Of a stretch of 64,000 bases of DNA, positions 1 through 64,000 are shown piece after piece. A program made the translations under genes and the position numbers. Source of the DNA: Clostridium sp. Cult2. GTDB lineage: Bacteria > Bacillota > Clostridia > Tissierellales > Tepidimicrobiaceae. The notes under the pieces were generated by a model. The model saw only the letters and a program-made list of their open reading frames with translations. It did not search any database and was not told the DNA's origin. Location: NCBI RefSeq assembly GCF_021655075.1, contig NZ_PPXX01000034.1, forward strand, positions 1 through 64,000, in the 5' to 3' direction. Position 1 is the stretch's first letter. Every line of letters starts with the position of its first letter.

Positions 1-164
1 CCTAAAAAGATTTAAATTTGACAAAAAATATTCCTTGTAAATATTACAATTACAAGGTCATAGTGTTTTCTGTTTAATTATTTGCTGTAAAACTGGGGAA
101 TTGAGAAAAATAATTTTAATTATTTCCCAACAATTAATTGACACTATCTGGGGATAATGTCTAA

Positions 165-193
165 TTGACATAAATATCATAATAGGATAAAAT
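165..193 (+). promoter_or_regulatory. Probable sigma-A promoter of pyrG
   Basis: TTGACA (165-170), a 17-base spacer and TAAAAT (188-193) give a near-consensus housekeeping promoter with a predicted start near 200, about 30 bases before the pyrG start. A perfect 8-bp inverted repeat (CCTTGTAA, 33-40; TTACAAGG, 50-57) lies further upstream and may belong to the end of the preceding gene outside the window; it has no clear T-run. No obvious G-run is seen at the predicted start, so the B. subtilis type of reiterative pyrG control is not evident. Confidence 0.55.
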
Positions 194-228
194 ACTATAG
201 TTATAAGTTTATAAGGAGGGTTCGGAAA

Positions 229-1839
229 ATGCCGACAAAGTATATATTCGTTACAGGAGGAGTTGTATCATCTTTAGGTAAAGGAATTACTGCAGCCAGT
301 TTAGGTCAACTACTAAAGAGCAGAGGGTTAAAAGTGACCATTCAAAAATTTGACCCATATATAAATGTGGATCCAGGGACTATGAGTCCTTATCAGCATG
401 GGGAAGTTTTTGTGACCGACGATGGGGCAGAAACGGATTTGGATTTAGGTCATTATGAAAGGTTTATCGATATTAATTTAAATAAATACAGCAATGTAAC
501 CACAGGAAAAATATATTGGTCTGTTTTGAACAAGGAAAGAAAAGGGGAATATGATGGGAGAACAGTCCAGGTTATTCCTCATATAACCAATGAAATAAAG
601 GATAGGATAAAAAGGGTTTCTAAAAATAGGGAAGTAGATGTGGTAATAACTGAAGTAGGTGGTACAGTAGGAGATATTGAGTCTCTTCCTTTTTTAGAGG
701 CTATTAGACAGATTAAGAATGATGTAGGCAAGGAGAATGTAATGTATATCCACGTAACTTTAGTCCCATACCTATCCATGGCTGGGGAGTTAAAGACCAA
801 ACCTACTCAACATAGTGTAAAGGAGTTAAGAAGTATAGGTATACAACCAGATGTACTTATCTGTAGGACGGAATTGCCTTTATCTCAGGATTTAAAGGAT
901 AAAATAGCTTTGTTTTGCGATTTAGACCCATCAGAAGTAATAGAAAATATAGATGCAGAAACCATATATGAAATTCCACTGATGTTAGAAAAGGAAGGAT
1001 TACCTCAATTGGTAATAAACCATCTTAATCTAGAATGCGATGAACTGGATTTAACTGAATGGAATGATATTGTAAAAAGAATCAAATCTTTAAAGGATAA
1101 AGTTACTATTGCCCTTGTAGGCAAGTATATAGAGTTGAAGGATGCTTATCTTTCAGTAGCAGAATCCTTAAGGCATGGAGGCATATTTAATGATGTAGAG
1201 GTAGAAATAAAATGGATTCATGCTGAAGATGTAGAAGAGGGAAATGTTAAGGAGATATTTGCAGGAATAGATGGTATTTTAGTTCCCGGTGGATTTGGAG
1301 ATAGGGGAATAGATGGAAAGATTGCTGCAGTTAAATATGCAAGAGAAAACAAAATACCATTTTTAGGAATATGTTTAGGTATGCAATTAGCTGTAGTGGA
1401 ATTTGCAAGAAATGTAGTTGGATTGAAAGAAGCTCATTCTACTGAAATCAATCCTAATACTGCCTATCCAGTAATAGATTTAATGCCAGAACAAAAGGAT
1501 ATAGAATTAACCAATGGAGCTATGAGATTAGGATTATATCCATGTAAACTCGTTAAAGAATCTAAAGCTATGGATATCTATGGGGAAGAAATAATATATG
1601 AAAGACATAGACATAAATATGAGTTTAATAATCTATTTAAGGAAAAATTAATAGAAAAAGGGCTAATGATAAGTGGTCTTTCTCCTGATGAAAGATTGGT
1701 AGAAATAGTTGAACTAAAGGACCATCCTTGGTTCATGGGAGTTCAATTCCATCCTGAATTTAAATCTAGACCTACAAAACCTCATCCTCTATTTGAAAAC
1801 TTTATTAGAGCTTCAAAGGAAAACAAAACTAATAAATAG
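229..1839 (+). CDS. pyrG: CTP synthase
   Basis: Makes CTP from UTP, ATP and glutamine, the last step of de novo pyrimidine nucleotide synthesis, in the cytosol. The 536-residue protein has the normal length. The N-terminal synthetase domain opens with the family signature [17 protein letters not shown], and the C-terminal class I glutamine amidotransferase domain carries the nucleophile Cys382 in LGICLGMQ and the late VQFHPEF motif with its catalytic His and Glu. The ATG is preceded by AAGGAGGG at good spacing. It is the first gene of the backbone that in B. subtilis leads to fba and rho; here about 12 kb of other genes intervene. Confidence 0.98.
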
Positions 1840-1904
1840 AGGAATTTTAAAATACATGTAGAATATATAATGTATAGTTTTTTATTGAAAAAGGGGGAGG
1901 TATT

Positions 1905-3527
1905 TTGTTTACAAACAAAAGCTACCGGAAAACAACCATTTTACTTATTATATTTTTGCTTTTCTTAAATGGTATTGGAGTTTATGGGGAGGGAATGTTT
2001 ACAGATATAGATACCAATCATTGGGCTTATGATTATGTAGAAAAAGTTGTTGACTTAGGATTGATGGACGGATATGATGATGCTACTTTTAGACCTAATG
2101 AGGTAGTCAATACTGCGGATGCTTTGGTATATGTGACTAGGCTTTTTAACATACCTAAAGAAGAAGTACAGAGGATGAGAGAAAGATATTATAATCTACT
2201 TAATAGATATGAACTTTCTGAAATAAGAAAAGATGGACTTGCTATAGCCTTGTCCAAAGGGTTGGTAACGGAAAAATTTGTTGAAAACAATTTATTTGTA
2301 AAAGGGAAGATTAGAACTGCCACTAAGGTAGAGTTATCTATTTATATTGCTAAAGCATTGGGAATAGTAGAGGAAGAAGGAGAAGTATTTGTATTTTTCT
2401 ACAAAGATACAGATAATATTCCTGAAGGAGCAAGACCCTATATAAAATTTTTAATAGATAATGGCATTTTAGATGCTAAAGGAGATGGAGAAGGGAAATT
2501 TAATCCAGGACAACCTATTATTAGATCCGTATTGGCCAAGATGTTGTGTCTATCCCATAGTAAAATAGATAGAAATCCAGTTGATATTCCAGAAACACCT
2601 GTAGAGGAGCCAATAGAAACACCAATAGAGAAACCCATTGTAGAAGACAAAGACCAATTAGTAGGAATTATTGTTGGGAAAATAGATAAGTTTATTTTTA
2701 TCAATAGTGGACAAAGAGTAGATTCCTATACCTTTGATAAGGAAGCTTCCATAACCATAGACGGTAATGATGCTACATTCCAAGATTTACAACAGGGAAT
2801 GAATATAAAAGCAGTAGTTTCTGAGGGTAATATACTGAAATCTTTAACGGTGGATAGCAGTAAAGAGATATTTACTGGAACTATAAGTAAAATATATTTA
2901 GGCACCATTTCTTCTATGGTGGTAGATTTAGATGATGGTGACACAAAGACCTTCCATATATCAAAGGAAACGGAAGTATTTATAAATGGTAAGGAATCTT
3001 ATTTTTATAGTTTAAGAGAAGGGGATAGGGCGAAAGTTGAAGCTTTCGATAATTTAGCTCTATCCATAGCTGGTGAAAGTAAAGATGGAAAGGTCGCAGG
3101 AGTTATTAAAGATAGAATCTTTGATGAAGAATATATTATATTAGTGGAAAGGGAAGACAAAACTACTTATGAGTATCTTTTAAAAGAAAATCTATTGGTC
3201 AATAGGAATTTTAATGGAGTTTCAATAAAGGAACTAAGAAGGGGAGATGAGGTAGTTTTATCCCTATCAGAAGGTGAAGTAGATACTATCGAGGCTAAAT
3301 CCGTTCCTGGGGAAGATGAAGGATATATTCAAGAAATTTTAATTTCAAAAGAGCCAAAACTTACTATACTAAATAGTAGTGGAGAATTAGTAGATTACTA
3401 TATTTCTCAAGAGGCTTTGATAAAAATAGATAAGGAAATAAAGGGTATATATGATTTAAGATTAGATTATTTTGCTAAACTGAAACTGGAAAGCGATGAA
3501 ATAGTAAATATTGAAATAGAAAAATAA
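1905..3527 (+). CDS. S-layer homology (SLH) domain protein with C-terminal beta-repeat region
   Basis: A 540-residue exported cell-surface protein. It starts with TTG behind AAGGGGGAGG and has an N-terminal signal peptide (basic start, hydrophobic stretch to about residue 28). Three SLH-like segments follow at about 30-85, 95-150 and 160-215, with FTDIDTNHWAYDYV and FRPNE in the first. SLH domains usually anchor proteins to pyruvylated secondary wall polymers. A Pro/Glu-rich linker (about 225-250) leads to a region of repeated beta-rich units with spaced VGIIVGKIDKF, FTGTISKIYLG and VAGVIKDRIF-like segments; I do not recognise a named family for these. It appears monocistronic and ends at a strong hairpin overlapping its stop codon. 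Confidence 0.85.
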   Translation: MFTNKSYRKTTILLIIFLLFLNGIGVYGEGMFTDIDTNHWAYDYVEKVVDLGLMDGYDDATFRPNEVVNTADALVYVTRLFNIPKEEVQRMRERYYNLLNRYELSEIRKDGLAIALSKGLVTEKFVENNLFVKGKIRTATKVELSIYIAKALGIVEEEGEVFVFFYKDTDNIPEGARPYIKFLIDNGILDAKGDGEGKFNPGQPIIRSVLAKMLCLSHSKIDRNPVDIPETPVEEPIETPIEKPIVEDKDQLVGIIVGKIDKFIFINSGQRVDSYTFDKEASITIDGNDATFQDLQQGMNIKAVVSEGNILKSLTVDSSKEIFTGTISKIYLGTISSMVVDLDDGDTKTFHISKETEVFINGKESYFYSLREGDRAKVEAFDNLALSIAGESKDGKVAGVIKDRIFDEEYIILVEREDKTTYEYLLKENLLVNRNFNGVSIKELRRGDEVVLSLSEGEVDTIEAKSVPGEDEGYIQEILISKEPKLTILNSSGELVDYYISQEALIKIDKEIKGIYDLRLDYFAKLKLESDEIVNIEIEK

Positions 3528-3557
3528 GACAGGGGGACGGTTCTCCTGTCTTATTTT
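3521..3557. terminator. Palindromic terminator, repeat family 1 (copy a)
   Basis: A perfect 12-bp inverted repeat (AAAATAAGACAG, 3521-3532; CTGTCTTATTTT, 3546-3557) encloses the loop GGGGACGGTTCTC. It overlaps the TAA of the SLH gene and lies between convergent genes, so it can terminate both. The GGGGACGGTTCTC core recurs at about 19.98, 47.32 and 48.5 kb. Confidence 0.8.
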
Positions 3558-3574
3558 TATCGCTTTTATTATCT

Positions 3575-4912
3575 TTATTCCGTCCTTATAGCATCAAGGG
3601 CTGATAGGTTCATAGCTCTTCTTGCAGGATAATATCCAGATATTATACCTATTAAAGCGGAAAAGCCCATGGCTGCAAATATTAGCCATATAGGTATAAT
3701 ACTTATTTTGGTTTCTCCACCTATTCCCATAAAGTCACCGAAGGCAGGGCTAAACTTATTCACTAAGAATGATAAAATATGGCTAAATATTATCCCAACT
3801 ATACCTCCCAGTAAACCTATCATGGCTGATTCAAACAAGAAAAGTTTCTTAATATCCTTTAAAGAAGCACCTATTACCTTCATTACACCAATTTCTTTAG
3901 TCCTTTCATATATGGACATGACCATGGTGTTGGTAATACCTATGGCTGCAACAAGTAAGGATATGGCACCTATTCCACCTAGTACCGCTTGGATTATTCC
4001 TGTCATCCTATTCATCTCATCTAACATATCATTTAAACTATAAGCTTCAAATCCATCATCTTTTATCTTTTGTTGTACAGCTTCAACATTTTTTATATCA
4101 TCTACTCTTATCATAATTCTTTCATATTCCTGTTGGTTACGCTTATTTTGTCCTTGACTATTTCCTTCTGCTTTTTCCTTTTCTTGAATCATTTTTTGGA
4201 CTACATCAATGGGAGCATATATACCCCAATCCGTTTCCCAATTTCCTTCTTCAAGAACACCTACTGCTTTAATATTATAATCCTTATATTTAGGACGTTG
4301 AACATGTTCTCCAGGCATGGTAGGTCCCATACCTGTATCCATATCAAAAGTCAAGACCATTCTATCATTCATAAGGTCTACATCAGGTTCTTCATATCTG
4401 CCTCTACGCATGGCTTTTTCATCGTAAAAATTATATTTCATACCACCACCAAAAACTATATTAAGGTTATCCCCAGCCTGTAATAAACGACCTTCTGCAA
4501 TTTTAAAATCAAAATATTCCATAGCTAAGGGGTCTATACCTTTGATGGAAGTATGGGCAGTATACCTTCCACTTTTAATCATTCCCCAGGTTTCTATTAT
4601 AGGTGTTACAGCGGTTACATGGGGTATGTTTTTAAAGCTGATTATAGCTTTATCATCTAATTTAGCTTCTCTATTGTTTCTATCAGAAGGCATTCCATCA
4701 TAACCTCCATAACTTTTATGAACGTTTATGGTATTCAAACTTCCCATTCTAGATAATTGACCTTTAAAAGCCTCCTGCATTCCAAACCCTAGGGATAACA
4801 TTACTACTATAGAGCTGGTACCTATTATAACGCCAAGTACGGTTAAAAATGTCCTTAATTTTCTTCTCCATAAATTTTTAAGTCCCATTCGGATTAGATC
4901 TATACTATTCAT
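3575..4912 (-). CDS. MacB/FtsX-type ABC transporter permease
   Basis: A 445-residue permease. The N-terminus has the typical MacB start (MNSIDLIRMGLKNLWRRKLRTFLTV written as LIRMGLKNLWRRKLRTFL), then TM1 and the conserved VIIGTSSIVVMLSLGFG. A large extracytoplasmic MacB-PCD-like domain (about 45-310) precedes three C-terminal membrane segments containing AAIGITNTMVMSIYERTKEIGVMKVIGA, the FtsX-domain signature region. It is the last gene of a minus-strand operon and overlaps the CARDB-like gene by 8 bases. Such permeases commonly work mechanically on periplasmic or surface substrates rather than pumping through a channel; the substrate is unknown. Confidence 0.88.
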   Translation of the reverse strand: MNSIDLIRMGLKNLWRRKLRTFLTVLGVIIGTSSIVVMLSLGFGMQEAFKGQLSRMGSLNTINVHKSYGGYDGMPSDRNNREAKLDDKAIISFKNIPHVTAVTPIIETWGMIKSGRYTAHTSIKGIDPLAMEYFDFKIAEGRLLQAGDNLNIVFGGGMKYNFYDEKAMRRGRYEEPDVDLMNDRMVLTFDMDTGMGPTMPGEHVQRPKYKDYNIKAVGVLEEGNWETDWGIYAPIDVVQKMIQEKEKAEGNSQGQNKRNQQEYERIMIRVDDIKNVEAVQQKIKDDGFEAYSLNDMLDEMNRMTGIIQAVLGGIGAISLLVAAIGITNTMVMSIYERTKEIGVMKVIGASLKDIKKLFLFESAMIGLLGGIVGIIFSHILSFLVNKFSPAFGDFMGIGGETKISIIPIWLIFAAMGFSALIGIISGYYPARRAMNLSALDAIRTE

Positions 4913-6971
4913 CTAAAGCCATACCTTTCTTTTTCCTTTTTTTGTAGAATATAAATCCACCAATGGCTACAGCTAATAAAATAATAGTTATCCAGAATCC
5001 TTTACTCTTAAATATTTTCTTAACCCCTCTTGGTTCTTCCATAGGTGGCATGTCTTCGGGGAATTCATCCATAGGCATTGGTTCCATTATATTTAGAGTA
5101 AAATCTTTTCTAATTTCCACATTTTCACCAGAAGAATCTTCATAGGTAAATACTAAAGCTCCAGTTAATTCTCCAGTTTCCGTAGGTATTATCATGCCTT
5201 CGAAGTATTCAGATCTACCAGTTTCAAAATTTCCTACATAATAACTACCATTTTCCGTTTGGAAATCTCCTTCTAGTTTTACCATCATATTGTAAAGGGT
5301 AACTTTTCCTGTATTATAGAATTCCACAAATACTGGGGTAGGTTCTCCTGCAAAGGCTTCTGGTGGAAGACTTAATTCTCCAACTTCCAATTTAGATTGT
5401 TGTACTACCGGGACGCCTATTAATTCTATAGCAGTAAACTCTTCTCCTTCATTATCTTCATATTCAAAATTAGCAGTTACGGTGTAGGTTTTGGCTTGGG
5501 CATCTGGAACTGTAAACATGGTAATGTTTTTTTCTACCCTTCCCTTTGGTGGGATGTTATCTATGTAGAAAGTATTACTGCTACCTACAGGAGTGAATAC
5601 ATTTCCGCCAGCACTAGCACCAGTAGGGTCTGTTTTTTCATCTGCAGTTAAAAATATTTTAATGTTTCTAACAGTTTTCTGGCTATTGGTGTTGTAAAAG
5701 GATAGATTCATAGTATAGTTTTCTCCAGCTTTTACAATGGAAGGTTCAAAACTATATCTATCTATTATTAATTTTGGTTTCCCTTTGCCATCTCCTTCAC
5801 CAGCTTTGTTTACATAGGCACCTACATACTGAGTTAAAACATATTTATCTTCACTTCCTTGATTCAACTCATCTTCGTATTCAACGGTAATATTTATGGG
5901 ATAATTCCTAGTTTGTGCTTCTTCAGTGGGAGTAAAGATAAAAGATAAACTTTCAGATTCACCAGCTTTAATTGAGTTTATCTTCTTAATATTGGTAGTC
6001 TTTGGTACCAAGGCTGGATCTGTACTCTCTAGTTTAACTAGTATATTAGAAGCATCCATTTCACCAGAATTTAATAAATCGAATTTCAATGTAAAGTCTC
6101 CATTAGGTTTAATTCCAGTTGTGGGATAATCCATATTTTCTATTACAATATTTGAACTATTGCTACTTTTACCACCAATGGTTAAATAAATATTTTGTGT
6201 ATCTTCTATAGTATTTCTCTGGCTGTCCTTGTAAGAAAATTTAACAGCTAATTCATGGCTACCCAGTCTAATATTATTAGCAGCTTTTAAATTGAAATTG
6301 GCAGCTGATACGGATTTGCCAGGTACTCTATTAATATAGGATACATTAGATCCAGTTTGTACATAAAATCCTCCATCGCTTTTTAGACCTTCCAATGTAA
6401 CAGATAAATCCCTAGCATCAATTGTCCCTTTGTTTTCAAAGATTATACTGACCTTTGCTTCTCCACCTGGACCTATTTCATCAGGGTTAGTTGATACCTT
6501 ATTAATAATAAGTCTTGGTGGAGTACTTCTACTGGTAACTCGTACATAGACGGTTTCGTTAAACTCCCCATCATAATCATAAGCATTTTTATATTTAATA
6601 TTAATTTTAACTGGATAGTTCCCTGCTACAGCATCGGCTGAAATAGCCAATTTTATCTTAACATTTACTGTAGAATTGCTATTGATTTGAGCTATGCTTT
6701 GGGAATTGGTTAATTCACTTACTGAAAAAGGGCTACCACCTTCAAATATAGGTGTTATGACTACATTTTTTGCCTGATAGCCTGTGTTTTTTAGGTTAAA
6801 GGACAAGGTCATGGTCTTATCTGCATCTCCACTGGGGATATCACGATTTTCTATGCTAAATACAGGCATCAATTTAGATTTGTCAAAGTCATCTTCATCA
6901 GCCATTCCCACAGTGGGTAGTTGTAACAATATCAACAATAATACTAAAAATATACTAATCAATTTTCGCAT
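4905..6971 (-). CDS. Exported, membrane-anchored CARDB/NEW3-like repeat protein
   Basis: A 688-residue protein with an N-terminal signal peptide (MRKLISIFLVLLLILLQLP), then five or so repeated beta-sandwich units of 120-150 residues with recurring features such as FNLKNTGYQAKN, FENKGTIDARD, FDLLNSGEMDASN and FYNTGKVTLYN. These resemble the CARDB/COG1361/NEW3 group often annotated as S-layer-like. It ends with an acidic Pro/Met-rich linker, one membrane helix (about 658-675) and a KKRKKKG cytoplasmic anchor. It lies between the ATPase and permease genes and overlaps both by a few bases, so I infer an external partner of the ABC transporter, perhaps a stalk or adaptor. Its ligand is unknown. 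Start supported by GGAGGC upstream. Confidence 0.8.
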   Translation of the reverse strand: MRKLISIFLVLLLILLQLPTVGMADEDDFDKSKLMPVFSIENRDIPSGDADKTMTLSFNLKNTGYQAKNVVITPIFEGGSPFSVSELTNSQSIAQINSNSTVNVKIKLAISADAVAGNYPVKINIKYKNAYDYDGEFNETVYVRVTSRSTPPRLIINKVSTNPDEIGPGGEAKVSIIFENKGTIDARDLSVTLEGLKSDGGFYVQTGSNVSYINRVPGKSVSAANFNLKAANNIRLGSHELAVKFSYKDSQRNTIEDTQNIYLTIGGKSSNSSNIVIENMDYPTTGIKPNGDFTLKFDLLNSGEMDASNILVKLESTDPALVPKTTNIKKINSIKAGESESLSFIFTPTEEAQTRNYPINITVEYEDELNQGSEDKYVLTQYVGAYVNKAGEGDGKGKPKLIIDRYSFEPSIVKAGENYTMNLSFYNTNSQKTVRNIKIFLTADEKTDPTGASAGGNVFTPVGSSNTFYIDNIPPKGRVEKNITMFTVPDAQAKTYTVTANFEYEDNEGEEFTAIELIGVPVVQQSKLEVGELSLPPEAFAGEPTPVFVEFYNTGKVTLYNMMVKLEGDFQTENGSYYVGNFETGRSEYFEGMIIPTETGELTGALVFTYEDSSGENVEIRKDFTLNIMEPMPMDEFPEDMPPMEEPRGVKKIFKSKGFWITIILLAVAIGGFIFYKKRKKKGMALDE

Positions 6972-7678
6972 TAATTTTGCGCCTCCTTTTTATGATTTTC
7001 TACTATTTTTTCGATGCTACCATCTCTTAGGTAGATTACTCTATGACCATATGGCGATATTTCAACATCATGTGTTACAATAATCAGAGTTTGTTTATTT
7101 TCTTTTGCCATATCGGTTATCAAATCCATTACTTCCAAAGTGGTTTTAGTGTCTAGATTTCCTGTAGGTTCATCGGCAAATACTATTTTAGGTTTGCCTA
7201 CAAAAGCTCTAGCAATACTTACCCTTTGTTGTTGACCACCACTCATCTCTGATGGTTTATGATTAAGCCTATCTCCTATTCCTACTGCTTCCAACATCTC
7301 CTTTGCCATTTTATTTCTAGTTTTTCTGGGTATTCCTCTAAAGGTAAGGCCTAGGCTAACATTTTCCAAAGCTGATAGGGTAGGGATTAAATTATAGGAT
7401 TGAAATACAAACCCTATATTAAGCTGCCTAAATTTAGCTAATTGTTTTTCATTCATCTTTTCGATATGATGTTTACTAATAATTATTTCACCTTTGGTAG
7501 GTTTTTCTAAACCCGCCATCATATTGAGTAAAGTACTCTTGCCAGAACCAGAAGTTCCTAATAGACAAACAAATTCTTCCCTTTTTATAGTTAAGTTTAT
7601 ATCCCTTAAGGCATGGATTTTTTCGTCTCCCATCTTATAAACTTTACTCAAGTTTTTTAGAACAATTAAATCATTCAA
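6971..7678 (-). CDS. LolD/MacB-type ABC transporter ATP-binding protein
   Basis: A 235-residue ATPase energising the two downstream membrane proteins. Visible motifs are Walker A (GTSGSGKST), the signature MSGGQQQRVSIARA, Walker B (KIVFADEPTGNLD) and the switch His in LIIVTHD. I prefer the TTG start at 7678 because GGGGGTGA lies 8 bases upstream; the alternative GTG at 7690 would sit inside that ribosome binding site and give 239 residues. It is the first gene of the minus-strand operon and is divergent from the RND pump gene. Confidence 0.9.
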   Translation of the reverse strand: MNDLIVLKNLSKVYKMGDEKIHALRDINLTIKREEFVCLLGTSGSGKSTLLNMMAGLEKPTKGEIIISKHHIEKMNEKQLAKFRQLNIGFVFQSYNLIPTLSALENVSLGLTFRGIPRKTRNKMAKEMLEAVGIGDRLNHKPSEMSGGQQQRVSIARAFVGKPKIVFADEPTGNLDTKTTLEVMDLITDMAKENKQTLIIVTHDVEISPYGHRVIYLRDGSIEKIVENHKKEAQN

Positions 7679-7785
7679 TAATGTATTCACCCCCCATTCT
7701 GTCTAATACTATTATATTATCATAATATGCATATTAATTAGTTACAATATTGTTAAGATTATCAGCTAGTACTAAAAAGTTGTAA

Positions 7786-7814
7786 TTGACAATATTAGGG
7801 ATGTGTTTTATAAT
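7786..7814 (+). promoter_or_regulatory. Consensus sigma-A promoter of the RND-TetR operon
   Basis: TTGACA (7786-7791), exactly 17 bases, and TATAAT (7809-7814): a perfect consensus housekeeping promoter. Such a strong promoter needs a repressor, and the TetR-type operator lies just downstream of the predicted start near 7821. Confidence 0.85.
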
Positions 7815-7828
7815 TACCATAGCAGGCC

Positions 7829-7846
7829 TGACCGACCAGTCAGTCA
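7829..7846. promoter_or_regulatory. TetR-family operator palindrome
   Basis: TGACCGACCAGTCAGTCA is an imperfect palindrome (14 of 18 positions symmetric) of the TGACNGACNNGTCNGTCA type known as the target of many TetR/AcrR repressors of efflux pumps. It begins about 8 bases after the predicted transcription start, so a bound repressor would block initiation or early elongation. The cognate protein is most likely the TetR gene at the end of the operon. Confidence 0.8.
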
Positions 7847-7878
7847 ACTAAATAATATAATAGAAAAGAGGGAATAGA

Positions 7879-10800
7879 ATGCTATCCAAATTTAGTGTAA
7901 AAAGACCATATACAGTAGTTGTAGCAGTAATTGTAGTATTGATTTTGGGGGCCATATCCTTTATTAATCTAAATACAGATTTGCTTCCTAGTATAGACCT
8001 ACCTTATGTTGTAATAATGACAAATTATCCAGGGGCAAGTCCAGAAGAAATAGAGATGATAGTAACAAAGCCTATTGAACAGGCTACTGCTACAGTGAAT
8101 AATATAAAAAACGTAAGTTCCATATCCAGAGAAAATTCATCCATTGTCATATTGGAATTCAATAACGATACCAATATGGATTCGGCAACCATAGAAATCA
8201 ACGGCATGCTTGATTTAATTAAGCCAGCTTGGGATGATTATTCAATAAGCTCCCCTATGTTAATGAGATTAAATCCAGATATGTTGCCCGTTATGATTTC
8301 TGCAGTAGATGTGGAAGATATGGATATAGTTGAAATTTCAGAAATGGTAAGAGAAAAAATAATTCCTGAGTTAGAGAGTGTCAATGGAGTTGCCTCGGTA
8401 ACGGGAATAGGATTACTAGAAGAGAAAATTGAAATCCTCATAGATGCTGAAAAGATAGAGGATTTAAATAAAAAAATATTAAATATTGTAGATTCTGAAC
8501 TCTCAGAAGCAGAAGATCAGTTGATAAAAGCTAAAAAGGAAATTGAAGATGGAAAATCAAAATTAACCTCTGAAGAAGAAAAACACAGTAGAAGTTTAGT
8601 TGAAGGTGAAAAGGCCATAACTACAGCAAAAGAGCAGATTTCTTTAGCAGAATCCAAGATATTAGCTGGTAAATCCGAGTTGATTAGAGCTGAGGATGAA
8701 TTACTAAAAGGATTAAAGGAAATTGATGAAAAAGAAGAAGAGTTAAAGGCTGCAGAAGAAGCATTATTAGCTTTAGGAGGGAATTTAGGAAAAGAAGGTA
8801 AGGTTAAGTTAGAAGGTATAAAACAGACTTTAGAATTACTATCAGAAAAAAGAGCTGAGGCAGACAAAGGCTTAGAAACAGTATCCAACAAGATGGCAGA
8901 AGTGGAAAAAGAGGAAAATCTAATTAAATCTAAAAAATCTGAAATTGCTATCCAAGAACAAGAGTTAAAGACTGGTAGATTACAATTGACTATGGAAATG
9001 GATAAGGCAAAGGCTCAATTGGAAAGAGGAGAAGAAACATTAAATGAAAAGATAGAAGAATTTGATAAAGCTAAGGAAGAGGCTTTCAAAAAAGCTTCTT
9101 TAGATGGTGTTATTACTCCAGATATGATTTCAGGTATATTAGCAGCACAGAATTTTTCTATGCCAGCTGGCTATGTATCTAGTGAAGAAGGTATAAAATA
9201 TCTTGTAAAAGTAGGAGATAAAATAAAAGATGTAAACGTTATGGAAAATTTATTGCTATTTGATACTGGAGAGGATGTAATTGGGAAGATTTATTTAAAG
9301 GATGTTGCAGATATATCCAAGAAAGATAATTCTAAAGATATATATTCAAAGGTAAACGGTAATGATGCTGTAATGTTAGTCTTTCAAAAACAAAGTACTT
9401 TTTTAACTTCAGATATTTCCAAGGACATTAGGGAAAAATCTAGGGAATTATCTTTAGAGTATGAAGGATTAAGTTTTACTGATTTAATGGACCAAGGTAT
9501 GTATATTGATATAGTGGTAGATTCTGTATTAAAGAATATAGTCTATGGGGGATTATTAGCTATATTAGTCCTTATATTATTCCTAAGGGATATGAAACCT
9601 ACATTTATAATAGCAGTATCTATACCCATAAGTATAATTTTTGCTATTGCTATGATGTACTTTACAGGAGTTACTATAAATATTATCTCTTTAGCAGGAT
9701 TAGCCCTTGGAGTAGGTATGCTAGTAGATAATTCTATAGTTGCCATTGAAAATATTTATCGTTTAAGACATGAAGGAAAGACTGCAAAGGAGGCAGCTGT
9801 TGAAGGGGCTAAAGAAATTTCAGGTGCAATTATTGCTTCTACCCTAACTACTGCTTGTGTGTTTTTGCCTATAATATTTGTTAAAGGACTTTCACGACAG
9901 TTGTTTGCAGATATGGGTCTAACAATTGCTTATTCACTGTTTGCAAGTCTTATAGTAGCTCTTACTTTAGTACCTACTATGGCCTCTGGAATGTTGAAAA
10001 ACACTACAGGCAAAGATAAGCCTACTTATGAAAAATTTATTAATGGATATGAAAAACTATTGAGAAGCTCTTTAAACCATAGAGGTCTTGTTATGATTTT
10101 AGTTACAGTATTGTTTGTAGTAAGTATATTTGGTGGATTATCTAGAGGAACATCCTTCATACCTGAAATGGATGCCCCTCAAATGTCCATGTCTATAGAA
10201 ATGCCTGATGATGCCACATTTAAAGATACAAGGGAAATGACCGATACTGTAATCAATCGACTACTTGAAATAGAAGAGATTGAAACTATAGGTGCTTTTC
10301 ATAGTGATGCTATGAGTAGATTAGGTGGTGGAACTGATAGGGGTTCCATGTCCTTGTATTTATTACTTGATGAAGAGAAAAATATAAGCAATGATGAAAT
10401 CAAGAGAGAGATAATTGAATTAACGGAGGATCTTGATTGTACCATTAATGTAAGCGCAAATACCATGGATATATCTGCCATAGTGGGTTCTGGAATAGAG
10501 GTAGTAATAAAAGGGAAAGAGATAGATACATTACATGATATAGCCTCGGATATGGTGAAATTACTAGAAGAAACAGAGGGGATAACCCAGATAGATGATG
10601 GTATAGAGGAAAATTTAACTGAAATTAGAATTGCAGTTGATAAAGAAAAGGCAATGGAGAAGGGATTAACTGTAGCCCAGGTCTTCTCACATATTAATTC
10701 AATGATTGGAAAAGATAAAACCTCTACCATATTATCCATTGAAAACAAAGACTATCCAGTAATTGTATTAGATAAAAGACATGAAAGCATTACAAAGGAT

Positions 10801-11592
10801 GAATTAGAAGATTTAACCATAAATACCAAAAAGAATGGAGAAGAAATAGAAGTTGCTATAGGTGATATTAGTGCAATTTCAGAAGCCCAAGGTCTGTCAT
10901 CTATAAGAAGGGATTCCCAAGAACGATTTATATCTGTAAAGGCTGATTTAGATGTAGATTATAATATAGGCCTTGTAAGTCGTGAGTTTGAAAAGAAACT
11001 AAATGATTATAAAGCGCCAGATGGATATAAAATTGAATTGGCAGGAGAAAGGGAAATAATAGATGAATCCTTAATGGATTTAGCTAAAATGCTACTATTG
11101 GCTATTGTTTTGATTTACTTAATTATGGTAGCACAATTCCAATCCCTATTATCACCTTTTATAATACTATTTACAATACCCCTTGCATTTACAGGTGGGT
11201 TATTGGCTTTGGTTATTACAGGTAATGAGATAAGTTTAATAGCAATGCTAGGATTCCTTGTATTAAGTGGTATAGTGGTAAACAACGGTATAGTATTTGT
11301 TGATTACACCAATCAATTAAGAGAAAAGGGTTTTGATAAGACAGAAGCATTGGTATTGGCAGGAAAGACTCGTATGAGACCTATATTGATGACAGCTATA
11401 ACTACTATATTTGGGTTATCTACTCTATCTGCAGGTATTGGGACAGGGGCAGAAATGGTACAGCCTCTTGCCATAGTATCTATTGGAGGATTAACCTATG
11501 CTACAATACTTACTCTATTTGTAGTACCAGTAATGTATCATTTACTCAACAAGGATAAATCTGATGTAGGTCCTATGGAGATAAAAGGATAG
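7879..11592 (+). CDS. RND-superfamily efflux permease (AcrB-like) with long coiled-coil insertion
   Basis: A 1237-residue proton-driven exporter of the HAE/AcrB type. TM1 is at about 11-29; the second group of helices contains GLALGVGMLVDNSIVAIENI, the family motif with proton-relay Asp, and the C-terminal half repeats it in LGFLVLSGIVVNNGIVFVDYT. The first porter region (about 200-400) holds a roughly 200-residue Glu/Lys/Ala-rich heptad stretch predicted to form coiled coils, absent from classical AcrB. The pump is co-transcribed with a TetR regulator under a strong promoter and operator, the usual layout of an inducible drug or metabolite pump. No membrane-fusion protein or TolC gene lies beside it, as expected in a Gram-positive cell. 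Confidence 0.93.
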   Translation: MLSKFSVKRPYTVVVAVIVVLILGAISFINLNTDLLPSIDLPYVVIMTNYPGASPEEIEMIVTKPIEQATATVNNIKNVSSISRENSSIVILEFNNDTNMDSATIEINGMLDLIKPAWDDYSISSPMLMRLNPDMLPVMISAVDVEDMDIVEISEMVREKIIPELESVNGVASVTGIGLLEEKIEILIDAEKIEDLNKKILNIVDSELSEAEDQLIKAKKEIEDGKSKLTSEEEKHSRSLVEGEKAITTAKEQISLAESKILAGKSELIRAEDELLKGLKEIDEKEEELKAAEEALLALGGNLGKEGKVKLEGIKQTLELLSEKRAEADKGLETVSNKMAEVEKEENLIKSKKSEIAIQEQELKTGRLQLTMEMDKAKAQLERGEETLNEKIEEFDKAKEEAFKKASLDGVITPDMISGILAAQNFSMPAGYVSSEEGIKYLVKVGDKIKDVNVMENLLLFDTGEDVIGKIYLKDVADISKKDNSKDIYSKVNGNDAVMLVFQKQSTFLTSDISKDIREKSRELSLEYEGLSFTDLMDQGMYIDIVVDSVLKNIVYGGLLAILVLILFLRDMKPTFIIAVSIPISIIFAIAMMYFTGVTINIISLAGLALGVGMLVDNSIVAIENIYRLRHEGKTAKEAAVEGAKEISGAIIASTLTTACVFLPIIFVKGLSRQLFADMGLTIAYSLFASLIVALTLVPTMASGMLKNTTGKDKPTYEKFINGYEKLLRSSLNHRGLVMILVTVLFVVSIFGGLSRGTSFIPEMDAPQMSMSIEMPDDATFKDTREMTDTVINRLLEIEEIETIGAFHSDAMSRLGGGTDRGSMSLYLLLDEEKNISNDEIKREIIELTEDLDCTINVSANTMDISAIVGSGIEVVIKGKEIDTLHDIASDMVKLLEETEGITQIDDGIEENLTEIRIAVDKEKAMEKGLTVAQVFSHINSMIGKDKTSTILSIENKDYPVIVLDKRHESITKDELEDLTINTKKNGEEIEVAIGDISAISEAQGLSSIRRDSQERFISVKADLDVDYNIGLVSREFEKKLNDYKAPDGYKIELAGEREIIDESLMDLAKMLLLAIVLIYLIMVAQFQSLLSPFIILFTIPLAFTGGLLALVITGNEISLIAMLGFLVLSGIVVNNGIVFVDYTNQLREKGFDKTEALVLAGKTRMRPILMTAITTIFGLSTLSAGIGTGAEMVQPLAIVSIGGLTYATILTLFVVPVMYHLLNKDKSDVGPMEIKG

Positions 11593-11604
11593 GTGAAGAT
11601 AATA

Positions 11605-12174
11605 ATGGAAGATAAAAGAGAGAATATACTAAATGCAGCAACAGATATATTTTCTAAATATGGGTTCTATGGAGCTAAAATGGAAGACATCGCCAAGAAA
11701 GCAGAAATAGGCAAAGGTACCATATATGGATATTTTGACAGCAAGCAATCTTTGTTCTATGAAATGATAAAATATAGAATAGAGGAATATGAAAAGGGGC
11801 TGGATAGCTCCTTAAATATAGAAGGTAGTTTAGAGGAAAAGCTATACAATCTATACATCTTTCACGAAGAATATCTAAATAGATATATAGATATTACGCA
11901 AATAATAATGACAGAACAGGAAGTATTACCTAAGGAATTAATGGGGGAAATAGCTGCTGAAATGGATAAAATATTTTATAGGATTCAAAAATCAGTTGAA
12001 GAAGCTATCCATAAGGAGGAACTAAGGGATAATCTAAATCCCCAATTAGCAGCTATAGTTATCATAGGTTCCATAGGTCAATTCTACGCCCAAAAGATTT
12101 GCTATCCAGAAAAAAACCATAACAATGTTGAATTCAAGGAATTAATTGATACAATCCTAAAGGGATTACAATAG
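11605..12174 (+). CDS. TetR/AcrR family transcriptional regulator
   Basis: A 189-residue repressor. The N-terminal helix-turn-helix (about residues 5-50) shows the family pattern ILNAATDIFSKYGFYGAKM, IAKKAEIGKGTIYGYFDSK and LFYEM. The all-helical C-terminal half should bind the inducer and dimerise. I take the ATG at 11605 because AGGTGA is 8 bases upstream; a GTG at 11593 directly after the pump stop codon would add four residues. It follows the pump gene with essentially no gap, and presumably represses the operon through the palindrome at 7829-7846. The ligand cannot be read from sequence. Confidence 0.92.
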   Translation: MEDKRENILNAATDIFSKYGFYGAKMEDIAKKAEIGKGTIYGYFDSKQSLFYEMIKYRIEEYEKGLDSSLNIEGSLEEKLYNLYIFHEEYLNRYIDITQIIMTEQEVLPKELMGEIAAEMDKIFYRIQKSVEEAIHKEELRDNLNPQLAAIVIIGSIGQFYAQKICYPEKNHNNVEFKELIDTILKGLQ

Positions 12175-12195
12175 AAATATTACAATCATATTACA

Positions 12196-12241
12196 AATAA
12201 GTTCCTTTTTTGGTGCCTGGCACCGAAAAGGGAACTTATTA
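12196..12241. terminator. Palindromic terminator, repeat family 2 (copy a)
   Basis: AATAAGTTCC...GGTGCC-T-GGCACC...GGAACTTATT forms a hairpin of about 22 bp centred on GGTGCCTGGCACC, with small mismatches in the A/T part. It ends the RND-TetR operon. Near-identical copies occur at 60909-60953 and, with a changed centre, at 13533-13576. Confidence 0.75.
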
Positions 12242-12308
12242 TTTAGTGGTCTAGGATGAATACTTATGTTATAATGGATGTGATTATATTACTAATGGAG
12301 GTAGAGAT

Positions 12309-12692
12309 ATGGGAAAAGCAATGATTAGAGTGAGAATGAGCTCGGGAGATGCTCATTATGGAGGAAATTTAGTGGATGGTGCCAAAATGCTTCAATTATT
12401 TGGAGATGTGGCTACGGAATTACTTATTAGAAATGATGGAGATGAAGGCTTATTTGTTGCTTATGATAATGTAGAATTTCTAGCTCCTGTTTATGCTGGT
12501 GAGTTTATTGAAGCGGTGGGTGAGATAACTAAAATAGGGAATACATCAAGGAAAATGGAATTTGAAGCAAGAAAAGTCATTATTCCTAGACCAGATATCA
12601 ATGATTCAGCATGTGATGTTTTAGACGAACCCATAGTAGTTTGTAGGGCTGAAGGAACTTGTGTAGTTCCAAAGGATAAGAAAAGAAAGTAA
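12309..12692 (+). CDS. kal: 3-aminobutyryl-CoA ammonia-lyase (Kal)
   Basis: Removes ammonia from L-3-aminobutyryl-CoA to give crotonyl-CoA in the lysine fermentation pathway. The 127-residue hotdog-fold protein has the length of the family and its typical N-terminal segment [17 protein letters not shown], then [27 protein letters not shown] and [11 protein letters not shown]. It is followed after 15 bases by kce, whose product is its substrate, which strongly supports the assignment. The rest of the classical kam/kdd cluster is not adjacent. Start ATG behind GGAGGTAGAGAT. Confidence is high for family, slightly lower for physiological role. Confidence 0.88.
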
Positions 12693-12707
12693 AAAGGAGG
12701 TTCTTCT

Positions 12708-13526
12708 ATGGATAAACTTATTATAACAGCTGCTATATGTGGAGCAGAGGTAACAAAGGAACATAATCCAAATATACCTTATACTGTAGAGGAAATAGGT
12801 AGAGAAGCAGAATCTGCTTACAAAGCAGGAGCAAGTATTATACATTTACATGTAAGGTATGACGATGGTACTCCTACTCAAGATAAGGAAAGGTTTAGAG
12901 TGTGCATAGAAGAGATAAAAAGAAGATGTCCTGACATAATTATCCAACCATCAACGGGAGGAGCAGTAGGTATGTCTGATGAGGAAAGGCTTCAACCGGT
13001 GGAACTTCTTCCAGAGATGGCAACTTTAGATTGCGGAACATTAAATTTTGGTGGAGATGAAATATTTGTTAATACTGAAAATACTATAAAGAACTTTGGT
13101 AAGATAATGATTGAAAAAGGTGTTAAACCCGAGGTAGAAGTCTTCGACAAGGGAATGATAGATTATGCTATTAAATATGCTAAGCAAGGATATATTGAAG
13201 AGCCTATGCATTTCGATTTTGTTCTAGGAGTTCAAATGGCTGCAACTGCTAGGGATTTAGCTTTTATGGTACATAGTATACCAGCAGGTTCTACATGGAC
13301 AGTAGCAGGTGTGGGAAGACATGAAATGCCAATGGCTGCTATAGGCATTGCCATGGGTGGTCATGTTAGAGTAGGATTTGAAGACAATGTCTATCTTGAA
13401 AGGGGAGTATTAGCTAAATCCAATGGTGAATTGGTAGAGAAAGTAGTAAGAATTGCAAAAGAACTAGGCAGAGGGATAGCTACTCCAGATGAGGCTAGAG
13501 AAATATTAGGATTGAAAAAAAGATAA
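12708..13526 (+). CDS. kce: 3-keto-5-aminohexanoate cleavage enzyme (Kce)
   Basis: Converts 3-keto-5-aminohexanoate plus acetyl-CoA to acetoacetate and L-3-aminobutyryl-CoA (BKACE family, metal-dependent TIM barrel). The 272-residue protein opens with KLIITAAICGAEVTKE, containing the conserved Glu, and has the metal-binding pair in IHLHVR (about 46-48). Later conserved segments include QPSTGG, DCGTLNFG, and VGRHEMPMAAIGIAMGGHVRVGFEDNVY split around residue 210-235, with the late Glu of the active site. Other BKACE members act on other beta-keto acids, but the adjacent kal argues for the lysine pathway. AAAGGAGG precedes the ATG. Confidence 0.9.
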   Translation: MDKLIITAAICGAEVTKEHNPNIPYTVEEIGREAESAYKAGASIIHLHVRYDDGTPTQDKERFRVCIEEIKRRCPDIIIQPSTGGAVGMSDEERLQPVELLPEMATLDCGTLNFGGDEIFVNTENTIKNFGKIMIEKGVKPEVEVFDKGMIDYAIKYAKQGYIEEPMHFDFVLGVQMAATARDLAFMVHSIPAGSTWTVAGVGRHEMPMAAIGIAMGGHVRVGFEDNVYLERGVLAKSNGELVEKVVRIAKELGRGIATPDEAREILGLKKR

Positions 13527-13532
13527 TTTGTT

Positions 13533-13583
13533 AATAAGTTCCTTTTTGGCATTGAGTCCAATAAGAGGAACTTATTTTTTTAT
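13533..13583 (+). terminator. Terminator after kal-kce, divergent copy of repeat family 2
   Basis: AATAAGTTCCT (13533-13543) pairs with AGGAACTTATT (13566-13576), followed by a run of T. The arms match family 2 but the GGTGCC centre is replaced by a GGCATTGAGTCC-type sequence. Confidence 0.8.
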
Positions 13584-13651
13584 TTATTTTTCGACAAATA
13601 GAAGGATTTTATGAGCCAATATAGAACTAATAATTAGGAGGTGTGTCCTAT

Positions 13652-14305
13652 ATGCTTATAAATGGATGCAAAACCCTAATTTTAAGGTGTCATTTTTGTG
13701 CTAGATTAAAGGAATATGAGCTAAATTTGTTTCAGATTATGAATGGAGAAAAAACTGAATACAAATGTGAATGTGGTGAAACAAATTTTATTATTAAGAA
13801 AAAGAACAAAGGAATAGATTTTATAGTTAATTGTTTTAATTGTGGAAATAAGCATTATTATCATATGGATTTGCATACTATATTAAAGGATAATAATTTA
13901 AAATATTGTCCTTATGGTACTAGAAATTTCTTTTTAGGCAGTAAGGAGATGGCAGAAAAGATTCTATTAGAGAAAGCAGTGAAGAAAAGGGATAGTATTG
14001 ATGAAAAGATATCAAATGACTATTTCAATAATTTCAAAGTGCTGGCTAAGATACTAGGCATATTATATACTTTAAAAAAGGAAAATAAAATTAAGTGTAA
14101 TTGTGGATATTCTAGCATAAATATAAAATTATTTTCCGATAGAATTGAATTAGAATGTTTAAATTGTCACAGTGTAAAAATTGTCTTTGCAGAAACAGAA
14201 GAGGACTTGAGTGTTTTATTAAAAAAGGATAAGATAATACTTGAAGAAAGAAATATTTCCTGTATCGATTCCATAAAGGAAAGGGATAGAGATATTAAAA
14301 AATAA
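13652..14305 (+). CDS. Cysteine-rich zinc-ribbon-like protein of unknown function
   Basis: A 217-residue soluble protein without recognisable signal or membrane segment. Four CxxC-like knuckles are seen: CHFC near residue 14, CECG near 43, CFNC near 65, and later CNCG (about 149) with CLNC (about 170). The pattern suggests two zinc ribbons of paired knuckles, each in an N- and C-terminal half. The ATG at 13652 has AGGAGG ten bases upstream; the GTG at 13643 overlaps too closely. It is 15 bases before fba and probably co-transcribed. I do not recognise a characterised family; a nucleic-acid-binding or redox-sensing role is only a guess. Confidence 0.7.
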   Translation: MLINGCKTLILRCHFCARLKEYELNLFQIMNGEKTEYKCECGETNFIIKKKNKGIDFIVNCFNCGNKHYYHMDLHTILKDNNLKYCPYGTRNFFLGSKEMAEKILLEKAVKKRDSIDEKISNDYFNNFKVLAKILGILYTLKKENKIKCNCGYSSINIKLFSDRIELECLNCHSVKIVFAETEEDLSVLLKKDKIILEERNISCIDSIKERDRDIKK

Positions 14306-14320
14306 GAGGAGGCTTAAATT

Positions 14321-15172
14321 ATGTTAGTTACTGGAATAGAAATTTTACAAGATGCTCACAAGAATAACTATGCCGTTGGAGCTTTTAATGTGAATAATAT
14401 GGAGATAGTTCAAGCTATAATCGAAGCAGCAGAAGAGACTAATTCTCCTGTAATACTTCAAGCAAGTCAAGGTGGATTAAAGTATGCAGGTGTTGAATAT
14501 ATTGCTGCCATGGGGAAATTAGCAGCTGAAAAGGCTAAAGTTCCTGTTGCATTACATTTAGACCATGGTACAGATTTTGACCAAGTTATGCTCTGTATAA
14601 GACATGGTTTTTCTTCTGTAATGATAGATGGTTCTAGATTTGATTTGGAAGGCAATATTGCAATAACTAAAAAGGTTATAGAAGTAGCCCATGCAGTAGG
14701 GGTATCTGTAGAAGCGGAATTAGGTAAAATAGGTGGAACGGAAGACCATATAACCGTTGATGAAAGGGATGCAACTTTTACGGACCCAGATGAAGCTAAA
14801 AGATTCGTAGATGAAACCGGCGTAGATTATTTGGCTATAGCAGTAGGAACTGCTCATGGAGTATATAAAGGAGAACCTAAACTAGATTTTGATAGGATAA
14901 AAACTATTAAGGAAATGTTAAATATTCCTTTGGTACTACATGGTTCTAGTGGAGTTCCAAAAGAGGCAATAGAAAAGGCAGTATCCCTTGGAATAAATAA
15001 GATTAATATAGATACGGATTTGAGAATGGCATTTTCCAATGCAATTAAAGATTTCCTAAAGAAAAATCCAGATAACATAGATCCAAGAAAAATATTAGCA
15101 CCAGCCAAAAATGCTATGAAAGAGGTTATAAAAGAGAAGATGAAGCTATTTGGTTCTGTTGGCAGAGTTTAA
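14321..15172 (+). CDS. fba: Class II fructose-1,6-bisphosphate aldolase
   Basis: Zn-dependent reversible cleavage of fructose-1,6-bisphosphate to dihydroxyacetone phosphate and glyceraldehyde-3-phosphate, in glycolysis and gluconeogenesis. The 283-residue protein has the class II features: YAVGAFNVNNMEIVQAI, VPVALHLDHGTDF with a catalytic Asp and metal His, SVEAELGKIGGTED, AVGTAHGVYKGEPKLDF and PLVLHGSSGVP with further metal His residues, and NKINIDTDLR. It is clustered with transaldolase and two GlpX phosphatases, forming a sugar-phosphate/gluconeogenic module. AGAGGAGG precedes the ATG. Confidence 0.97.
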   Translation: MLVTGIEILQDAHKNNYAVGAFNVNNMEIVQAIIEAAEETNSPVILQASQGGLKYAGVEYIAAMGKLAAEKAKVPVALHLDHGTDFDQVMLCIRHGFSSVMIDGSRFDLEGNIAITKKVIEVAHAVGVSVEAELGKIGGTEDHITVDERDATFTDPDEAKRFVDETGVDYLAIAVGTAHGVYKGEPKLDFDRIKTIKEMLNIPLVLHGSSGVPKEAIEKAVSLGINKINIDTDLRMAFSNAIKDFLKKNPDNIDPRKILAPAKNAMKEVIKEKMKLFGSVGRV

Positions 15173-15180
15173 ATCAATAC

Positions 15181-15222
15181 ACAATTCACAATGTATAATT
15201 GTGGGGCGACCAAAGGTCGCCC
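15181..15222. repeat. Palindromic repeat family 3 (copy a)
   Basis: GGGCGACC (15204-15211) and GGTCGCCC (15215-15222) form an 8-bp GC-rich stem around AAA, preceded by AATGTATAATTGT. The same preamble and stem recur at 47347-47380, and the stem alone at 36346-36365. It stands out strongly from the AT-rich background. Confidence 0.75.
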
Positions 15223-15267
15223 TAAGATATGAAGGGTAACTATTAATTTTTGAAGAGGTGAATTATT

Positions 15268-15912
15268 TTGAAACTATTTATTGATACAGCCAATATAGAT
15301 GAGATAAGAGAAGTTAATGAATGGGGAGTAATTTGTGGTGTAACAACTAATCCATCGTTGATAGCAAAGGAAGGTAGAGATTTTAAACAGGTTATAGAAG
15401 AGATTTCTAGTATTGTGGATGGACCTATTAGTGCAGAGGTCATTTCATTAGAGAAAGAAGGAATGGTAGAAGAAGCTAGAGATTTAGCCAAAATACATCC
15501 TAATATAGTTATTAAAATCCCCATGACCAAAGAAGGATTAAAAGCAGTGAAAATCCTATCCAAAGAAGGAATAAAAACCAATGTAACCTTGGTATTTTCT
15601 CCTAATCAGGCTTTATTAGCAGCAAAAGCAGGAGCAACCTATGTTAGTCCTTTTGTAGGAAGGTTAGATGATATCGGCAATGAAGGTATGAATATTATAT
15701 ACGATATAGTACAAATATTTGATACCCATGGAATAGATACGGAAATAATTGCAGCAAGTGTTAGACACCCAATCCATGTAATAGAAGCTGCAAAGGCAGG
15801 AGCTCATATAGCCACCATACCTTATAAAGTATTTCTACAGATGCTAGCCCATCCTTTAACAGATATAGGGATTGAAAGGTTTCTTAAAGATTGGGAAGGG
15901 GTAAACAACTAG
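15268..15912 (+). CDS. tal: Transaldolase / fructose-6-phosphate aldolase-like protein
   Basis: A 214-residue short (TalC/MipB/FSA-type) transaldolase, which transfers a dihydroxyacetone unit between sugar phosphates in the non-oxidative pentose phosphate pathway. It begins [20 protein letters not shown], contains [13 protein letters not shown], the Schiff-base Lys83 in IVIKIPMT and [17 protein letters not shown], then [12 protein letters not shown] and AASVRHP. Short members can be transaldolases or F6P aldolases; beside fba and in an organism without visible oxidative branch, transaldolase is more likely. TTG start behind GAAGAGGTG. Confidence 0.93.
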
Positions 15913-15921
15913 CAATTATGA

Positions 15922-15947
15922 AGGCAGGCTTTGGCCTGCTTTTTTTG
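15922..15947 (+). terminator. Intrinsic terminator after tal
   Basis: GCAGGC (15924-15929) and GCCTGC (15934-15939) form a GC-rich stem with a 4-base loop, followed by seven T. Confidence 0.92.
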
Positions 15948-16013
15948 TTTTATTATTAATCAATTTAGTTTATAATATAGTATAGCACAATTAATTATAA
16001 AGGAGAGATAATA

Positions 16014-17003
16014 ATGGATAGGGATTTAGCTTTGTCTTTAGTGAGAGTAACAGAAATTGCTGCACTAGCTTCTGGTAGATATATGGGTAGAGGAGATAAA
16101 ATTGGAGCAGACCAAGCTGCAGTGGATGGTATGAGGGCTGCTTTTAATCTTGTTAATACTAAAGGACAAGTGGTAATAGGGGAAGGGGAATTAGATGAAG
16201 CACCTATGTTATATATTGGCGAGGTAATAGGAGCGGGAATGGATGTGAGTGCAGATATAGCAGTAGATCCATTGGATGGAACCACTCTTGTTGCAAAGGG
16301 TTTGCCTAATGCTATTTCTGTTATATCCATGGCACCAAAGGGTTGCCTGTTAAATGCTCCAGATACCTATATGAAAAAGATAGCAGTAGGGCCAAAGGCA
16401 GCAGGAAAAATCCATATAGATTCATCCATTGAAGAAAATCTATATGCAGTAGCTAAGGCTTTAAATAAGGATATTTCTGATTTAACCGTTATTATACAAG
16501 ATAGGGAAAGGCATAGAGATATTATAGATGAAGTTAGGAGAATAGGTGCTAGAATAAAGCTGTTTGGAGAAGGAGATGTGGCTGCAGCTATAGCTACTGC
16601 CTTTGAAGATACTGGCGTTGACATAATGATAAGTATTGGTGGAGCACCAGAAGGTGTAATTGCTGCTTCTGCGCTAAAATGTATGGGTGGAGATTTTCAA
16701 GGTAGACTTTATCCTATGAGTGATAAGGAACTGGAAAGATGTAAAAAATTAGGTTGGACGAAAGAAAGAATGGAACAGGTTCTTACATTAGATGATTTAG
16801 CCAGAGGAAATGATATTTTCTTTGCAGCTACAGGTATTTCTGATGGAGATCTATTAAAGGGAGTAGTCTATTATGGAGATAATTTAGCTAAAACCCATTC
16901 TGTAGTAATGAGATCAAAAACAGGAACCATAAGATTTGTTGAAGCCCGCCATAGATTGGACAAGAATAATATATTGAAGGAATTATTGAAAAAACATTGC
17001 TAA
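16014..17003 (+). CDS. glpX: Class II fructose-1,6-bisphosphatase, copy 1
   Basis: Hydrolyses fructose-1,6-bisphosphate to fructose-6-phosphate for gluconeogenesis; Li+-sensitive, metal-dependent GlpX fold. The 329-residue protein has the metal/phosphatase motifs VVIGEGELDEAPML and IAVDPLDGTT, followed by IGGAPEGVIAASAL and a conserved C-terminal TGTIRFVEARHRL. It has its own ribosome binding site (GGAGAG) and is followed within 80 bases by a paralogue sharing roughly 60% of residues by eye. Both keep the catalytic motifs, so neither is an obvious relic. Confidence 0.95.
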   Translation: MDRDLALSLVRVTEIAALASGRYMGRGDKIGADQAAVDGMRAAFNLVNTKGQVVIGEGELDEAPMLYIGEVIGAGMDVSADIAVDPLDGTTLVAKGLPNAISVISMAPKGCLLNAPDTYMKKIAVGPKAAGKIHIDSSIEENLYAVAKALNKDISDLTVIIQDRERHRDIIDEVRRIGARIKLFGEGDVAAAIATAFEDTGVDIMISIGGAPEGVIAASALKCMGGDFQGRLYPMSDKELERCKKLGWTKERMEQVLTLDDLARGNDIFFAATGISDGDLLKGVVYYGDNLAKTHSVVMRSKTGTIRFVEARHRLDKNNILKELLKKHC

Positions 17004-17017
17004 ATAGTATACACTAA

Positions 17018-17047
17018 TTGACATAAAAATATGCAATGGAATATACT
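17018..17047 (+). promoter_or_regulatory. Candidate promoter for the second glpX
   Basis: TTGACA (17018-17023) and TATACT (17042-17047) with an 18-base spacer. This suggests the second glpX can be transcribed independently of the first. Confidence 0.5.
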
Positions 17048-17081
17048 ATATAATGAATAAACGATTATAGGAGGCATTTCT

Positions 17082-18053
17082 ATGGATAGAAATTTAGCTT
17101 TAAATTTGGTCAGGGTTACAGAAGCTGCTGCATTACAATCAGCCCGTCATCTAGGAAGAGGAGACAAAAACAAAGCTGATGGGGCAGCCGTAAACGGTAT
17201 GAGAAGAATGTTTGATACCCTTACAATAGATGGGGTAGTGGTTATTGGCGAAGGAGAAATGGACGAAGCCCCTATGCTATATATAGGAGAACAGATAGGA
17301 AAAGCCACTGAGGATTCAATAAAATTGGACATAGCAGTAGATCCACTAGATGGGACTACTGCTGTTGCTAAAGGATTATCTAATGCTATATCAGTAGTTG
17401 CTGTAGCACCAAGAGGATGCTTATTACATGCACCAGATATGTATATGGATAAGATAGCAGTAGGTCCAAAAGCAGCAGGAAAGGTAAATTTAGATGAAAC
17501 TGTAGAGACAAATTTAAAAAACCTTTCTAAGGCATTAAACAAGGATATTTCCGATATAACTGTAACTATGTTAGATAGACCAAGGCATGAAGAACTAATA
17601 CATAAGGTTAGAAAAGCTGGAGCGAGAATTAAGCTTTTTCAAGATGGTGATGTAGCTGCAGCTATAGCTACTTGTTTTGATGATTCTGGGGTGGATATTT
17701 TATTAGGTATAGGTGGAGCACCAGAGGGAGTTCTTGCAGCGGCAGCGTTAAAATGTTTAGGCGGGGAAATTCAGGGAAGGCTTCATCCAACTAAGGATGA
17801 AGAAATAAAAAGATGCAAAGAAATGGGCCTGAGAGATGTAAATTCTTTACTGACCATGGACCATTTGATTAAGGGAAAAGAGATAATCTTTTCAGCTACA
17901 GGTATTTCTAATGGGGAATTATTAAAAGGCGTGGTTTACTATGAAAATTATATGGCTAAAACCTATTCTGTAGTAATGAGAGCAGAGACGGGTACTATAA
18001 GATTTATCGAAGCTATACATAGGTTGGATAAAAAACCTGAATATGCGAAATAA
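17082..18053 (+). CDS. glpX: Class II fructose-1,6-bisphosphatase, copy 2
   Basis: A 323-residue paralogue of the preceding gene, with the same motifs: VVIGEGEMDEAPML, IAVDPLDGTT, GGAPEGVLAAAAL and TGTIRFIEAIHRL. The C-terminus differs and is slightly shorter, and the segment after the ATP-like region (IGKATEDSIKLD) carries a small insertion. Its promoter candidate suggests separate control. Some GlpX enzymes also hydrolyse sedoheptulose-1,7-bisphosphate, so one copy could serve the pentose phosphate side with Fba and transaldolase; this is inference. AGGAGG precedes the ATG. Confidence 0.94.
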   Translation: MDRNLALNLVRVTEAAALQSARHLGRGDKNKADGAAVNGMRRMFDTLTIDGVVVIGEGEMDEAPMLYIGEQIGKATEDSIKLDIAVDPLDGTTAVAKGLSNAISVVAVAPRGCLLHAPDMYMDKIAVGPKAAGKVNLDETVETNLKNLSKALNKDISDITVTMLDRPRHEELIHKVRKAGARIKLFQDGDVAAAIATCFDDSGVDILLGIGGAPEGVLAAAALKCLGGEIQGRLHPTKDEEIKRCKEMGLRDVNSLLTMDHLIKGKEIIFSATGISNGELLKGVVYYENYMAKTYSVVMRAETGTIRFIEAIHRLDKKPEYAK

Positions 18054-18170
18054 TATAATTTGACTTATAAATGTTATAATGATATTATGATCCTAATAAT
18101 ACTCATCTGTTTGGCATTTCTTGAGGTATTCCAAATTTTTTACAGGATAAGATTATTTTAATAATATAAA

Positions 18171-18212
18171 ACCGCTATGGAATCGAAAAATAGACTCCCA
18201 GCGGTAGCTTTT
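18171..18212 (+). promoter_or_regulatory. Hairpin in the rho leader, terminator-like
   Basis: ACCGCT (18171-18176) pairs with AGCGGT (18200-18205), extended inward by GGAATC with GACTCC (one G-U), and followed by AGCTTTTT. It lies 23 bases before the rho start codon and looks like an intrinsic terminator. It could end the glpX transcript, or serve as an attenuator in the rho leader; rho is commonly autoregulated. Confidence 0.55.
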
Positions 18213-18234
18213 TAAATATTATGGAGGTGTAGTA

Positions 18235-19590
18235 TTGGATTCAAGTATATTACGTGAAAAAAAATTAGAGGACTTGCGGGTTATAGCTAAGACCTTGGGG
18301 CTAAAAAGCATTACTAAATATAGAAAAGATGAATTAATAGATATGATTATGCAAAACACAGTTAAAGAAGAAGAGGAGTTACCTCAGAAAAAGACAACAG
18401 AGGAAATAGATATTAGCGATATCGATATGGAGGAATTACCTGACAAGGTTACTGAAGAATTAGAACAGATGGACAACATTGACGGTGCAGAAGGAATATT
18501 GGAAACACATCAAGATGGATATGGATTTTTAAGATCTGAAAATTATTTATCGGGAGATAATGATATATATGTATCCCCTTCCCAGATTAGAAGGTTTAGA
18601 CTTAGAACAGGAGACAAAGTATTTGGTATAACTAGGCCTGCTAAATCGGGAGAAAAGTATAAAGCTCTTCTCTATGTAAAAAGTGTAAATGGATTAGATC
18701 CAGAAACTTGCCTTGAGAGACCAGATTTTGATAGTCTAACCCCAATATACCCAAGACAAAGAATTGCATTGGAAACAGTTCCAAATAATCTTTCCACTAG
18801 AATTATCGATTTAATAGCTCCCATTGGAAAGGGACAGAGAGGGATGATTGTCTCTCCACCAAAAGCAGGTAAAACAACACTTCTTAAATCTGTTGCTAAC
18901 GCCATTTCTAAGAATCATCCAGAGATAGAAATAATTGTGCTTTTAATAGATGAAAGACCTGAAGAAGTTACAGATATGAAAAGATCTGTCGATGGAGATG
19001 TGGTATATTCAACCTTCGACGAGCTTCCAAATCATCATACTAAGGTTGCGGAAATAGTCCTGGAAAGGGCTAAAAGACTTGTTGAGCATGGAAAAGATGT
19101 TATAATCCTATTGGATAGTATTACCCGTCTTGCAAGAGCCTATAATCTTACCATCCCAGCCACAGGAAGAACCTTATCCGGTGGATTAGACCCTGGAGCA
19201 TTGCATAGACCAAAGAGATTTTTTGGTGCAGCCAGAAATTTAGAAGAAGGAGGTAGCTTAACTATTTTAGCTACTGCTTTAGTTGAAACTGGTAGTAGGA
19301 TGGATGATGTTATATTTGAAGAGTTTAAGGGTACAGGTAATATGGAGATACATTTAGATAGAAGGCTTTCAGAAAAAAGAATATTCCCAGCTTTGGACAT
19401 CAACAAATCTGGAACTAGAAGAGAAGACTTACTATTAACCCAAAAGGAATTAGAAACTATTTGGAATATTAGAAAGGCATTAGGGAATGCTCCTACTCAA
19501 GATGTAACGGAAACTTTAATAGATAATTTAATGGGGACTAAGTCTAATGAAGAGTTTATAGAAGATATGAGAAATAAAATTTGGTTATAG
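18235..19590 (+). CDS. rho: Transcription termination factor Rho
   Basis: Hexameric RNA-dependent ATPase that terminates transcription. The 451-residue protein has an N-terminal SAP-like Rho_N segment ([28 protein letters not shown]), an acidic linker (about 43-85), the RNA-binding cold-shock-like domain with [20 protein letters not shown], and the ATPase domain with Walker [21 protein letters not shown], Walker [14 protein letters not shown] and the Q-loop [17 protein letters not shown]. The TTG start follows GGAGGTG. It sits before rpmE, as in B. subtilis. Confidence 0.98.
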
Positions 19591-19682
19591 TTGAAATATT
19601 TTTAGGATTGTGCTATAATTAACTGGTCAAATTATGTGAAATAATGTATATTGTATACTTGCAATAAAGAGAGGTGAAAGGA

Positions 19683-19883
19683 ATGAAAAAAGGAATACAT
19701 CCAGAATATTATGAAGCTACAGTAAGATGTGCCTGTGGCAATACATTCAAAACTGGTTCAACAAAGGAAGATTTAAAAGTAGAAATTTGTTCAGAATGCC
19801 ATCCATTCTTTACAGGACGTCAAAAGTTTACTGAACGTGGTGGTCGTGTGGAAAAATTCAAGAAAAAATATGGTATGGATTAA
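19683..19883 (+). CDS. rpmE: 50S ribosomal protein L31 (zinc-binding form)
   Basis: A 66-residue large-subunit protein. [19 protein letters not shown] and [14 protein letters not shown] carry the paired cysteines of the zinc-containing type, the isoform normally expressed under zinc sufficiency. The ATG at 19683 follows GAGGTGAAAGG at proper spacing; a GTG nine bases earlier lies in that ribosome binding site. The position after rho is conserved across Firmicutes. Confidence 0.97.
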
Positions 19884-19906
19884 TTTCTATTATTACAAAA
19901 CCAAAT

Positions 19907-19950
19907 AGGTTAGTTGCCTATATAGAATATAGCATCTAACCTTTATTTTT
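19907..19950 (+). terminator. Terminator after rpmE
   Basis: AGGTTAG (19907-19913) pairs with CTAACCT (19936-19942), followed by a T-rich tract. The inner loop also contains a partly self-complementary TATATAG/ATATAG sequence. Confidence 0.65.
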
Positions 19951-19973
19951 ATTTGGGACAATGTGGGACAATG

Positions 19974-20027
19974 GGGACGGTTCTCCCTGTCCCAAAAGAA
20001 GATTTATGGGACAGGGAGAACCGTCCC
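19974..20027. repeat. Long palindrome, repeat family 1 (copy b)
   Basis: GGGACGGTTCTCCCTGTCCC (19974-19993) and its exact complement (20008-20027) form a perfect 20-bp stem around a 14-base AT-rich loop. Two direct GGGACAATG copies (19955-19972) precede it. It is the largest member of family 1 and lies only 28 bases before the DUF1385 gene, so the RNA hairpin would be in that gene's leader. Confidence 0.85.
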
Positions 20028-20054
20028 TGCTGTCCCAGTAGGGGTGTTGATTAA

Positions 20055-21008
20055 ATGAAGATAAAAGAAGTAAAAAGACTTCCTGAACATATAACTTCCA
20101 TTGGTGGGCAAGCATTAATAGAAGGAATTCTTATGAGAGGACCAAAGGATCTGGCTATTGCTGTAAGAAAGCCAGATGGTGAAATAGTTCTAAAAAAAGA
20201 AACATTAAATACTTTAGGTATGAGATATAAATTTTTTAGGTTTCCTCTTATAAGAGGTGTGGTAGGTTTAGTAGAATCAATGGCCTTTGGTATAAGGGCC
20301 TTAATGTATTCTGCTGAATTCTTTGAAGAGGGTATTGAAGAAGAAAAGAAGGAATCTTTTCTAGATAGGGTTTTTAAGGATAAAAGAGAAGACGCAGAAA
20401 TAGTATTTACACTAATGATATCCCTCGTATTTACCATTCTATTATTTATATTATTGCCAAGCCTTATCACTAATTTTTTTAAAAAAAACTTAGAGACTCC
20501 ATTCCTGTTGAATTTAATAGAGGGTTTAGTTCGTATTGTATTATTCCTAATATATGTGACAGTAGTTTCTAGAATGGAGGATGTAGGAAGAGTTTTTGAA
20601 TATCACGGTGCAGAACACAAGACCATTCATTGTTATGAAAATGGAGATACTTTGACTGTGGAGAATGTGAAAAAATATCCTATACTACATCCTAGATGTG
20701 GAACAAGTTTTTTATTCATGGTTATGATTGTAAGTATTCTAGTTTTATCCTTCTTTGGATGGCCTAACCCCTTACAAAGGGTTTTAATAAGATTAGTAAT
20801 GCTTCCTGTAATAGCAGGGATTTCCTATGAGATAAATAGGATTATTGGCAAAAGTAGTTCCAAATTGGCTTATTATCTATCCTATCCTGGATTAATAATA
20901 CAAAAAATTGCTACAGTTAAGGAGCCAGATGAATCCCAAATAGAAGTGGCTATAGAGGCATTAAAGGCAGTCCTTACGGGTAAAAAGGAAGAAGACCTAT
21001 GGAAATAA
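20055..21008 (+). CDS. DUF1385 membrane protein
   Basis: A 317-residue integral membrane protein of the DUF1385 family, which in many clostridia lies between rpmE and prmC. It has the family start SIGGQALIEGILMRGP, then FPLIRGVVGLVESMAFGIRAL, several membrane helices (about 117-140, 150-170, 215-235, 240-260), and the conserved FEYHGAEHKTIHCYE with HPRCGTSF, rich in possible metal ligands (His, Glu, Cys). The biochemical role is unknown. It overlaps prmC by 10 bases, indicating translational coupling. Confidence 0.9.
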   Translation: MKIKEVKRLPEHITSIGGQALIEGILMRGPKDLAIAVRKPDGEIVLKKETLNTLGMRYKFFRFPLIRGVVGLVESMAFGIRALMYSAEFFEEGIEEEKKESFLDRVFKDKREDAEIVFTLMISLVFTILLFILLPSLITNFFKKNLETPFLLNLIEGLVRIVLFLIYVTVVSRMEDVGRVFEYHGAEHKTIHCYENGDTLTVENVKKYPILHPRCGTSFLFMVMIVSILVLSFFGWPNPLQRVLIRLVMLPVIAGISYEINRIIGKSSSKLAYYLSYPGLIIQKIATVKEPDESQIEVAIEALKAVLTGKKEEDLWK

Positions 21009-21874
21009 ATCGTTTATTACAAAGAGGAGTAGATCTGATAAAGGATAGACAATATGTAAACCCTGTATTAGAGGCTACTCTTTTATTAAGTGAATTATTA
21101 AATGTGGATAAAATCTATATCTATACCCATGGAAAAGAGAAGGTATCTAAGCCTATTGTGGATAAATTTTTGGAATTGATGGAGAAGAGAGCTAAAGGAT
21201 ATCCTATCCAATATATTATTAACAAGAAGGAATTTATGGGTTTAGATTTCTATGTAGAAGAAGGGGTTTTAATACCTCGTCCTGATACGGAAATTCTCGT
21301 AGAATATGTTTTAGAATATATAGATGATAAATATAAGGATGATCTTATAAATATATTAGATCTAGGTATAGGTAGCGGTGCCATAGCTTTAAGCATTGCT
21401 TATTATAAGAAAAATGCTACCGTATATGGGGTGGATATTCATGAAATACCGTTGAAGGTAGCTAAAATAAATAAGGAAAGATTTAAATTAAACAATGTCA
21501 ACCTATATAAAGGTGATTTATTTAAGGGGATAGAAGGATTAAATGAAAAATTTCATATAATAACCTCAAATCCACCGTATATACCAGAAAGGGAAATAAA
21601 TACCCTTCAAGTAGAAGTAAAGGATTATGAACCCAAAGAAGCTTTAGATGGGGGAGAGGATGGGTTAAAATTTTATAGAAGGATAATCCCAGAAAGTAAA
21701 AACTATTTAACAGAAGAGGGTTTGTTGATTTTTGAGATAGGCTACAATCAAGGTGATGAAGTGATGCATATGATGATAGATGAAGGTTTTAATAATGTCC
21801 AAATATTAAAGGATTTACAAGGGTTGGATAGAGTAGTTTTTGGAATATTGGATAAAGGGAGTTGGAATAGATGA
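20999..21874 (+). CDS. prmC: Release factor glutamine methyltransferase PrmC
   Basis: Methylates the Gln of the GGQ motif of peptide-chain release factors. The 291-residue protein has an N-terminal helical domain, QYIINKKEFMGLDFYVEEGVLIPRPDTEILVEY-like linker motifs, the SAM-binding ILDLGIGSGAIALS and the substrate-binding NPPY in SNPPYIPERE. Its substrate RF1 is encoded about 1.2 kb downstream, separated by two transporter genes. It overlaps the DUF1385 gene at the start and the first chromate-type transporter gene at the end (4 bases). Confidence 0.96.
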   Translation: MEINRLLQRGVDLIKDRQYVNPVLEATLLLSELLNVDKIYIYTHGKEKVSKPIVDKFLELMEKRAKGYPIQYIINKKEFMGLDFYVEEGVLIPRPDTEILVEYVLEYIDDKYKDDLINILDLGIGSGAIALSIAYYKKNATVYGVDIHEIPLKVAKINKERFKLNNVNLYKGDLFKGIEGLNEKFHIITSNPPYIPEREINTLQVEVKDYEPKEALDGGEDGLKFYRRIIPESKNYLTEEGLLIFEIGYNQGDEVMHMMIDEGFNNVQILKDLQGLDRVVFGILDKGSWNR

Positions 21875-22392
21875 GTCTGTTAATTAAATTGTTTATCTCC
21901 TTTTTTAAAATAGGCGCTTTTAGTTTTGGTGGAGGATATGCTATGCTTCCTCTAATAAAAGAAGAAGTAATTGAGGTTCATGGCTGGCTAACAAATGCAG
22001 AATTTATAGATATTTTAGCCATATCAGAAATGACTCCAGGGCCTATAGCAATAAATACTGCTACTTTTTTAGGATATAGGGTATCAGGCATATTAGGATC
22101 TTTTGTAGCAACCATAGCTGTAGTATTGCCTTCTTTCATTATTATGAGTATTATATTCCACTTTCTAAATAAATTTAAAGATTCTCCTTATACGGATTGG
22201 TTTTTTATTGGTATTAGACCAATAGTGTTAGGGTTAATAGCTTCCGCTTCTATATCTGTAGCCATGGATGCGTTTATTGATTTAAAATCCGTAATTATTA
22301 GTGTAATATTATTCTATCTGGTTTCTTTTAAAAAGCTTAATCCAATATATGCAATTATATTGGCAGGAATAACTGGAGCAATTATCTATTAA
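21871..22392 (+). CDS. Chromate transporter (CHR) family half protein 1
   Basis: A 173-residue short CHR-family protein with about five or six membrane helices. Family features are FFKIGAFSFGGGYAMLPLI near the N-terminus and ISEMTPGPIAINTATFLGYR. Short CHR proteins work as pairs, and the second half follows after 14 bases. Characterised members export chromate with sulfate-like antagonism; in a soil or gut anaerobe the true substrate may be another oxyanion. Its start overlaps the prmC stop. Confidence 0.9.
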   Translation: MSLLIKLFISFFKIGAFSFGGGYAMLPLIKEEVIEVHGWLTNAEFIDILAISEMTPGPIAINTATFLGYRVSGILGSFVATIAVVLPSFIIMSIIFHFLNKFKDSPYTDWFFIGIRPIVLGLIASASISVAMDAFIDLKSVIISVILFYLVSFKKLNPIYAIILAGITGAIIY

Positions 22393-22406
22393 GGTAGGTG
22401 GAACAT

Positions 22407-22937
22407 ATGCTTTTTGATATGTTTAAAACATTTTTTAAGGTAGGTGCCTTTACCATTGGGGGAGGCTACGCTATGATACCCATAATTCAAAAAGAAATAG
22501 TGGATAACAAAAAATGGGTAAAGGAAGAAGAATTTTTAGATATTATCGCCATATCCCAAGGCTCTCCAGGGCCTATTGCTGTAAATGTGAGTATATTTGT
22601 AGGGTATAAATTAAAAGGATTAAAAGGAGCATTAGCTTGTACTTTGGGAACTACTTTGCCATCCTTCTTAATTATACTTTCAATTGCCACTGTGTTTTTC
22701 CAATTTAGAAATAATCCCATTATTGAAAAGGTATTTTTAGGGATTAGACCAGCAGTAGTTGCATTAATAGCATCTGCTGTATATCGCTTGGCAAAACAAT
22801 CTAAATTTGATTATAAAAAACTATCAATATCCATAATAACCACTTTAATTATAGTCTTTTTAGGCATAAGTCCTATCTATTTAATATTAGTAGGAGGCAT
22901 AAGTTCCATATTATATTATAAAAGTAAAAAAATTTAA
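22407..22937 (+). CDS. Chromate transporter (CHR) family half protein 2
   Basis: A 176-residue partner of the preceding protein, with FFKVGAFTIGGGYAMIPII and ISQGSPGPIAVNVSIFVGYKLKG. The two halves align with each other throughout and presumably have opposite membrane topologies, forming one antiparallel unit. The ATG at 22407 is preceded by AAGGTAGGTGG; the GTG at 22398 lies within that sequence. Not part of the B. subtilis gene order at this spot. Confidence 0.9.
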   Translation: MLFDMFKTFFKVGAFTIGGGYAMIPIIQKEIVDNKKWVKEEEFLDIIAISQGSPGPIAVNVSIFVGYKLKGLKGALACTLGTTLPSFLIILSIATVFFQFRNNPIIEKVFLGIRPAVVALIASAVYRLAKQSKFDYKKLSISIITTLIIVFLGISPIYLILVGGISSILYYKSKKI

Positions 22938-23084
22938 AAATAATCCTTTATAATAATACATATTTATGCTATTCTAATCTAGTGCATTGGATTTTTTAGT
23001 ATAAATCATGGTATAATATAAATGAAATTGTTAATTTGATTATAAAATTTATATATAAGATTGAGTTTGGAGAGGAGGTATAAT

Positions 23085-24152
23085 ATGTTAGAAAAATTAT
23101 CCTTTATAGAAAATAAATATAAAGAATTAAGCCTGAAAATAATTGACCCTGAAATTATAAATAATATTGAAGAATGGCAAAGACTTGTTAAGGAGCATGC
23201 AGACATAGAACCAATTGTAACCAAGTATAAGGAATACACTAAAGCCCAAAATACTTTAGAAGAAGATAAAGAAATGCTCAAAGAAAAATTAGATGATGAA
23301 ATGAAGGAATTATTAAAAGAAGAGATAGCAGAATATGAAGAGATTGTTGAAAGATTGGAAGAAGAATTAAGGATACTCCTTATACCAAAGGACCCAAATG
23401 ATCATAAGAATGTAATCGTTGAAATTAGAGCAGGAGCTGGTGGAGACGAGGCAGGATTATTTGCAGGGGATTTGTTTAGAATGTATAGTATGTATGCAGA
23501 AAGACAAGGATGGAAAACTGAACTGATGAGTTCCAGTGAACAAGGCGTTGGTGGATTTAAAGAAGTAATATTTATGATAAAAGGTAAAGGTGCCTATAGT
23601 AGGTTGAAATATGAATCTGGAGTCCATAGGGTTCAAAGGGTTCCTACAACTGAATCTAGTGGTAGAATTCATACTTCTACAGCAACTGTAGCAGTATTGC
23701 CAGAAGCAGAGGATATCGATATTGAAATAAATCAAAATGATATTAGGGTGGATGTATATCGTTCATCTGGAAATGGTGGTCAAAGCGTTAATACTACCGA
23801 CTCCGCTGTGAGAATAACCCATATTCCAACGGGGATGGTAGTAGCTTGTCAAGATGAAAAATCTCAGCTGAAGAATAAAGAAAAGGCAATGAAAATACTG
23901 AAGACTAGATTATTCGACCAGATGATGAGAGAACAACATGCTGAAATAGCTGAGGAAAGACGATCCCAAGTAGGAACAGGAGATAGGTCCGAAAGAATAA
24001 GAACCTATAATTTCCCACAAGGAAGGATTACAGACCACAGAATCAATATGACCATTTATAAGTTGGAAAACTTTTTAGATGGGGATATTGATGATATGAT
24101 AGATGGTTTAATAACTTCAGATCAAGCAGAAAAATTAAAACAAGTAGGTTAA
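23085..24152 (+). CDS. prfA: Peptide chain release factor 1
   Basis: Recognises UAA and UAG and triggers peptide release. The 355-residue protein has the normal length, an N-terminal coiled domain, the stop-codon recognition PxT motif ([20 protein letters not shown]) and the GGQ motif at about 231-233 in [20 protein letters not shown]. PrmC, which modifies this Gln, is encoded just upstream. ATG chosen because AGAGGAGG is directly upstream; the TTG at 23061 lacks a ribosome binding site. Confidence 0.98.
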
Positions 24153-24160
24153 TATATAGA

Positions 24161-24189
24161 CTCGGATAGCAAACTCTATCCGAGTTTTC
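24161..24189 (+). terminator. Intrinsic terminator after prfA
   Basis: CTCGGATAG (24161-24169) and CTATCCGAG (24176-24184) form a perfect 9-bp stem with a 6-base loop, followed by TTTTC. Confidence 0.9.
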
Positions 24190-24237
24190 TATATTATAAT
24201 ATATGAAGAATGAAATTACTAAAGGAGGAATCAATAT

Positions 24238-25857
24238 ATGAAATTTGAATTCAATCCATTAGTCTATCATTATCCATCAAGGAGAAATGTAATCTATGGC
24301 AAAAAGGGTATGGTAGCTACTGGAAATCCATTGGCAGCAAATGCAGGGTTAGAAATATTAAAAAAAGGTGGAAATGCAATTGATGCAGCCGTAGCAACGG
24401 CAGCTACTTTAACAGTGGTAGAACCAACTGCTAATGGCATAGGTGGAGATGCTTTTGCATTGGTTTGGACAAAAGGAAAATTACATGGTCTTAATGCTAG
24501 TGGACCTTCTCCTAAAAAGATAAGCATTAAAGCATTAAAACAAAGAGGATTAGATAGTATTCCAACTGTTGGAGTAGTTCCAGTAAATGTGCCAGGAGTT
24601 CCTGCAGCTTGGGCTGAATTATGGAAAAAATTTGGTTCCTCATTAGAGTTTAAGGAATTATTAAAGCCAGCTATTTCCTATGCAAGAGAAGGTTTTATTA
24701 TCCAACCAGGCGTTGGAAGTGTATGGAAAAAATCCTTCAATAAATTTTCTAAAGCATTAAAAGAGGACAAATCCATTGAAGGATGGTTTGATACCTTTGC
24801 ACCAGAGGGTAAATGTATGAGAGCAGGAGACTTACTCTGTTTGGAAGATCATGGAAATACCTTAGAAGAAATAGGAAACACTCTTTCAGAAACCATATAT
24901 AGGGGAGAATTAGCTGAAAAAATTGCTCTTTTCTTTAAAGAAAATGATGGATTTTTGGAGCTATCGGATTTAGAGGATTATTATCCAGAATGGGTAGAAC
25001 CAATATCTACTGATTATAAAGGTTTCGATGTATATGAAATACCTCCAAACGGTCATGGGATTACTGTATTAATGGCATTAAATATATTAAAACAATTAAA
25101 ACTTGATGATATGAACTCCTTCAATAGCACCCATTATCAGATTGAAGCTCTCAAATTGGCTTTTAAAGACGCTAAAGAATATGTGGCGGATCCTAAGTCC
25201 ATGAAAGTATCAGTAGAAGAACTTTTGTCCATGGAATATGCCAGAAGTAGGGCTAAACTAATCAATGAAAAGGCAATATTGCCTGAAGTAGGGAAACCTT
25301 CAAAGAGTGGTACCGTCTACCTAGCAACTGCTGATCAATATGGGAATATGGTTTCCTATATTCAAAGTAATTATATGGGCTTTGGCTCTGGAATAGTTAT
25401 TCCAAATACGGGTATTGCAATGCATAATCGAGGTTGTAACTTTAGTTTAGACCCAAATTCAGACAACGCTCTAGAAGGAGGTAAAAAACCCTATCACACT
25501 ATAATACCAGGATTTTTAATGAAGGATGGAAAGCCAGTTGGTCCCTTTGGAGTAATGGGAGGCTTTATGCAACCACAGGGACATTTACAAGTATTAATCA
25601 ATACTATTGAGTATAAATTAAATCCTCAGGATGCTTTGGATAGACCTAGATGGCAATGGGTAGGAGATAAAACAATTGAAGTGGAGCAATCCTTTGATAA
25701 CAATTTGGCCCTTCAATTAGAAAGGGCTTGCCATAATATTGTAGTTAAAGCTGATAGTGTAGGATTTGGTAGAGGAGAAATTATCTGGAGAGACCATAAT
25801 GGTATATTATGTGGAGCTTGTGAACCAAGAACCGACGGATATGTAGCCGTTTGGTAG
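24238..25857 (+). CDS. Gamma-glutamyltransferase family protein
   Basis: A 539-residue Ntn-hydrolase, related to Ggt and YwrD. The large-subunit part contains GNPLAANAGLEILKKGGNAIDAAVA and VEPTANGIGGDAFA. The predicted autocleavage nucleophile is Thr359 in SGTVYLATADQYGNMVS, followed by the glycine-rich GGKKPYHTIIPGF and PFGVMGGFMQPQGHLQV. There is no signal peptide, so it is probably cytoplasmic, unlike classical secreted Ggt. It could hydrolyse glutathione-like or gamma-glutamyl compounds or an amide substrate of amino-acid degradation; the actual substrate is open. It ends one base before the convergent ZIP gene. Confidence 0.88.
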   Translation: MKFEFNPLVYHYPSRRNVIYGKKGMVATGNPLAANAGLEILKKGGNAIDAAVATAATLTVVEPTANGIGGDAFALVWTKGKLHGLNASGPSPKKISIKALKQRGLDSIPTVGVVPVNVPGVPAAWAELWKKFGSSLEFKELLKPAISYAREGFIIQPGVGSVWKKSFNKFSKALKEDKSIEGWFDTFAPEGKCMRAGDLLCLEDHGNTLEEIGNTLSETIYRGELAEKIALFFKENDGFLELSDLEDYYPEWVEPISTDYKGFDVYEIPPNGHGITVLMALNILKQLKLDDMNSFNSTHYQIEALKLAFKDAKEYVADPKSMKVSVEELLSMEYARSRAKLINEKAILPEVGKPSKSGTVYLATADQYGNMVSYIQSNYMGFGSGIVIPNTGIAMHNRGCNFSLDPNSDNALEGGKKPYHTIIPGFLMKDGKPVGPFGVMGGFMQPQGHLQVLINTIEYKLNPQDALDRPRWQWVGDKTIEVEQSFDNNLALQLERACHNIVVKADSVGFGRGEIIWRDHNGILCGACEPRTDGYVAVW

Positions 25858-25858
25858 A

Positions 25859-26569
25859 CTAAAAATATAATACAATTCCAATTACAAATCCAATTACTAT
25901 GCCTATAGATGAAGCCCTCCCTTTGTGGAGGGTTTTTGCGCTGGGTATTATTTCATCGCAAATTATATATAGCATAGTACCACCAGCAAAGGATAGGCAT
26001 AAAGAGATAAATATATTTGAAATCATTCCTATATAAGCACCTAAAAATGCACCTATTCCTGTGGGGATTCCCGTTATTAGGGTGTAGAAAATAATTTTGA
26101 GAGAAGATTTATTTCCAACTCTTAAAGGTATGGCCATGGACAATCCCTCTGGTATATTATGTAATAACATAGCTAAGGAAAGAACAGGTCCTAAATTGGA
26201 CATGGTTAAAAAACTAGAACCTAAGGCTAAACCTTCAGGAAAATTGTGGACTGCTATACTTATGCCTAAAAGCAAACTGCTCTTTACAAGAGGATTTTTT
26301 ATCATCTGTTCTACGTGCTTTTCTACGAATATTACCAGTATAATACCTAATAAAATCCCAATAATAGCAATAAATAAACCTCCAAGAATAAAGGACTCAG
26401 GTAGCAGATGAAAGGTTACAATAAACAACATAAATCCTCCAGTTAATCCTAATAGGAAAGATAGAGTTCTATTGGTGTTTTTAACAAAAAGAGAAACCAA
26501 CCCACCAAGGCCTGTGCCTACCATACCTACAACAAAACCATAAATTGTTATTATCCATATATCTTTCAT
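25859..26569 (-). CDS. ZIP family divalent metal transporter
   Basis: A 236-residue integral membrane protein with about eight helices. Two metal-site helices are evident: IAVHNFPEGLALGSS and LLHNIPEGLSMAIP. ZIP proteins take Zn2+ or other divalent metals into the cytoplasm. It is convergent with the Ggt-like gene with no terminator space between the stop codons. The ribosome binding site AGGGTGAGA lies just upstream of ATG. Confidence 0.92.
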   Translation of the reverse strand: MKDIWIITIYGFVVGMVGTGLGGLVSLFVKNTNRTLSFLLGLTGGFMLFIVTFHLLPESFILGGLFIAIIGILLGIILVIFVEKHVEQMIKNPLVKSSLLLGISIAVHNFPEGLALGSSFLTMSNLGPVLSLAMLLHNIPEGLSMAIPLRVGNKSSLKIIFYTLITGIPTGIGAFLGAYIGMISNIFISLCLSFAGGTMLYIICDEIIPSAKTLHKGRASSIGIVIGFVIGIVLYF

Positions 26570-26636
26570 ATTCTCACCCTTTCTATATAATTAATATTCT
26601 AAGGATTAGATAATAAGAACAATTTTCCAATTATAA

Positions 26637-26662
26637 AGACAGGAGAAAAAATTCTCCTGTCT
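26637..26662. terminator. Short hairpin related to repeat family 1 (copy c)
   Basis: AGACAGGAGAA (26637-26647) and TTCTCCTGTCT (26652-26662) form a perfect 11-bp stem with a 4-base A loop. It shares the GACAGGAGAA arm of family 1 but lacks the GGGGACGG centre. It lies between the divergent zip and sua5 genes. Confidence 0.6.
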
Positions 26663-26772
26663 CAATTATGCATTGTACTAATAGCTAGTAAAATTTAAAA
26701 GAAAAATTTGTTTAATTATCCACCTTATAATGTATAATAGTACATGAAGAAGACATGAAAAGAAGGGAAATT

Positions 26773-27831
26773 ATGAAGCCAATAAAAACCAAAGTAATTA
26801 AAGTAAATGGAATAAACCCAGAAAAGGAACTGGTAATGGAAGGAGCAAAATTCATTAAAGAAGGAAAGCTGGTAGCTTTTCCTACAGAAACCGTCTATGG
26901 TCTAGGAGCAAATGGGCTTAATGAAGAGGCGGTAAAGGAAATATTTATTGCAAAGGGTAGACCACAGGATAATCCTTTAATACTGCATGTATCTTCTACA
27001 GAAGACATAAAGCCTTTAGTACAATTTATATCCAAGGAAGCAAAAATGCTAATAGAAAGGTTTTGGCCAGGACCCTTAACAATATTGTTCAAAAAAAGCA
27101 ATGTAGTTCCAGACATTATAACTGCTGGACTTGATACAGTAGCGATTAGAATGCCTAATCATCCTATTGCTTTTGGGCTCATTAAAAGGAGTGGCGTACC
27201 TATTGCTGCACCTTCTGCTAATACCTCTGGTAAACCTAGCCCTACATCAGCTAGTCATGTTATAGAGGATTTATATGGGAAAGTCCATATGATAATAGAT
27301 GGTGGCGCTACTGGGGTAGGCCTTGAATCTACGGTTTTAGATTTAACTGGGGATATACCCATGATACTAAGGCCCGGTGGAATAACCTTGGAGGATTTAC
27401 AGAAGGTAATTCCCAGTGTAAAAGAGGATTTGAGCATTATCAAAGATAATAAGAATATTATCCCTAAATCCCCTGGACAAAAATATAGACATTATGCTCC
27501 AAAGGCAGATATGATAGTATTTGTTGGAGATGTAGAGGATATGGTTAAAGAAATAATAATAAAAGCAAAAAAAATCACATCTCAAGGGAAAACCGTTGGC
27601 ATAATGGCTACAGATGAGACCAAGGATAGATATGAAGAAGGGCTAGTAATATCTGTAGGAAGTAGAAAAAACATGGAAACCATTGGTCATAATCTTTTTA
27701 ACACCATTAGGTTGTTTGACGAAAAAAATGTAGACATAATTCTTGCTGAAGGAGTAGAGTTATCTTATATTGGTACAGCTATTATGAATAGATTAAAAAA
27801 GGCTTCAGGAGGAAATATAATAAAGGTATAA
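26773..27831 (+). CDS. L-threonylcarbamoyladenylate synthase (Sua5/YwlC)
   Basis: Makes threonylcarbamoyl-AMP from Thr, bicarbonate and ATP for the t6A37 modification of ANN-decoding tRNAs. The 352-residue protein has the YrdC domain (about 15-200: LVAFPTETVYGLGANG, KGRPQDNPLILHV, AIRMPNHP, APSANTSGKPSPT, GLESTVLDL) plus the C-terminal Sua5 domain (about 235-350), linked by the conserved PGQKYRHYAPKA. ATG at 26773 follows AGAAGGGA; an upstream ATG at 26755 has a poorer site. Matches ywlC in the B. subtilis order, next to ywlE. Confidence 0.95.
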   Translation: MKPIKTKVIKVNGINPEKELVMEGAKFIKEGKLVAFPTETVYGLGANGLNEEAVKEIFIAKGRPQDNPLILHVSSTEDIKPLVQFISKEAKMLIERFWPGPLTILFKKSNVVPDIITAGLDTVAIRMPNHPIAFGLIKRSGVPIAAPSANTSGKPSPTSASHVIEDLYGKVHMIIDGGATGVGLESTVLDLTGDIPMILRPGGITLEDLQKVIPSVKEDLSIIKDNKNIIPKSPGQKYRHYAPKADMIVFVGDVEDMVKEIIIKAKKITSQGKTVGIMATDETKDRYEEGLVISVGSRKNMETIGHNLFNTIRLFDEKNVDIILAEGVELSYIGTAIMNRLKKASGGNIIKV

Positions 27832-27843
27832 GGAGAGAGAAAG

Positions 27844-28296
27844 GTGAATATACTTTTTGTTTGCACTGGTAATACTTGTAGAAGCCCTATGGCAAAAGCA
27901 CTTTTAGAGGAGATGGCTAAAGAAAAAGGGCTTGATATAAATGTAAAGTCCGCAGGTGTATTTGCTTTTGATGGAGAAAAGGCTTCTAAAGGTGCTATTG
28001 AATCCATGAAGGCAGAAGGATTAGATTTGAAAGGCCATAGAGCAAATATTATCCATAGAGATTTATTGGAGGAGGCAGATTTAATTCTAACCATGGGATT
28101 ATCTCATAAAGAATTACTAATATCCAAGTTTGATTTTATCCAAGGAAAGGTTTATACTTTGAAAGAGTACGCCTATGGGAAAGAAGAAGACATAGATGAC
28201 CCTTTTGGTGGAAATATCCAGGCCTATAATAAGGCGAAAGAAGATATAAAAGAAGCGCTAAAAGAAATGGTTAATCAATTGACAGAAGGCAATTGA
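27844..28296 (+). CDS. ywlE: Low-molecular-weight phosphatase, probably protein-arginine phosphatase (YwlE type)
   Basis: A 150-residue LMW-PTP fold. The P-loop CTGNTCRS (residues 7-14) has Thr at position 11, the residue that in B. subtilis YwlE confers phospho-arginine rather than phospho-tyrosine specificity; the later DDPFGG holds the general acid Asp. YwlE removes phosphoarginine marks placed by McsB, which target proteins to ClpCP. The GTG start follows AAGGAGAGAGAAAG. The next gene is rpiB, as in B. subtilis. Substrate assignment rests on Thr11 and synteny. Confidence 0.9.
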   Translation: MNILFVCTGNTCRSPMAKALLEEMAKEKGLDINVKSAGVFAFDGEKASKGAIESMKAEGLDLKGHRANIIHRDLLEEADLILTMGLSHKELLISKFDFIQGKVYTLKEYAYGKEEDIDDPFGGNIQAYNKAKEDIKEALKEMVNQLTEGN

Positions 28297-28313
28297 AAAA
28301 GGAGGAGATAAAA

Positions 28314-28757
28314 TTGAAAATTGGCATAGGTAGTGATCATGGCGGTTTTGAATTAAAGGAACATATAAAAGAATTTTTGAAAGAAGAAGGTATTGAATAT
28401 ATGGACTATGGTACCAATTCCTTAGATTCTGTGGATTATCCTGATTATGGACGAAAACTTTCAGAAGCAGTAATAGCTGGAGAAGTGGAAAGAGGCATAG
28501 CTATATGTGGTACTGGAATAGGCATTTCCATTACTTGTAATAAGGTAAGGGGTATTAGATGTGCCCTTTGTAGTGATACCTATTCTGCTAGGATGAGTAT
28601 AGAACATAATAATGCTAATATTATTGCATTAGGTGGAAGGGTAATAGGAAAGGACTTAGCTATAGAGATAGTATCTACCTGGCTTAAAGCAGAATTTCTA
28701 GGTGGAAGACATGAAAGAAGGGTAAATAAAATTTCTGATATAGAAGCTAATTTGTGA
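28314..28757 (+). CDS. rpiB: Ribose-5-phosphate isomerase B
   Basis: Interconverts ribose-5-phosphate and ribulose-5-phosphate. The 147-residue protein has IGIGSDHGGFELKEHI, the phosphate-binding and catalytic ICGTGIGISITCNKVRGIRCA with the active-site Cys, HNNANIIALGGRVIG and the final FLGGRHERRV. TTG at 28314 has GGAGGAG upstream; a start at 28293 would overlap the ywlE end and lacks a good site. Links to the pentose phosphate enzymes near 15 kb. Confidence 0.96.
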   Translation: MKIGIGSDHGGFELKEHIKEFLKEEGIEYMDYGTNSLDSVDYPDYGRKLSEAVIAGEVERGIAICGTGIGISITCNKVRGIRCALCSDTYSARMSIEHNNANIIALGGRVIGKDLAIEIVSTWLKAEFLGGRHERRVNKISDIEANL

Positions 28758-28787
28758 TATAATTATTAAGAAGTTTTTAAACTATAG

Positions 28788-29432
<645 letters not shown>

Positions 29433-29445
29433 TACAATAAATTAT

Positions 29446-29483
29446 GCGAGCTAGGTTTCATCTTATGGCTCGCTTATTATTAT
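29446..29483 (+). terminator. Possible weak terminator after upp
   Basis: GCGAGC (29446-29451) pairs with GCTCGC (29468-29473), with a 16-base loop and an AT-rich TTATTATTAT tail. Confidence 0.5.
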
Positions 29484-29519
29484 ATGAAGCTAATGGTTAG
29501 TTGTATAGGAGGCTAAATA

Positions 29520-30755
29520 ATGGAGAAAAATATTAAATCAAAAGGTTTAGTGGTACTAGGAGCAGCTACAGGGATAAATTTTGTTTCTGGAGTGCTCTAT
29601 ACTTGGAGTGTTATAAGTAAAGCTCTTATTACTCAATTGAACTGGACAAGTAAAGAGGCTTCTTTGCCTTATACCATTGCAACCATTTCTTTTGTAATTG
29701 CCATGGTAATCTTTGGAAGGGTTCAAGACCAAAAAGGACCTAAGCTAACAGGTACTATTGGTGGAGTTCTAATGGGTTTAGGATTTATATTATCTGGCTT
29801 TACCACCAACCCTAATATGATGATATTGACTGTTGGAATAATAGCTGGAGTAGGTATAGGCACATTAAATGCTTCAACTACGCCACCTACAGTTAAATGG
29901 TTCCCACCAGAAAAAAAGGGTTTGATTACGGGTATAGTAGTGGCGGGGGTTGGATTGTCTTCAATTTTATATTCTCCTTTAGCAAATTACATAATGAATA
30001 TTAAATGTGTATCTATTACTTTCATCTACATAGGAATGATTGGACTTATTGTATCCGTGGTTTTAGCACAATTTTTAAAGAATCCCCCAGAAGGCTATAA
30101 ACCTATTAGCAAAAGAAACCCTAGGGAGAATAATAATATTTCATTTTCCAATAGAGATTATGAATGGAAGGAAATGATAAAAACTACAAATTTTTATAAA
30201 CTATGGTTAATGTTAGGGCTTTCATCTTCAGCAGGACTGATGATAACAGGTCATATTACCAATATAGCAAAAGTACAAATCAATTGGGAAAGCGGTTTTT
30301 TACTAGTCATATTATTGGCTTTATTTAATACTTTTGGAAGATTATTAGGTGGAAGTATGTCTGATAAAATAGGTAGAATAAATACTATGAGAATTATATT
30401 TATCCTTCAAGGAATAAACATGTTTCTATTTAGTAAATATATGAATATTGGCCTTATGTCAGTAGGAGTTGCCATTGCAGGGTTGTGTTATGGCGCGGGT
30501 TTTGCCATATTTCCATCAGCTACATCTGATTTATATGGAACAAAAAACTTTGGTGTTAATTATGGGTTAATATATACTGGTTGGGGTCTTGGCGGCACCA
30601 TTGGCCCTATGACAGGAGCAGCCATATTTGATAGTACCCAAAGCTATAACAAGGCATATATTGTAGCTTTTATATTATTGATATTGTCTGTATTAATAAC
30701 CTATACCATTAAAAGCCCTAGAGAAAGTATGGGTATAGAAGAAAAATTAAATTGA
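29520..30755 (+). CDS. MFS transporter, OFA (oxalate/formate antiporter-like) family
   Basis: A 411-residue, 12-helix major facilitator. Recognisable features are GVLYTWSVISKALITQLNWT, an OFA-type N-terminus, the loop motif FGRVQDQKGPKLTG between TM2 and TM3, and in the second half GRLLGGSMSDKIGR. The family includes oxalate:formate exchangers and transporters of other small carboxylates; the substrate here is unknown. It is probably monocistronic, with AGGAGG before the ATG and about 165 bases of gene-free DNA on its 3' side containing only a weak promoter candidate (TTGACT at 30861, TAGAAT at 30884). Confidence 0.88.
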   Translation: MEKNIKSKGLVVLGAATGINFVSGVLYTWSVISKALITQLNWTSKEASLPYTIATISFVIAMVIFGRVQDQKGPKLTGTIGGVLMGLGFILSGFTTNPNMMILTVGIIAGVGIGTLNASTTPPTVKWFPPEKKGLITGIVVAGVGLSSILYSPLANYIMNIKCVSITFIYIGMIGLIVSVVLAQFLKNPPEGYKPISKRNPRENNNISFSNRDYEWKEMIKTTNFYKLWLMLGLSSSAGLMITGHITNIAKVQINWESGFLLVILLALFNTFGRLLGGSMSDKIGRINTMRIIFILQGINMFLFSKYMNIGLMSVGVAIAGLCYGAGFAIFPSATSDLYGTKNFGVNYGLIYTGWGLGGTIGPMTGAAIFDSTQSYNKAYIVAFILLILSVLITYTIKSPRESMGIEEKLN

Positions 30756-30922
30756 TTAAAGAAGAAATAATTATTTCGGAGTTTCTGGTTCTTTGGAGAT
30801 GAAAAAATATTTGAAATAGTTTATGGGAGATTAGTCTTTGTAAATAACCCATTTCTATAATTGACTTATTCATCATTATAATATAGAATTTTAAGAGAAC
30901 TTATATTAAGGAGCGAAAATAT

Positions 30923-31969
30923 ATGGAAAATACATTGGTACCATTTATTATATCAGCAATTATATCATTATTCATGACTCCGGTAGCAAGAAAATTAGCC
31001 ATAAAATTTGGAGCTGTAGATATTCCCAAAGACGAGAGAAGAATACATAATAAACCCATGCCTTTAATGGGAGGGTTAGCAATTTATATTGCAATCCTTA
31101 TTTCATCTTTATTATTTCTTCCAATAGATAAAACCTTAATTTCAATTATTATAGGAGGAACTATTATATTTATATCCGGTATAATAGATGATATAAAGGG
31201 CTTAACCCCAAAGGCAAAATTGGTGTTCCAAATAATAGCTGCTATTATATTGATCTTTGGGGATGTGAAGATAGAGGCAATAACCAATCCTTTCGGTGAA
31301 CCAGGTACTCTATTATCGTTAAATGGTTTTTCCATTCCTATAACCATATTTTGGGTAGTTGGAATTACCAATACACTGAACCTAATAGATGGTCTAGACG
31401 GTTTGGCAGCAGGGGTAGCTATGATTGCTAGTTTATCCTTTTTATTTGTTGCTAATAAATTCAACTATATTCCAGTTATGATTATGTCTGCTATAGTTGC
31501 AGGGTCCTGTCTTGGATTTTTACCTTATAATTTCAATCCTGCTAAAATATTTATGGGAGATACAGGGGCTTTATTCTTAGGTTTTATATTGGCTTCCTTA
31601 TCCATAGAAGGAGTTATGAAATCCGTTGCAACTATTGCAGTAGTAGTTCCAATAATAATTCTTGGAGTCCCTATATTTGATACAACCTTTGCAATATTTA
31701 GAAGGCTGTTAAATGGTAGGTCTATTGCAGAAGCAGATAAGGGACATCTTCATCATAGATTGTTAAAAATGGGATATTCTCAGAAAAAAACGGTATTAAT
31801 ATTGTATTCCATCTCTGCTATCTTTGGATTATGTGCTTTTTTTATAGCTAAGACTAATAGTAAAAGGGCAGTTTTTATTGCTGTAATAGTATTTGTTCTT
31901 ACTATATTACTAGCTGGCAAGATGGGACTAATTAGTGGGAAAAAGAGGGATGAAAATGACAAAGATTAA
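30923..31969 (+). CDS. Undecaprenyl-phosphate GlcNAc-1-phosphate transferase (TagO/WecA family)
   Basis: A 348-residue polyprenyl-phosphate sugar-1-phosphate transferase with about eleven membrane helices. It starts synthesis of teichoic acid or other secondary wall polymers by loading GlcNAc-1-P on undecaprenyl phosphate. Motifs are DIPKDERRIHNKPMPLMGGLAIY, the catalytic DDIKGLTPKAK, NTLNLIDGLDGLAAGVA, FNPAKIFMGDTGALFLGF and the His-rich DKGHLHHRLLKMG. It overlaps wecB by 14 bases, indicating one transcript. The SLH protein at 1.9 kb may be anchored to a polymer begun by this enzyme (inference). Confidence 0.94.
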   Translation: MENTLVPFIISAIISLFMTPVARKLAIKFGAVDIPKDERRIHNKPMPLMGGLAIYIAILISSLLFLPIDKTLISIIIGGTIIFISGIIDDIKGLTPKAKLVFQIIAAIILIFGDVKIEAITNPFGEPGTLLSLNGFSIPITIFWVVGITNTLNLIDGLDGLAAGVAMIASLSFLFVANKFNYIPVMIMSAIVAGSCLGFLPYNFNPAKIFMGDTGALFLGFILASLSIEGVMKSVATIAVVVPIIILGVPIFDTTFAIFRRLLNGRSIAEADKGHLHHRLLKMGYSQKKTVLILYSISAIFGLCAFFIAKTNSKRAVFIAVIVFVLTILLAGKMGLISGKKRDENDKD

Positions 31970-33083
31970 AGTTATGACAGTATTTGGAACAAGACCAGAA
32001 GGGATTAAAATGGCCCCTATTATTAAGGTTATGGAAAATATTTCAGAAATAGACAATACCATATGTATAACGGCTCAACATAGGGAAATGTTAGATCAAG
32101 TACTTAACCTTTTTCATATAGAACCAGATTATGATTTAAATATTTTCAAACCTGGGCAAAGTCTTACTGAAATAACCATGAAGGCTCTAGAAGGTTTAGA
32201 AAAGGTAATAACCGAGGTAAAACCTCATGTATTGTTAGTTCAAGGAGATACTAGCACCGTATTTGCAGGAGCATTAGCTGCCTTCTATCAAAAGATAAAG
32301 ATAGGCCATGTAGAGGCAGGCCTAAGGTCAGGAAATCTATATTCTCCTTATCCAGAAGAGGCAAATAGAAAGCTTACTGGGACACTCACGGATTTTCATT
32401 TTGCACCAACTGAGACCAACAGGGACAACCTTTTGAAAGAAGGATATTCAGATGAGAAGATATTTGTTACAGGGAATACGGTAATAGACGCCTTACAGTA
32501 TGCAGTTAAAAAAGATTATAATTTTCAAATACCTTTATTAAATGATTTGGACTATAGAGATAAAAAGATAATACTATTGACCTCCCATAGGAGGGAGAAT
32601 ATAGGGAAGCCTATGAAAAACATTTTCTCTGCCATAAACCAAATAGCGTTAAAATATGATGAGGTGGAAGTAGTATTTCCAATCCATTTAAATCCTAAGG
32701 TTAGGGAAATAGCTAACGAAATATTCCAAGGCAATAGAAGAGTTCATTTAATAGAACCATTGGACTATGAGCCATTTACTAATCTAATGGCAAAATCCTA
32801 CTTAGTAGTTACAGATTCAGGAGGACTTCAAGAAGAAGCTCCAAGTTTGGGAAAACCGGTACTGGTAGTAAGAGAAGAAACGGAAAGACCCGAAGGAATA
32901 GAAGCGGGAACTGCTAAACTTGTAGGAACTGATTATGATAACATATTAAAAGAAATGGATATTTTGATATTCAATCAAAAAGAATACGATAAGATGGCCA
33001 ATGCGGTAAATCCTTATGGTGATGGTAGGGCTTCAGAAAGGATTGCAGATATTATCCTGAAACATGGAGTTCCCAAAAAATAG
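31956..33083 (+). CDS. wecB: UDP-N-acetylglucosamine 2-epimerase (non-hydrolysing)
   Basis: Interconverts UDP-GlcNAc and UDP-ManNAc for wall-polymer synthesis. The 375-residue protein has the GT-B fold signatures [74 protein letters not shown] and [24 protein letters not shown] at 31956 has AGAGGG upstream; starts at 31950 or 31935 are possible. It is paired with the TagO/WecA-like gene, so the polymer likely starts with a ManNAc-GlcNAc disaccharide. Confidence 0.95.
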
Positions 33084-33093
33084 GAGTGATTTT

Positions 33094-34812
33094 ATGAACT
33101 TTCCAGTTCACAGTATAGGGTTTTTGAACTTTTTGTTAAATTCCCTTTTAGATGGCATACTTATTATAGATAAGAATAGAAAGGTTTCCTATGGAAATAC
33201 TGCAGTTTTGAGAATGCTAGATATAGAGGAAGGAGAACTTAAATCCCTTCCATTTCCGAATTCCATCAAAGATGAAAAGTTAAGAGAGTTCTTCCTTTTA
33301 AGTGGGAAAACAAAAGAGAAAGAATTTAATTTAAAAGGTAGCCATCTATTGTTAAAATATATTCCTTATAAGATTGATAATAAGTTATTAAATCATATAT
33401 TTATAATTCGAGATATAACAGATATTAAGGATTCCCAAAGCCAATTACTAGAGGAAAAAATGAGTTTGGATATGATAGAAGACCTTCTTCAATATGCCTA
33501 TGAAGGCTTTGCCCTAGTTGACAGTGAAGGTAAAATTGTAAAATGGAATTATGAGGAATTACTAGGGATAAAGGAAGAAGATGCTATAGGGAAACCTGTA
33601 AGTCAAGTCATTGAAAATACAAGATTAGACGTAGTTGTAAAAACTGGCAAGAAAGAAATAAGACATATTCAAAGGATACAAGGTCATGATATGGTAGCTA
33701 ATAGAGTCCCTATTATTCGTAGTGGAAAAATCATAGGAGCTGTGGGAGCAGTATTATTTAGAGATGCTAGCGACATAAGAGAAATGGCAAAGGGATTAAT
33801 TGAATTGGAAAACAAAATCAATGAATATAAAGGTGAAATTGAAAGATTACAGGATAGTAGATACACCTTTGATAGCATTATTACTCAAGATTCGAAGATG
33901 GAATATTTAAAGAAATTAGGGAGAACTGCTGCACAATCTAATTCTACAGTATTAATATTAGGAGAATCAGGTACTGGGAAGGAACTATTTGCTCAGGCAA
34001 TCCATAAAGCTAGCTATAGAAAATTTGGACCCTTTACGCCAATTAATTGCGCTGCTATACCTAGAGAATTGTTGGAATCAGAATTGTTTGGCTATGAATC
34101 AGGAGCTTTTACCGGGGCAAAAAGAGGAGGAAAACCAGGAAAATTTGAATTAGCCACTGGAGGAACCATATTTTTAGATGAAATTGGGGACATGCCTCTA
34201 GAAATGCAGGTAAAATTATTGCGAGTATTGGAAGAGAAAGAGTTTGAAAGAGTAGGTGGCAATCAAAAAATAATATTAGATGCTAGAATCATTGCAGCCA
34301 CCAATGAAAAAATAGAAGAGGCAGTGGAAAAAGGCAGATTTAGAGAAGATTTATATTATAGATTGAATGTAATTAACATAGATATTCCCCCTCTTAGGGA
34401 GAGGATAGGAGATATTCCTTTGATATCAGAACATCTACTGAATTATCTGGTGCAGGAGTTGAATACTGAAAAAAAGATTATTGCTAAAGAAACAATAGAT
34501 ATATTGATGAAATACCATTGGCCAGGAAATGTAAGAGAGCTTAGAAATGTGTTAGAAAGAGCTATTAATCTATCCACTCAACAAATTATATTACCTCATC
34601 ATCTACCAGAGAGATTAATAAAGAATAAAATATATACGGATAGCTGTAAAAAAGTCTATCCTCTAAGGGATGTAGTAGCTGAAGCAGAAAAGGAAGCAAT
34701 AATAAATGCTATAACTAAGGCAAAAGGTAATAAAACTTTAGCTGCTGAAAACTTAGGAATCCATAGGACTGCTTTATATAAAAAAATTGATAAGTATGGG
34801 CTAAGTCTATAA
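33094..34812 (+). CDS. Sigma-54-dependent activator (bacterial enhancer-binding protein) with PAS sensor domains
   Basis: A 572-residue activator. The N-terminal part has two PAS-like modules (about 10-110 and 130-230; the second with [16 protein letters not shown]), a short coiled linker (about 235-265), an AAA+ domain (about 270-490) with Walker [16 protein letters not shown], the sigma-54 contact loop [13 protein letters not shown], Walker [14 protein letters not shown] and [13 protein letters not shown], and a Fis-type helix-turn-helix at the end ([20 protein letters not shown]). No receiver domain is present, so a ligand, not phosphorylation, likely controls it. It lies just before a -24/-12 promoter and three palindromes, its probable targets. 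ATG at 33094 has TAGGAGTG upstream. Confidence 0.94.
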
Positions 34813-34813
34813 T

Positions 34814-34831
34814 TGTAGCCGAATATCTACA
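34814..34831. promoter_or_regulatory. Candidate enhancer site 1 (TGTAG-N8-CTACA)
   Basis: TGTAG (34814-34818), 8 bases, CTACA (34827-34831); the symmetry extends one further base on each side (T..A). It begins two bases after the activator stop codon, 31 bases from the next copy (about three helical turns), and about 255 bases from the -24 element. Confidence 0.7.
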
Positions 34832-34844
34832 AAACATAGAGTTA

Positions 34845-34862
34845 TGTAGACTATTAGCTACA
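34845..34862. promoter_or_regulatory. Candidate enhancer site 2 (TGTAG-N8-CTACA)
   Basis: TGTAG (34845-34849), 8 bases, CTACA (34858-34862). Same arms and spacer length as site 1, in phase with it by 31 bases. Confidence 0.7.
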
Positions 34863-34944
34863 ATCTATGAAAGGACTTTCCTTAAAAATACCAATTGATA
34901 AGGCTCATGTACAGCGGTTTGTTAAAAAATAAACAATAAATCGG

Positions 34945-34962
34945 TGTAGAAAAACATCTACA
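34945..34962. promoter_or_regulatory. Candidate enhancer site 3 (TGTAG-N8-CTACA)
   Basis: TGTAG (34945-34949), 8 bases, CTACA (34958-34962), extended to GTGTAGA/TCTACAC. It lies 100 bases after site 2 and about 108 bases before the -24 element. A following CTCTTTCTTATT makes it also a possible weak terminator of the activator gene, but the matching sites 1 and 2 favour a DNA-binding site. Confidence 0.65.
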
Positions 34963-35069
34963 CTCTTTCTTATTATTATAATTCAATAACAGTTTTATCA
35001 AAGGAGAAATACATTGTAAACCTTGTAATTTCAATGGATTAAGGAAAATAATTTTTATCCATATAATAT

Positions 35070-35085
35070 TGGCATGATATTTGCA
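35070..35085 (+). promoter_or_regulatory. Sigma-54 (-24/-12) promoter
   Basis: TGGCATGATATTTGCA matches the TGGCAY-N5-TTGCW consensus, with GG (35071-35072) and GC (35083-35084) separated by the required 10 bases. The predicted start is near 35096, about 53 bases before the thiolase start codon. No competing sigma-A promoter is evident. Confidence 0.88.
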
Positions 35086-35148
35086 ATAATATTATATAGG
35101 ATAATAAGAAAATTAATATATAAAAAATATTAATAGGAGGTTAGAAGA

Positions 35149-36327
35149 ATGAGAGAAGTTGTTATTGCATCTGGAGTTAGGACAGCAATAGGAACCTTTG
35201 GTGGTAGCTTTAAAGATGTTTCAGCAGTGACTTTAGGTACTGTTGTAGCTAAAGAAGCTATGAGTAGGGCTAATATTTCACCAGATATGGTTGATGAAGT
35301 CATATTCGGGAATGTATTGCAAGCAGGATTAGGTCAAAATGTGGCAAGACAGGTTTCTATCAACTCAGGAATACCTATAGAGGTACCTTCCTTTACCGTT
35401 AACAAAGTTTGTGGCTCAGGGTTAAAGACGGTAGCCTTAGCAGCCCAAGCCATAATGGCAGGAGAAGCAGACATAATATTAGCTGGAGGTACTGAGAACA
35501 TGTCTCAAGCTCCATATCTGCTGAAGAAGGCTAGATGGGGTCAGAGGATGGGAGATGGAGTCATAGAAGATTATATGGTTAAAGATGGACTTTGGGATAT
35601 CTTCAATGATTACCATATGGGGGTTACAGCTGAAAATATAGCAGAACAATGGAATCTATCTAGGGAAGAACAAGATCAATTTGCTCTAAGCAGTCAATTA
35701 AGAGCAGAAAAAGCTATAAAGGATGGAAGGTTTAAAGATGAAATAGTTCCAGTAGAAGTTCCACAAAGAAAAAAAGACCCAATAATTGTGGATACAGACG
35801 AACATCCAAGATTTGGTTCAACTATTGAAGGAATGGCAAAATTAAGGGCAGCTTTCAAAAAAGATGGTACAGTAACAGCTGGAAATGCTTCAGGTATTAA
35901 TGATGGAGCTGCAGCTTTAGTAATTATGTCCAAGGAAAAAGCTGAAGAATTGGGGATTAAACCTTTAGCTACTATTATATCCTATGCTTCAGCAGGAGTA
36001 AATCCTAATATAATGGGAACAGGTCCTATACCTGCAACTAGAAAAGCATTAAAAAAGGCTAAAATGAATATTGAAGATTTAGACTTAGTAGAGGCAAATG
36101 AGGCTTTTGCTGCTCAATCTTTAGCAGTGGTGAAGGATTTAGGATTAGACCCAGAAAGGACAAATGTAAATGGAGGAGCTATAGCCCTAGGACATCCAAT
36201 TGGTGCCTCGGGGGCTAGAATATTGGTTACTCTATTATATGAAATGGAGAAAAGAGAAGCTAAAAACGGGCTGGCGACCTTATGTATAGGCGGCGGACAA
36301 GGAATAGCATTAATAGTAAAAAGATAA
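35149..36327 (+). CDS. Acetyl-CoA acetyltransferase (thiolase)
   Basis: Interconverts two acetyl-CoA and acetoacetyl-CoA. The 392-residue protein has the thiolase features: nucleophilic Cys in [14 protein letters not shown] (about residue 88), [20 protein letters not shown], the catalytic His in [17 protein letters not shown] and the second Cys in [10 protein letters not shown]. It is the first gene behind the sigma-54 promoter and is followed by a two-subunit CoA transferase, so in this operon it probably degrades acetoacetyl-CoA to two acetyl-CoA, or makes it for butyrate, depending on the metabolic direction. AGGAGG precedes the ATG. Confidence 0.96.
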
Positions 36328-36345
36328 AAACAATTGAAAATTATC

Positions 36346-36365
36346 GGGGCGACTTTTGTCGCCCC
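36346..36365. repeat. Palindromic repeat family 3 (copy b)
   Basis: GGGGCGAC (36346-36353), TTTT, GTCGCCCC (36358-36365): a perfect 8-bp GC-rich stem in the 193-base gap between thiolase and CoA transferase. It has no T-run, so read-through into the transferase genes is plausible, perhaps with lower expression. Confidence 0.75.
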
Positions 36366-36520
36366 AAAGATGACAAAATTGTGAATTATTCTAGAAATAA
36401 AGTAAAATGACCTCATAAGGATTGTTAAAAAAATCACAATCGAAAAGAATCATAGATAATTGATATTGATGAATAATGGGTAATTGGCTATTACCCATCC
36501 AAAAAAATGGAGGTGCATTT

Positions 36521-37177
36521 ATGGAGAAGGTAGTAAGTATAGATGAAGCTATTAACCATATAGAAGACGGTATGACCATTATGGTTGGCGGATTCTTAAG
36601 CTGTGGGACTCCCCACAAGCTAGTAGATGCCTTGGTAAAAAAAGGTGTCAAAAATTTAACATTAATTTGTAATGATTCAGGTTTTGTCGATTCAGGTGTG
36701 GGAAAATTGGTAGTAAATAAACAAATTAAAAAATTAATAGCTTCCCATGTGGGAACCAACAGGGAAACAGGAAATCAGATGAATTCTGGGGAATTAGAAG
36801 TTGTTTTAGTGCCTCAGGGAACTTTAGCAGAACAAGTAAGAGCTGGAGGGTCTGGACTTGGTGGTATATTAACTCCAACAGGTGTAGGTACAGTTGTTGA
36901 AGAAGGAAAACAGAAGATTAATATTGATGAAAAAGAGTATCTGTTAGAATTACCATTGAGAGCAGATGTGGCTTTACTATCTGGTCACACTGTGGATAAG
37001 ACTGGTAATACAGTCTATTATGGAGCTACTAGAAACTTCAACGCCCTTATGGCAACGGCAGCAGATACGGTAATCGTTGAGGCTGAAAATTTAGTGGAAG
37101 TAGGAGAGATAGACCCAAATCATGTTGTTACTCCAGGATTATTTATCGATTACATTGCTGTTGGAGGTGACAAATAA
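36521..37177 (+). CDS. Acetate/acetoacetate-type CoA transferase, alpha subunit
   Basis: A 218-residue alpha subunit of a class I (AtoDA/Ctf-type) CoA transferase. MEKVVSIDEAINHIEDGMTIMVGGF, GTPHKLVDALVKKGVKNLTLICND, GGSGLGGILTPTGVGTVVEEGK and GNTVYYGATRNFN are typical. ATG at 36521 follows TGGAGGTG; an ORF extending to 36476 includes non-homologous residues. It overlaps the beta subunit by one base. With thiolase it would move CoA between acetoacetate and a short acyl-CoA; the acyl partner (acetyl or butyryl) cannot be told from sequence. Confidence 0.93.
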   Translation: MEKVVSIDEAINHIEDGMTIMVGGFLSCGTPHKLVDALVKKGVKNLTLICNDSGFVDSGVGKLVVNKQIKKLIASHVGTNRETGNQMNSGELEVVLVPQGTLAEQVRAGGSGLGGILTPTGVGTVVEEGKQKINIDEKEYLLELPLRADVALLSGHTVDKTGNTVYYGATRNFNALMATAADTVIVEAENLVEVGEIDPNHVVTPGLFIDYIAVGGDK

Positions 37178-37854
37178 TGGCTAAAGCTATGATAATGGAT
37201 AGGGATAAACTGAAGGAAATAATAGCTAAAAGAGTAGCTAAAGAATTAAAGGATGGAGATATAGTAAATTTAGGTATTGGATTACCAACTATGGTAGCTA
37301 ACTATGTTCCTGAAGGTATAGATGTAACTTTTCAGTCAGAAAATGGATTTATAGGTTTGGGACCAGCGCCTATAGAGGGAGAGGAAGACCAATGTATAGT
37401 AAATGCAGGAGGACAGAGTGTAAGTATATTACCCGGTGGAGCTTTCTTTGACTCTTCCACATCCTTTGGGATTATCCGTGGTGGACATGTAGACATAACG
37501 GTTTTAGGTGCATTGCAGGTAGATAAAGAGGGGAATTTAGCTAATTGGATGATACCAGGAAAGATGGTACCAGGAATGGGTGGAGCTATGGATTTGGTAG
37601 TAGGAGCTAAAAAGGTAATTATTGCTATGGAACACACTGTAAAAGGCAATCATAAAATACTTAATAGATGCAATTTACCCTTAACTGCTGCCAAAGAAGT
37701 GGATATGATAGTAACAGAAATGGGAGTAATGGAAATTACAGCTGAGGGAATAGTTCTAAAAGAGATTAACCCAGAGTTTACTGTAGAACAAGTCCAAGAA
37801 GCTACAGAGGTAGGACTTATAATAGCGGAAGATTTAGTGGAGATGGAAATATAG
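37177..37854 (+). CDS. Acetate/acetoacetate-type CoA transferase, beta subunit
   Basis: A 225-residue beta subunit carrying the catalytic Glu at residue 55 in FQSENGFIGLGPAP. Other family features: DGDIVNLGIGLPTMVANYVP, GGAFFDSSTSFGIIRGGHVD and GMGGAMDLVVGAKKVI. The Glu forms the gamma-glutamyl-CoA intermediate. ATG overlaps the alpha-subunit stop (TAATG), so subunits are made together. Last gene of the sigma-54 operon. Confidence 0.94.
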   Translation: MAKAMIMDRDKLKEIIAKRVAKELKDGDIVNLGIGLPTMVANYVPEGIDVTFQSENGFIGLGPAPIEGEEDQCIVNAGGQSVSILPGGAFFDSSTSFGIIRGGHVDITVLGALQVDKEGNLANWMIPGKMVPGMGGAMDLVVGAKKVIIAMEHTVKGNHKILNRCNLPLTAAKEVDMIVTEMGVMEITAEGIVLKEINPEFTVEQVQEATEVGLIIAEDLVEMEI

Positions 37855-37880
37855 AAGAGCCCCAAAAGGGGTTCTTCTAT
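37854..37880 (+). terminator. Terminator after the CoA-transferase operon
   Basis: GAAGAGCCCC (37854-37863) and GGGGTTCTTC (37868-37877) form a 10-bp stem (one G-U) with an AAAA loop; the T-tract is short (TATTT). It starts at the last base of the stop codon. Confidence 0.75.
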
Positions 37881-37975
37881 TTAAGTATAAAAAGCATTAT
37901 AAGGCAAGAATGTTAAATATTGCACAAACTATTAAGAAAATTCTTCAAATAATCTATTTTTTTGTAAAGAAACGT

Positions 37976-38004
37976 TTGCATTTTTGTTGAATTTGAAGTA
38001 TATT
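37976..38004 (+). promoter_or_regulatory. Candidate promoter of the ATP synthase operon
   Basis: TTGCAT (37976-37981), 17 bases and TATATT (37999-38004). It is the best sigma-A-like match in the 220-base gap before the first atp gene. Confidence 0.4.
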
Positions 38005-38074
38005 TATATTATGTATATAATTAATATAAATATATAGTTACATATTTAACAAACTATTGTTTGGAGTGTTTAGT

Positions 38075-38302
38075 TTGGGTAAAAAGAATGATAAAAATAT
38101 GCTTCAAAACTTAAGCTTAATAACTCAAATAGGCTTATCTATAATAACTCCTATAATTATAGGAGTATATTTAGGTGGATTTATTGACAAAAAAGTTGGT
38201 ACAGATATGATATTTACTCTAATATTTATTATAATAGGAGCTGGAGCGGGTTTTTTAAATTTATTCAAACTAGCAGATAAAAACAAAAACAATAGGAAGT
38301 GA
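38075..38302 (+). CDS. AtpZ/AtpI family small membrane protein
   Basis: A 75-residue protein with two membrane helices (about 14-34 and 43-63), LITQIGLSIITPIIIGVYLGGFID and a GAGAGFLNLFKLADK end, typical of the AtpZ-like protein that precedes atpI in many operons. AtpZ and AtpI have been linked to divalent-cation transport and to c-ring assembly. The TTG at 38075 is 8 bases behind GGAG; no ATG is available. It is followed after one base by the AtpI-like gene. Confidence 0.8.
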   Translation: MGKKNDKNMLQNLSLITQIGLSIITPIIIGVYLGGFIDKKVGTDMIFTLIFIIIGAGAGFLNLFKLADKNKNNRK

Positions 38303-38303
38303 A

Positions 38304-38696
38304 ATGATGTATAATGATGAAAACCTAACAAATTTGTTAATTAGAAAAACTATTGTATATAGCTTGATTATTGTTGGAATAATGTTTATAGGGTTAAAAG
38401 ATGCAAAACCTTATGTTCTGGGTTTTGTATTTGGAACAACTATAGGCATATTAGGATTTAAATTAATTGAGAAAACTACTGAAAAAGCAGTTACTATGGA
38501 ACCATCAAAAGCATATGGCTATTCTATATTCCATTATTTTATACGATACACTATTTATGCAATAGTCCTTATAGTATCAGCTGTAGCTGATTATTTGAAT
38601 TTTATTACAGCAGTACTTGGATTATTGATGATAAAGATTGTAATTGTAACTTCTGCATTTTATAAAACTAATTACAAGAAAAAAAAGAAAGATTAA
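38304..38696 (+). CDS. atpI: ATP synthase subunit I (AtpI-like)
   Basis: A 130-residue membrane protein with about four helices (17-33, 36-55, 75-96, 98-117), matching the ATP synthase I family, an assembly factor for the c-ring. Assignment leans on position between the AtpZ-like gene and atpB; the sequence itself is divergent, as usual in this family. Two adjacent ATG codons at 38304 and 38307 are both usable behind AGGAAGTG. Confidence 0.75.
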   Translation: MMYNDENLTNLLIRKTIVYSLIIVGIMFIGLKDAKPYVLGFVFGTTIGILGFKLIEKTTEKAVTMEPSKAYGYSIFHYFIRYTIYAIVLIVSAVADYLNFITAVLGLLMIKIVIVTSAFYKTNYKKKKKD

Positions 38697-38757
38697 TCAC
38701 ATTGAAGAAATTTGTTATACTATATTATAGGATTTGAAGAAAGGAGGTTGGAAATAT

Positions 38758-39745
<988 letters not shown>

Positions 39746-39811
39746 GGAGAAGGGTTCCCTAATACAAAGGAGCCCATCTCATAATACCCCTTATGAAAAG
39801 GAGGCTTTGTT

Positions 39812-40318
39812 ATGGAAATAAGGGTAATACCAGAACTCTCATCGATGATTTTAACCTTGTTAGCAGGTTTAATATTATTTTGGGGACTTTCAAAATTATT
39901 GTATAAACCAGTTTCTAAAGTACTTAATGATAGAAAAGAAAATATTCAAAAAGATATAGATGGAGCTAAAGCATTAAAAGAAGAAGCTGTGACATTAAAA
40001 GCAGAGTATGAGTCAAAGCTTCAAGATGCTAAGAATGAAACTCAGGAAATAATTGAAAATGGAAGAAGACGAGGAGAAGAAATAAAAGAAGATATAATAG
40101 TTGAAGCAAAGAAAGAAGCAGAAAATATTGTTGAGAAAGCAAAAAGAGAAATACAAGCTGAAAGGGAAAAAGCCCTTTTAGATGTAAAGATGCAAGCAGG
40201 AGAGATGGCAGTATTAATTGCTTCTAAAATAATTGAAAAAGATGTAGACATGGCTTCTCAACAGAATTTAATCGAAAAATTTGTAGATGAGGTAGGTACG
40301 AGAGAATGGCAAAATTAG
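39812..40318 (+). CDS. atpF: ATP synthase F0 subunit b
   Basis: A 168-residue stator subunit: one N-terminal membrane helix (about 10-28, ILTLLAGLILFWGLSKLLY), then a long charged helix rich in Glu, Lys and Ala with tandem EAKKEAENIVEKAKREI-like pattern. It overlaps atpH by 13 bases. AAAGGAGG precedes the ATG. Confidence 0.95.
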   Translation: MEIRVIPELSSMILTLLAGLILFWGLSKLLYKPVSKVLNDRKENIQKDIDGAKALKEEAVTLKAEYESKLQDAKNETQEIIENGRRRGEEIKEDIIVEAKKEAENIVEKAKREIQAEREKALLDVKMQAGEMAVLIASKIIEKDVDMASQQNLIEKFVDEVGTREWQN

Positions 40319-40848
40319 TAGGCAAAAGATATGCTGAAGCTCTCTTTGAAGCTGGTTTAGAATTAAATAAATTGGAAGATTTTAAAGAAGATATTGGTAA
40401 AGTTTCGAATATCTTGAAGAATGAAATAGCACTTCAAAAGATATTAAGTCATCCTAAGATTTCAAAGGATGAGAAAAAAGATTTATTATCTTCTATATTT
40501 AAGGATAAAGTATCCTATGAGATACTTAATTTTCTATATATTATTGTAGATAAAAGAAGAGAAGGATATTTAATTGAAATATCAAAGGAATTTGAAGAAC
40601 TGTTTAATGAACATAATAACATTATAGAGGTAACGGCTATAACAGCTATTGATATGAATAAGAAGCTTAAAAACAAGCTAGTTCATGTACTTAGCAACAA
40701 AACCAATAAGACTATAATATTAAACAATATTGTAGATAGAAATGTTATAGGCGGAGTTCTTTTAAGGGTAGAAAACAAAATTATAGACGGAACCATAAGA
40801 GGACAATTACAAAGTATAGAAAAAACTTTAAAAGGCGCAACATTATAG
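40306..40848 (+). CDS. atpH: ATP synthase F1 subunit delta
   Basis: A 180-residue stalk protein linking F1 to subunit b. MAKLVGKRYAEALFEAG, FLYIIVDKRREGYLIEI and the C-terminal VIGGVLLRVENKIIDGTIRGQL are family features. It begins within the end of atpF, as in many operons, so it depends on translational coupling. Confidence 0.94.
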   Translation: MAKLVGKRYAEALFEAGLELNKLEDFKEDIGKVSNILKNEIALQKILSHPKISKDEKKDLLSSIFKDKVSYEILNFLYIIVDKRREGYLIEISKEFEELFNEHNNIIEVTAITAIDMNKKLKNKLVHVLSNKTNKTIILNNIVDRNVIGGVLLRVENKIIDGTIRGQLQSIEKTLKGATL

Positions 40849-42369
<1,521 letters not shown>

Positions 42370-42399
42370 TATTCCCTTAATAATTTGGGGGTGGAATAA

Positions 42400-44674
<2,275 letters not shown>

Positions 44675-44676
44675 TT

Positions 44677-45102
44677 ATGGGTTTTATGCTTAAAATAGTT
44701 ACCCCGGATAGGGCTTTCTTCTCCGATGAAGTAGATAGGGTCATCGTAAGAGGAATAGAAGGGGATTTAGCCGTTTTGAAAAACCGAGCACCTCTAGTAA
44801 CTCCCCTTGCCATAGGGAAAGTAAGGATAACTAAGGATGGAAAAGAAAGAGTAGCTGCAATAGTAGATGGTTATCTTTCTGTTCAAAAAGATAAAACCAC
44901 AATTGTAACGGATTCTGCTGAATGGCCTGAGGAAATAGACGTAGAAAGAGCTGAAAATGCAAAGATGAGAGCAGAAAAACGTTTAAGGGAAAAACCCAAT
45001 GGTTTAGATATACTTAGAGCTGAAAATGCTCTAAAGAGAGCACTAAATAGGTTGGAAGTGGCAAACATTAAAAAAATTAACGATGAAAAATTTAACCGAT
45101 AA
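44677..45102 (+). CDS. atpC: ATP synthase F1 subunit epsilon
   Basis: A 141-residue regulatory subunit with an N-terminal beta sandwich (FMLKIVTPDRAFFSDEVDRV, GIEGDLAVLKNRAPLVTPLAIG) and a C-terminal two-helix arm (VERAENAKMRAEKRL, ALKRALNRLEVANIK) that can inhibit ATP hydrolysis. It follows atpD after two bases; last gene of the operon. Confidence 0.95.
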   Translation: MGFMLKIVTPDRAFFSDEVDRVIVRGIEGDLAVLKNRAPLVTPLAIGKVRITKDGKERVAAIVDGYLSVQKDKTTIVTDSAEWPEEIDVERAENAKMRAEKRLREKPNGLDILRAENALKRALNRLEVANIKKINDEKFNR

Positions 45103-45113
45103 GGTATAAAAAG

Positions 45114-45160
45114 TACCCTTTCTTGGTAATACTTTTATCATAAGGAAAGGGTATTTTTTT
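45114..45160 (+). terminator. Intrinsic terminator of the atp operon
   Basis: TACCCTTTC (45114-45122) and GAAAGGGTA (45145-45153) pair, with secondary pairing in the loop (TTGGTAA/TTATCATAA region), followed by at least seven T. Confidence 0.88.
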
Positions 45161-45236
45161 GTGATAAAAATGTTTTGTCCCCCTTTACATTTTTATTCTA
45201 ATACCCTTTTCCTTAAAAAAAATTGGAGGTAAGGGT

Positions 45237-46034
45237 ATGAAAAGATATGGTAAATTCTTAATGTTGGGAATCATCATTATATTATTAATCCCTGTATTTG
45301 GATTTAGTCAGGACAAATACGAGGAAAAAGAATTGTTAATGGGAATTTTAGAGGAGACGGGAGCTGCTTTTTTAGAAGGGGACATAAGTTTAGGTGGGGT
45401 TATTCTTGATAGGTTTACAGGATATGAAGAGATTAGAGATATTGGAGACACCCTTAGAAATAAATTGGATATTAAAGGTAGCCCAATAGAATTTGGACGT
45501 CAATATAATGAATTAGAAAATAACTATTATTGGGAAGAGCTTATTGAAGAAGAGGGATTTATTCAACTTATAGTTCAAGGTTTTGATAACTATAACAATA
45601 TAGTTACCATTACGTTATCCTCCTATGTAGACGTAGATCAAGGACCAGGTGAAACATCTCTTTTCATAAATTTAATAAATAAGGAGCAATTTGTTGAAAT
45701 AAATGATATAATAATAAAGGTGGAAAAGATTTTTGAAGAATATGAAAAACCTGTGAATATTACTACTTGCGTTATTGGAACTTTTGATGGAGAAATAAGT
45801 ACAAAAGAAAATGAAAAAAGAATTCTAGGAGTGACAAAAGCTATTAAGGGAAGAGTTGTAGAAGAATACAAAGAAGATGGCATTTTAAGTCTTTCAATCT
45901 TCACTCCTTATATTGAGGAACATGTATTTACAGGAAATAGTAAGATGAATTTAAATATTGCAGTTCGATTCAATGAATATGAAGATAGGACCTATATTTG
46001 GATAGGGACTCCTATAATAACTATTGGCTACTAG
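45237..46034 (+). CDS. YwmB-like exported protein
   Basis: A 265-residue protein with an N-terminal signal peptide or anchor (FLMLGIIIILLIPVFGFSQ). The rest, alternating beta and helical segments with QLIVQGFDNYNNIVTITLSSY and TCVIGTFDGEIS, fits the YwmB family (TATA-box-binding-like fold), chiefly from gene position: in B. subtilis ywmB also lies between the atp operon and murA-spoIID-spoIIQ. Function unknown; expression in sporulation is a reasonable guess. ATG behind TTGGAGGTAAGGG. Confidence 0.7.
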   Translation: MKRYGKFLMLGIIIILLIPVFGFSQDKYEEKELLMGILEETGAAFLEGDISLGGVILDRFTGYEEIRDIGDTLRNKLDIKGSPIEFGRQYNELENNYYWEELIEEEGFIQLIVQGFDNYNNIVTITLSSYVDVDQGPGETSLFINLINKEQFVEINDIIIKVEKIFEEYEKPVNITTCVIGTFDGEISTKENEKRILGVTKAIKGRVVEEYKEDGILSLSIFTPYIEEHVFTGNSKMNLNIAVRFNEYEDRTYIWIGTPIITIGY

Positions 46035-46052
46035 AATTAGGAGGGGATTTGT

Positions 46053-47303
46053 TTGAATAAAATAATGGTGGAAAAGAGTCCTCCATTAAGGGGAAATGTA
46101 AGAATTAGTGGAGCTAAGAATTCTGCACTACCTATTTTGGCTGCCTCATTATTAGGAACAGAGGATATTATATTAGAAGATGTACCCAGACTTAAGGATG
46201 TAGATGTTATATCTGAGGTATTATCATCTTTAGGGGCAAAGGTAGATTTTTTAGATGAAGGAATTATTAAAATTAATTCTAAAGATATTAATAATTATGA
46301 AACCCCCTATGAGTTGATGAGTAAGATGAGAGCATCTTTTCTAGTGATGGGACCTTTGTTGACCCGGCTTGGGAAAACTAAAACATCCTTACCTGGTGGA
46401 TGCGCTATTGGAACTAGGCCCATAGATTTACATTTAAAAGGTTTTAGGGCTTTAGGAGCAGAAATAGATGTGGACCATGGTAATATTGGCGCCTATGCAG
46501 ATAGACTAATTGGAGATAGAATCTACTTAGACTTTCCAAGTGTTGGAGCTACTGAAAATATTATGATGGCTGCAGTAATGGCAGAAGGGGAAACCATAAT
46601 AGATAATGCAGCTATGGAACCTGAAATAGTTGACTTAGCAAATTTCCTCAACAAATTAGGTGGGGATGTTAAAGGAGCTGGTACTAGCAGCATTAGGATA
46701 AAAGGAGTAAAAGAGTTAGGTGGTGCGACTCATTCCATCATTCCAGATAGGATTGAAGCAGGAACCTTTATGGTAGCTGCAGCTATTACTAAAGGGGATA
46801 TAATAGTAGAAAATGTTATTACCAGTCATATAAAGCCCGTAATTGCAAAACTTAGAGAGGCTGGATGCCAAATATATGAAAATGGGGATAAGGTAAGAGT
46901 AATAGGAGCCGATGAAATAAAGGCAGTAGATATTAAAACTTTACCATATCCAGGATTTCCTACGGACATGCAAGCTCAATTCATGGCACTTATGAGTGTC
47001 TGTAAAGGGACAAGTGTAGTAATTGAAACAGTTTTTGAAAATAGATTTATGCATGTTGATGAGCTAAAGAGGATGGGAGCAGATATCAAAATAGATGGTA
47101 GATCTGCAATTATTCAAGGGGTAGATCATTTAATGTCAGCCCCAGTAAAAGCTACGGATTTGAGAGCAGGAGCAGCCTTAGTACTAGCAGGGCTAGTTTC
47201 TGATGGGGTTACAAAAATTGAAAACATTTATCATATAGATAGAGGATATGACAATATAGAGGAAAAGATTACGAAGCTAGGAGGAAAGATTTATAGAGTT
47301 TAG
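46053..47303 (+). CDS. murA: UDP-N-acetylglucosamine 1-carboxyvinyltransferase
   Basis: First committed step of peptidoglycan synthesis: transfers enolpyruvate from PEP to UDP-GlcNAc. The 416-residue protein begins with PLRGNVRISGAKNSALPILAAS, has the catalytic Cys117 in LPGGCAIGTRPIDLHLKG (the residue attacked by fosfomycin is present) and the late GFPTDMQAQFMAL and ENRFMHVDEL. TTG start behind AGGAGGGGA. No second murA copy is seen beside fba/glpX, where B. subtilis has murAB. Confidence 0.97.
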   Translation: MNKIMVEKSPPLRGNVRISGAKNSALPILAASLLGTEDIILEDVPRLKDVDVISEVLSSLGAKVDFLDEGIIKINSKDINNYETPYELMSKMRASFLVMGPLLTRLGKTKTSLPGGCAIGTRPIDLHLKGFRALGAEIDVDHGNIGAYADRLIGDRIYLDFPSVGATENIMMAAVMAEGETIIDNAAMEPEIVDLANFLNKLGGDVKGAGTSSIRIKGVKELGGATHSIIPDRIEAGTFMVAAAITKGDIIVENVITSHIKPVIAKLREAGCQIYENGDKVRVIGADEIKAVDIKTLPYPGFPTDMQAQFMALMSVCKGTSVVIETVFENRFMHVDELKRMGADIKIDGRSAIIQGVDHLMSAPVKATDLRAGAALVLAGLVSDGVTKIENIYHIDRGYDNIEEKITKLGGKIYRV

Positions 47304-47312
47304 GCAGAAAAC

Positions 47313-47340
47313 AAGACAGGGGGACGGTTCTCTTGTCTTA
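47313..47340. terminator. Palindromic terminator, repeat family 1 (copy d)
   Basis: AAGACAGG and CTTGTCTT pair (one G-U) around GGGACGGTTCT. It lies 10 bases after the murA stop codon and is followed by ATTCTATAATG, without a T-run, so its efficiency as a terminator is uncertain. Confidence 0.6.
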
Positions 47341-47346
47341 TTCTAT

Positions 47347-47386
47347 AATGTATAATTGTTGGGGCGACCTTTGGTCGTCCTATTTT
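47347..47386. repeat. Palindromic repeat family 3 (copy c)
   Basis: AATGTATAATTGTT precedes GGGCGACC (47362-47369), TTT, GGTCGTCC (47373-47380), then TATTTTTC. The T-run makes this copy a credible terminator after murA. It directly follows a family 1 element, so two repeat families are stacked here. Confidence 0.7.
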
Positions 47387-47450
47387 TCTTGTTATAATTT
47401 TATCTTCCCCAGCATATGATATTGTATACCAAAGGTAAGAGGGGGAGGAC

Positions 47451-48482
47451 ATGAAAAAAATTGGAATATATACTATTGTGGTTTTGGTAGTAACTATCTT
47501 TATACCGTCCATAATAGTTAAAACCTTTAATTTTGTTCCAAAAGAAAACAGATTGGTTAAAAAAATTATTAAATCTCAAGAGGAAGAAACTCCTCCTGAA
47601 GAAGAATTTGATGGACATATAATAGTATATGATACCAGGAATCAACAGGTTATTGAGATGCCCTTAGAAGAATATATAAAGGGGGTTGTGGCTGCAGAAA
47701 TGCCTGCTGAGTTTCATATTGAAGCATTAAAAGCTCAAGCTATTGCTAGTAGAACCTATGCTATAAGTAGAACACTGAAATATATAGAAGGTCATCCTGA
47801 TCATATTGAGGCTCCTCTTTGTACAGGCATTCACTGCCAAGCTTATCTTACTTTAGAAGAATTAAATAATCTTCATCCTAAAGACTGGGAAGAGAAATAT
47901 TGGTCTAAGATTGAAAAAGCTGTAGATTCTACTAAGGGAATCGTTTTATATTATAGAGACGAGATAATAGAACCTCTATACCATTCTACTAGTGGAGGTA
48001 TGACAGAAGATGCACAAGATGTATTTGCAGTGGATTTACCTTATTTAAAATCGGTAGAAAGCCCCTATGAAGAAGAAGCGCCAAAATTTAGGAGCTTAGT
48101 CACTATGACTGGAGATGAATTTATAAATATATTATTAAAAAAATATCCAGGTTCAAATATTACCAAAGATAATCTAGGGGAAAAGATAAAACTAGTAGAA
48201 AAAACCAAAAGTGGAAGGATAAAAAAACTAGCCATTGATGGTTCCGTAATAAATGGTAGAGAGATAAGAGAATTGTTTGATTTGAATTCAACAAATTTTA
48301 AAATAACCTATAATCCAAAGAACAATATAGTGGATATAGAAACCATAGGATATGGTCATGGCGTTGGCATGAGTCAATGGGGAGCCAATGGTATGGCTAA
48401 GAACGATAAGGATTATGAAGAAATATTGAAACATTATTATACAGGAGTGGAGCTACAACAATTTGCAATGGACGACTTTTAG
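47451..48482 (+). CDS. spoIID: Stage II sporulation protein D
   Basis: A 343-residue membrane-anchored lytic transglycosylase needed for engulfment of the forespore. N-terminal anchor at about 4-22, then the SpoIID domain with MPLEEYIKGVVAAEMPAEFHIEALKAQAIASRTYAI (catalytic Glu in AAEMPAEF), YHSTSGGMTEDAQDVF and the C-terminal GYGHGVGMSQWGANGMAK. Made in the mother cell in the sigma-E regulon in known species. Followed by spoIIQ and spoIIID. Confidence 0.97.
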   Translation: MKKIGIYTIVVLVVTIFIPSIIVKTFNFVPKENRLVKKIIKSQEEETPPEEEFDGHIIVYDTRNQQVIEMPLEEYIKGVVAAEMPAEFHIEALKAQAIASRTYAISRTLKYIEGHPDHIEAPLCTGIHCQAYLTLEELNNLHPKDWEEKYWSKIEKAVDSTKGIVLYYRDEIIEPLYHSTSGGMTEDAQDVFAVDLPYLKSVESPYEEEAPKFRSLVTMTGDEFINILLKKYPGSNITKDNLGEKIKLVEKTKSGRIKKLAIDGSVINGREIRELFDLNSTNFKITYNPKNNIVDIETIGYGHGVGMSQWGANGMAKNDKDYEEILKHYYTGVELQQFAMDDF

Positions 48483-48494
48483 TCGTCTTTTTTT
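48471..48494 (+). terminator. Intrinsic terminator overlapping the end of spoIID
   Basis: GACGACT (48471-48477), TTT, AGTCGTC (48481-48487) and seven T. The stem includes the last three codons and the stop, so translation would influence folding. Confidence 0.88.
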
Positions 48495-48527
48495 AAGACA
48501 AGGGGACGGTTCTCTTGTCTTATTTTT
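48495..48527. terminator. Palindromic terminator, repeat family 1 (copy e)
   Basis: AAGACAAG (48495-48502), GGGACGGTTCT, CTTGTCTT (48514-48521), then ATTTTTT. Directly adjoins the spoIID terminator, giving two hairpins in tandem before spoIIQ. Confidence 0.75.
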
Positions 48528-48597
48528 TATACAAATTTATATATCTCCATGTATTAAATAGATAAAAATGGAAACAATACCTAATGGAGGTGGAGGA

Positions 48598-49392
48598 ATG
48601 AAAAATAGATGGGCTAAATTGATTGAAAAAGATGGATTTTATATTATCTTATTTATCTGCGTATGTGTAGTAGCAGTTACAACGGTATTAGTTTCTAAGA
48701 GAAATTTAACTGAAAGCAATAAAGACAATCTATCTGAGATGGAAGATTTTATCATCATCAATGATGAATTAAATTTAGAATCTACCTTGGGAATATCTAA
48801 GATGGAGGAAGAGGAAATAGTTCAGGAAACAATGGAAGAAATCCCAGAATTTGAAGAGGAAGAAATAAAGGAAAACGAAGAAGCTAAAGAGACAATGGCG
48901 GAAGCAGAGAAAGAAGAAATGGAAGAGGACTTAGAATTTGTTGAGAAAGAACTTCCTCCAAATTCAATGGAAAACATGATAGCACCAGTAGAAGGGGTAT
49001 TAGGTACAGGTTATACTAAGGACAACTTAATCTATTCGGAAACTCTAGAAGAATGGACAGGACATAAAGGAATAGATATATTAGCGGAAGAAGATAGTCA
49101 AGTAGTAGCTGCTTTATCGGGAATAGTACAAGAAGTATATAATGATGAATTATGGGGAATAGTAATAATACTAGACCATGGCAATGGGTTAATGACTAAA
49201 TATGCAAATCTATCTACGGCAGATATGGTTAAGGAAGGTATTAAGGTAAACAAGGGGGATTTAATAGGTAAGGTAGGTAGAACAGCTCCCATTGAAATGA
49301 TGATGGAACCTCATATTCATTTTGAAGTAATCAAAGATGGGATAAGCGTTGATCCTAAAGAACATATGCCAGCCTTTATATACTCAAACTAG
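48598..49392 (+). CDS. spoIIQ: SpoIIQ-like LytM/M23 domain protein
   Basis: A 264-residue protein: one N-terminal membrane helix (about 14-32), an extremely Glu-rich spacer (about 50-125), then an M23/LytM domain with GHKGIDI, DHGNGLMTKYANLS, GDLIGKVG and PHIHFEV. The zinc motifs HxxxD and HxH are both intact, as in Clostridioides difficile SpoIIQ and unlike the degenerate B. subtilis protein. SpoIIQ forms the forespore half of the engulfment channel with SpoIIIAH. ATG at 48598 follows TGGAGGTGGAGG. Confidence 0.9.
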   Translation: MKNRWAKLIEKDGFYIILFICVCVVAVTTVLVSKRNLTESNKDNLSEMEDFIIINDELNLESTLGISKMEEEEIVQETMEEIPEFEEEEIKENEEAKETMAEAEKEEMEEDLEFVEKELPPNSMENMIAPVEGVLGTGYTKDNLIYSETLEEWTGHKGIDILAEEDSQVVAALSGIVQEVYNDELWGIVIILDHGNGLMTKYANLSTADMVKEGIKVNKGDLIGKVGRTAPIEMMMEPHIHFEVIKDGISVDPKEHMPAFIYSN

Positions 49393-49480
49393 CATATATT
49401 TGTTCTATTAGGAATTTAAAATGCATATGTATTTACAAAGATTAAAAACCCAAATCAAAGTTCAAAGGGGGTAGACCTAT

Positions 49481-49735
49481 TTGAAAGATTATATAGAAGA
49501 AAGGGCATTGGAAATTGCAAAGTACATAATAAGTGAAAAAGCTACAGTAAGGCAAGCAGCAGGTGTTTTTGGTGTGAGTAAGAGCACAGTACATAAGGAT
49601 GTGACAGAGCGTCTTCCCAAGATAAACCCTCTTATAGCAACTATGGTAAAACAAGTTCTTGAACAAAACAAAGCTGAAAGGCATATTAGAGGGGGGAAAG
49701 CAACTAAATTAAAATACAAAGCCATCAACGATTAA
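49481..49735 (+). CDS. spoIIID: Sporulation transcription factor SpoIIID
   Basis: An 84-residue DNA-binding protein tuning the mother-cell sigma-E regulon. MKDYIEERALEIAKYIISE and the helix-turn-helix VRQAAGVFGVSKSTVHKDVTERL match the family closely; the basic tail ends HIRGGKATKLKYK. Starts with TTG behind AAAGGGGGTAG. Followed by mbl, as in B. subtilis. Confidence 0.97.
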   Translation: MKDYIEERALEIAKYIISEKATVRQAAGVFGVSKSTVHKDVTERLPKINPLIATMVKQVLEQNKAERHIRGGKATKLKYKAIND

Positions 49736-49741
49736 ATAGGT

Positions 49742-49779
49742 CCATAAGGAAAGACAAAAGTCTATCCTTATGGGCCTTT
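49742..49779 (+). terminator. Intrinsic terminator after spoIIID
   Basis: CCATAAGGA (49742-49750) and TCCTTATGG (49765-49773) form a 9-bp stem with an inner AGAC/GTCT pairing, followed by GCCTTTT. Confidence 0.85.
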
Positions 49780-49889
49780 TGGTTATTTTGGATAATATTG
49801 CAAATAAAAAGGAATTTATAGGTTTATGTAGAATTAATATATGATATAATGTATAAGTATATAGAGATGATAGAAGGGGGCAAATATAT

Positions 49890-50918
49890 ATGGCTGCTTT
49901 TAGGACGGATTTGGGTATTGATTTAGGAACAGCTAGCATTTTAGTATATGCAAAGGGTAAAGGAATAGTGCTAAACGAACCCTCAGTTGTAGCAATTGAT
50001 CAAAATACCAATAAATTTTTAGCTGTAGGGGAAGAAGCAAAAAAGATGCTTGGAAGAACCCCGGGTAATATAATAGCTTTACGCCCTATGAAAGATGGAG
50101 TGATTTCCAATTATCAGGTTACTGAGAGGATGTTGAAATATTTTTTTTCTAAAGCTATAGGAAGAAGTATTTTCAAACCCAGAGTTATAATATGTGTACC
50201 TAGTGGAATTACGGAAGTAGAAAAAAGAGCGGTACTCGAAGCCAGTAACCACGCGGGAGCTAGAAAGACTTTTCTTATAGAAGAACCTATTGCTGCAGCA
50301 ATAGGTGCAGGAATAGATATAACGGAACCAAATGGTAATATGATAGTGGATATTGGAGGAGGAACTACTGATGTGGCGGTTATTTCTTTAGGGGGTATAG
50401 TTATAAGTAGGTCCATGAAAGTTGCAGGGGATGAATGCAATGAATCCATTGTTCGATATATAAGGAAGAAACATAATATGATGATAGGAGAAAGGAGTGC
50501 AGAGGATTTAAAAATCCAAATAGGAACTGCATATCCTAGGGAAAAAGAAGTCTTTATGGAAGTTAGAGGTAGAAATCTGTTAACTGGATTGCCAAGGACT
50601 GTAAATATATCTTCTAGCGAAATGCTGGAAGCTCTAGAAGAGTCAGTTTCCCAAATAATTGATACAGTTCATTCTGTTTTTGAAAGAACTCCTCCAGAAT
50701 TAGCAGCTGATATAGGGAATAAAGGAATAGTAATGACTGGCGGTGGCGCTTTATTACATGGAATGGATAAACTTATTACGAAAAAGACTGGGATAAAGGT
50801 GAATATTGTTGAAGATCCTATAGGTTCAGTGGCTATAGGAACGGGAAGAGCCTTAGATTGGGTAAATTTATTGGAATCAGATTTAATAGATTCAGATTCA
50901 ATGAGGATAAAAGGTTAA
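49890..50918 (+). CDS. mbl: MreB/Mbl-type rod-shape actin homologue
   Basis: A 342-residue actin-like ATPase guiding cell-wall synthesis. DLGIDLGTASILVYAKGKGIVLNEPSVVA at the start, PRVIICVPSGITEVEKRAV, the phosphate-binding MIVDIGGGTTDVAVISLGGI and VMTGGGALLHGMD. Placed between spoIIID and flagellar rod genes, the position of mbl in B. subtilis; the paralogue name rests on that synteny. AGAAGGGGG precedes ATG. Confidence 0.94.
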   Translation: MAAFRTDLGIDLGTASILVYAKGKGIVLNEPSVVAIDQNTNKFLAVGEEAKKMLGRTPGNIIALRPMKDGVISNYQVTERMLKYFFSKAIGRSIFKPRVIICVPSGITEVEKRAVLEASNHAGARKTFLIEEPIAAAIGAGIDITEPNGNMIVDIGGGTTDVAVISLGGIVISRSMKVAGDECNESIVRYIRKKHNMMIGERSAEDLKIQIGTAYPREKEVFMEVRGRNLLTGLPRTVNISSSEMLEALEESVSQIIDTVHSVFERTPPELAADIGNKGIVMTGGGALLHGMDKLITKKTGIKVNIVEDPIGSVAIGTGRALDWVNLLESDLIDSDSMRIKG

Positions 50919-50986
50919 AGTCCTATTAAAATATGTCGATAGTAATTATTGAGATTTATATATGGATTCAAGGAAGGGGAATTTAA

Positions 50987-52033
50987 GTGAACCGAGGACT
51001 ATATATCAATGCTACTTCATTATCTACCAACCAGAAGAAATTAGAAGTTTTAGCTAATAATTTAGCCAATGTAAATACTACAGGTTATAAAAAGGACTTA
51101 TCTTTAACGGAAACTTTTCCAGAAAAATTATTGTCCAAGATAAATAGCCAAAAAGCCAGACCTAGATTAAGGGGAGAAAATCAAATAGACTATGAAACAG
51201 ATGGACAGGTTCATAGAGCTAGCACCAGTAACGGATTTTTTGTAGTGGAAACCCCTATGGGAAATAGTTATGTAAAGGATATACGTTTCATCATAGATGA
51301 GGAAGGATATTTTAGAACTTTTTATCAAGATGGTAGGGATGATTATAAGACTGATTATGAAAACTTCATAACCGATGGACAAGGGAATCGATTACAAGGG
51401 GCTGTAGAGGATGTAGAAGGATTATTACAAGGAATTGTTTATTTTCCACCTTCTTCCGTAGTAGGAACCATGAATGCAGGATTAAAATTCCAAAAAATTG
51501 TCACAGATTTTACTCTGGGGAATATGAGTGAAACAGGAGGTACTTACGATTTAGCTTTAAATGATTCTGGGTTTTTTAAGGTAGCAGATGCAGATGGAAA
51601 TACCTATTATACTAGAGATGGTTCTTTTACAATAAACCAAGATGGAGTTCTTATTACATTAAGAGGAGAAATGGTCCAGGGAATAGATGGAGATGTATAT
51701 ATAGAAGGAAATGAAGTTTCAATAGGGGCTGACGGAAGAGTAATGGTAAATGGAAATGTAGCAGCTATTTTGGATATAGTGGATTTGGAAAATAGAGAAT
51801 TTTTAAGAAAGATTGGAGATAATCTATATCAAATGGCAGAAGGTGTAGAGGCAGAAGAGATTCCTTACGAAGGAGAAATATTACAGGGATATTTGGAAAG
51901 TTCCAACGTAAATACTATTCAAGAGATGGTAGAGATGATAACTTTACTCAGGGAATACGAAGCAGGTCAGAAGGCCATTAGGGTACAAGATGAGATGCTT
52001 GAGAAGGCTTCAAATGAAATAGGAAGAGTATAG
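50987..52033 (+). CDS. Flagellar hook-basal body rod protein (FlgF/FlhO-like)
   Basis: A 348-residue axial protein. It has the flagellar rod signature LEVLANNLANVNTTGYKKD near the N-terminus, an internal DLALNDSGFFKVADADGNTYYTRDG and the C-terminal GYLESSNVNTIQEMVEMITLLREYEAGQKAI. Longer and more divergent than FlgG, as FlhO is in B. subtilis. GTG start behind AAGGAAGGGG. It is outside the main flagellar operon, as flhO/flhP are. Confidence 0.9.
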   Translation: MNRGLYINATSLSTNQKKLEVLANNLANVNTTGYKKDLSLTETFPEKLLSKINSQKARPRLRGENQIDYETDGQVHRASTSNGFFVVETPMGNSYVKDIRFIIDEEGYFRTFYQDGRDDYKTDYENFITDGQGNRLQGAVEDVEGLLQGIVYFPPSSVVGTMNAGLKFQKIVTDFTLGNMSETGGTYDLALNDSGFFKVADADGNTYYTRDGSFTINQDGVLITLRGEMVQGIDGDVYIEGNEVSIGADGRVMVNGNVAAILDIVDLENREFLRKIGDNLYQMAEGVEAEEIPYEGEILQGYLESSNVNTIQEMVEMITLLREYEAGQKAIRVQDEMLEKASNEIGRV

Positions 52034-52044
52034 GAGGTTAGAAA

Positions 52045-52839
52045 ATGAGAGCATTATGGACTGCTGCAACGGGCATGAAATCACAACAGTTTAATATAGA
52101 CACCATAGCAAATAATTTATCCAATGTAAATACCACATCCTATAAGACTCAAAGGGCAGAATTTAAAGATTTGTTCTATGCTACTTTAAAAAGAACTAAT
52201 ATGGTAGATGAGGAAGGAAGGCCTGTAAACTTAGAAGTAGGCCATGGGGTTATGCCAACAGCTACTAAGAAGGATTTTAGACCTGGGAGTTTTGTGGAGA
52301 CAAATGGCACTTTTGATTTGGCCATTGATGGAGAAGGTTTCTTTGCAGTACTATTACCTAATGATGAAATAAGATATACTAGAGATGGTAGTTTTAAATT
52401 GAGTGTAGACTTTGATGAAGGCACACTGGTAACTTCCGAAGGTTATATTGTACTCAGTGAAGATGATGATGAAATATTTATAGAATCTGGTCTAAGGGAT
52501 ATTACCATTGATGATTTAGGATATATAACAAGAGTAGATGAAGAGGGAGACATGGTAGATTTAGGAAGGGTTAAACTTGTAAGATTTACTAATCCAGAAG
52601 GCTTATTATCAGAAGGTTTAAACCTATATAGTGATACGGTAGCTTCTGGAGAAGAAATACCTATAGAACCAGAAGAGATGAGGGGCAGGATAGTGCAAGG
52701 CTATTTAGAAGCTTCAAATGTACAGGTGGTAGATGAAATGGTAAAAATGATTACAGCCCAAAGGGCTTATGAAATCAATTCTAAGACCATACAAACTGCA
52801 GATGAAATGCTTCAACTAACCAACAATTTGAAAAGATAA
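52045..52839 (+). CDS. flgG: Flagellar basal-body rod protein FlgG (FlhP-like)
   Basis: A 264-residue distal rod protein. MRALWTAATGMKSQQFNIDTIANNLSNVNTTSYK, DLAIDGEGFFAVLLPNDEIRYTRDGSFK and GYLEASNVQVVDEMVKMITAQRAYEINSK are the FlgG hallmarks. It follows the FlgF-like gene after 11 bases and is followed by a rod-binding protein gene. Confidence 0.94.
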   Translation: MRALWTAATGMKSQQFNIDTIANNLSNVNTTSYKTQRAEFKDLFYATLKRTNMVDEEGRPVNLEVGHGVMPTATKKDFRPGSFVETNGTFDLAIDGEGFFAVLLPNDEIRYTRDGSFKLSVDFDEGTLVTSEGYIVLSEDDDEIFIESGLRDITIDDLGYITRVDEEGDMVDLGRVKLVRFTNPEGLLSEGLNLYSDTVASGEEIPIEPEEMRGRIVQGYLEASNVQVVDEMVKMITAQRAYEINSKTIQTADEMLQLTNNLKR

Positions 52840-52852
52840 TGGGGTGGCTTAG

Positions 52853-53167
52853 GTGGAAATAAATATGGATGTAAATATTGATCCAAAAGAATTACATAAT
52901 AAAATGGAATCGTTAAAATCCAATAAAGATGACTTAGCTTTAAAAAAAACATGCAAAGAATTTGAATCCATCTTTTTATCCCTAATGTTTAAAGAGATGC
53001 AAAAGACAGTGCCAGAGGATGGGCTGGTTGAAAAGAGTACAGGTAGGAAGATATTTGAAGATATGCATATTGATGAATTATCTAAGGAGATAGCTAATAG
53101 AGACCAGGGATTTGGTATAGCAGAAATGTTATATGAGCAATTTAAAAATGGATATATTAGTTGGTAG
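52853..53167 (+). CDS. FlgJ-like rod-binding protein
   Basis: A 104-residue protein matching the rod-binding domain of FlgJ without the muramidase half: ALKKTCKEFESIFLSLMFKEMQKTVPEDGL and FEDMHIDELSKEIANRDQGFGIAEMLYEQ. It would cap or scaffold the growing rod. The GTG at 52853 follows GGGGTGG; the ATG at 52865 behind AGGTGG is an equally good start. The wall-cutting function missing here may be supplied by the next gene. Confidence 0.88.
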   Translation: MEINMDVNIDPKELHNKMESLKSNKDDLALKKTCKEFESIFLSLMFKEMQKTVPEDGLVEKSTGRKIFEDMHIDELSKEIANRDQGFGIAEMLYEQFKNGYISW

Positions 53168-53179
53168 GAGGTAAAAGTA

Positions 53180-54049
53180 ATGGGGAAGAAAGCATTGGCC
53201 ATATTAGTTACCTTGGCCATATTCTTTGGTGCAGTAAATATTGGATTTTCTCAAAATAGAAATCTTTCTAGACAAGAAGTAGAAAAGGTTATCGAGGAAG
53301 TGGCTACCAAAAGGGGTATTCCTAGTATCATAATGAAATGTATTGCAAAAAAAGAAAGTACTTTCAGGCAGTTTAACAGTAATGGAGGACCTTTGCTTGG
53401 TGCAGGCAGGTATGTGGGTATAATGCAGATAGATGGAGAAAGTCGTGTCTATAATATACATAAGCTAAAGAATGACCCTGTTTATAATATAGAGGCAGGA
53501 GCAGATCACCTATTAGGGAAATGGAAAATGGCTAACGATAAGATGGCACAAATAGGCAATATGGACCCAAATATATTAGAACATTGGTATTTTGCTCTTT
53601 GGGGATATAATGGATTGCTAGATAGGAATGATCCAAATAGAAGTTCTAAAACCTATCAGGATAGGATATACGAAATAGCTTTAAAGGATTATAATCAAAA
53701 GATAAATATTGTTGATAAAAGATCTGTACCTAGTAGAGGTGGATTTCCTAGAAATGATAGAAGGATTTCAACTCCCGAAGAATATCATGAAGGAGATATT
53801 ATTAAATACCAACCTGATGATATTGTAAAACCTGATACCATGGAAAAGGTAAATGGAAAAGACCAATTAGTACTCCATGATGGACCTAGAGGTAAAGCTA
53901 TAGGCACCGTAAAGGAAGACCAAACCATGACCATATTAGAAGGGCCAGTATTAAAGCGAGGATTCTATTTCTATAAAGTGAAAATAAATGAGGATTTAAG
54001 AGAAGGCTGGGTTTATGGGAATTGGATAACTTTATCAATGGAAGATTAA
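53180..54049 (+). CDS. Exported lytic transglycosylase-like protein with C-terminal SH3-type domain
   Basis: A 289-residue secreted protein: signal peptide (about 1-24, ending NIGFSQ), a goose-lysozyme-like domain (about 30-165) with catalytic Glu in IMKCIAKKESTFRQF, GIMQIDGESR, NIEAGADHLLGKWKMA and ALWGYNGL, then a linker and an SH3b-like domain (about 220-285) with HDGPRGKAIGTVKEDQTMTILEG and GWVYGNWI. Next to a FlgJ-like protein lacking a muramidase domain, it may open the wall for the flagellar rod, or act in sporulation with SpoIID. The GAGGT upstream supports the ATG. Confidence 0.82.
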   Translation: MGKKALAILVTLAIFFGAVNIGFSQNRNLSRQEVEKVIEEVATKRGIPSIIMKCIAKKESTFRQFNSNGGPLLGAGRYVGIMQIDGESRVYNIHKLKNDPVYNIEAGADHLLGKWKMANDKMAQIGNMDPNILEHWYFALWGYNGLLDRNDPNRSSKTYQDRIYEIALKDYNQKINIVDKRSVPSRGGFPRNDRRISTPEEYHEGDIIKYQPDDIVKPDTMEKVNGKDQLVLHDGPRGKAIGTVKEDQTMTILEGPVLKRGFYFYKVKINEDLREGWVYGNWITLSMED

Positions 54050-54107
54050 TAAATGGAGATTAAATTTTCCTTTAGCTGGTAATAATATTAGCTAAAGGAG
54101 TGATTAT

Positions 54108-54185
54108 ATGGGGAAAAGGATTATATATACTTTTTTTGTTATTATCCTTACAATTTTTACATTAGGAATTATTTTATACAATTAA
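54108..54185 (+). CDS. Small single-helix membrane protein, 25 residues
   Basis: A short ORF starting MGKRIIYTFFVIILTIFTLG and ending IILYN. It has a basic start followed by one hydrophobic helix. AAAGGAGTG lies eight bases upstream of the ATG, a nearly ideal ribosome binding site, and a strong terminator begins 13 bases after the stop codon. These features argue that it is translated. It follows the transglycosylase gene by 58 bases, and an inverted TTTAGCT/AGCTAAA repeat (54070-54096) lies just before it. Function unknown. Confidence 0.6.
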   Translation: MGKRIIYTFFVIILTIFTLGIILYN

Positions 54186-54197
54186 GAATTTAAAGAT

Positions 54198-54230
54198 GAA
54201 AAACTGGACAGAAAATCTGTCCAGTTTTTC
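54198..54230. terminator. Bidirectional intrinsic terminator
   Basis: GAAAAACTGGACAGA (54198-54212), AAA, TCTGTCCAGTTTTTC (54216-54230): a perfect 15-bp stem with T-runs on both strands, between convergent transcription units. Confidence 0.93.
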
Positions 54231-54247
54231 GGTTCAGAGGTCTATTA

Positions 54248-57160
54248 TCAATTAGTTATCTGGTAGGTAATGTCCTTGCCATTTACAACAAATTCTATTG
54301 AATAAATATTCTTCACATCCTCTGGTGTTTCAATTTTCTTATTGTTTAGTTCTATATATCTAATACCGTCTATTAAATCGGTTTTAGTAGTGTTTCCATT
54401 ATATATTACCCAAATACTCTTACCCTTTTCAGAGGTTTCAACTAATGTATTATGGAGTAAATCTGCCTCTAACCTATCTTTAAAACCCCCAGCTCCAAAT
54501 ATTGGAGTATTTAAGAATAGAAGTATATGGTCTTCTTCAGCATTGGCTAGTCCATCCTTTAACCATAACCATTGCTGTGGATTTGTGTCCCTAATACCAC
54601 CTTTAGCGCTACTTGCATCTATAATCATTAAATTTCTATATCTATTAGTTTTATAAGGAGTACCTAGATTAACAACTCTATCCGATTTAACTGTTGAATT
54701 AAATTCTCCACTAGTTTTACCAATGAACATGCTTAAATTATGGGGATTAGCTATATTCCTAATCTTATCTACAGCAGCCTGTCCAGCAATTTCTTGAAGG
54801 TTATTTGGCAGCCTAGTTATAACAAAGGAGAATCCATTTCCTGTTTTTTCTGATTTAATATTTTTTCCATCTTTAAAACTACTTGGGGTTGGTACTTCTA
54901 CATTATCATAGTTTGGTGGATAATGAATCATTAAATTGTCTACTAATATTTCTCCTGAATATTTCTTAGAACTATCAATTTCCACTATATAGATTCTATC
55001 TAGAGTAATAGGATAGGCTACATTAGAAGGAATAATTCCTTCAACATATTGCCAATCTGTAGAATCTAATGATTTTTTAAAATCTATATAATGATCTTTA
55101 CCATTACTATCTTTGACAATACCTCTTAACCAAGCTCCATTGCTGTCTCCCTTCACCCATAAGGACAGTTTATTAGGTGTTCCTTTTAAAGCTAGCCCTT
55201 TTTTCCCTTCTGGTGTAAATAATATATAGGAAGCTCTAGTTCCATCACCTTGGGTGAAATCATATCTTAAACTCATACTATTTTGCCCTTCTTTAGCTAT
55301 AGCATTTAGACTAATTTCTCCCTTTACATATTCAGGATAATTGGTTATATTAAAGTTTTCAATTTTTTCAAATCCTTCTATTGGTATTCCTTCACCACTA
55401 CCAATGGACACTAAAATATTGTTTATACTATTACCTACACGGCCTGTAATAGCGCCAGCGCCAATCTTTTCTCCACTGTAGAATACTCCTTTTTCAATAT
55501 ATCCTATATCTCCTATAACTGACCAATCAATGTCTTCATTATATATTTTGGCCTTAAATCCGTTTTTGTCTTTACCATAGATAGTGCCTATATTTTTTTG
55601 GTCATTAACATGTAAAGTGAATTTATTCACTGGGAAAATAATGCTTTTAATTTCATCTAATACTTTAAGATTTAAGGTAGAACTTATACTCTGGTAATTG
55701 GCGCTAATAGTTACATTACCAGTAGATTTAGCTCTGAAAACATTGCCTTCTATTTCTCCATCAACACCATCAAAAGTATATTCTACTTTACTTTGGTCTA
55801 TTTCCACAGGATTATGATACTGATCATATCCTTTTACAGTAAACCTTCTAGAGGTATTAGGGAACATCTTTGTTTCATCGGTATTTAACTTTATATAGGA
55901 AAGTTCGCCTTTAGGAGCATTGGAAAAGACTCCTACACCGTTAACAACTCTACGTTCTCCACCTTCAGAAGGCTTGTTTACAACTTTTGCAACCTGTTGA
56001 TCTATAGGTTTAATTGCCATGGTAGTGGAACCGCCTCCATCAAGATTTAGAGCATTATAGGCTCCTAAACCTTTTAGGATAGCTGCAAATTCTTCTTGGC
56101 TAACTCCTTTATATGAAGTATCTCTACCATCAATAGTAGCAATTATTAATTCATTCCTATCCTCTGTAATCCCAATTCCTGTCCTTGGATGTCTTCCTTT
56201 AATATCGATATTGGAATTGGTTATTTTACCATCCTTAAGGATAATGCTACCGCCACCAATGGCAAATTTTATATTTTCAAGATTAGGGGTAGTACCTATG
56301 GATAGTTTTACTTCATCCCCTACATTAAAATTAGCTAATAAGGGTTCCGCTCTATTCCCTCTTACAGCGATTACATATCCATTTTCCGGAATATTTACTG
56401 ATTCTTTACCGATTCTAATTTCTTGAACTACATTGTCAACTACAACCATTTCAACCATTTCACCATTGTATACATTATTAGCTTCGCCATTGGCTTCACC
56501 GTTGATCTCACCATTGGCCTCACCATTAGGTTCAACAATAGGTTTACCATTAAATTTATTACCAAAGGATTTAGTTCCCCAGTGTTTATTTAATAAGGTT
56601 ACCATATTCATATCAGCTGCCTTATTAATTAAACTTATGGGGACAGACTTTCCAGAGTTTAATGAGGTGAGACTCATACTTCTATCGAAAAATGTAATAT
56701 CAGGATTGTTTTCTATATCTAGATAGAATGTAGGAAGGGCATAGGCTCTTTCTATTGGGGAAGATAGTACTTCTCCTTTTTCTATAAAAGTTCCCATTGA
56801 ATAGGAAAAAGGATTGAATTCAAAAAAATCTCCATTTATTCCTGCAACTGCTTTATTATCTGTTACCATATTGCTTATACTGTCCCTATTGGATAGCCCC
56901 TTATTATTAAATAATCCACCTATTTCAGCAAATTCATCATTTAAATCCACTCTCACTACGTTAATATGCAACCAACCATTAGTTGTAAACTTCTTTATAT
57001 TTTCATATAGAATGCCAGATCCAATATAATCTGAATTCTTTGTTTCATAGATTACATAAGGCATATTAACTGCATCTGCAGTTATGGATGGGGCTGTTGA
57101 AGTAATAACGGCGGTTATAACAAGTAATAATATAAATATCTTTCTAATTGATTTATTCAA
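54248..57160 (-). CDS. Large exported phosphodiester glycosidase (NAGPA/DUF2233) family protein, multidomain
   Basis: A 970-residue secreted protein starting at TTG 57160 behind AAGGTGA. After a signal peptide (about 5-28) comes an NAGPA-type domain (about 60-400) with AVAGINGDFFEF, PRTGIGITEDRNELIIATID and YNALNLDGGGSTTMAI. A short NGEA-type repeat (about 204-226) interrupts it. Next are Ig/BIG2-like beta domains (about 410-600), a jelly-roll carbohydrate-binding-like module (about 605-765, LSLWVKGDSNGAWLRG), and a C-terminal metallophosphatase-like remnant (about 790-930, LMIIDASSAKGG). NAGPA domains cleave sugar phosphodiesters in wall polymers or exopolysaccharides. The target is unknown; no partner gene is adjacent. 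Confidence 0.85.
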   Translation of the reverse strand: MNKSIRKIFILLLVITAVITSTAPSITADAVNMPYVIYETKNSDYIGSGILYENIKKFTTNGWLHINVVRVDLNDEFAEIGGLFNNKGLSNRDSISNMVTDNKAVAGINGDFFEFNPFSYSMGTFIEKGEVLSSPIERAYALPTFYLDIENNPDITFFDRSMSLTSLNSGKSVPISLINKAADMNMVTLLNKHWGTKSFGNKFNGKPIVEPNGEANGEINGEANGEANNVYNGEMVEMVVVDNVVQEIRIGKESVNIPENGYVIAVRGNRAEPLLANFNVGDEVKLSIGTTPNLENIKFAIGGGSIILKDGKITNSNIDIKGRHPRTGIGITEDRNELIIATIDGRDTSYKGVSQEEFAAILKGLGAYNALNLDGGGSTTMAIKPIDQQVAKVVNKPSEGGERRVVNGVGVFSNAPKGELSYIKLNTDETKMFPNTSRRFTVKGYDQYHNPVEIDQSKVEYTFDGVDGEIEGNVFRAKSTGNVTISANYQSISSTLNLKVLDEIKSIIFPVNKFTLHVNDQKNIGTIYGKDKNGFKAKIYNEDIDWSVIGDIGYIEKGVFYSGEKIGAGAITGRVGNSINNILVSIGSGEGIPIEGFEKIENFNITNYPEYVKGEISLNAIAKEGQNSMSLRYDFTQGDGTRASYILFTPEGKKGLALKGTPNKLSLWVKGDSNGAWLRGIVKDSNGKDHYIDFKKSLDSTDWQYVEGIIPSNVAYPITLDRIYIVEIDSSKKYSGEILVDNLMIHYPPNYDNVEVPTPSSFKDGKNIKSEKTGNGFSFVITRLPNNLQEIAGQAAVDKIRNIANPHNLSMFIGKTSGEFNSTVKSDRVVNLGTPYKTNRYRNLMIIDASSAKGGIRDTNPQQWLWLKDGLANAEEDHILLFLNTPIFGAGGFKDRLEADLLHNTLVETSEKGKSIWVIYNGNTTKTDLIDGIRYIELNNKKIETPEDVKNIYSIEFVVNGKDITYQITN
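56481..56552. repeat. 12-bp tandem repeat inside the phosphodiester glycosidase gene
   Basis: Six imperfect 12-base units of the type GCTTCACCATTG, encoding Asn-Gly-Glu-Ala-like tetrapeptides on the minus strand. Unit length is a multiple of three, so expansion or contraction keeps the frame. Located in a surface loop within the NAGPA domain. Confidence 0.8.
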
Positions 57161-57372
57161 AAATATCACCTTCCCTTGATTAAACAAATAAGTAAACATC
57201 TTCTCCATTTTTTAACAAACTAAATATTTTACCTCTTGCCCCAAGAACCCCCCTTTCTTAATAAAATCCCTTTTTTCATTTGTATATATATTGATATTAT
57301 ACAATGTATATATATCAATATGGTTACAATTGTATTACAAAGACCTAACAAGTGTATTTTTGGCAATAAAAA

Positions 57373-57400
57373 AAGAAGAATTGAAATTTCAATTCTTCTT
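57373..57400 (-). terminator. Terminator of tRNA-Pro
   Basis: AAGAAGAATTGAAA (57373-57386) and its complement (57387-57400) form a palindrome; on the minus strand a run of seven or eight T follows. It lies directly after the tRNA 3' end. Confidence 0.85.
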
Positions 57401-57408
57401 AAAATCTA

Positions 57409-57485
57409 TGGTCGGGGTGAGAGGATTCGAACCCCCGGCCCCATGGTCCCAAACCACGTGCGCTACCAAACTGCGCTACACCCCG
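57409..57485 (-). tRNA. tRNA-Pro(TGG)
   Basis: A 77-nt tRNA on the minus strand. The acceptor stem is CGGGGTG with CACCCCG, discriminator A, and encoded CCA (57409-57411 complement). The anticodon loop TTTGGGA gives anticodon TGG (57439-57441 complement); the T arm has GGTTCGAATCC and the D loop contains TTGGTAG. The 5' flank to 57727 holds only AT-rich DNA and the start region of the next gene. Confidence 0.97.
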
Positions 57486-57727
57486 CCAACCACTATTATA
57501 GTATAAGGGATGTAGGTTATAAATGCAAGATATATAAATAAGGCAAAAAGGATAAAATTAGGCCGATAGACCTAATTAAATAGAAATACCTCCTTTAATC
57601 TCACTATATTTAGCTAATTCATCATTAAAAATAATATTATTTAAATTTACCAATATCTATAGATAATATTATTTTAATATTATATCATAGTATTAATGAT
57701 ATTTAATAATAAAAGGGGAGTTAGCTT

Positions 57728-58195
57728 ATGTTTGAACTAATAGAAGGATTAAAAAAGGAAATACTAGTAATAATTACAGCAGCTATGCCATTATCAGAAC
57801 TTAGAGTAGCTATTCCTCTAGGCATTTCTTTAGGCTTAAATCCAATTCATAGTACTATCATTAGCATTATGGGCAATATGGCGATAGTTCCTATTTTATT
57901 GAAGATATTAAATCCAGTTATGAATTATTTAGAAAAAACTTTCCTTTTCTCAAAATTGATTGGCTGGGTTAAGAGGAGAACTTTGAAAAGGACTAGGAAT
58001 ACTATAAAAAAATATAGTTTGTTAGGATTATTCATTCTGGTAGCTATACCAATCCCTACCACTGGGGCATGGACTGGGTGTATTGCAGCAACTTTATTTA
58101 AACTAGATTATAAAAATGCACTGTTTGTAATCCTCTCTGGAGTATTGGTAGCAGGGTTAATAGTATCTACTATAAGCTATCAAATTATTGGATAG
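57728..58195 (+). CDS. Small multi-drug export family membrane protein
   Basis: A 155-residue protein with about four membrane segments, matching the small multi-drug export family: ITAAMPLSELRVAIPLGISLGLNP near the start, PIPTTGAWTGCIAATLF in the second half and a final hydrophobic helix. The family name comes from early resistance observations; the transported substrate is not established and the fold is DedA/SNARE-associated-like. AAAAGGGGAGTTAG precedes ATG. Monocistronic. Confidence 0.82.
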   Translation: MFELIEGLKKEILVIITAAMPLSELRVAIPLGISLGLNPIHSTIISIMGNMAIVPILLKILNPVMNYLEKTFLFSKLIGWVKRRTLKRTRNTIKKYSLLGLFILVAIPIPTTGAWTGCIAATLFKLDYKNALFVILSGVLVAGLIVSTISYQIIG

Positions 58196-58256
58196 AGGGG
58201 TAAGACAATGGTATAAATCCTATGGCACTGGGTTATAAACTGTCCATTCATATTGT

Positions 58257-58285
58257 TTGACTTACATCTTTCATTATGTTAAAAT
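58257..58285 (+). promoter_or_regulatory. Promoter of the SAM riboswitch-metK transcript
   Basis: TTGACT (58257-58262), 17 bases, TAAAAT (58280-58285); the start would be near 58292, about 25 bases before the riboswitch. Confidence 0.75.
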
Positions 58286-58315
58286 ATGTATATAAATTAA
58301 TAGAAATCTTGATGC

Positions 58316-58457
58316 CTTATCAAGAGTGGTGGAGGGAATGGGCCCAATGAAACCCGGCAACCTGTAATCATACAAAGGTGCTAAATCCCACAGAATTTGA
58401 ATTCTGAAAGATGAGGTTATTTTAAAATTGCCTTTTCCTTTTGGAAGAGGTTTTTTA
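58316..58457 (+). promoter_or_regulatory. SAM-I riboswitch (S box) with terminator
   Basis: The aptamer has P1 arms CTTATC (58317-58322) and GATGAG (58410-58415), the conserved AAGAGTGGTGGAGGGA, GGGCCCAATGAAACCCGGCAACC core (given here in two parts) and AGGTGCTAAATCC, all S-box hallmarks. Downstream, CCTTTTCC (58431-58438) pairs with GGAAGAGG (58443-58450) and is followed by TTTTTT, the terminator used when SAM binds. High SAM should therefore switch off metK, giving end-product feedback. Confidence 0.96.
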
Positions 58458-58503
58458 GTTTGGAACAAAAGATATTTTATATAAACTTAAGGAGGTCTTT
58501 TTT

Positions 58504-59694
58504 ATGAGAAAATGGTTATTCACTTCTGAATCCGTAACGGAAGGACATCCAGATAAGGTATGTGATGCAATATCTGATGCCATTTTGGATGAAATATTAG
58601 CCAAGGACCCAGAAGCAAGAGTAGCTTGTGAAACTACTGTAACAACAGGGTTAGTCCTTGTAACAGGTGAAATTACAACAAATTGTTATGTGGACATACC
58701 TAAAATTGCTAGACGAACTGTTGAGGAAATAGGATATACTAGGGCTAAATATGGTTTTGATGCAGACACCTGTGCAGTACTGACATCTATTAACGAACAA
58801 TCTCCAGACATAGCCCTTGGTGTAAATAAAGCATTAGAGCATAGAGATAATGGAGAAGATGAATTAGACCAGATAGGAGCAGGAGACCAAGGAATGATGT
58901 TTGGATATGCCTGTAATGAAACTGAAGAGTTAATGCCTTTACCAATTTCCTTAGCTCATGAATTAGCAAGGCGGTTGGCAGATGTTAGGAAGAATGGCAC
59001 TTTAGAATATTTAAGACCAGATGGTAAAACTCAAGTTACTATAGAATACCATGATGGGAAGCCTGTAAGAATAGAAAATATTGTTGTATCAACTCAACAC
59101 AGTCCAAATATTGAGTTAGGCACAATAAAGAAGGATATTATGGAACATGTAATTATGAAAATTGTACCTCAAAATCTGTTAGATGATAATACTAAATATT
59201 ATGTAAATCCAACAGGAAGGTTTGTAGTAGGAGGACCCATGGGAGATGCAGGCCTTACTGGAAGAAAGATAATAGTGGATACCTATGGTGGATATGGAAG
59301 ACATGGAGGAGGAGCTTTTTCAGGAAAAGATCCTACAAAGGTGGATAGATCAGCTAGCTATGCAGCCAGATATGTAGCCAAAAACATAGTAGCTGCAGGA
59401 TTGGCGGATAAATGTGAAATAGGCATAGCCTATGCAATTGGAGTAGCTAGACCATTGTCCATATATGTAGAAACCTTTGGTACTGGGAAAATATCCGATG
59501 GAGAAATAGAAAAACTAGTAAGAAAACATTTTGACTTAAGACCAGCAGCTATTATTAGAGATTTAGACCTAAAAAGACCTATTTACAGACAATTAGCAGC
59601 ATACGGTCATTTTGGTAGAAAGGATTTAGATCTACCATGGGAAATAACTGACAAGAAAGATATATTGAGAAAAGAAGGATTAGAGAGAGCATAA
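58504..59694 (+). CDS. metK: S-adenosylmethionine synthetase
   Basis: Makes SAM from methionine and ATP. The 396-residue protein shows [63 protein letters not shown] (two parts of the signature) and [17 protein letters not shown] with metal and phosphate ligands. The product SAM is read by the riboswitch in its own leader and is the donor for PrmC. AAGGAGG precedes ATG. Confidence 0.98.
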
Positions 59695-59708
59695 TTTACA
59701 ATATTCAC

Positions 59709-59738
59709 AAGAGGACTTTTTATAAGTCCTCTTTTTTC
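59709..59738 (+). terminator. Intrinsic terminator after metK
   Basis: AAGAGGACTT (59709-59718), 5-base loop, AAGTCCTCTT (59724-59733) and six T. Confidence 0.93.
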
Positions 59739-59782
59739 TATTCCATATTTTTAAGGTAATATGAATTCACCTAGGAAAATAT

Positions 59783-59809
59783 GGAAGGCGCCTTCCTCTT
59801 TGGAGGAAG
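59783..59809 (+). promoter_or_regulatory. Two mutually exclusive hairpins over the ribosome binding site of the sigma-like gene
   Basis: CTTCCTC (59792-59798) pairs with GAGGAAG (59803-59809), a perfect 7-bp stem with a TTTG loop that buries the Shine-Dalgarno sequence GGAGG. The same CTTCC can pair instead with GGAAG (59783-59787) within the palindrome GGAAGGCGCCTTCC, freeing the ribosome binding site. The start codon is at 59814. A weakly supported in-frame ATG at 59781 would translate through the whole element. Confidence 0.6.
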
Positions 59810-59813
59810 AAAT

Positions 59814-60368
59814 ATGTATAAGGAAATAGAAGAACTATTATTATTGAGTAAAAAAGGAGATGTAGAAGCTAAAGAAACCCTATTATTAAAGCTTAATCCA
59901 TTAATAATAAGCTCCATTAGAAGGTATTACAATAGAATTGACCAATATGACGATTTAATTCAAGAGGGCTATGAAACAATCCTTCTAGCCATTGAAAATT
60001 ATAATCCAACTAGAGGAGTTAGATTTTTAGGATATACTAAGGCCATGTTAAAATACTTGTATTTAGAGAAACACAGGGAAAAAGAATTTCTTTCATTGAA
60101 CAATACTGTAGATAATGGAGAATTCATAGATTTATTGGAAGGAAATGAAGAAAACCCTATAGATATAATTATAAAAAATGAAGAAACAGAAATATTATTT
60201 GAGAGTTTAAACTGTCTTACAGAAAGGCAAAAACAAGTAGTAGTGGATTACTATATAAATAGACTGTCTATAGATGAAATTGCAGATAGATTAGGAATAT
60301 CCTATAGAACAGTAGTGAATACCAAAACTCAAGGAATAAAAAAATTGAAAAATAGAATAGTAAAATAA
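59814..60368 (+). CDS. Sigma-70 family RNA polymerase sigma factor-like protein
   Basis: A 184-residue short sigma-like protein. Region 2 is about 20-95 (INPLIISSIRRYYNRIDQYDDLIQEGYETILLAIENY, typical sigma region 2 pattern) and region 4 about 130-180 (LTERQKQVVVDYYINRLSIDEIADRLGISYRTVVNTK). Region 3 is missing, as in the ECF and TcdR/UviA-like groups. Clustered with DUF1659, DUF2922 and YvrJ genes, which recalls the B. subtilis yvrI-yvrHa (SigO/RsoA)-yvrJ neighbourhood. Its target promoters are unknown. Translation is probably regulated by the leader hairpins. Confidence 0.82.
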   Translation: MYKEIEELLLLSKKGDVEAKETLLLKLNPLIISSIRRYYNRIDQYDDLIQEGYETILLAIENYNPTRGVRFLGYTKAMLKYLYLEKHREKEFLSLNNTVDNGEFIDLLEGNEENPIDIIIKNEETEILFESLNCLTERQKQVVVDYYINRLSIDEIADRLGISYRTVVNTKTQGIKKLKNRIVK

Positions 60369-60408
60369 TCTTCCTTCTTCCATATAAGGAATAGAAGGAG
60401 GTGAGAAG

Positions 60409-60630
60409 ATGGCAGTAGTAGATATTAAGGAAAATGTAAGATTAAAGCTTGAGCTAGACGGTGGTATGGACGGGAATAGACAGATTATCAAATCTAAAAT
60501 CCTTTCCAAAGTAAAGCCTACAGTAGAAAGTGAAGACCTATATTCAGTAGCTCAGTCCTTAGCAGGCCTTCAAACTTTGCCTTTATACAAAGTTAAAAGG
60601 CTAGAGGAAATCGAATTAAGAGACGAATAA
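60409..60630 (+). CDS. DUF1659 family small protein
   Basis: A 73-residue cytoplasmic protein beginning MAVVDIKENVRLKLELDGG and containing KSKILSKVKPTVESEDLYSVAQSLAGLQTLPL, which match DUF1659. This family almost always lies beside DUF2922, as it does here. Function unknown. GAAGGAGGTGAGAAG precedes ATG, a very strong ribosome binding site suggesting high expression. Confidence 0.85.
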   Translation: MAVVDIKENVRLKLELDGGMDGNRQIIKSKILSKVKPTVESEDLYSVAQSLAGLQTLPLYKVKRLEEIELRDE

Positions 60631-60664
60631 TCTAAACTAAAATAGGCCACAAGGAGGTGATTAA

Positions 60665-60883
60665 ATGGAGAAGTCAAAATTGGAAATGGAGTTTAAAGAT
60701 GAAATGGGGAAAAAATTCACCATATCTATAGATGACCCTAGAGGGGACCTTACAGAATTAGAAGTAAAAGCTGCAATGGATGATATAGTCAATAGGAATA
60801 TATTCTTCACTACATCAGGAGCTATAGTAGCCACAGAAGGTGCCAGATTCATAACCACAACAATAGAAGAACTGACTATATAA
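60665..60883 (+). CDS. DUF2922 family small protein
   Basis: A 72-residue protein with LEMEFKDEMGKKFTISIDDPRGDLTELEVKAAMDDIV and TTSGAIVATEGARFITTTIEEL, the DUF2922 pattern. It resembles the preceding protein in size and layout, and the two may form a complex. Its ribosome binding site AAGGAGGTG is again near-perfect. Function unknown. Confidence 0.85.
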   Translation: MEKSKLEMEFKDEMGKKFTISIDDPRGDLTELEVKAAMDDIVNRNIFFTTSGAIVATEGARFITTTIEELTI

Positions 60884-60908
60884 TAGCTAGTTAGTATCAT
60901 ATCTGATA

Positions 60909-60953
60909 AATAAGTTCTCTTTTTGGTGCCTGGCACCAAAAAGAGAACTTATT
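60909..60953. repeat. Perfect 22-bp palindrome, repeat family 2 (copy c)
   Basis: A 22-base arm (60909-60930, AATAAGTTCTC...GGTGCC) is followed after one base by its exact complement (60932-60953). It lies inside the small-gene cluster, between the DUF2922 gene and the YvrJ gene, so it may terminate or process the transcript rather than end the operon. Confidence 0.85.
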
Positions 60954-60975
60954 GACTATGGAAAGGAGGCTGTTT

Positions 60976-61119
60976 ATGGAAGAGATTTATACCCATATAG
61001 CTAATTTGGGATTTCCCATAGTGATTTCCATCTATCTATTGGTTCGAATAGAGGGGAAGCTAAATATGCTAACTGAAAGTATAAACGATTTATCCAAAGC
61101 CATAGCAGGGATTAAATAA
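60976..61119 (+). CDS. YvrJ family small membrane protein
   Basis: A 47-residue protein starting MEEIYTHIANLGFPIVISIY, with one membrane helix (about 10-24) and a helical charged tail (EGKLNMLTESINDLSKAIAGI). The pattern NLGFPIVISIYLLVRIE-like start and amphipathic tail fits the YvrJ family. The ribosome binding site AAAGGAGGC is strong. It is found with DUF1659/DUF2922 in other clostridia. Function unknown; holin-like or sensor roles have no evidence here. Confidence 0.82.
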   Translation: MEEIYTHIANLGFPIVISIYLLVRIEGKLNMLTESINDLSKAIAGIK

Positions 61120-61120
61120 A

Positions 61121-61180
61121 AAAATCCCCTTCTTGACTTAGAACACATGTTCTGGTAAAATAAGTCAAGGAGGGGATTTT
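61121..61180. promoter_or_regulatory. 20-bp hairpin burying the ribosome binding site of the ComK-like gene
   Basis: AAAATCCCCTTCTTGACTTA (61121-61140) pairs with TAAGTCAAGGAGGGGATTTT (61161-61180), 20 bp with a single G-U in RNA. The stem contains AAGGAGGGG, the ribosome binding site of the next gene, whose ATG begins two bases later; the loop holds the smaller GAACA/TGTTC repeat. On the minus strand it ends in a run of seven T. It may also act as a terminator after the YvrJ gene. Confidence 0.75.
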
Positions 61181-61181
61181 T

Positions 61182-61763
61182 ATGGATATAGAGAAGATAA
61201 TTTCTGAAGAACTAATAGCCTTCCTTCCGGTATATCTGGCTATGAAGGGAAATTGTACATTAATATTAACTGGAGGTGGAGGGAAATATGAAATTGAGAA
61301 AACCGTTAGAACTGTATTAAACCAGATAAGCAAATTCTATTTAATAGATTTAAATGCAACAAAAAAATATTATGGCGATTTATTAAATATAAGAAATTTA
61401 ACCCCAATTCCATTTAATAGAGATAATATTTTTGTACCAATAAAGGTGAGAAAACCTTTATTAAAAAATGATGGGTCCTTTGGGTATGTAAATATTAGTT
61501 ATATCAAAAAGACTTTTTCTGCTAAAGGCAAAACTATAATTCAATTAAATGAAGGTAATAACATAGAATCTTTATCCTCTGTAGATACTGTAAATAAGCA
61601 TATTAAAAATGGGTATATTGTAAAAAAGTTATATAGAGAGAAAGAAAATACAATCAATGTTAATGAAAAGAATTTATACCTAGAATATGACAAACCCGCT
61701 ACCAAAAGAGATATAGCCTTATTGATAAATGAAATACTTAAGATAAAAGAGAATATAAGATAA
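61182..61763 (+). CDS. ComK-like protein (tentative)
   Basis: A 193-residue soluble protein. Its central part (residues about 87-155) reads IFVPIKVRKPLLKNDGSFGYV, then YIKK, GKTIIQLNEGN, and IKNGYIVKKLY. This resembles in order and spacing the ComK core (IFLFPTLS...GWISHVHV...V.FSNGK...N.VYRTAWLR) and the lengths agree (192 in B. subtilis). ComK is the master activator of competence in bacilli; whether this homologue controls DNA uptake is unknown. The ATG lies right behind a 20-bp hairpin occupying its ribosome binding site. The recD2 gene follows after 50 bases. I am unsure of the family. Confidence 0.5.
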   Translation: MDIEKIISEELIAFLPVYLAMKGNCTLILTGGGGKYEIEKTVRTVLNQISKFYLIDLNATKKYYGDLLNIRNLTPIPFNRDNIFVPIKVRKPLLKNDGSFGYVNISYIKKTFSAKGKTIIQLNEGNNIESLSSVDTVNKHIKNGYIVKKLYREKENTINVNEKNLYLEYDKPATKRDIALLINEILKIKENIR

Positions 61764-61813
61764 AACTTATATGATATAATAATATCTAAGATTATGGGTA
61801 GAGGAGAATGGTT

Positions 61814-64000
61814 TTGCTAACATTAGAAGGTATGGTAGAAGATATAATATTTAGAAATGAGATAAATACTTATACAGTCGCAAGTATTGATACTTCAGAT
61901 GGTAAAGCAACTATTGTAGGCTATATTCCATTTATTAACATAGGCGAAACTATAAAAGTAGAAGGAGAATGGATTTATCATCCAACCTATGGAGAACAGT
62001 TAGAAATATCCAATGTGTCCATAGTAGTCCCTTCCACCGTTAATGGTATAGAGAAATATTTATCATCAGGTCTTATTCCCCATATAGGTCCAAAGACTGC
62101 CAAAAGGATAGTAGATAGATTTGGAAAGGATGCTTTAGATATTATTCAATATAATCCGGAAAGGTTAAAGGAGATAGAAGGGATAGGGGATATTAAACTA
62201 AAAAGGATAGTAGAGGCTTTTGAAGAACAAGGAGAAATAAGAGAGATTATGGTGTTTCTCCAGCAATATGGGATAACTGCCAACTATGGAATTAGAATAT
62301 ATAAGCAATATGGCAAAGACACCATAAATATAATCTCTGAAAACCCCTATAAATTGTCGGAGGATATATTTGGAATAGGGTTTAAAACAGCGGATAAGAT
62401 TGCTCAAAATATGGGGATTAGCCTTAATTCCCCTTATAGAATAGAAGGAGGAATTAGATATATTATAAATAGATATGCTGCTAGTGGCCATACCTATGTG
62501 CCAAAAGAAGAATTAATACCTAGTACATCCCAATTATTAGGAGTGGAGGATAATTTAATTGAAGAATCCCTAAGGGATTTGGCTATAAAAGGCATAATAC
62601 ATATATTGAACATTAACGATGAAATGAAAATATATTATACTCCCTTCCATATAGCAGAAAACAATGTAAGCAGGAAGATAGTAGAACTATCCCGGGTAGA
62701 ACTAGAAGGTTTTAATGTGGATATAGATAATATAATTAAGGATATAGAAGGACAAGAAGGTATTAATTTTGCCCAAAAACAGATTGAAGCTATAAAAGAA
62801 TCCATAGAAAATGGAATAATAGTAATTACAGGAGGTCCTGGTACGGGAAAAACCACTATAATCAACGCCATAATTAAAATATATGAAGACCAAGGACTAA
62901 CTGTAAATCTTGCTGCTCCTACAGGGAGGGCAGCCAAGAGGATGACTGAAACTACGGGGATAGAAGCAAAAACCATCCATAGACTATTGGAATACTCCTA
63001 TATGGAAGAAGAAATGGCTTTCGGACTTAACGAAGACAGCCCTTTGGATACGGATTTACTTATTATAGATGAAGCTTCTATGGTAGATATTTTATTGATG
63101 AATAGCCTATTAAAAGCCATAGTTCCAGGGACTAGACTTATTTTAGTAGGAGATGTGGACCAGCTTCCATCAGTGGGAGCAGGCAATGTACTAAAAGATA
63201 TAATAGGTAGTGGTGTAGTAAAAGTAGTAAAACTAGATGAGATATTTCGCCAAGCAGAGGAAAGTTTAATAGTAGTCAATGCCCATAGAATAAATAAAGG
63301 GGAAATGCCTTTATTAAATGTACAGGATAAGGATTTTTATTTTATAAGGGAAAGCAATCCCAACAATATTGTAAATATTGTTTTATCCCTATGCAAAGAA
63401 AGACTTCCCAGCTATTATGGAGTAGATTCCTTTAAGGATATTCAAGTGCTAACCCCTATGAAAAAAGGTGATGTAGGGATAAATGCATTAAATAAATACT
63501 TACAAAATGTATTAAATCCAAAGGCCAATGGAAAGAAAGAAAAAACAATAGGGGATGAATTATTTCGAGTAGGAGATAAGGTAATGCAAATTAAGAACAA
63601 CTATGCTACAGAATGGGAGATAATAAAGGATGGTGTAGTTGAAGAAAAAGGGGAAGGGGTCTTCAATGGAGATTTTGGAATAATCACTGATATAGATGAT
63701 GAAGAAAGGATATTAAAGGTATTACTCGATGATGAAAAGGAAATAGAATATAATTTTAACCAATTAGACGAATTAAAACTATCCTATGCTACTACTGTCC
63801 ATAAAAGTCAAGGAAGTGAGTTCCCAGTAGTGGTAATGCCTATATACTGGGGGCCACCTATGTTATTGACAAGGAATCTATTATATACGGCTATAACTAG
63901 AGCTAAAAACCTAGTGGTATTAGTAGGAGAAGAAAGGTATTTAAGGACTATGATAACCAATAATAGGATTGCCAAAAGGTATTCCAGTCTAGATTATAAA
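61814..64000 (+). CDS. recD2: RecD2-type ATP-dependent helicase, cut by the window end
   Basis: A superfamily 1B 5'-3' DNA helicase, of which 729 codons are visible without a stop; full-length RecD2 is only slightly longer. Features in order: N-terminal MLTLEGMVEDIIFRNE, helix-hairpin-helix repeats (about 75-170, LIPHIGPKTAKRIV, IEGIGDIKLKRIVEAF), Walker A GGPGTGKTT (about 340-348), LLIIDEASMVD (Walker B), LVGDVDQLPSVGAG, and the C-terminal YATTVHKSQGSEFPVVVMP and YTAITRAKNLVVLVG. TTG at 61814 is 7 bases behind AGGAG; the ATG at 61808 is too close. RecD2 helps DNA repair and, in some species, transformation-associated processing. Confidence 0.95.
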   Translation, partial: MLTLEGMVEDIIFRNEINTYTVASIDTSDGKATIVGYIPFINIGETIKVEGEWIYHPTYGEQLEISNVSIVVPSTVNGIEKYLSSGLIPHIGPKTAKRIVDRFGKDALDIIQYNPERLKEIEGIGDIKLKRIVEAFEEQGEIREIMVFLQQYGITANYGIRIYKQYGKDTINIISENPYKLSEDIFGIGFKTADKIAQNMGISLNSPYRIEGGIRYIINRYAASGHTYVPKEELIPSTSQLLGVEDNLIEESLRDLAIKGIIHILNINDEMKIYYTPFHIAENNVSRKIVELSRVELEGFNVDIDNIIKDIEGQEGINFAQKQIEAIKESIENGIIVITGGPGTGKTTIINAIIKIYEDQGLTVNLAAPTGRAAKRMTETTGIEAKTIHRLLEYSYMEEEMAFGLNEDSPLDTDLLIIDEASMVDILLMNSLLKAIVPGTRLILVGDVDQLPSVGAGNVLKDIIGSGVVKVVKLDEIFRQAEESLIVVNAHRINKGEMPLLNVQDKDFYFIRESNPNNIVNIVLSLCKERLPSYYGVDSFKDIQVLTPMKKGDVGINALNKYLQNVLNPKANGKKEKTIGDELFRVGDKVMQIKNNYATEWEIIKDGVVEEKGEGVFNGDFGIITDIDDEERILKVLLDDEKEIEYNFNQLDELKLSYATTVHKSQGSEFPVVVMPIYWGPPMLLTRNLLYTAITRAKNLVVLVGEERYLRTMITNNRIAKRYSSLDYK

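Follow-up and report, generated by a model that had tools for sequence, protein, structure and literature searches.

The hairpin that precedes a ComK-related gene in Clostridium sp. Cult2 very probably encloses a LexA-repressed SOS promoter, and its stem probably terminates, or insulates the gene from, transcription that reads through from the upstream YvrJ gene. The window, by which we mean the whole 64,000-nucleotide stretch of DNA that was analysed, had been described in a first-pass annotation that recognized the hairpin and overlooked three elements within it: a −35 element in the left arm, a LexA box in the loop, and a −10 element abutting the right arm (Table 1).

Table 1 Features of the window in and around the hairpin
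Feature	Position	Strand	Basis
Sigma-70-type sigma factor gene heading the cluster	59814–60368	+	PF04545/PF04542
YvrJ gene, last of the sigma factor-DUF1659-DUF2922-YvrJ cluster	60976–61119	+	PF12841, E 1e-19
Stem, left arm	61120–61140	+	Inverted repeat, covariation
−35 element TTGACT	61133–61138	+	Inside left arm; TTGAC invariant in 18 aligned stem-bearing loci
LexA/SOS box GAACACATGTTC	61141–61152	+	Between −35 and −10; perfect GAAC-N4-GTTC
Extended −10 TG-G-TAAAAT (hexamer 61156–61161)	61153–61161	+	TA..AT invariant in alignment
Stem, right arm	61161–61181	+	Inverted repeat; carries ribosome binding site, ATG directly after
Predicted transcription start	61167–61168	+	Promoter geometry, 6–7 nt past −10
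Ribosome binding site AAGGAGGGG	61167–61175	+	Sequence
ComK-related gene, 193 aa, LytTR-like predicted fold	61182–61763	+	
Extended −10 TGATATAAT, probable separate recD2 promoter	61772–61780	+	TGNTATAAT in 21/21 loci, window included
recD2 helicase gene, runs off the window	61808–64000	+	TIGR01448, 916 bits

A stable, covarying stem adjoins the start codon

The first-pass annotation had reported a 20-bp stem with a single G-U pair before a ComK-like gene. An inverted-repeat search confirmed the stem at 21 bp, with arms that are 95% complementary and separated by 20 nt, and the sequence places the only G-U pair at 61131–61170. The fold of 61101 to 61220 has a predicted energy of −37.4 kcal/mol (z = −5.4), and none of 200 shuffled sequences was equally stable. 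The extent of the stem had to be revised at one end: two bases were said to be left unpaired before the ATG, and the right arm in fact runs to 61181, the base preceding the ATG at 61182.

Conservation of the stem, which the annotation had named as a check, was found as covarying pairing across 18 loci, the stem being missing in some relatives. In this alignment 17 cells had both sides of a pair changed, a number matched by none of 500 shuffles, although these cells are not independent events, one double change being common to three Anaerosalibacter-type sequences. Pairing was found in 88.7% of the stem cells of the 18 loci and in at most 64% when the partner was slid.

The predicted transcription start lies within the right arm

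A promoter scan of 59700 to 62000 ranked TTGACT-17-TAAAAT, with its TG extension, as the best sigma-A-type promoter (10/12 match). Promoter-like matches overall were no more frequent there than in shuffled sequence (11 versus 11.8), and we therefore place weight on the conservation of the elements (Table 1). The start predicted from this promoter falls inside the right arm and would leave a leader of 14 to 15 nt that holds only the ribosome site. The hairpin had been interpreted as locking the mRNA of the gene itself, and a start within or after the loop had been named as evidence that would count against that interpretation; with the −35 element in the left arm, the start is predicted past the loop, and such a lock is not supported.

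A transcript that starts further upstream is predicted to behave differently. In the modeled fold of the long transcript the ribosome site is wholly paired, and the predicted cost of exposing it in the window falls from 19.4 kcal/mol with both arms to 8.6 kcal/mol from the predicted start, which agrees with the earlier proposal that the stem would silence translation of an upstream-started transcript. The corresponding values in relatives were about 20 kcal/mol with both arms and 1.7 to 10.7 kcal/mol from the predicted start, while two loci without a good stem, L077 and L080, showed no comparably large change.

The loop carries a LexA box shared with SOS genes

The GAAC-N4-GTTC form of the LexA box was published for Bacillus subtilis and has been used for Clostridium (PMC4234289). 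The 2.63-Mb genome has nine sites of this form compared with 21 for the reversed control pattern, and because the form is rarer than its control, a single site alone is not significant. The sites include those upstream of recA, uvrB, and the ComK-like gene, where GAACACATGTTC is the sole exact copy of its sequence in the genome. Near-identical boxes occur at dinB, where the layout is the same, with the −35 element on one side of the box and the −10 element on the other, and at lexA with its divergent LysM-type neighbor (uvrB, dinB, and the LysM-type gene were named from their sequences). Both LexA and RecA are encoded in the genome. A second LexA-family protein (L011, contig C93:2458-3036) also scores above the model cut-off, and no box of this type was found within its 2.9-kb locus.

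A family search found the ComK-like gene in 18 of 20 genomes. All but two (L087 and L096) of the 28 Tissierellales-type loci (the window and L070 to L096), 26 in all, retain the LexA box, stem-less loci included. The 18 stem-bearing sequences all share its GAAC and GTTC halves and vary in the central four bases; the column counts of the Tissierellales-type set come from 26 rows chosen for having a box and are descriptive, not a test. Among the exceptions, the box-less ComK-like gene of L087 precedes comEC by about 1.2 kb, and a reverse-strand gene separates the two. One family genome also has a second, more distant ComK-like copy (L069), which contains an in-frame TGA and has no LexA box.

The association extends beyond these loci. 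Of 398 genomes sampled from the phylum, 148 contain relatives by a protein-profile search. The upstream DNA of 89 more distant genes of the ComK-like type was read, and 51 of them carry the box, made up of 22/29 in one set and 29/60 in another. For the 60-gene set, to which the shuffle test was confined, shuffled sequences yielded 1.3 ± 1.0 boxes on average and never more than 4, against the 29 observed, and one box turned up in a control of 300 nt of coding DNA taken from these loci. Of the 29 boxes, 22 sit in a recognizable promoter. Outside the window's own family, the box was present in 20 of 40 sampled families, mostly in an all-or-none manner within a family, and a recognized box was absent from the other half. 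At the few distant loci that were inspected the neighboring genes differ, indicating that the box travels with the ComK-like gene. No LexA box was found at seven Bacilli ComK genes, in 21 recD2 upstream regions, or upstream of comEC in 15 related genomes (in one of which just 80 nt were read).

Since the box is kept in relatives that lack the hairpin, LexA is the most likely switch for the ComK-like gene. The conditional expression that the first-pass annotation had suggested is supported. The stem is a later addition to the LexA-boxed promoter.

The predicted SOS promoter probably serves mainly the ComK-related gene

The gene order metK-sigma factor-DUF1659-DUF2922-YvrJ-comK-like-recD2-comFC is kept in many relatives, and on this contig comFC comes after recD2. 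The sigma factor-DUF1659-DUF2922-YvrJ cluster (59814–61119) is repeatedly linked to the ComK-like gene; at L100 a similar sigma factor gene lies beside a ComK-like gene. Between DUF2922 and YvrJ, a perfect 22-bp inverted repeat surrounds TTTTTGGTGCCTGGCACCAAAAA (60909–60953); it matches 12 places in the genome with at most three mismatches, the reversed control none, and looks like a dispersed repeat element.

We considered whether recD2 and comFC are expressed mainly on the SOS transcript. This was weakened by the conserved, separate extended −10 element before recD2, and no LexA box lies within 250 bp upstream of recD2. Because recD2 has this element of its own, the ComK-like gene is probably the main gene that the SOS promoter drives.

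The product is a distant relative of ComK

The window protein matched neither the ComK model PF06338 nor any Pfam family above cut-off and had no NCBIfam match of its own. Its relationship to ComK emerged from its relatives: 15 of 29 gave ComK-model matches with E ≤ 1, the best of them 2e-8, a profile–profile comparison with Bacilli ComK (hhalign) gave E 4.2e-7 and a probability of 93 over 130 columns, and the window protein shares 35% identity with a protein of the same order that scores above the ComK cut-off. The ComK-like identity given in the first-pass annotation is thus supported as a distant one. These comparisons make it a distant relative of ComK, and we describe it as ComK-related and do not file it as ComK. 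Curated family models miss this widespread regulator in this genome.

The AlphaFold model of the protein has a pLDDT of 83. A search with VIA-align returned LytTR DNA-binding domains or LytTR-containing proteins in the top six rows, with modest Z scores of 6.6 to 7.5 over 88 to 103 residues (the next was 3.5), and Foldseek found no match in the PDB at E ≤ 0.001.

Exact matches to the ComK-type box AAAA-N5-TTTT were sought from 60901 to 61800; none lies upstream of the gene and one lies inside it, at 61506, and nothing that we found supports the bistable expression proposed earlier. All but one of the 20 family genomes have comEC, and this genome encodes T2SS/pilus-type ATPases. At comEC in 15 related genomes there was one AAAA-N5-TTTT match, at −149 in a single genome. 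The −35 of the divergent gene appears to account for a conserved CAAC-type element found upstream of comEC.

A probable terminator and insulator around a predicted LexA-repressed promoter

We infer a mechanism in which LexA binding, induction by damage, the start site, termination, the block to translation, and the role of the ComK-like protein are all predicted steps. LexA bound between the −35 and −10 elements would hold the gene off; after DNA damage, RecA would trigger LexA self-cleavage, and RNA polymerase would start inside the right arm, giving a short mRNA that lacks the left arm and has a free ribosome site. Transcripts of the YvrJ operon carry both arms, so that they should end at the stem and its U-run, and in those that run on the ribosome site would be buried. 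With readthrough either terminated or untranslatable, leaky upstream transcription could not make the regulator, and LexA alone would decide.

The distribution of the stem is consistent with this proposal. A strong stem (duplex −20.6 kcal/mol or better) was found in 15 of 15 loci, the window among them, in which YvrJ ends within about 70 bp. Three loci, L077, L088, and L089, are stem-less, and each has a separate terminator-like hairpin in the interval from YvrJ to the promoter; with chance expectations of 0.4, 0.0, and 0.8, respectively, that of L088 is clear and that of L089 is near chance. The stem is retained in L083 and L084 despite YvrJ ending 338 and 122 bp away, and no other terminator was found there (scanner for L083, inverted repeats for both), while in L080, with YvrJ 272 bp away, the stem is weak and we could find no terminator. 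The base of the stem is CCCC/GGGG, followed by a short U-run, AUUUUUAU. The loop is long, and the stem was not listed by the terminator scanner, which takes loops of 3 to 8; given the short U-run and long loop, termination may be partial. The suggestion that the stem may double as the YvrJ terminator is supported, and a terminator and readthrough insulator around a LexA-repressed promoter is the best reading of the stem, the correlation being imperfect.

A narrower version of this explanation, not exclusive with it, would make the stem merely the intrinsic terminator of YvrJ, overlapping a LexA promoter, with burial of the ribosome site having no selected role. The three stem-less relatives just described fit such a terminator, as do the terminal U-run and the terminator-like covariation, but the right arm coincides with the ribosome site in 18 of 18 aligned loci, although a short space would also give that; we regard this version as plausible, somewhat short of an even chance. 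Far less probable is an RNA switch, in which the main transcript spans both arms and the stem acts as a conditional translational lock. Full pairing of the ribosome site in the long transcript would suit it, but the −35 element lies within the left arm, the start is predicted after the loop, and several relatives keep the promoter and box yet have no stem; we rejected it because conservation of the box and promoter reaches beyond that of the stem. It is equally improbable that the box is bound by a repressor other than canonical LexA. The second LexA-family protein on contig C93, above cut-off and without such a box nearby, is one candidate; against it, the box matches those of recA, uvrB, lexA, and dinB as well as the published form (PMC4234289).

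Relation to known systems

Present before ComK-related genes in 20 of the 40 families sampled outside the window's own, the LexA box offers a direct, testable wire from the SOS response to a competence-type regulator, and a widespread ComK-related regulator gains a predicted inducer, DNA damage. We suggest, tentatively and with rather less than even confidence, that in many Clostridia-type families LexA directly controls a ComK-related master regulator, such that damage would induce competence or a related program alongside SOS repair. To our knowledge natural transformation has been little studied in these groups, and a search of the open-access literature gave no report that LexA controls comK in Clostridia or that ComK is a LexA target. 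The compact overlap of terminator and promoter is a secondary point, mechanistically neat. In the transposase genes of IS10 and IS50 and in gene e of phage T4, a promoter lies within an inverted repeat, and only readthrough transcripts carry both arms, hiding the ribosome site; the window differs in that the gene is a chromosomal regulator, a LexA box occupies the loop, and an arm holds the −35 element.

The Gram-positive LexA/SOS regulon of B. subtilis and Clostridioides difficile uses the same box, placed over the promoter, but the target here is a ComK-related regulator, and the word competence does not occur in the paper on C. difficile LexA (PMC4234289). Compared with Bacillus ComK (PF06338), the window protein shows distant homology; the seven Bacilli genes lack the LexA box, and the autoregulation box of Bacillus ComK is not found upstream of the window gene. 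DNA damage has been linked to competence genes in Streptococcus pneumoniae and Helicobacter pylori, and, as two papers describe it (PMC8394987, PMC2912397), damage-induced competence is best documented where SOS is lacking, as in the pneumococcus, or where competence is induced instead of repair genes, as in H. pylori. In contrast to both, LexA itself is the predicted switch here, for a regulator whose role in competence is putative.
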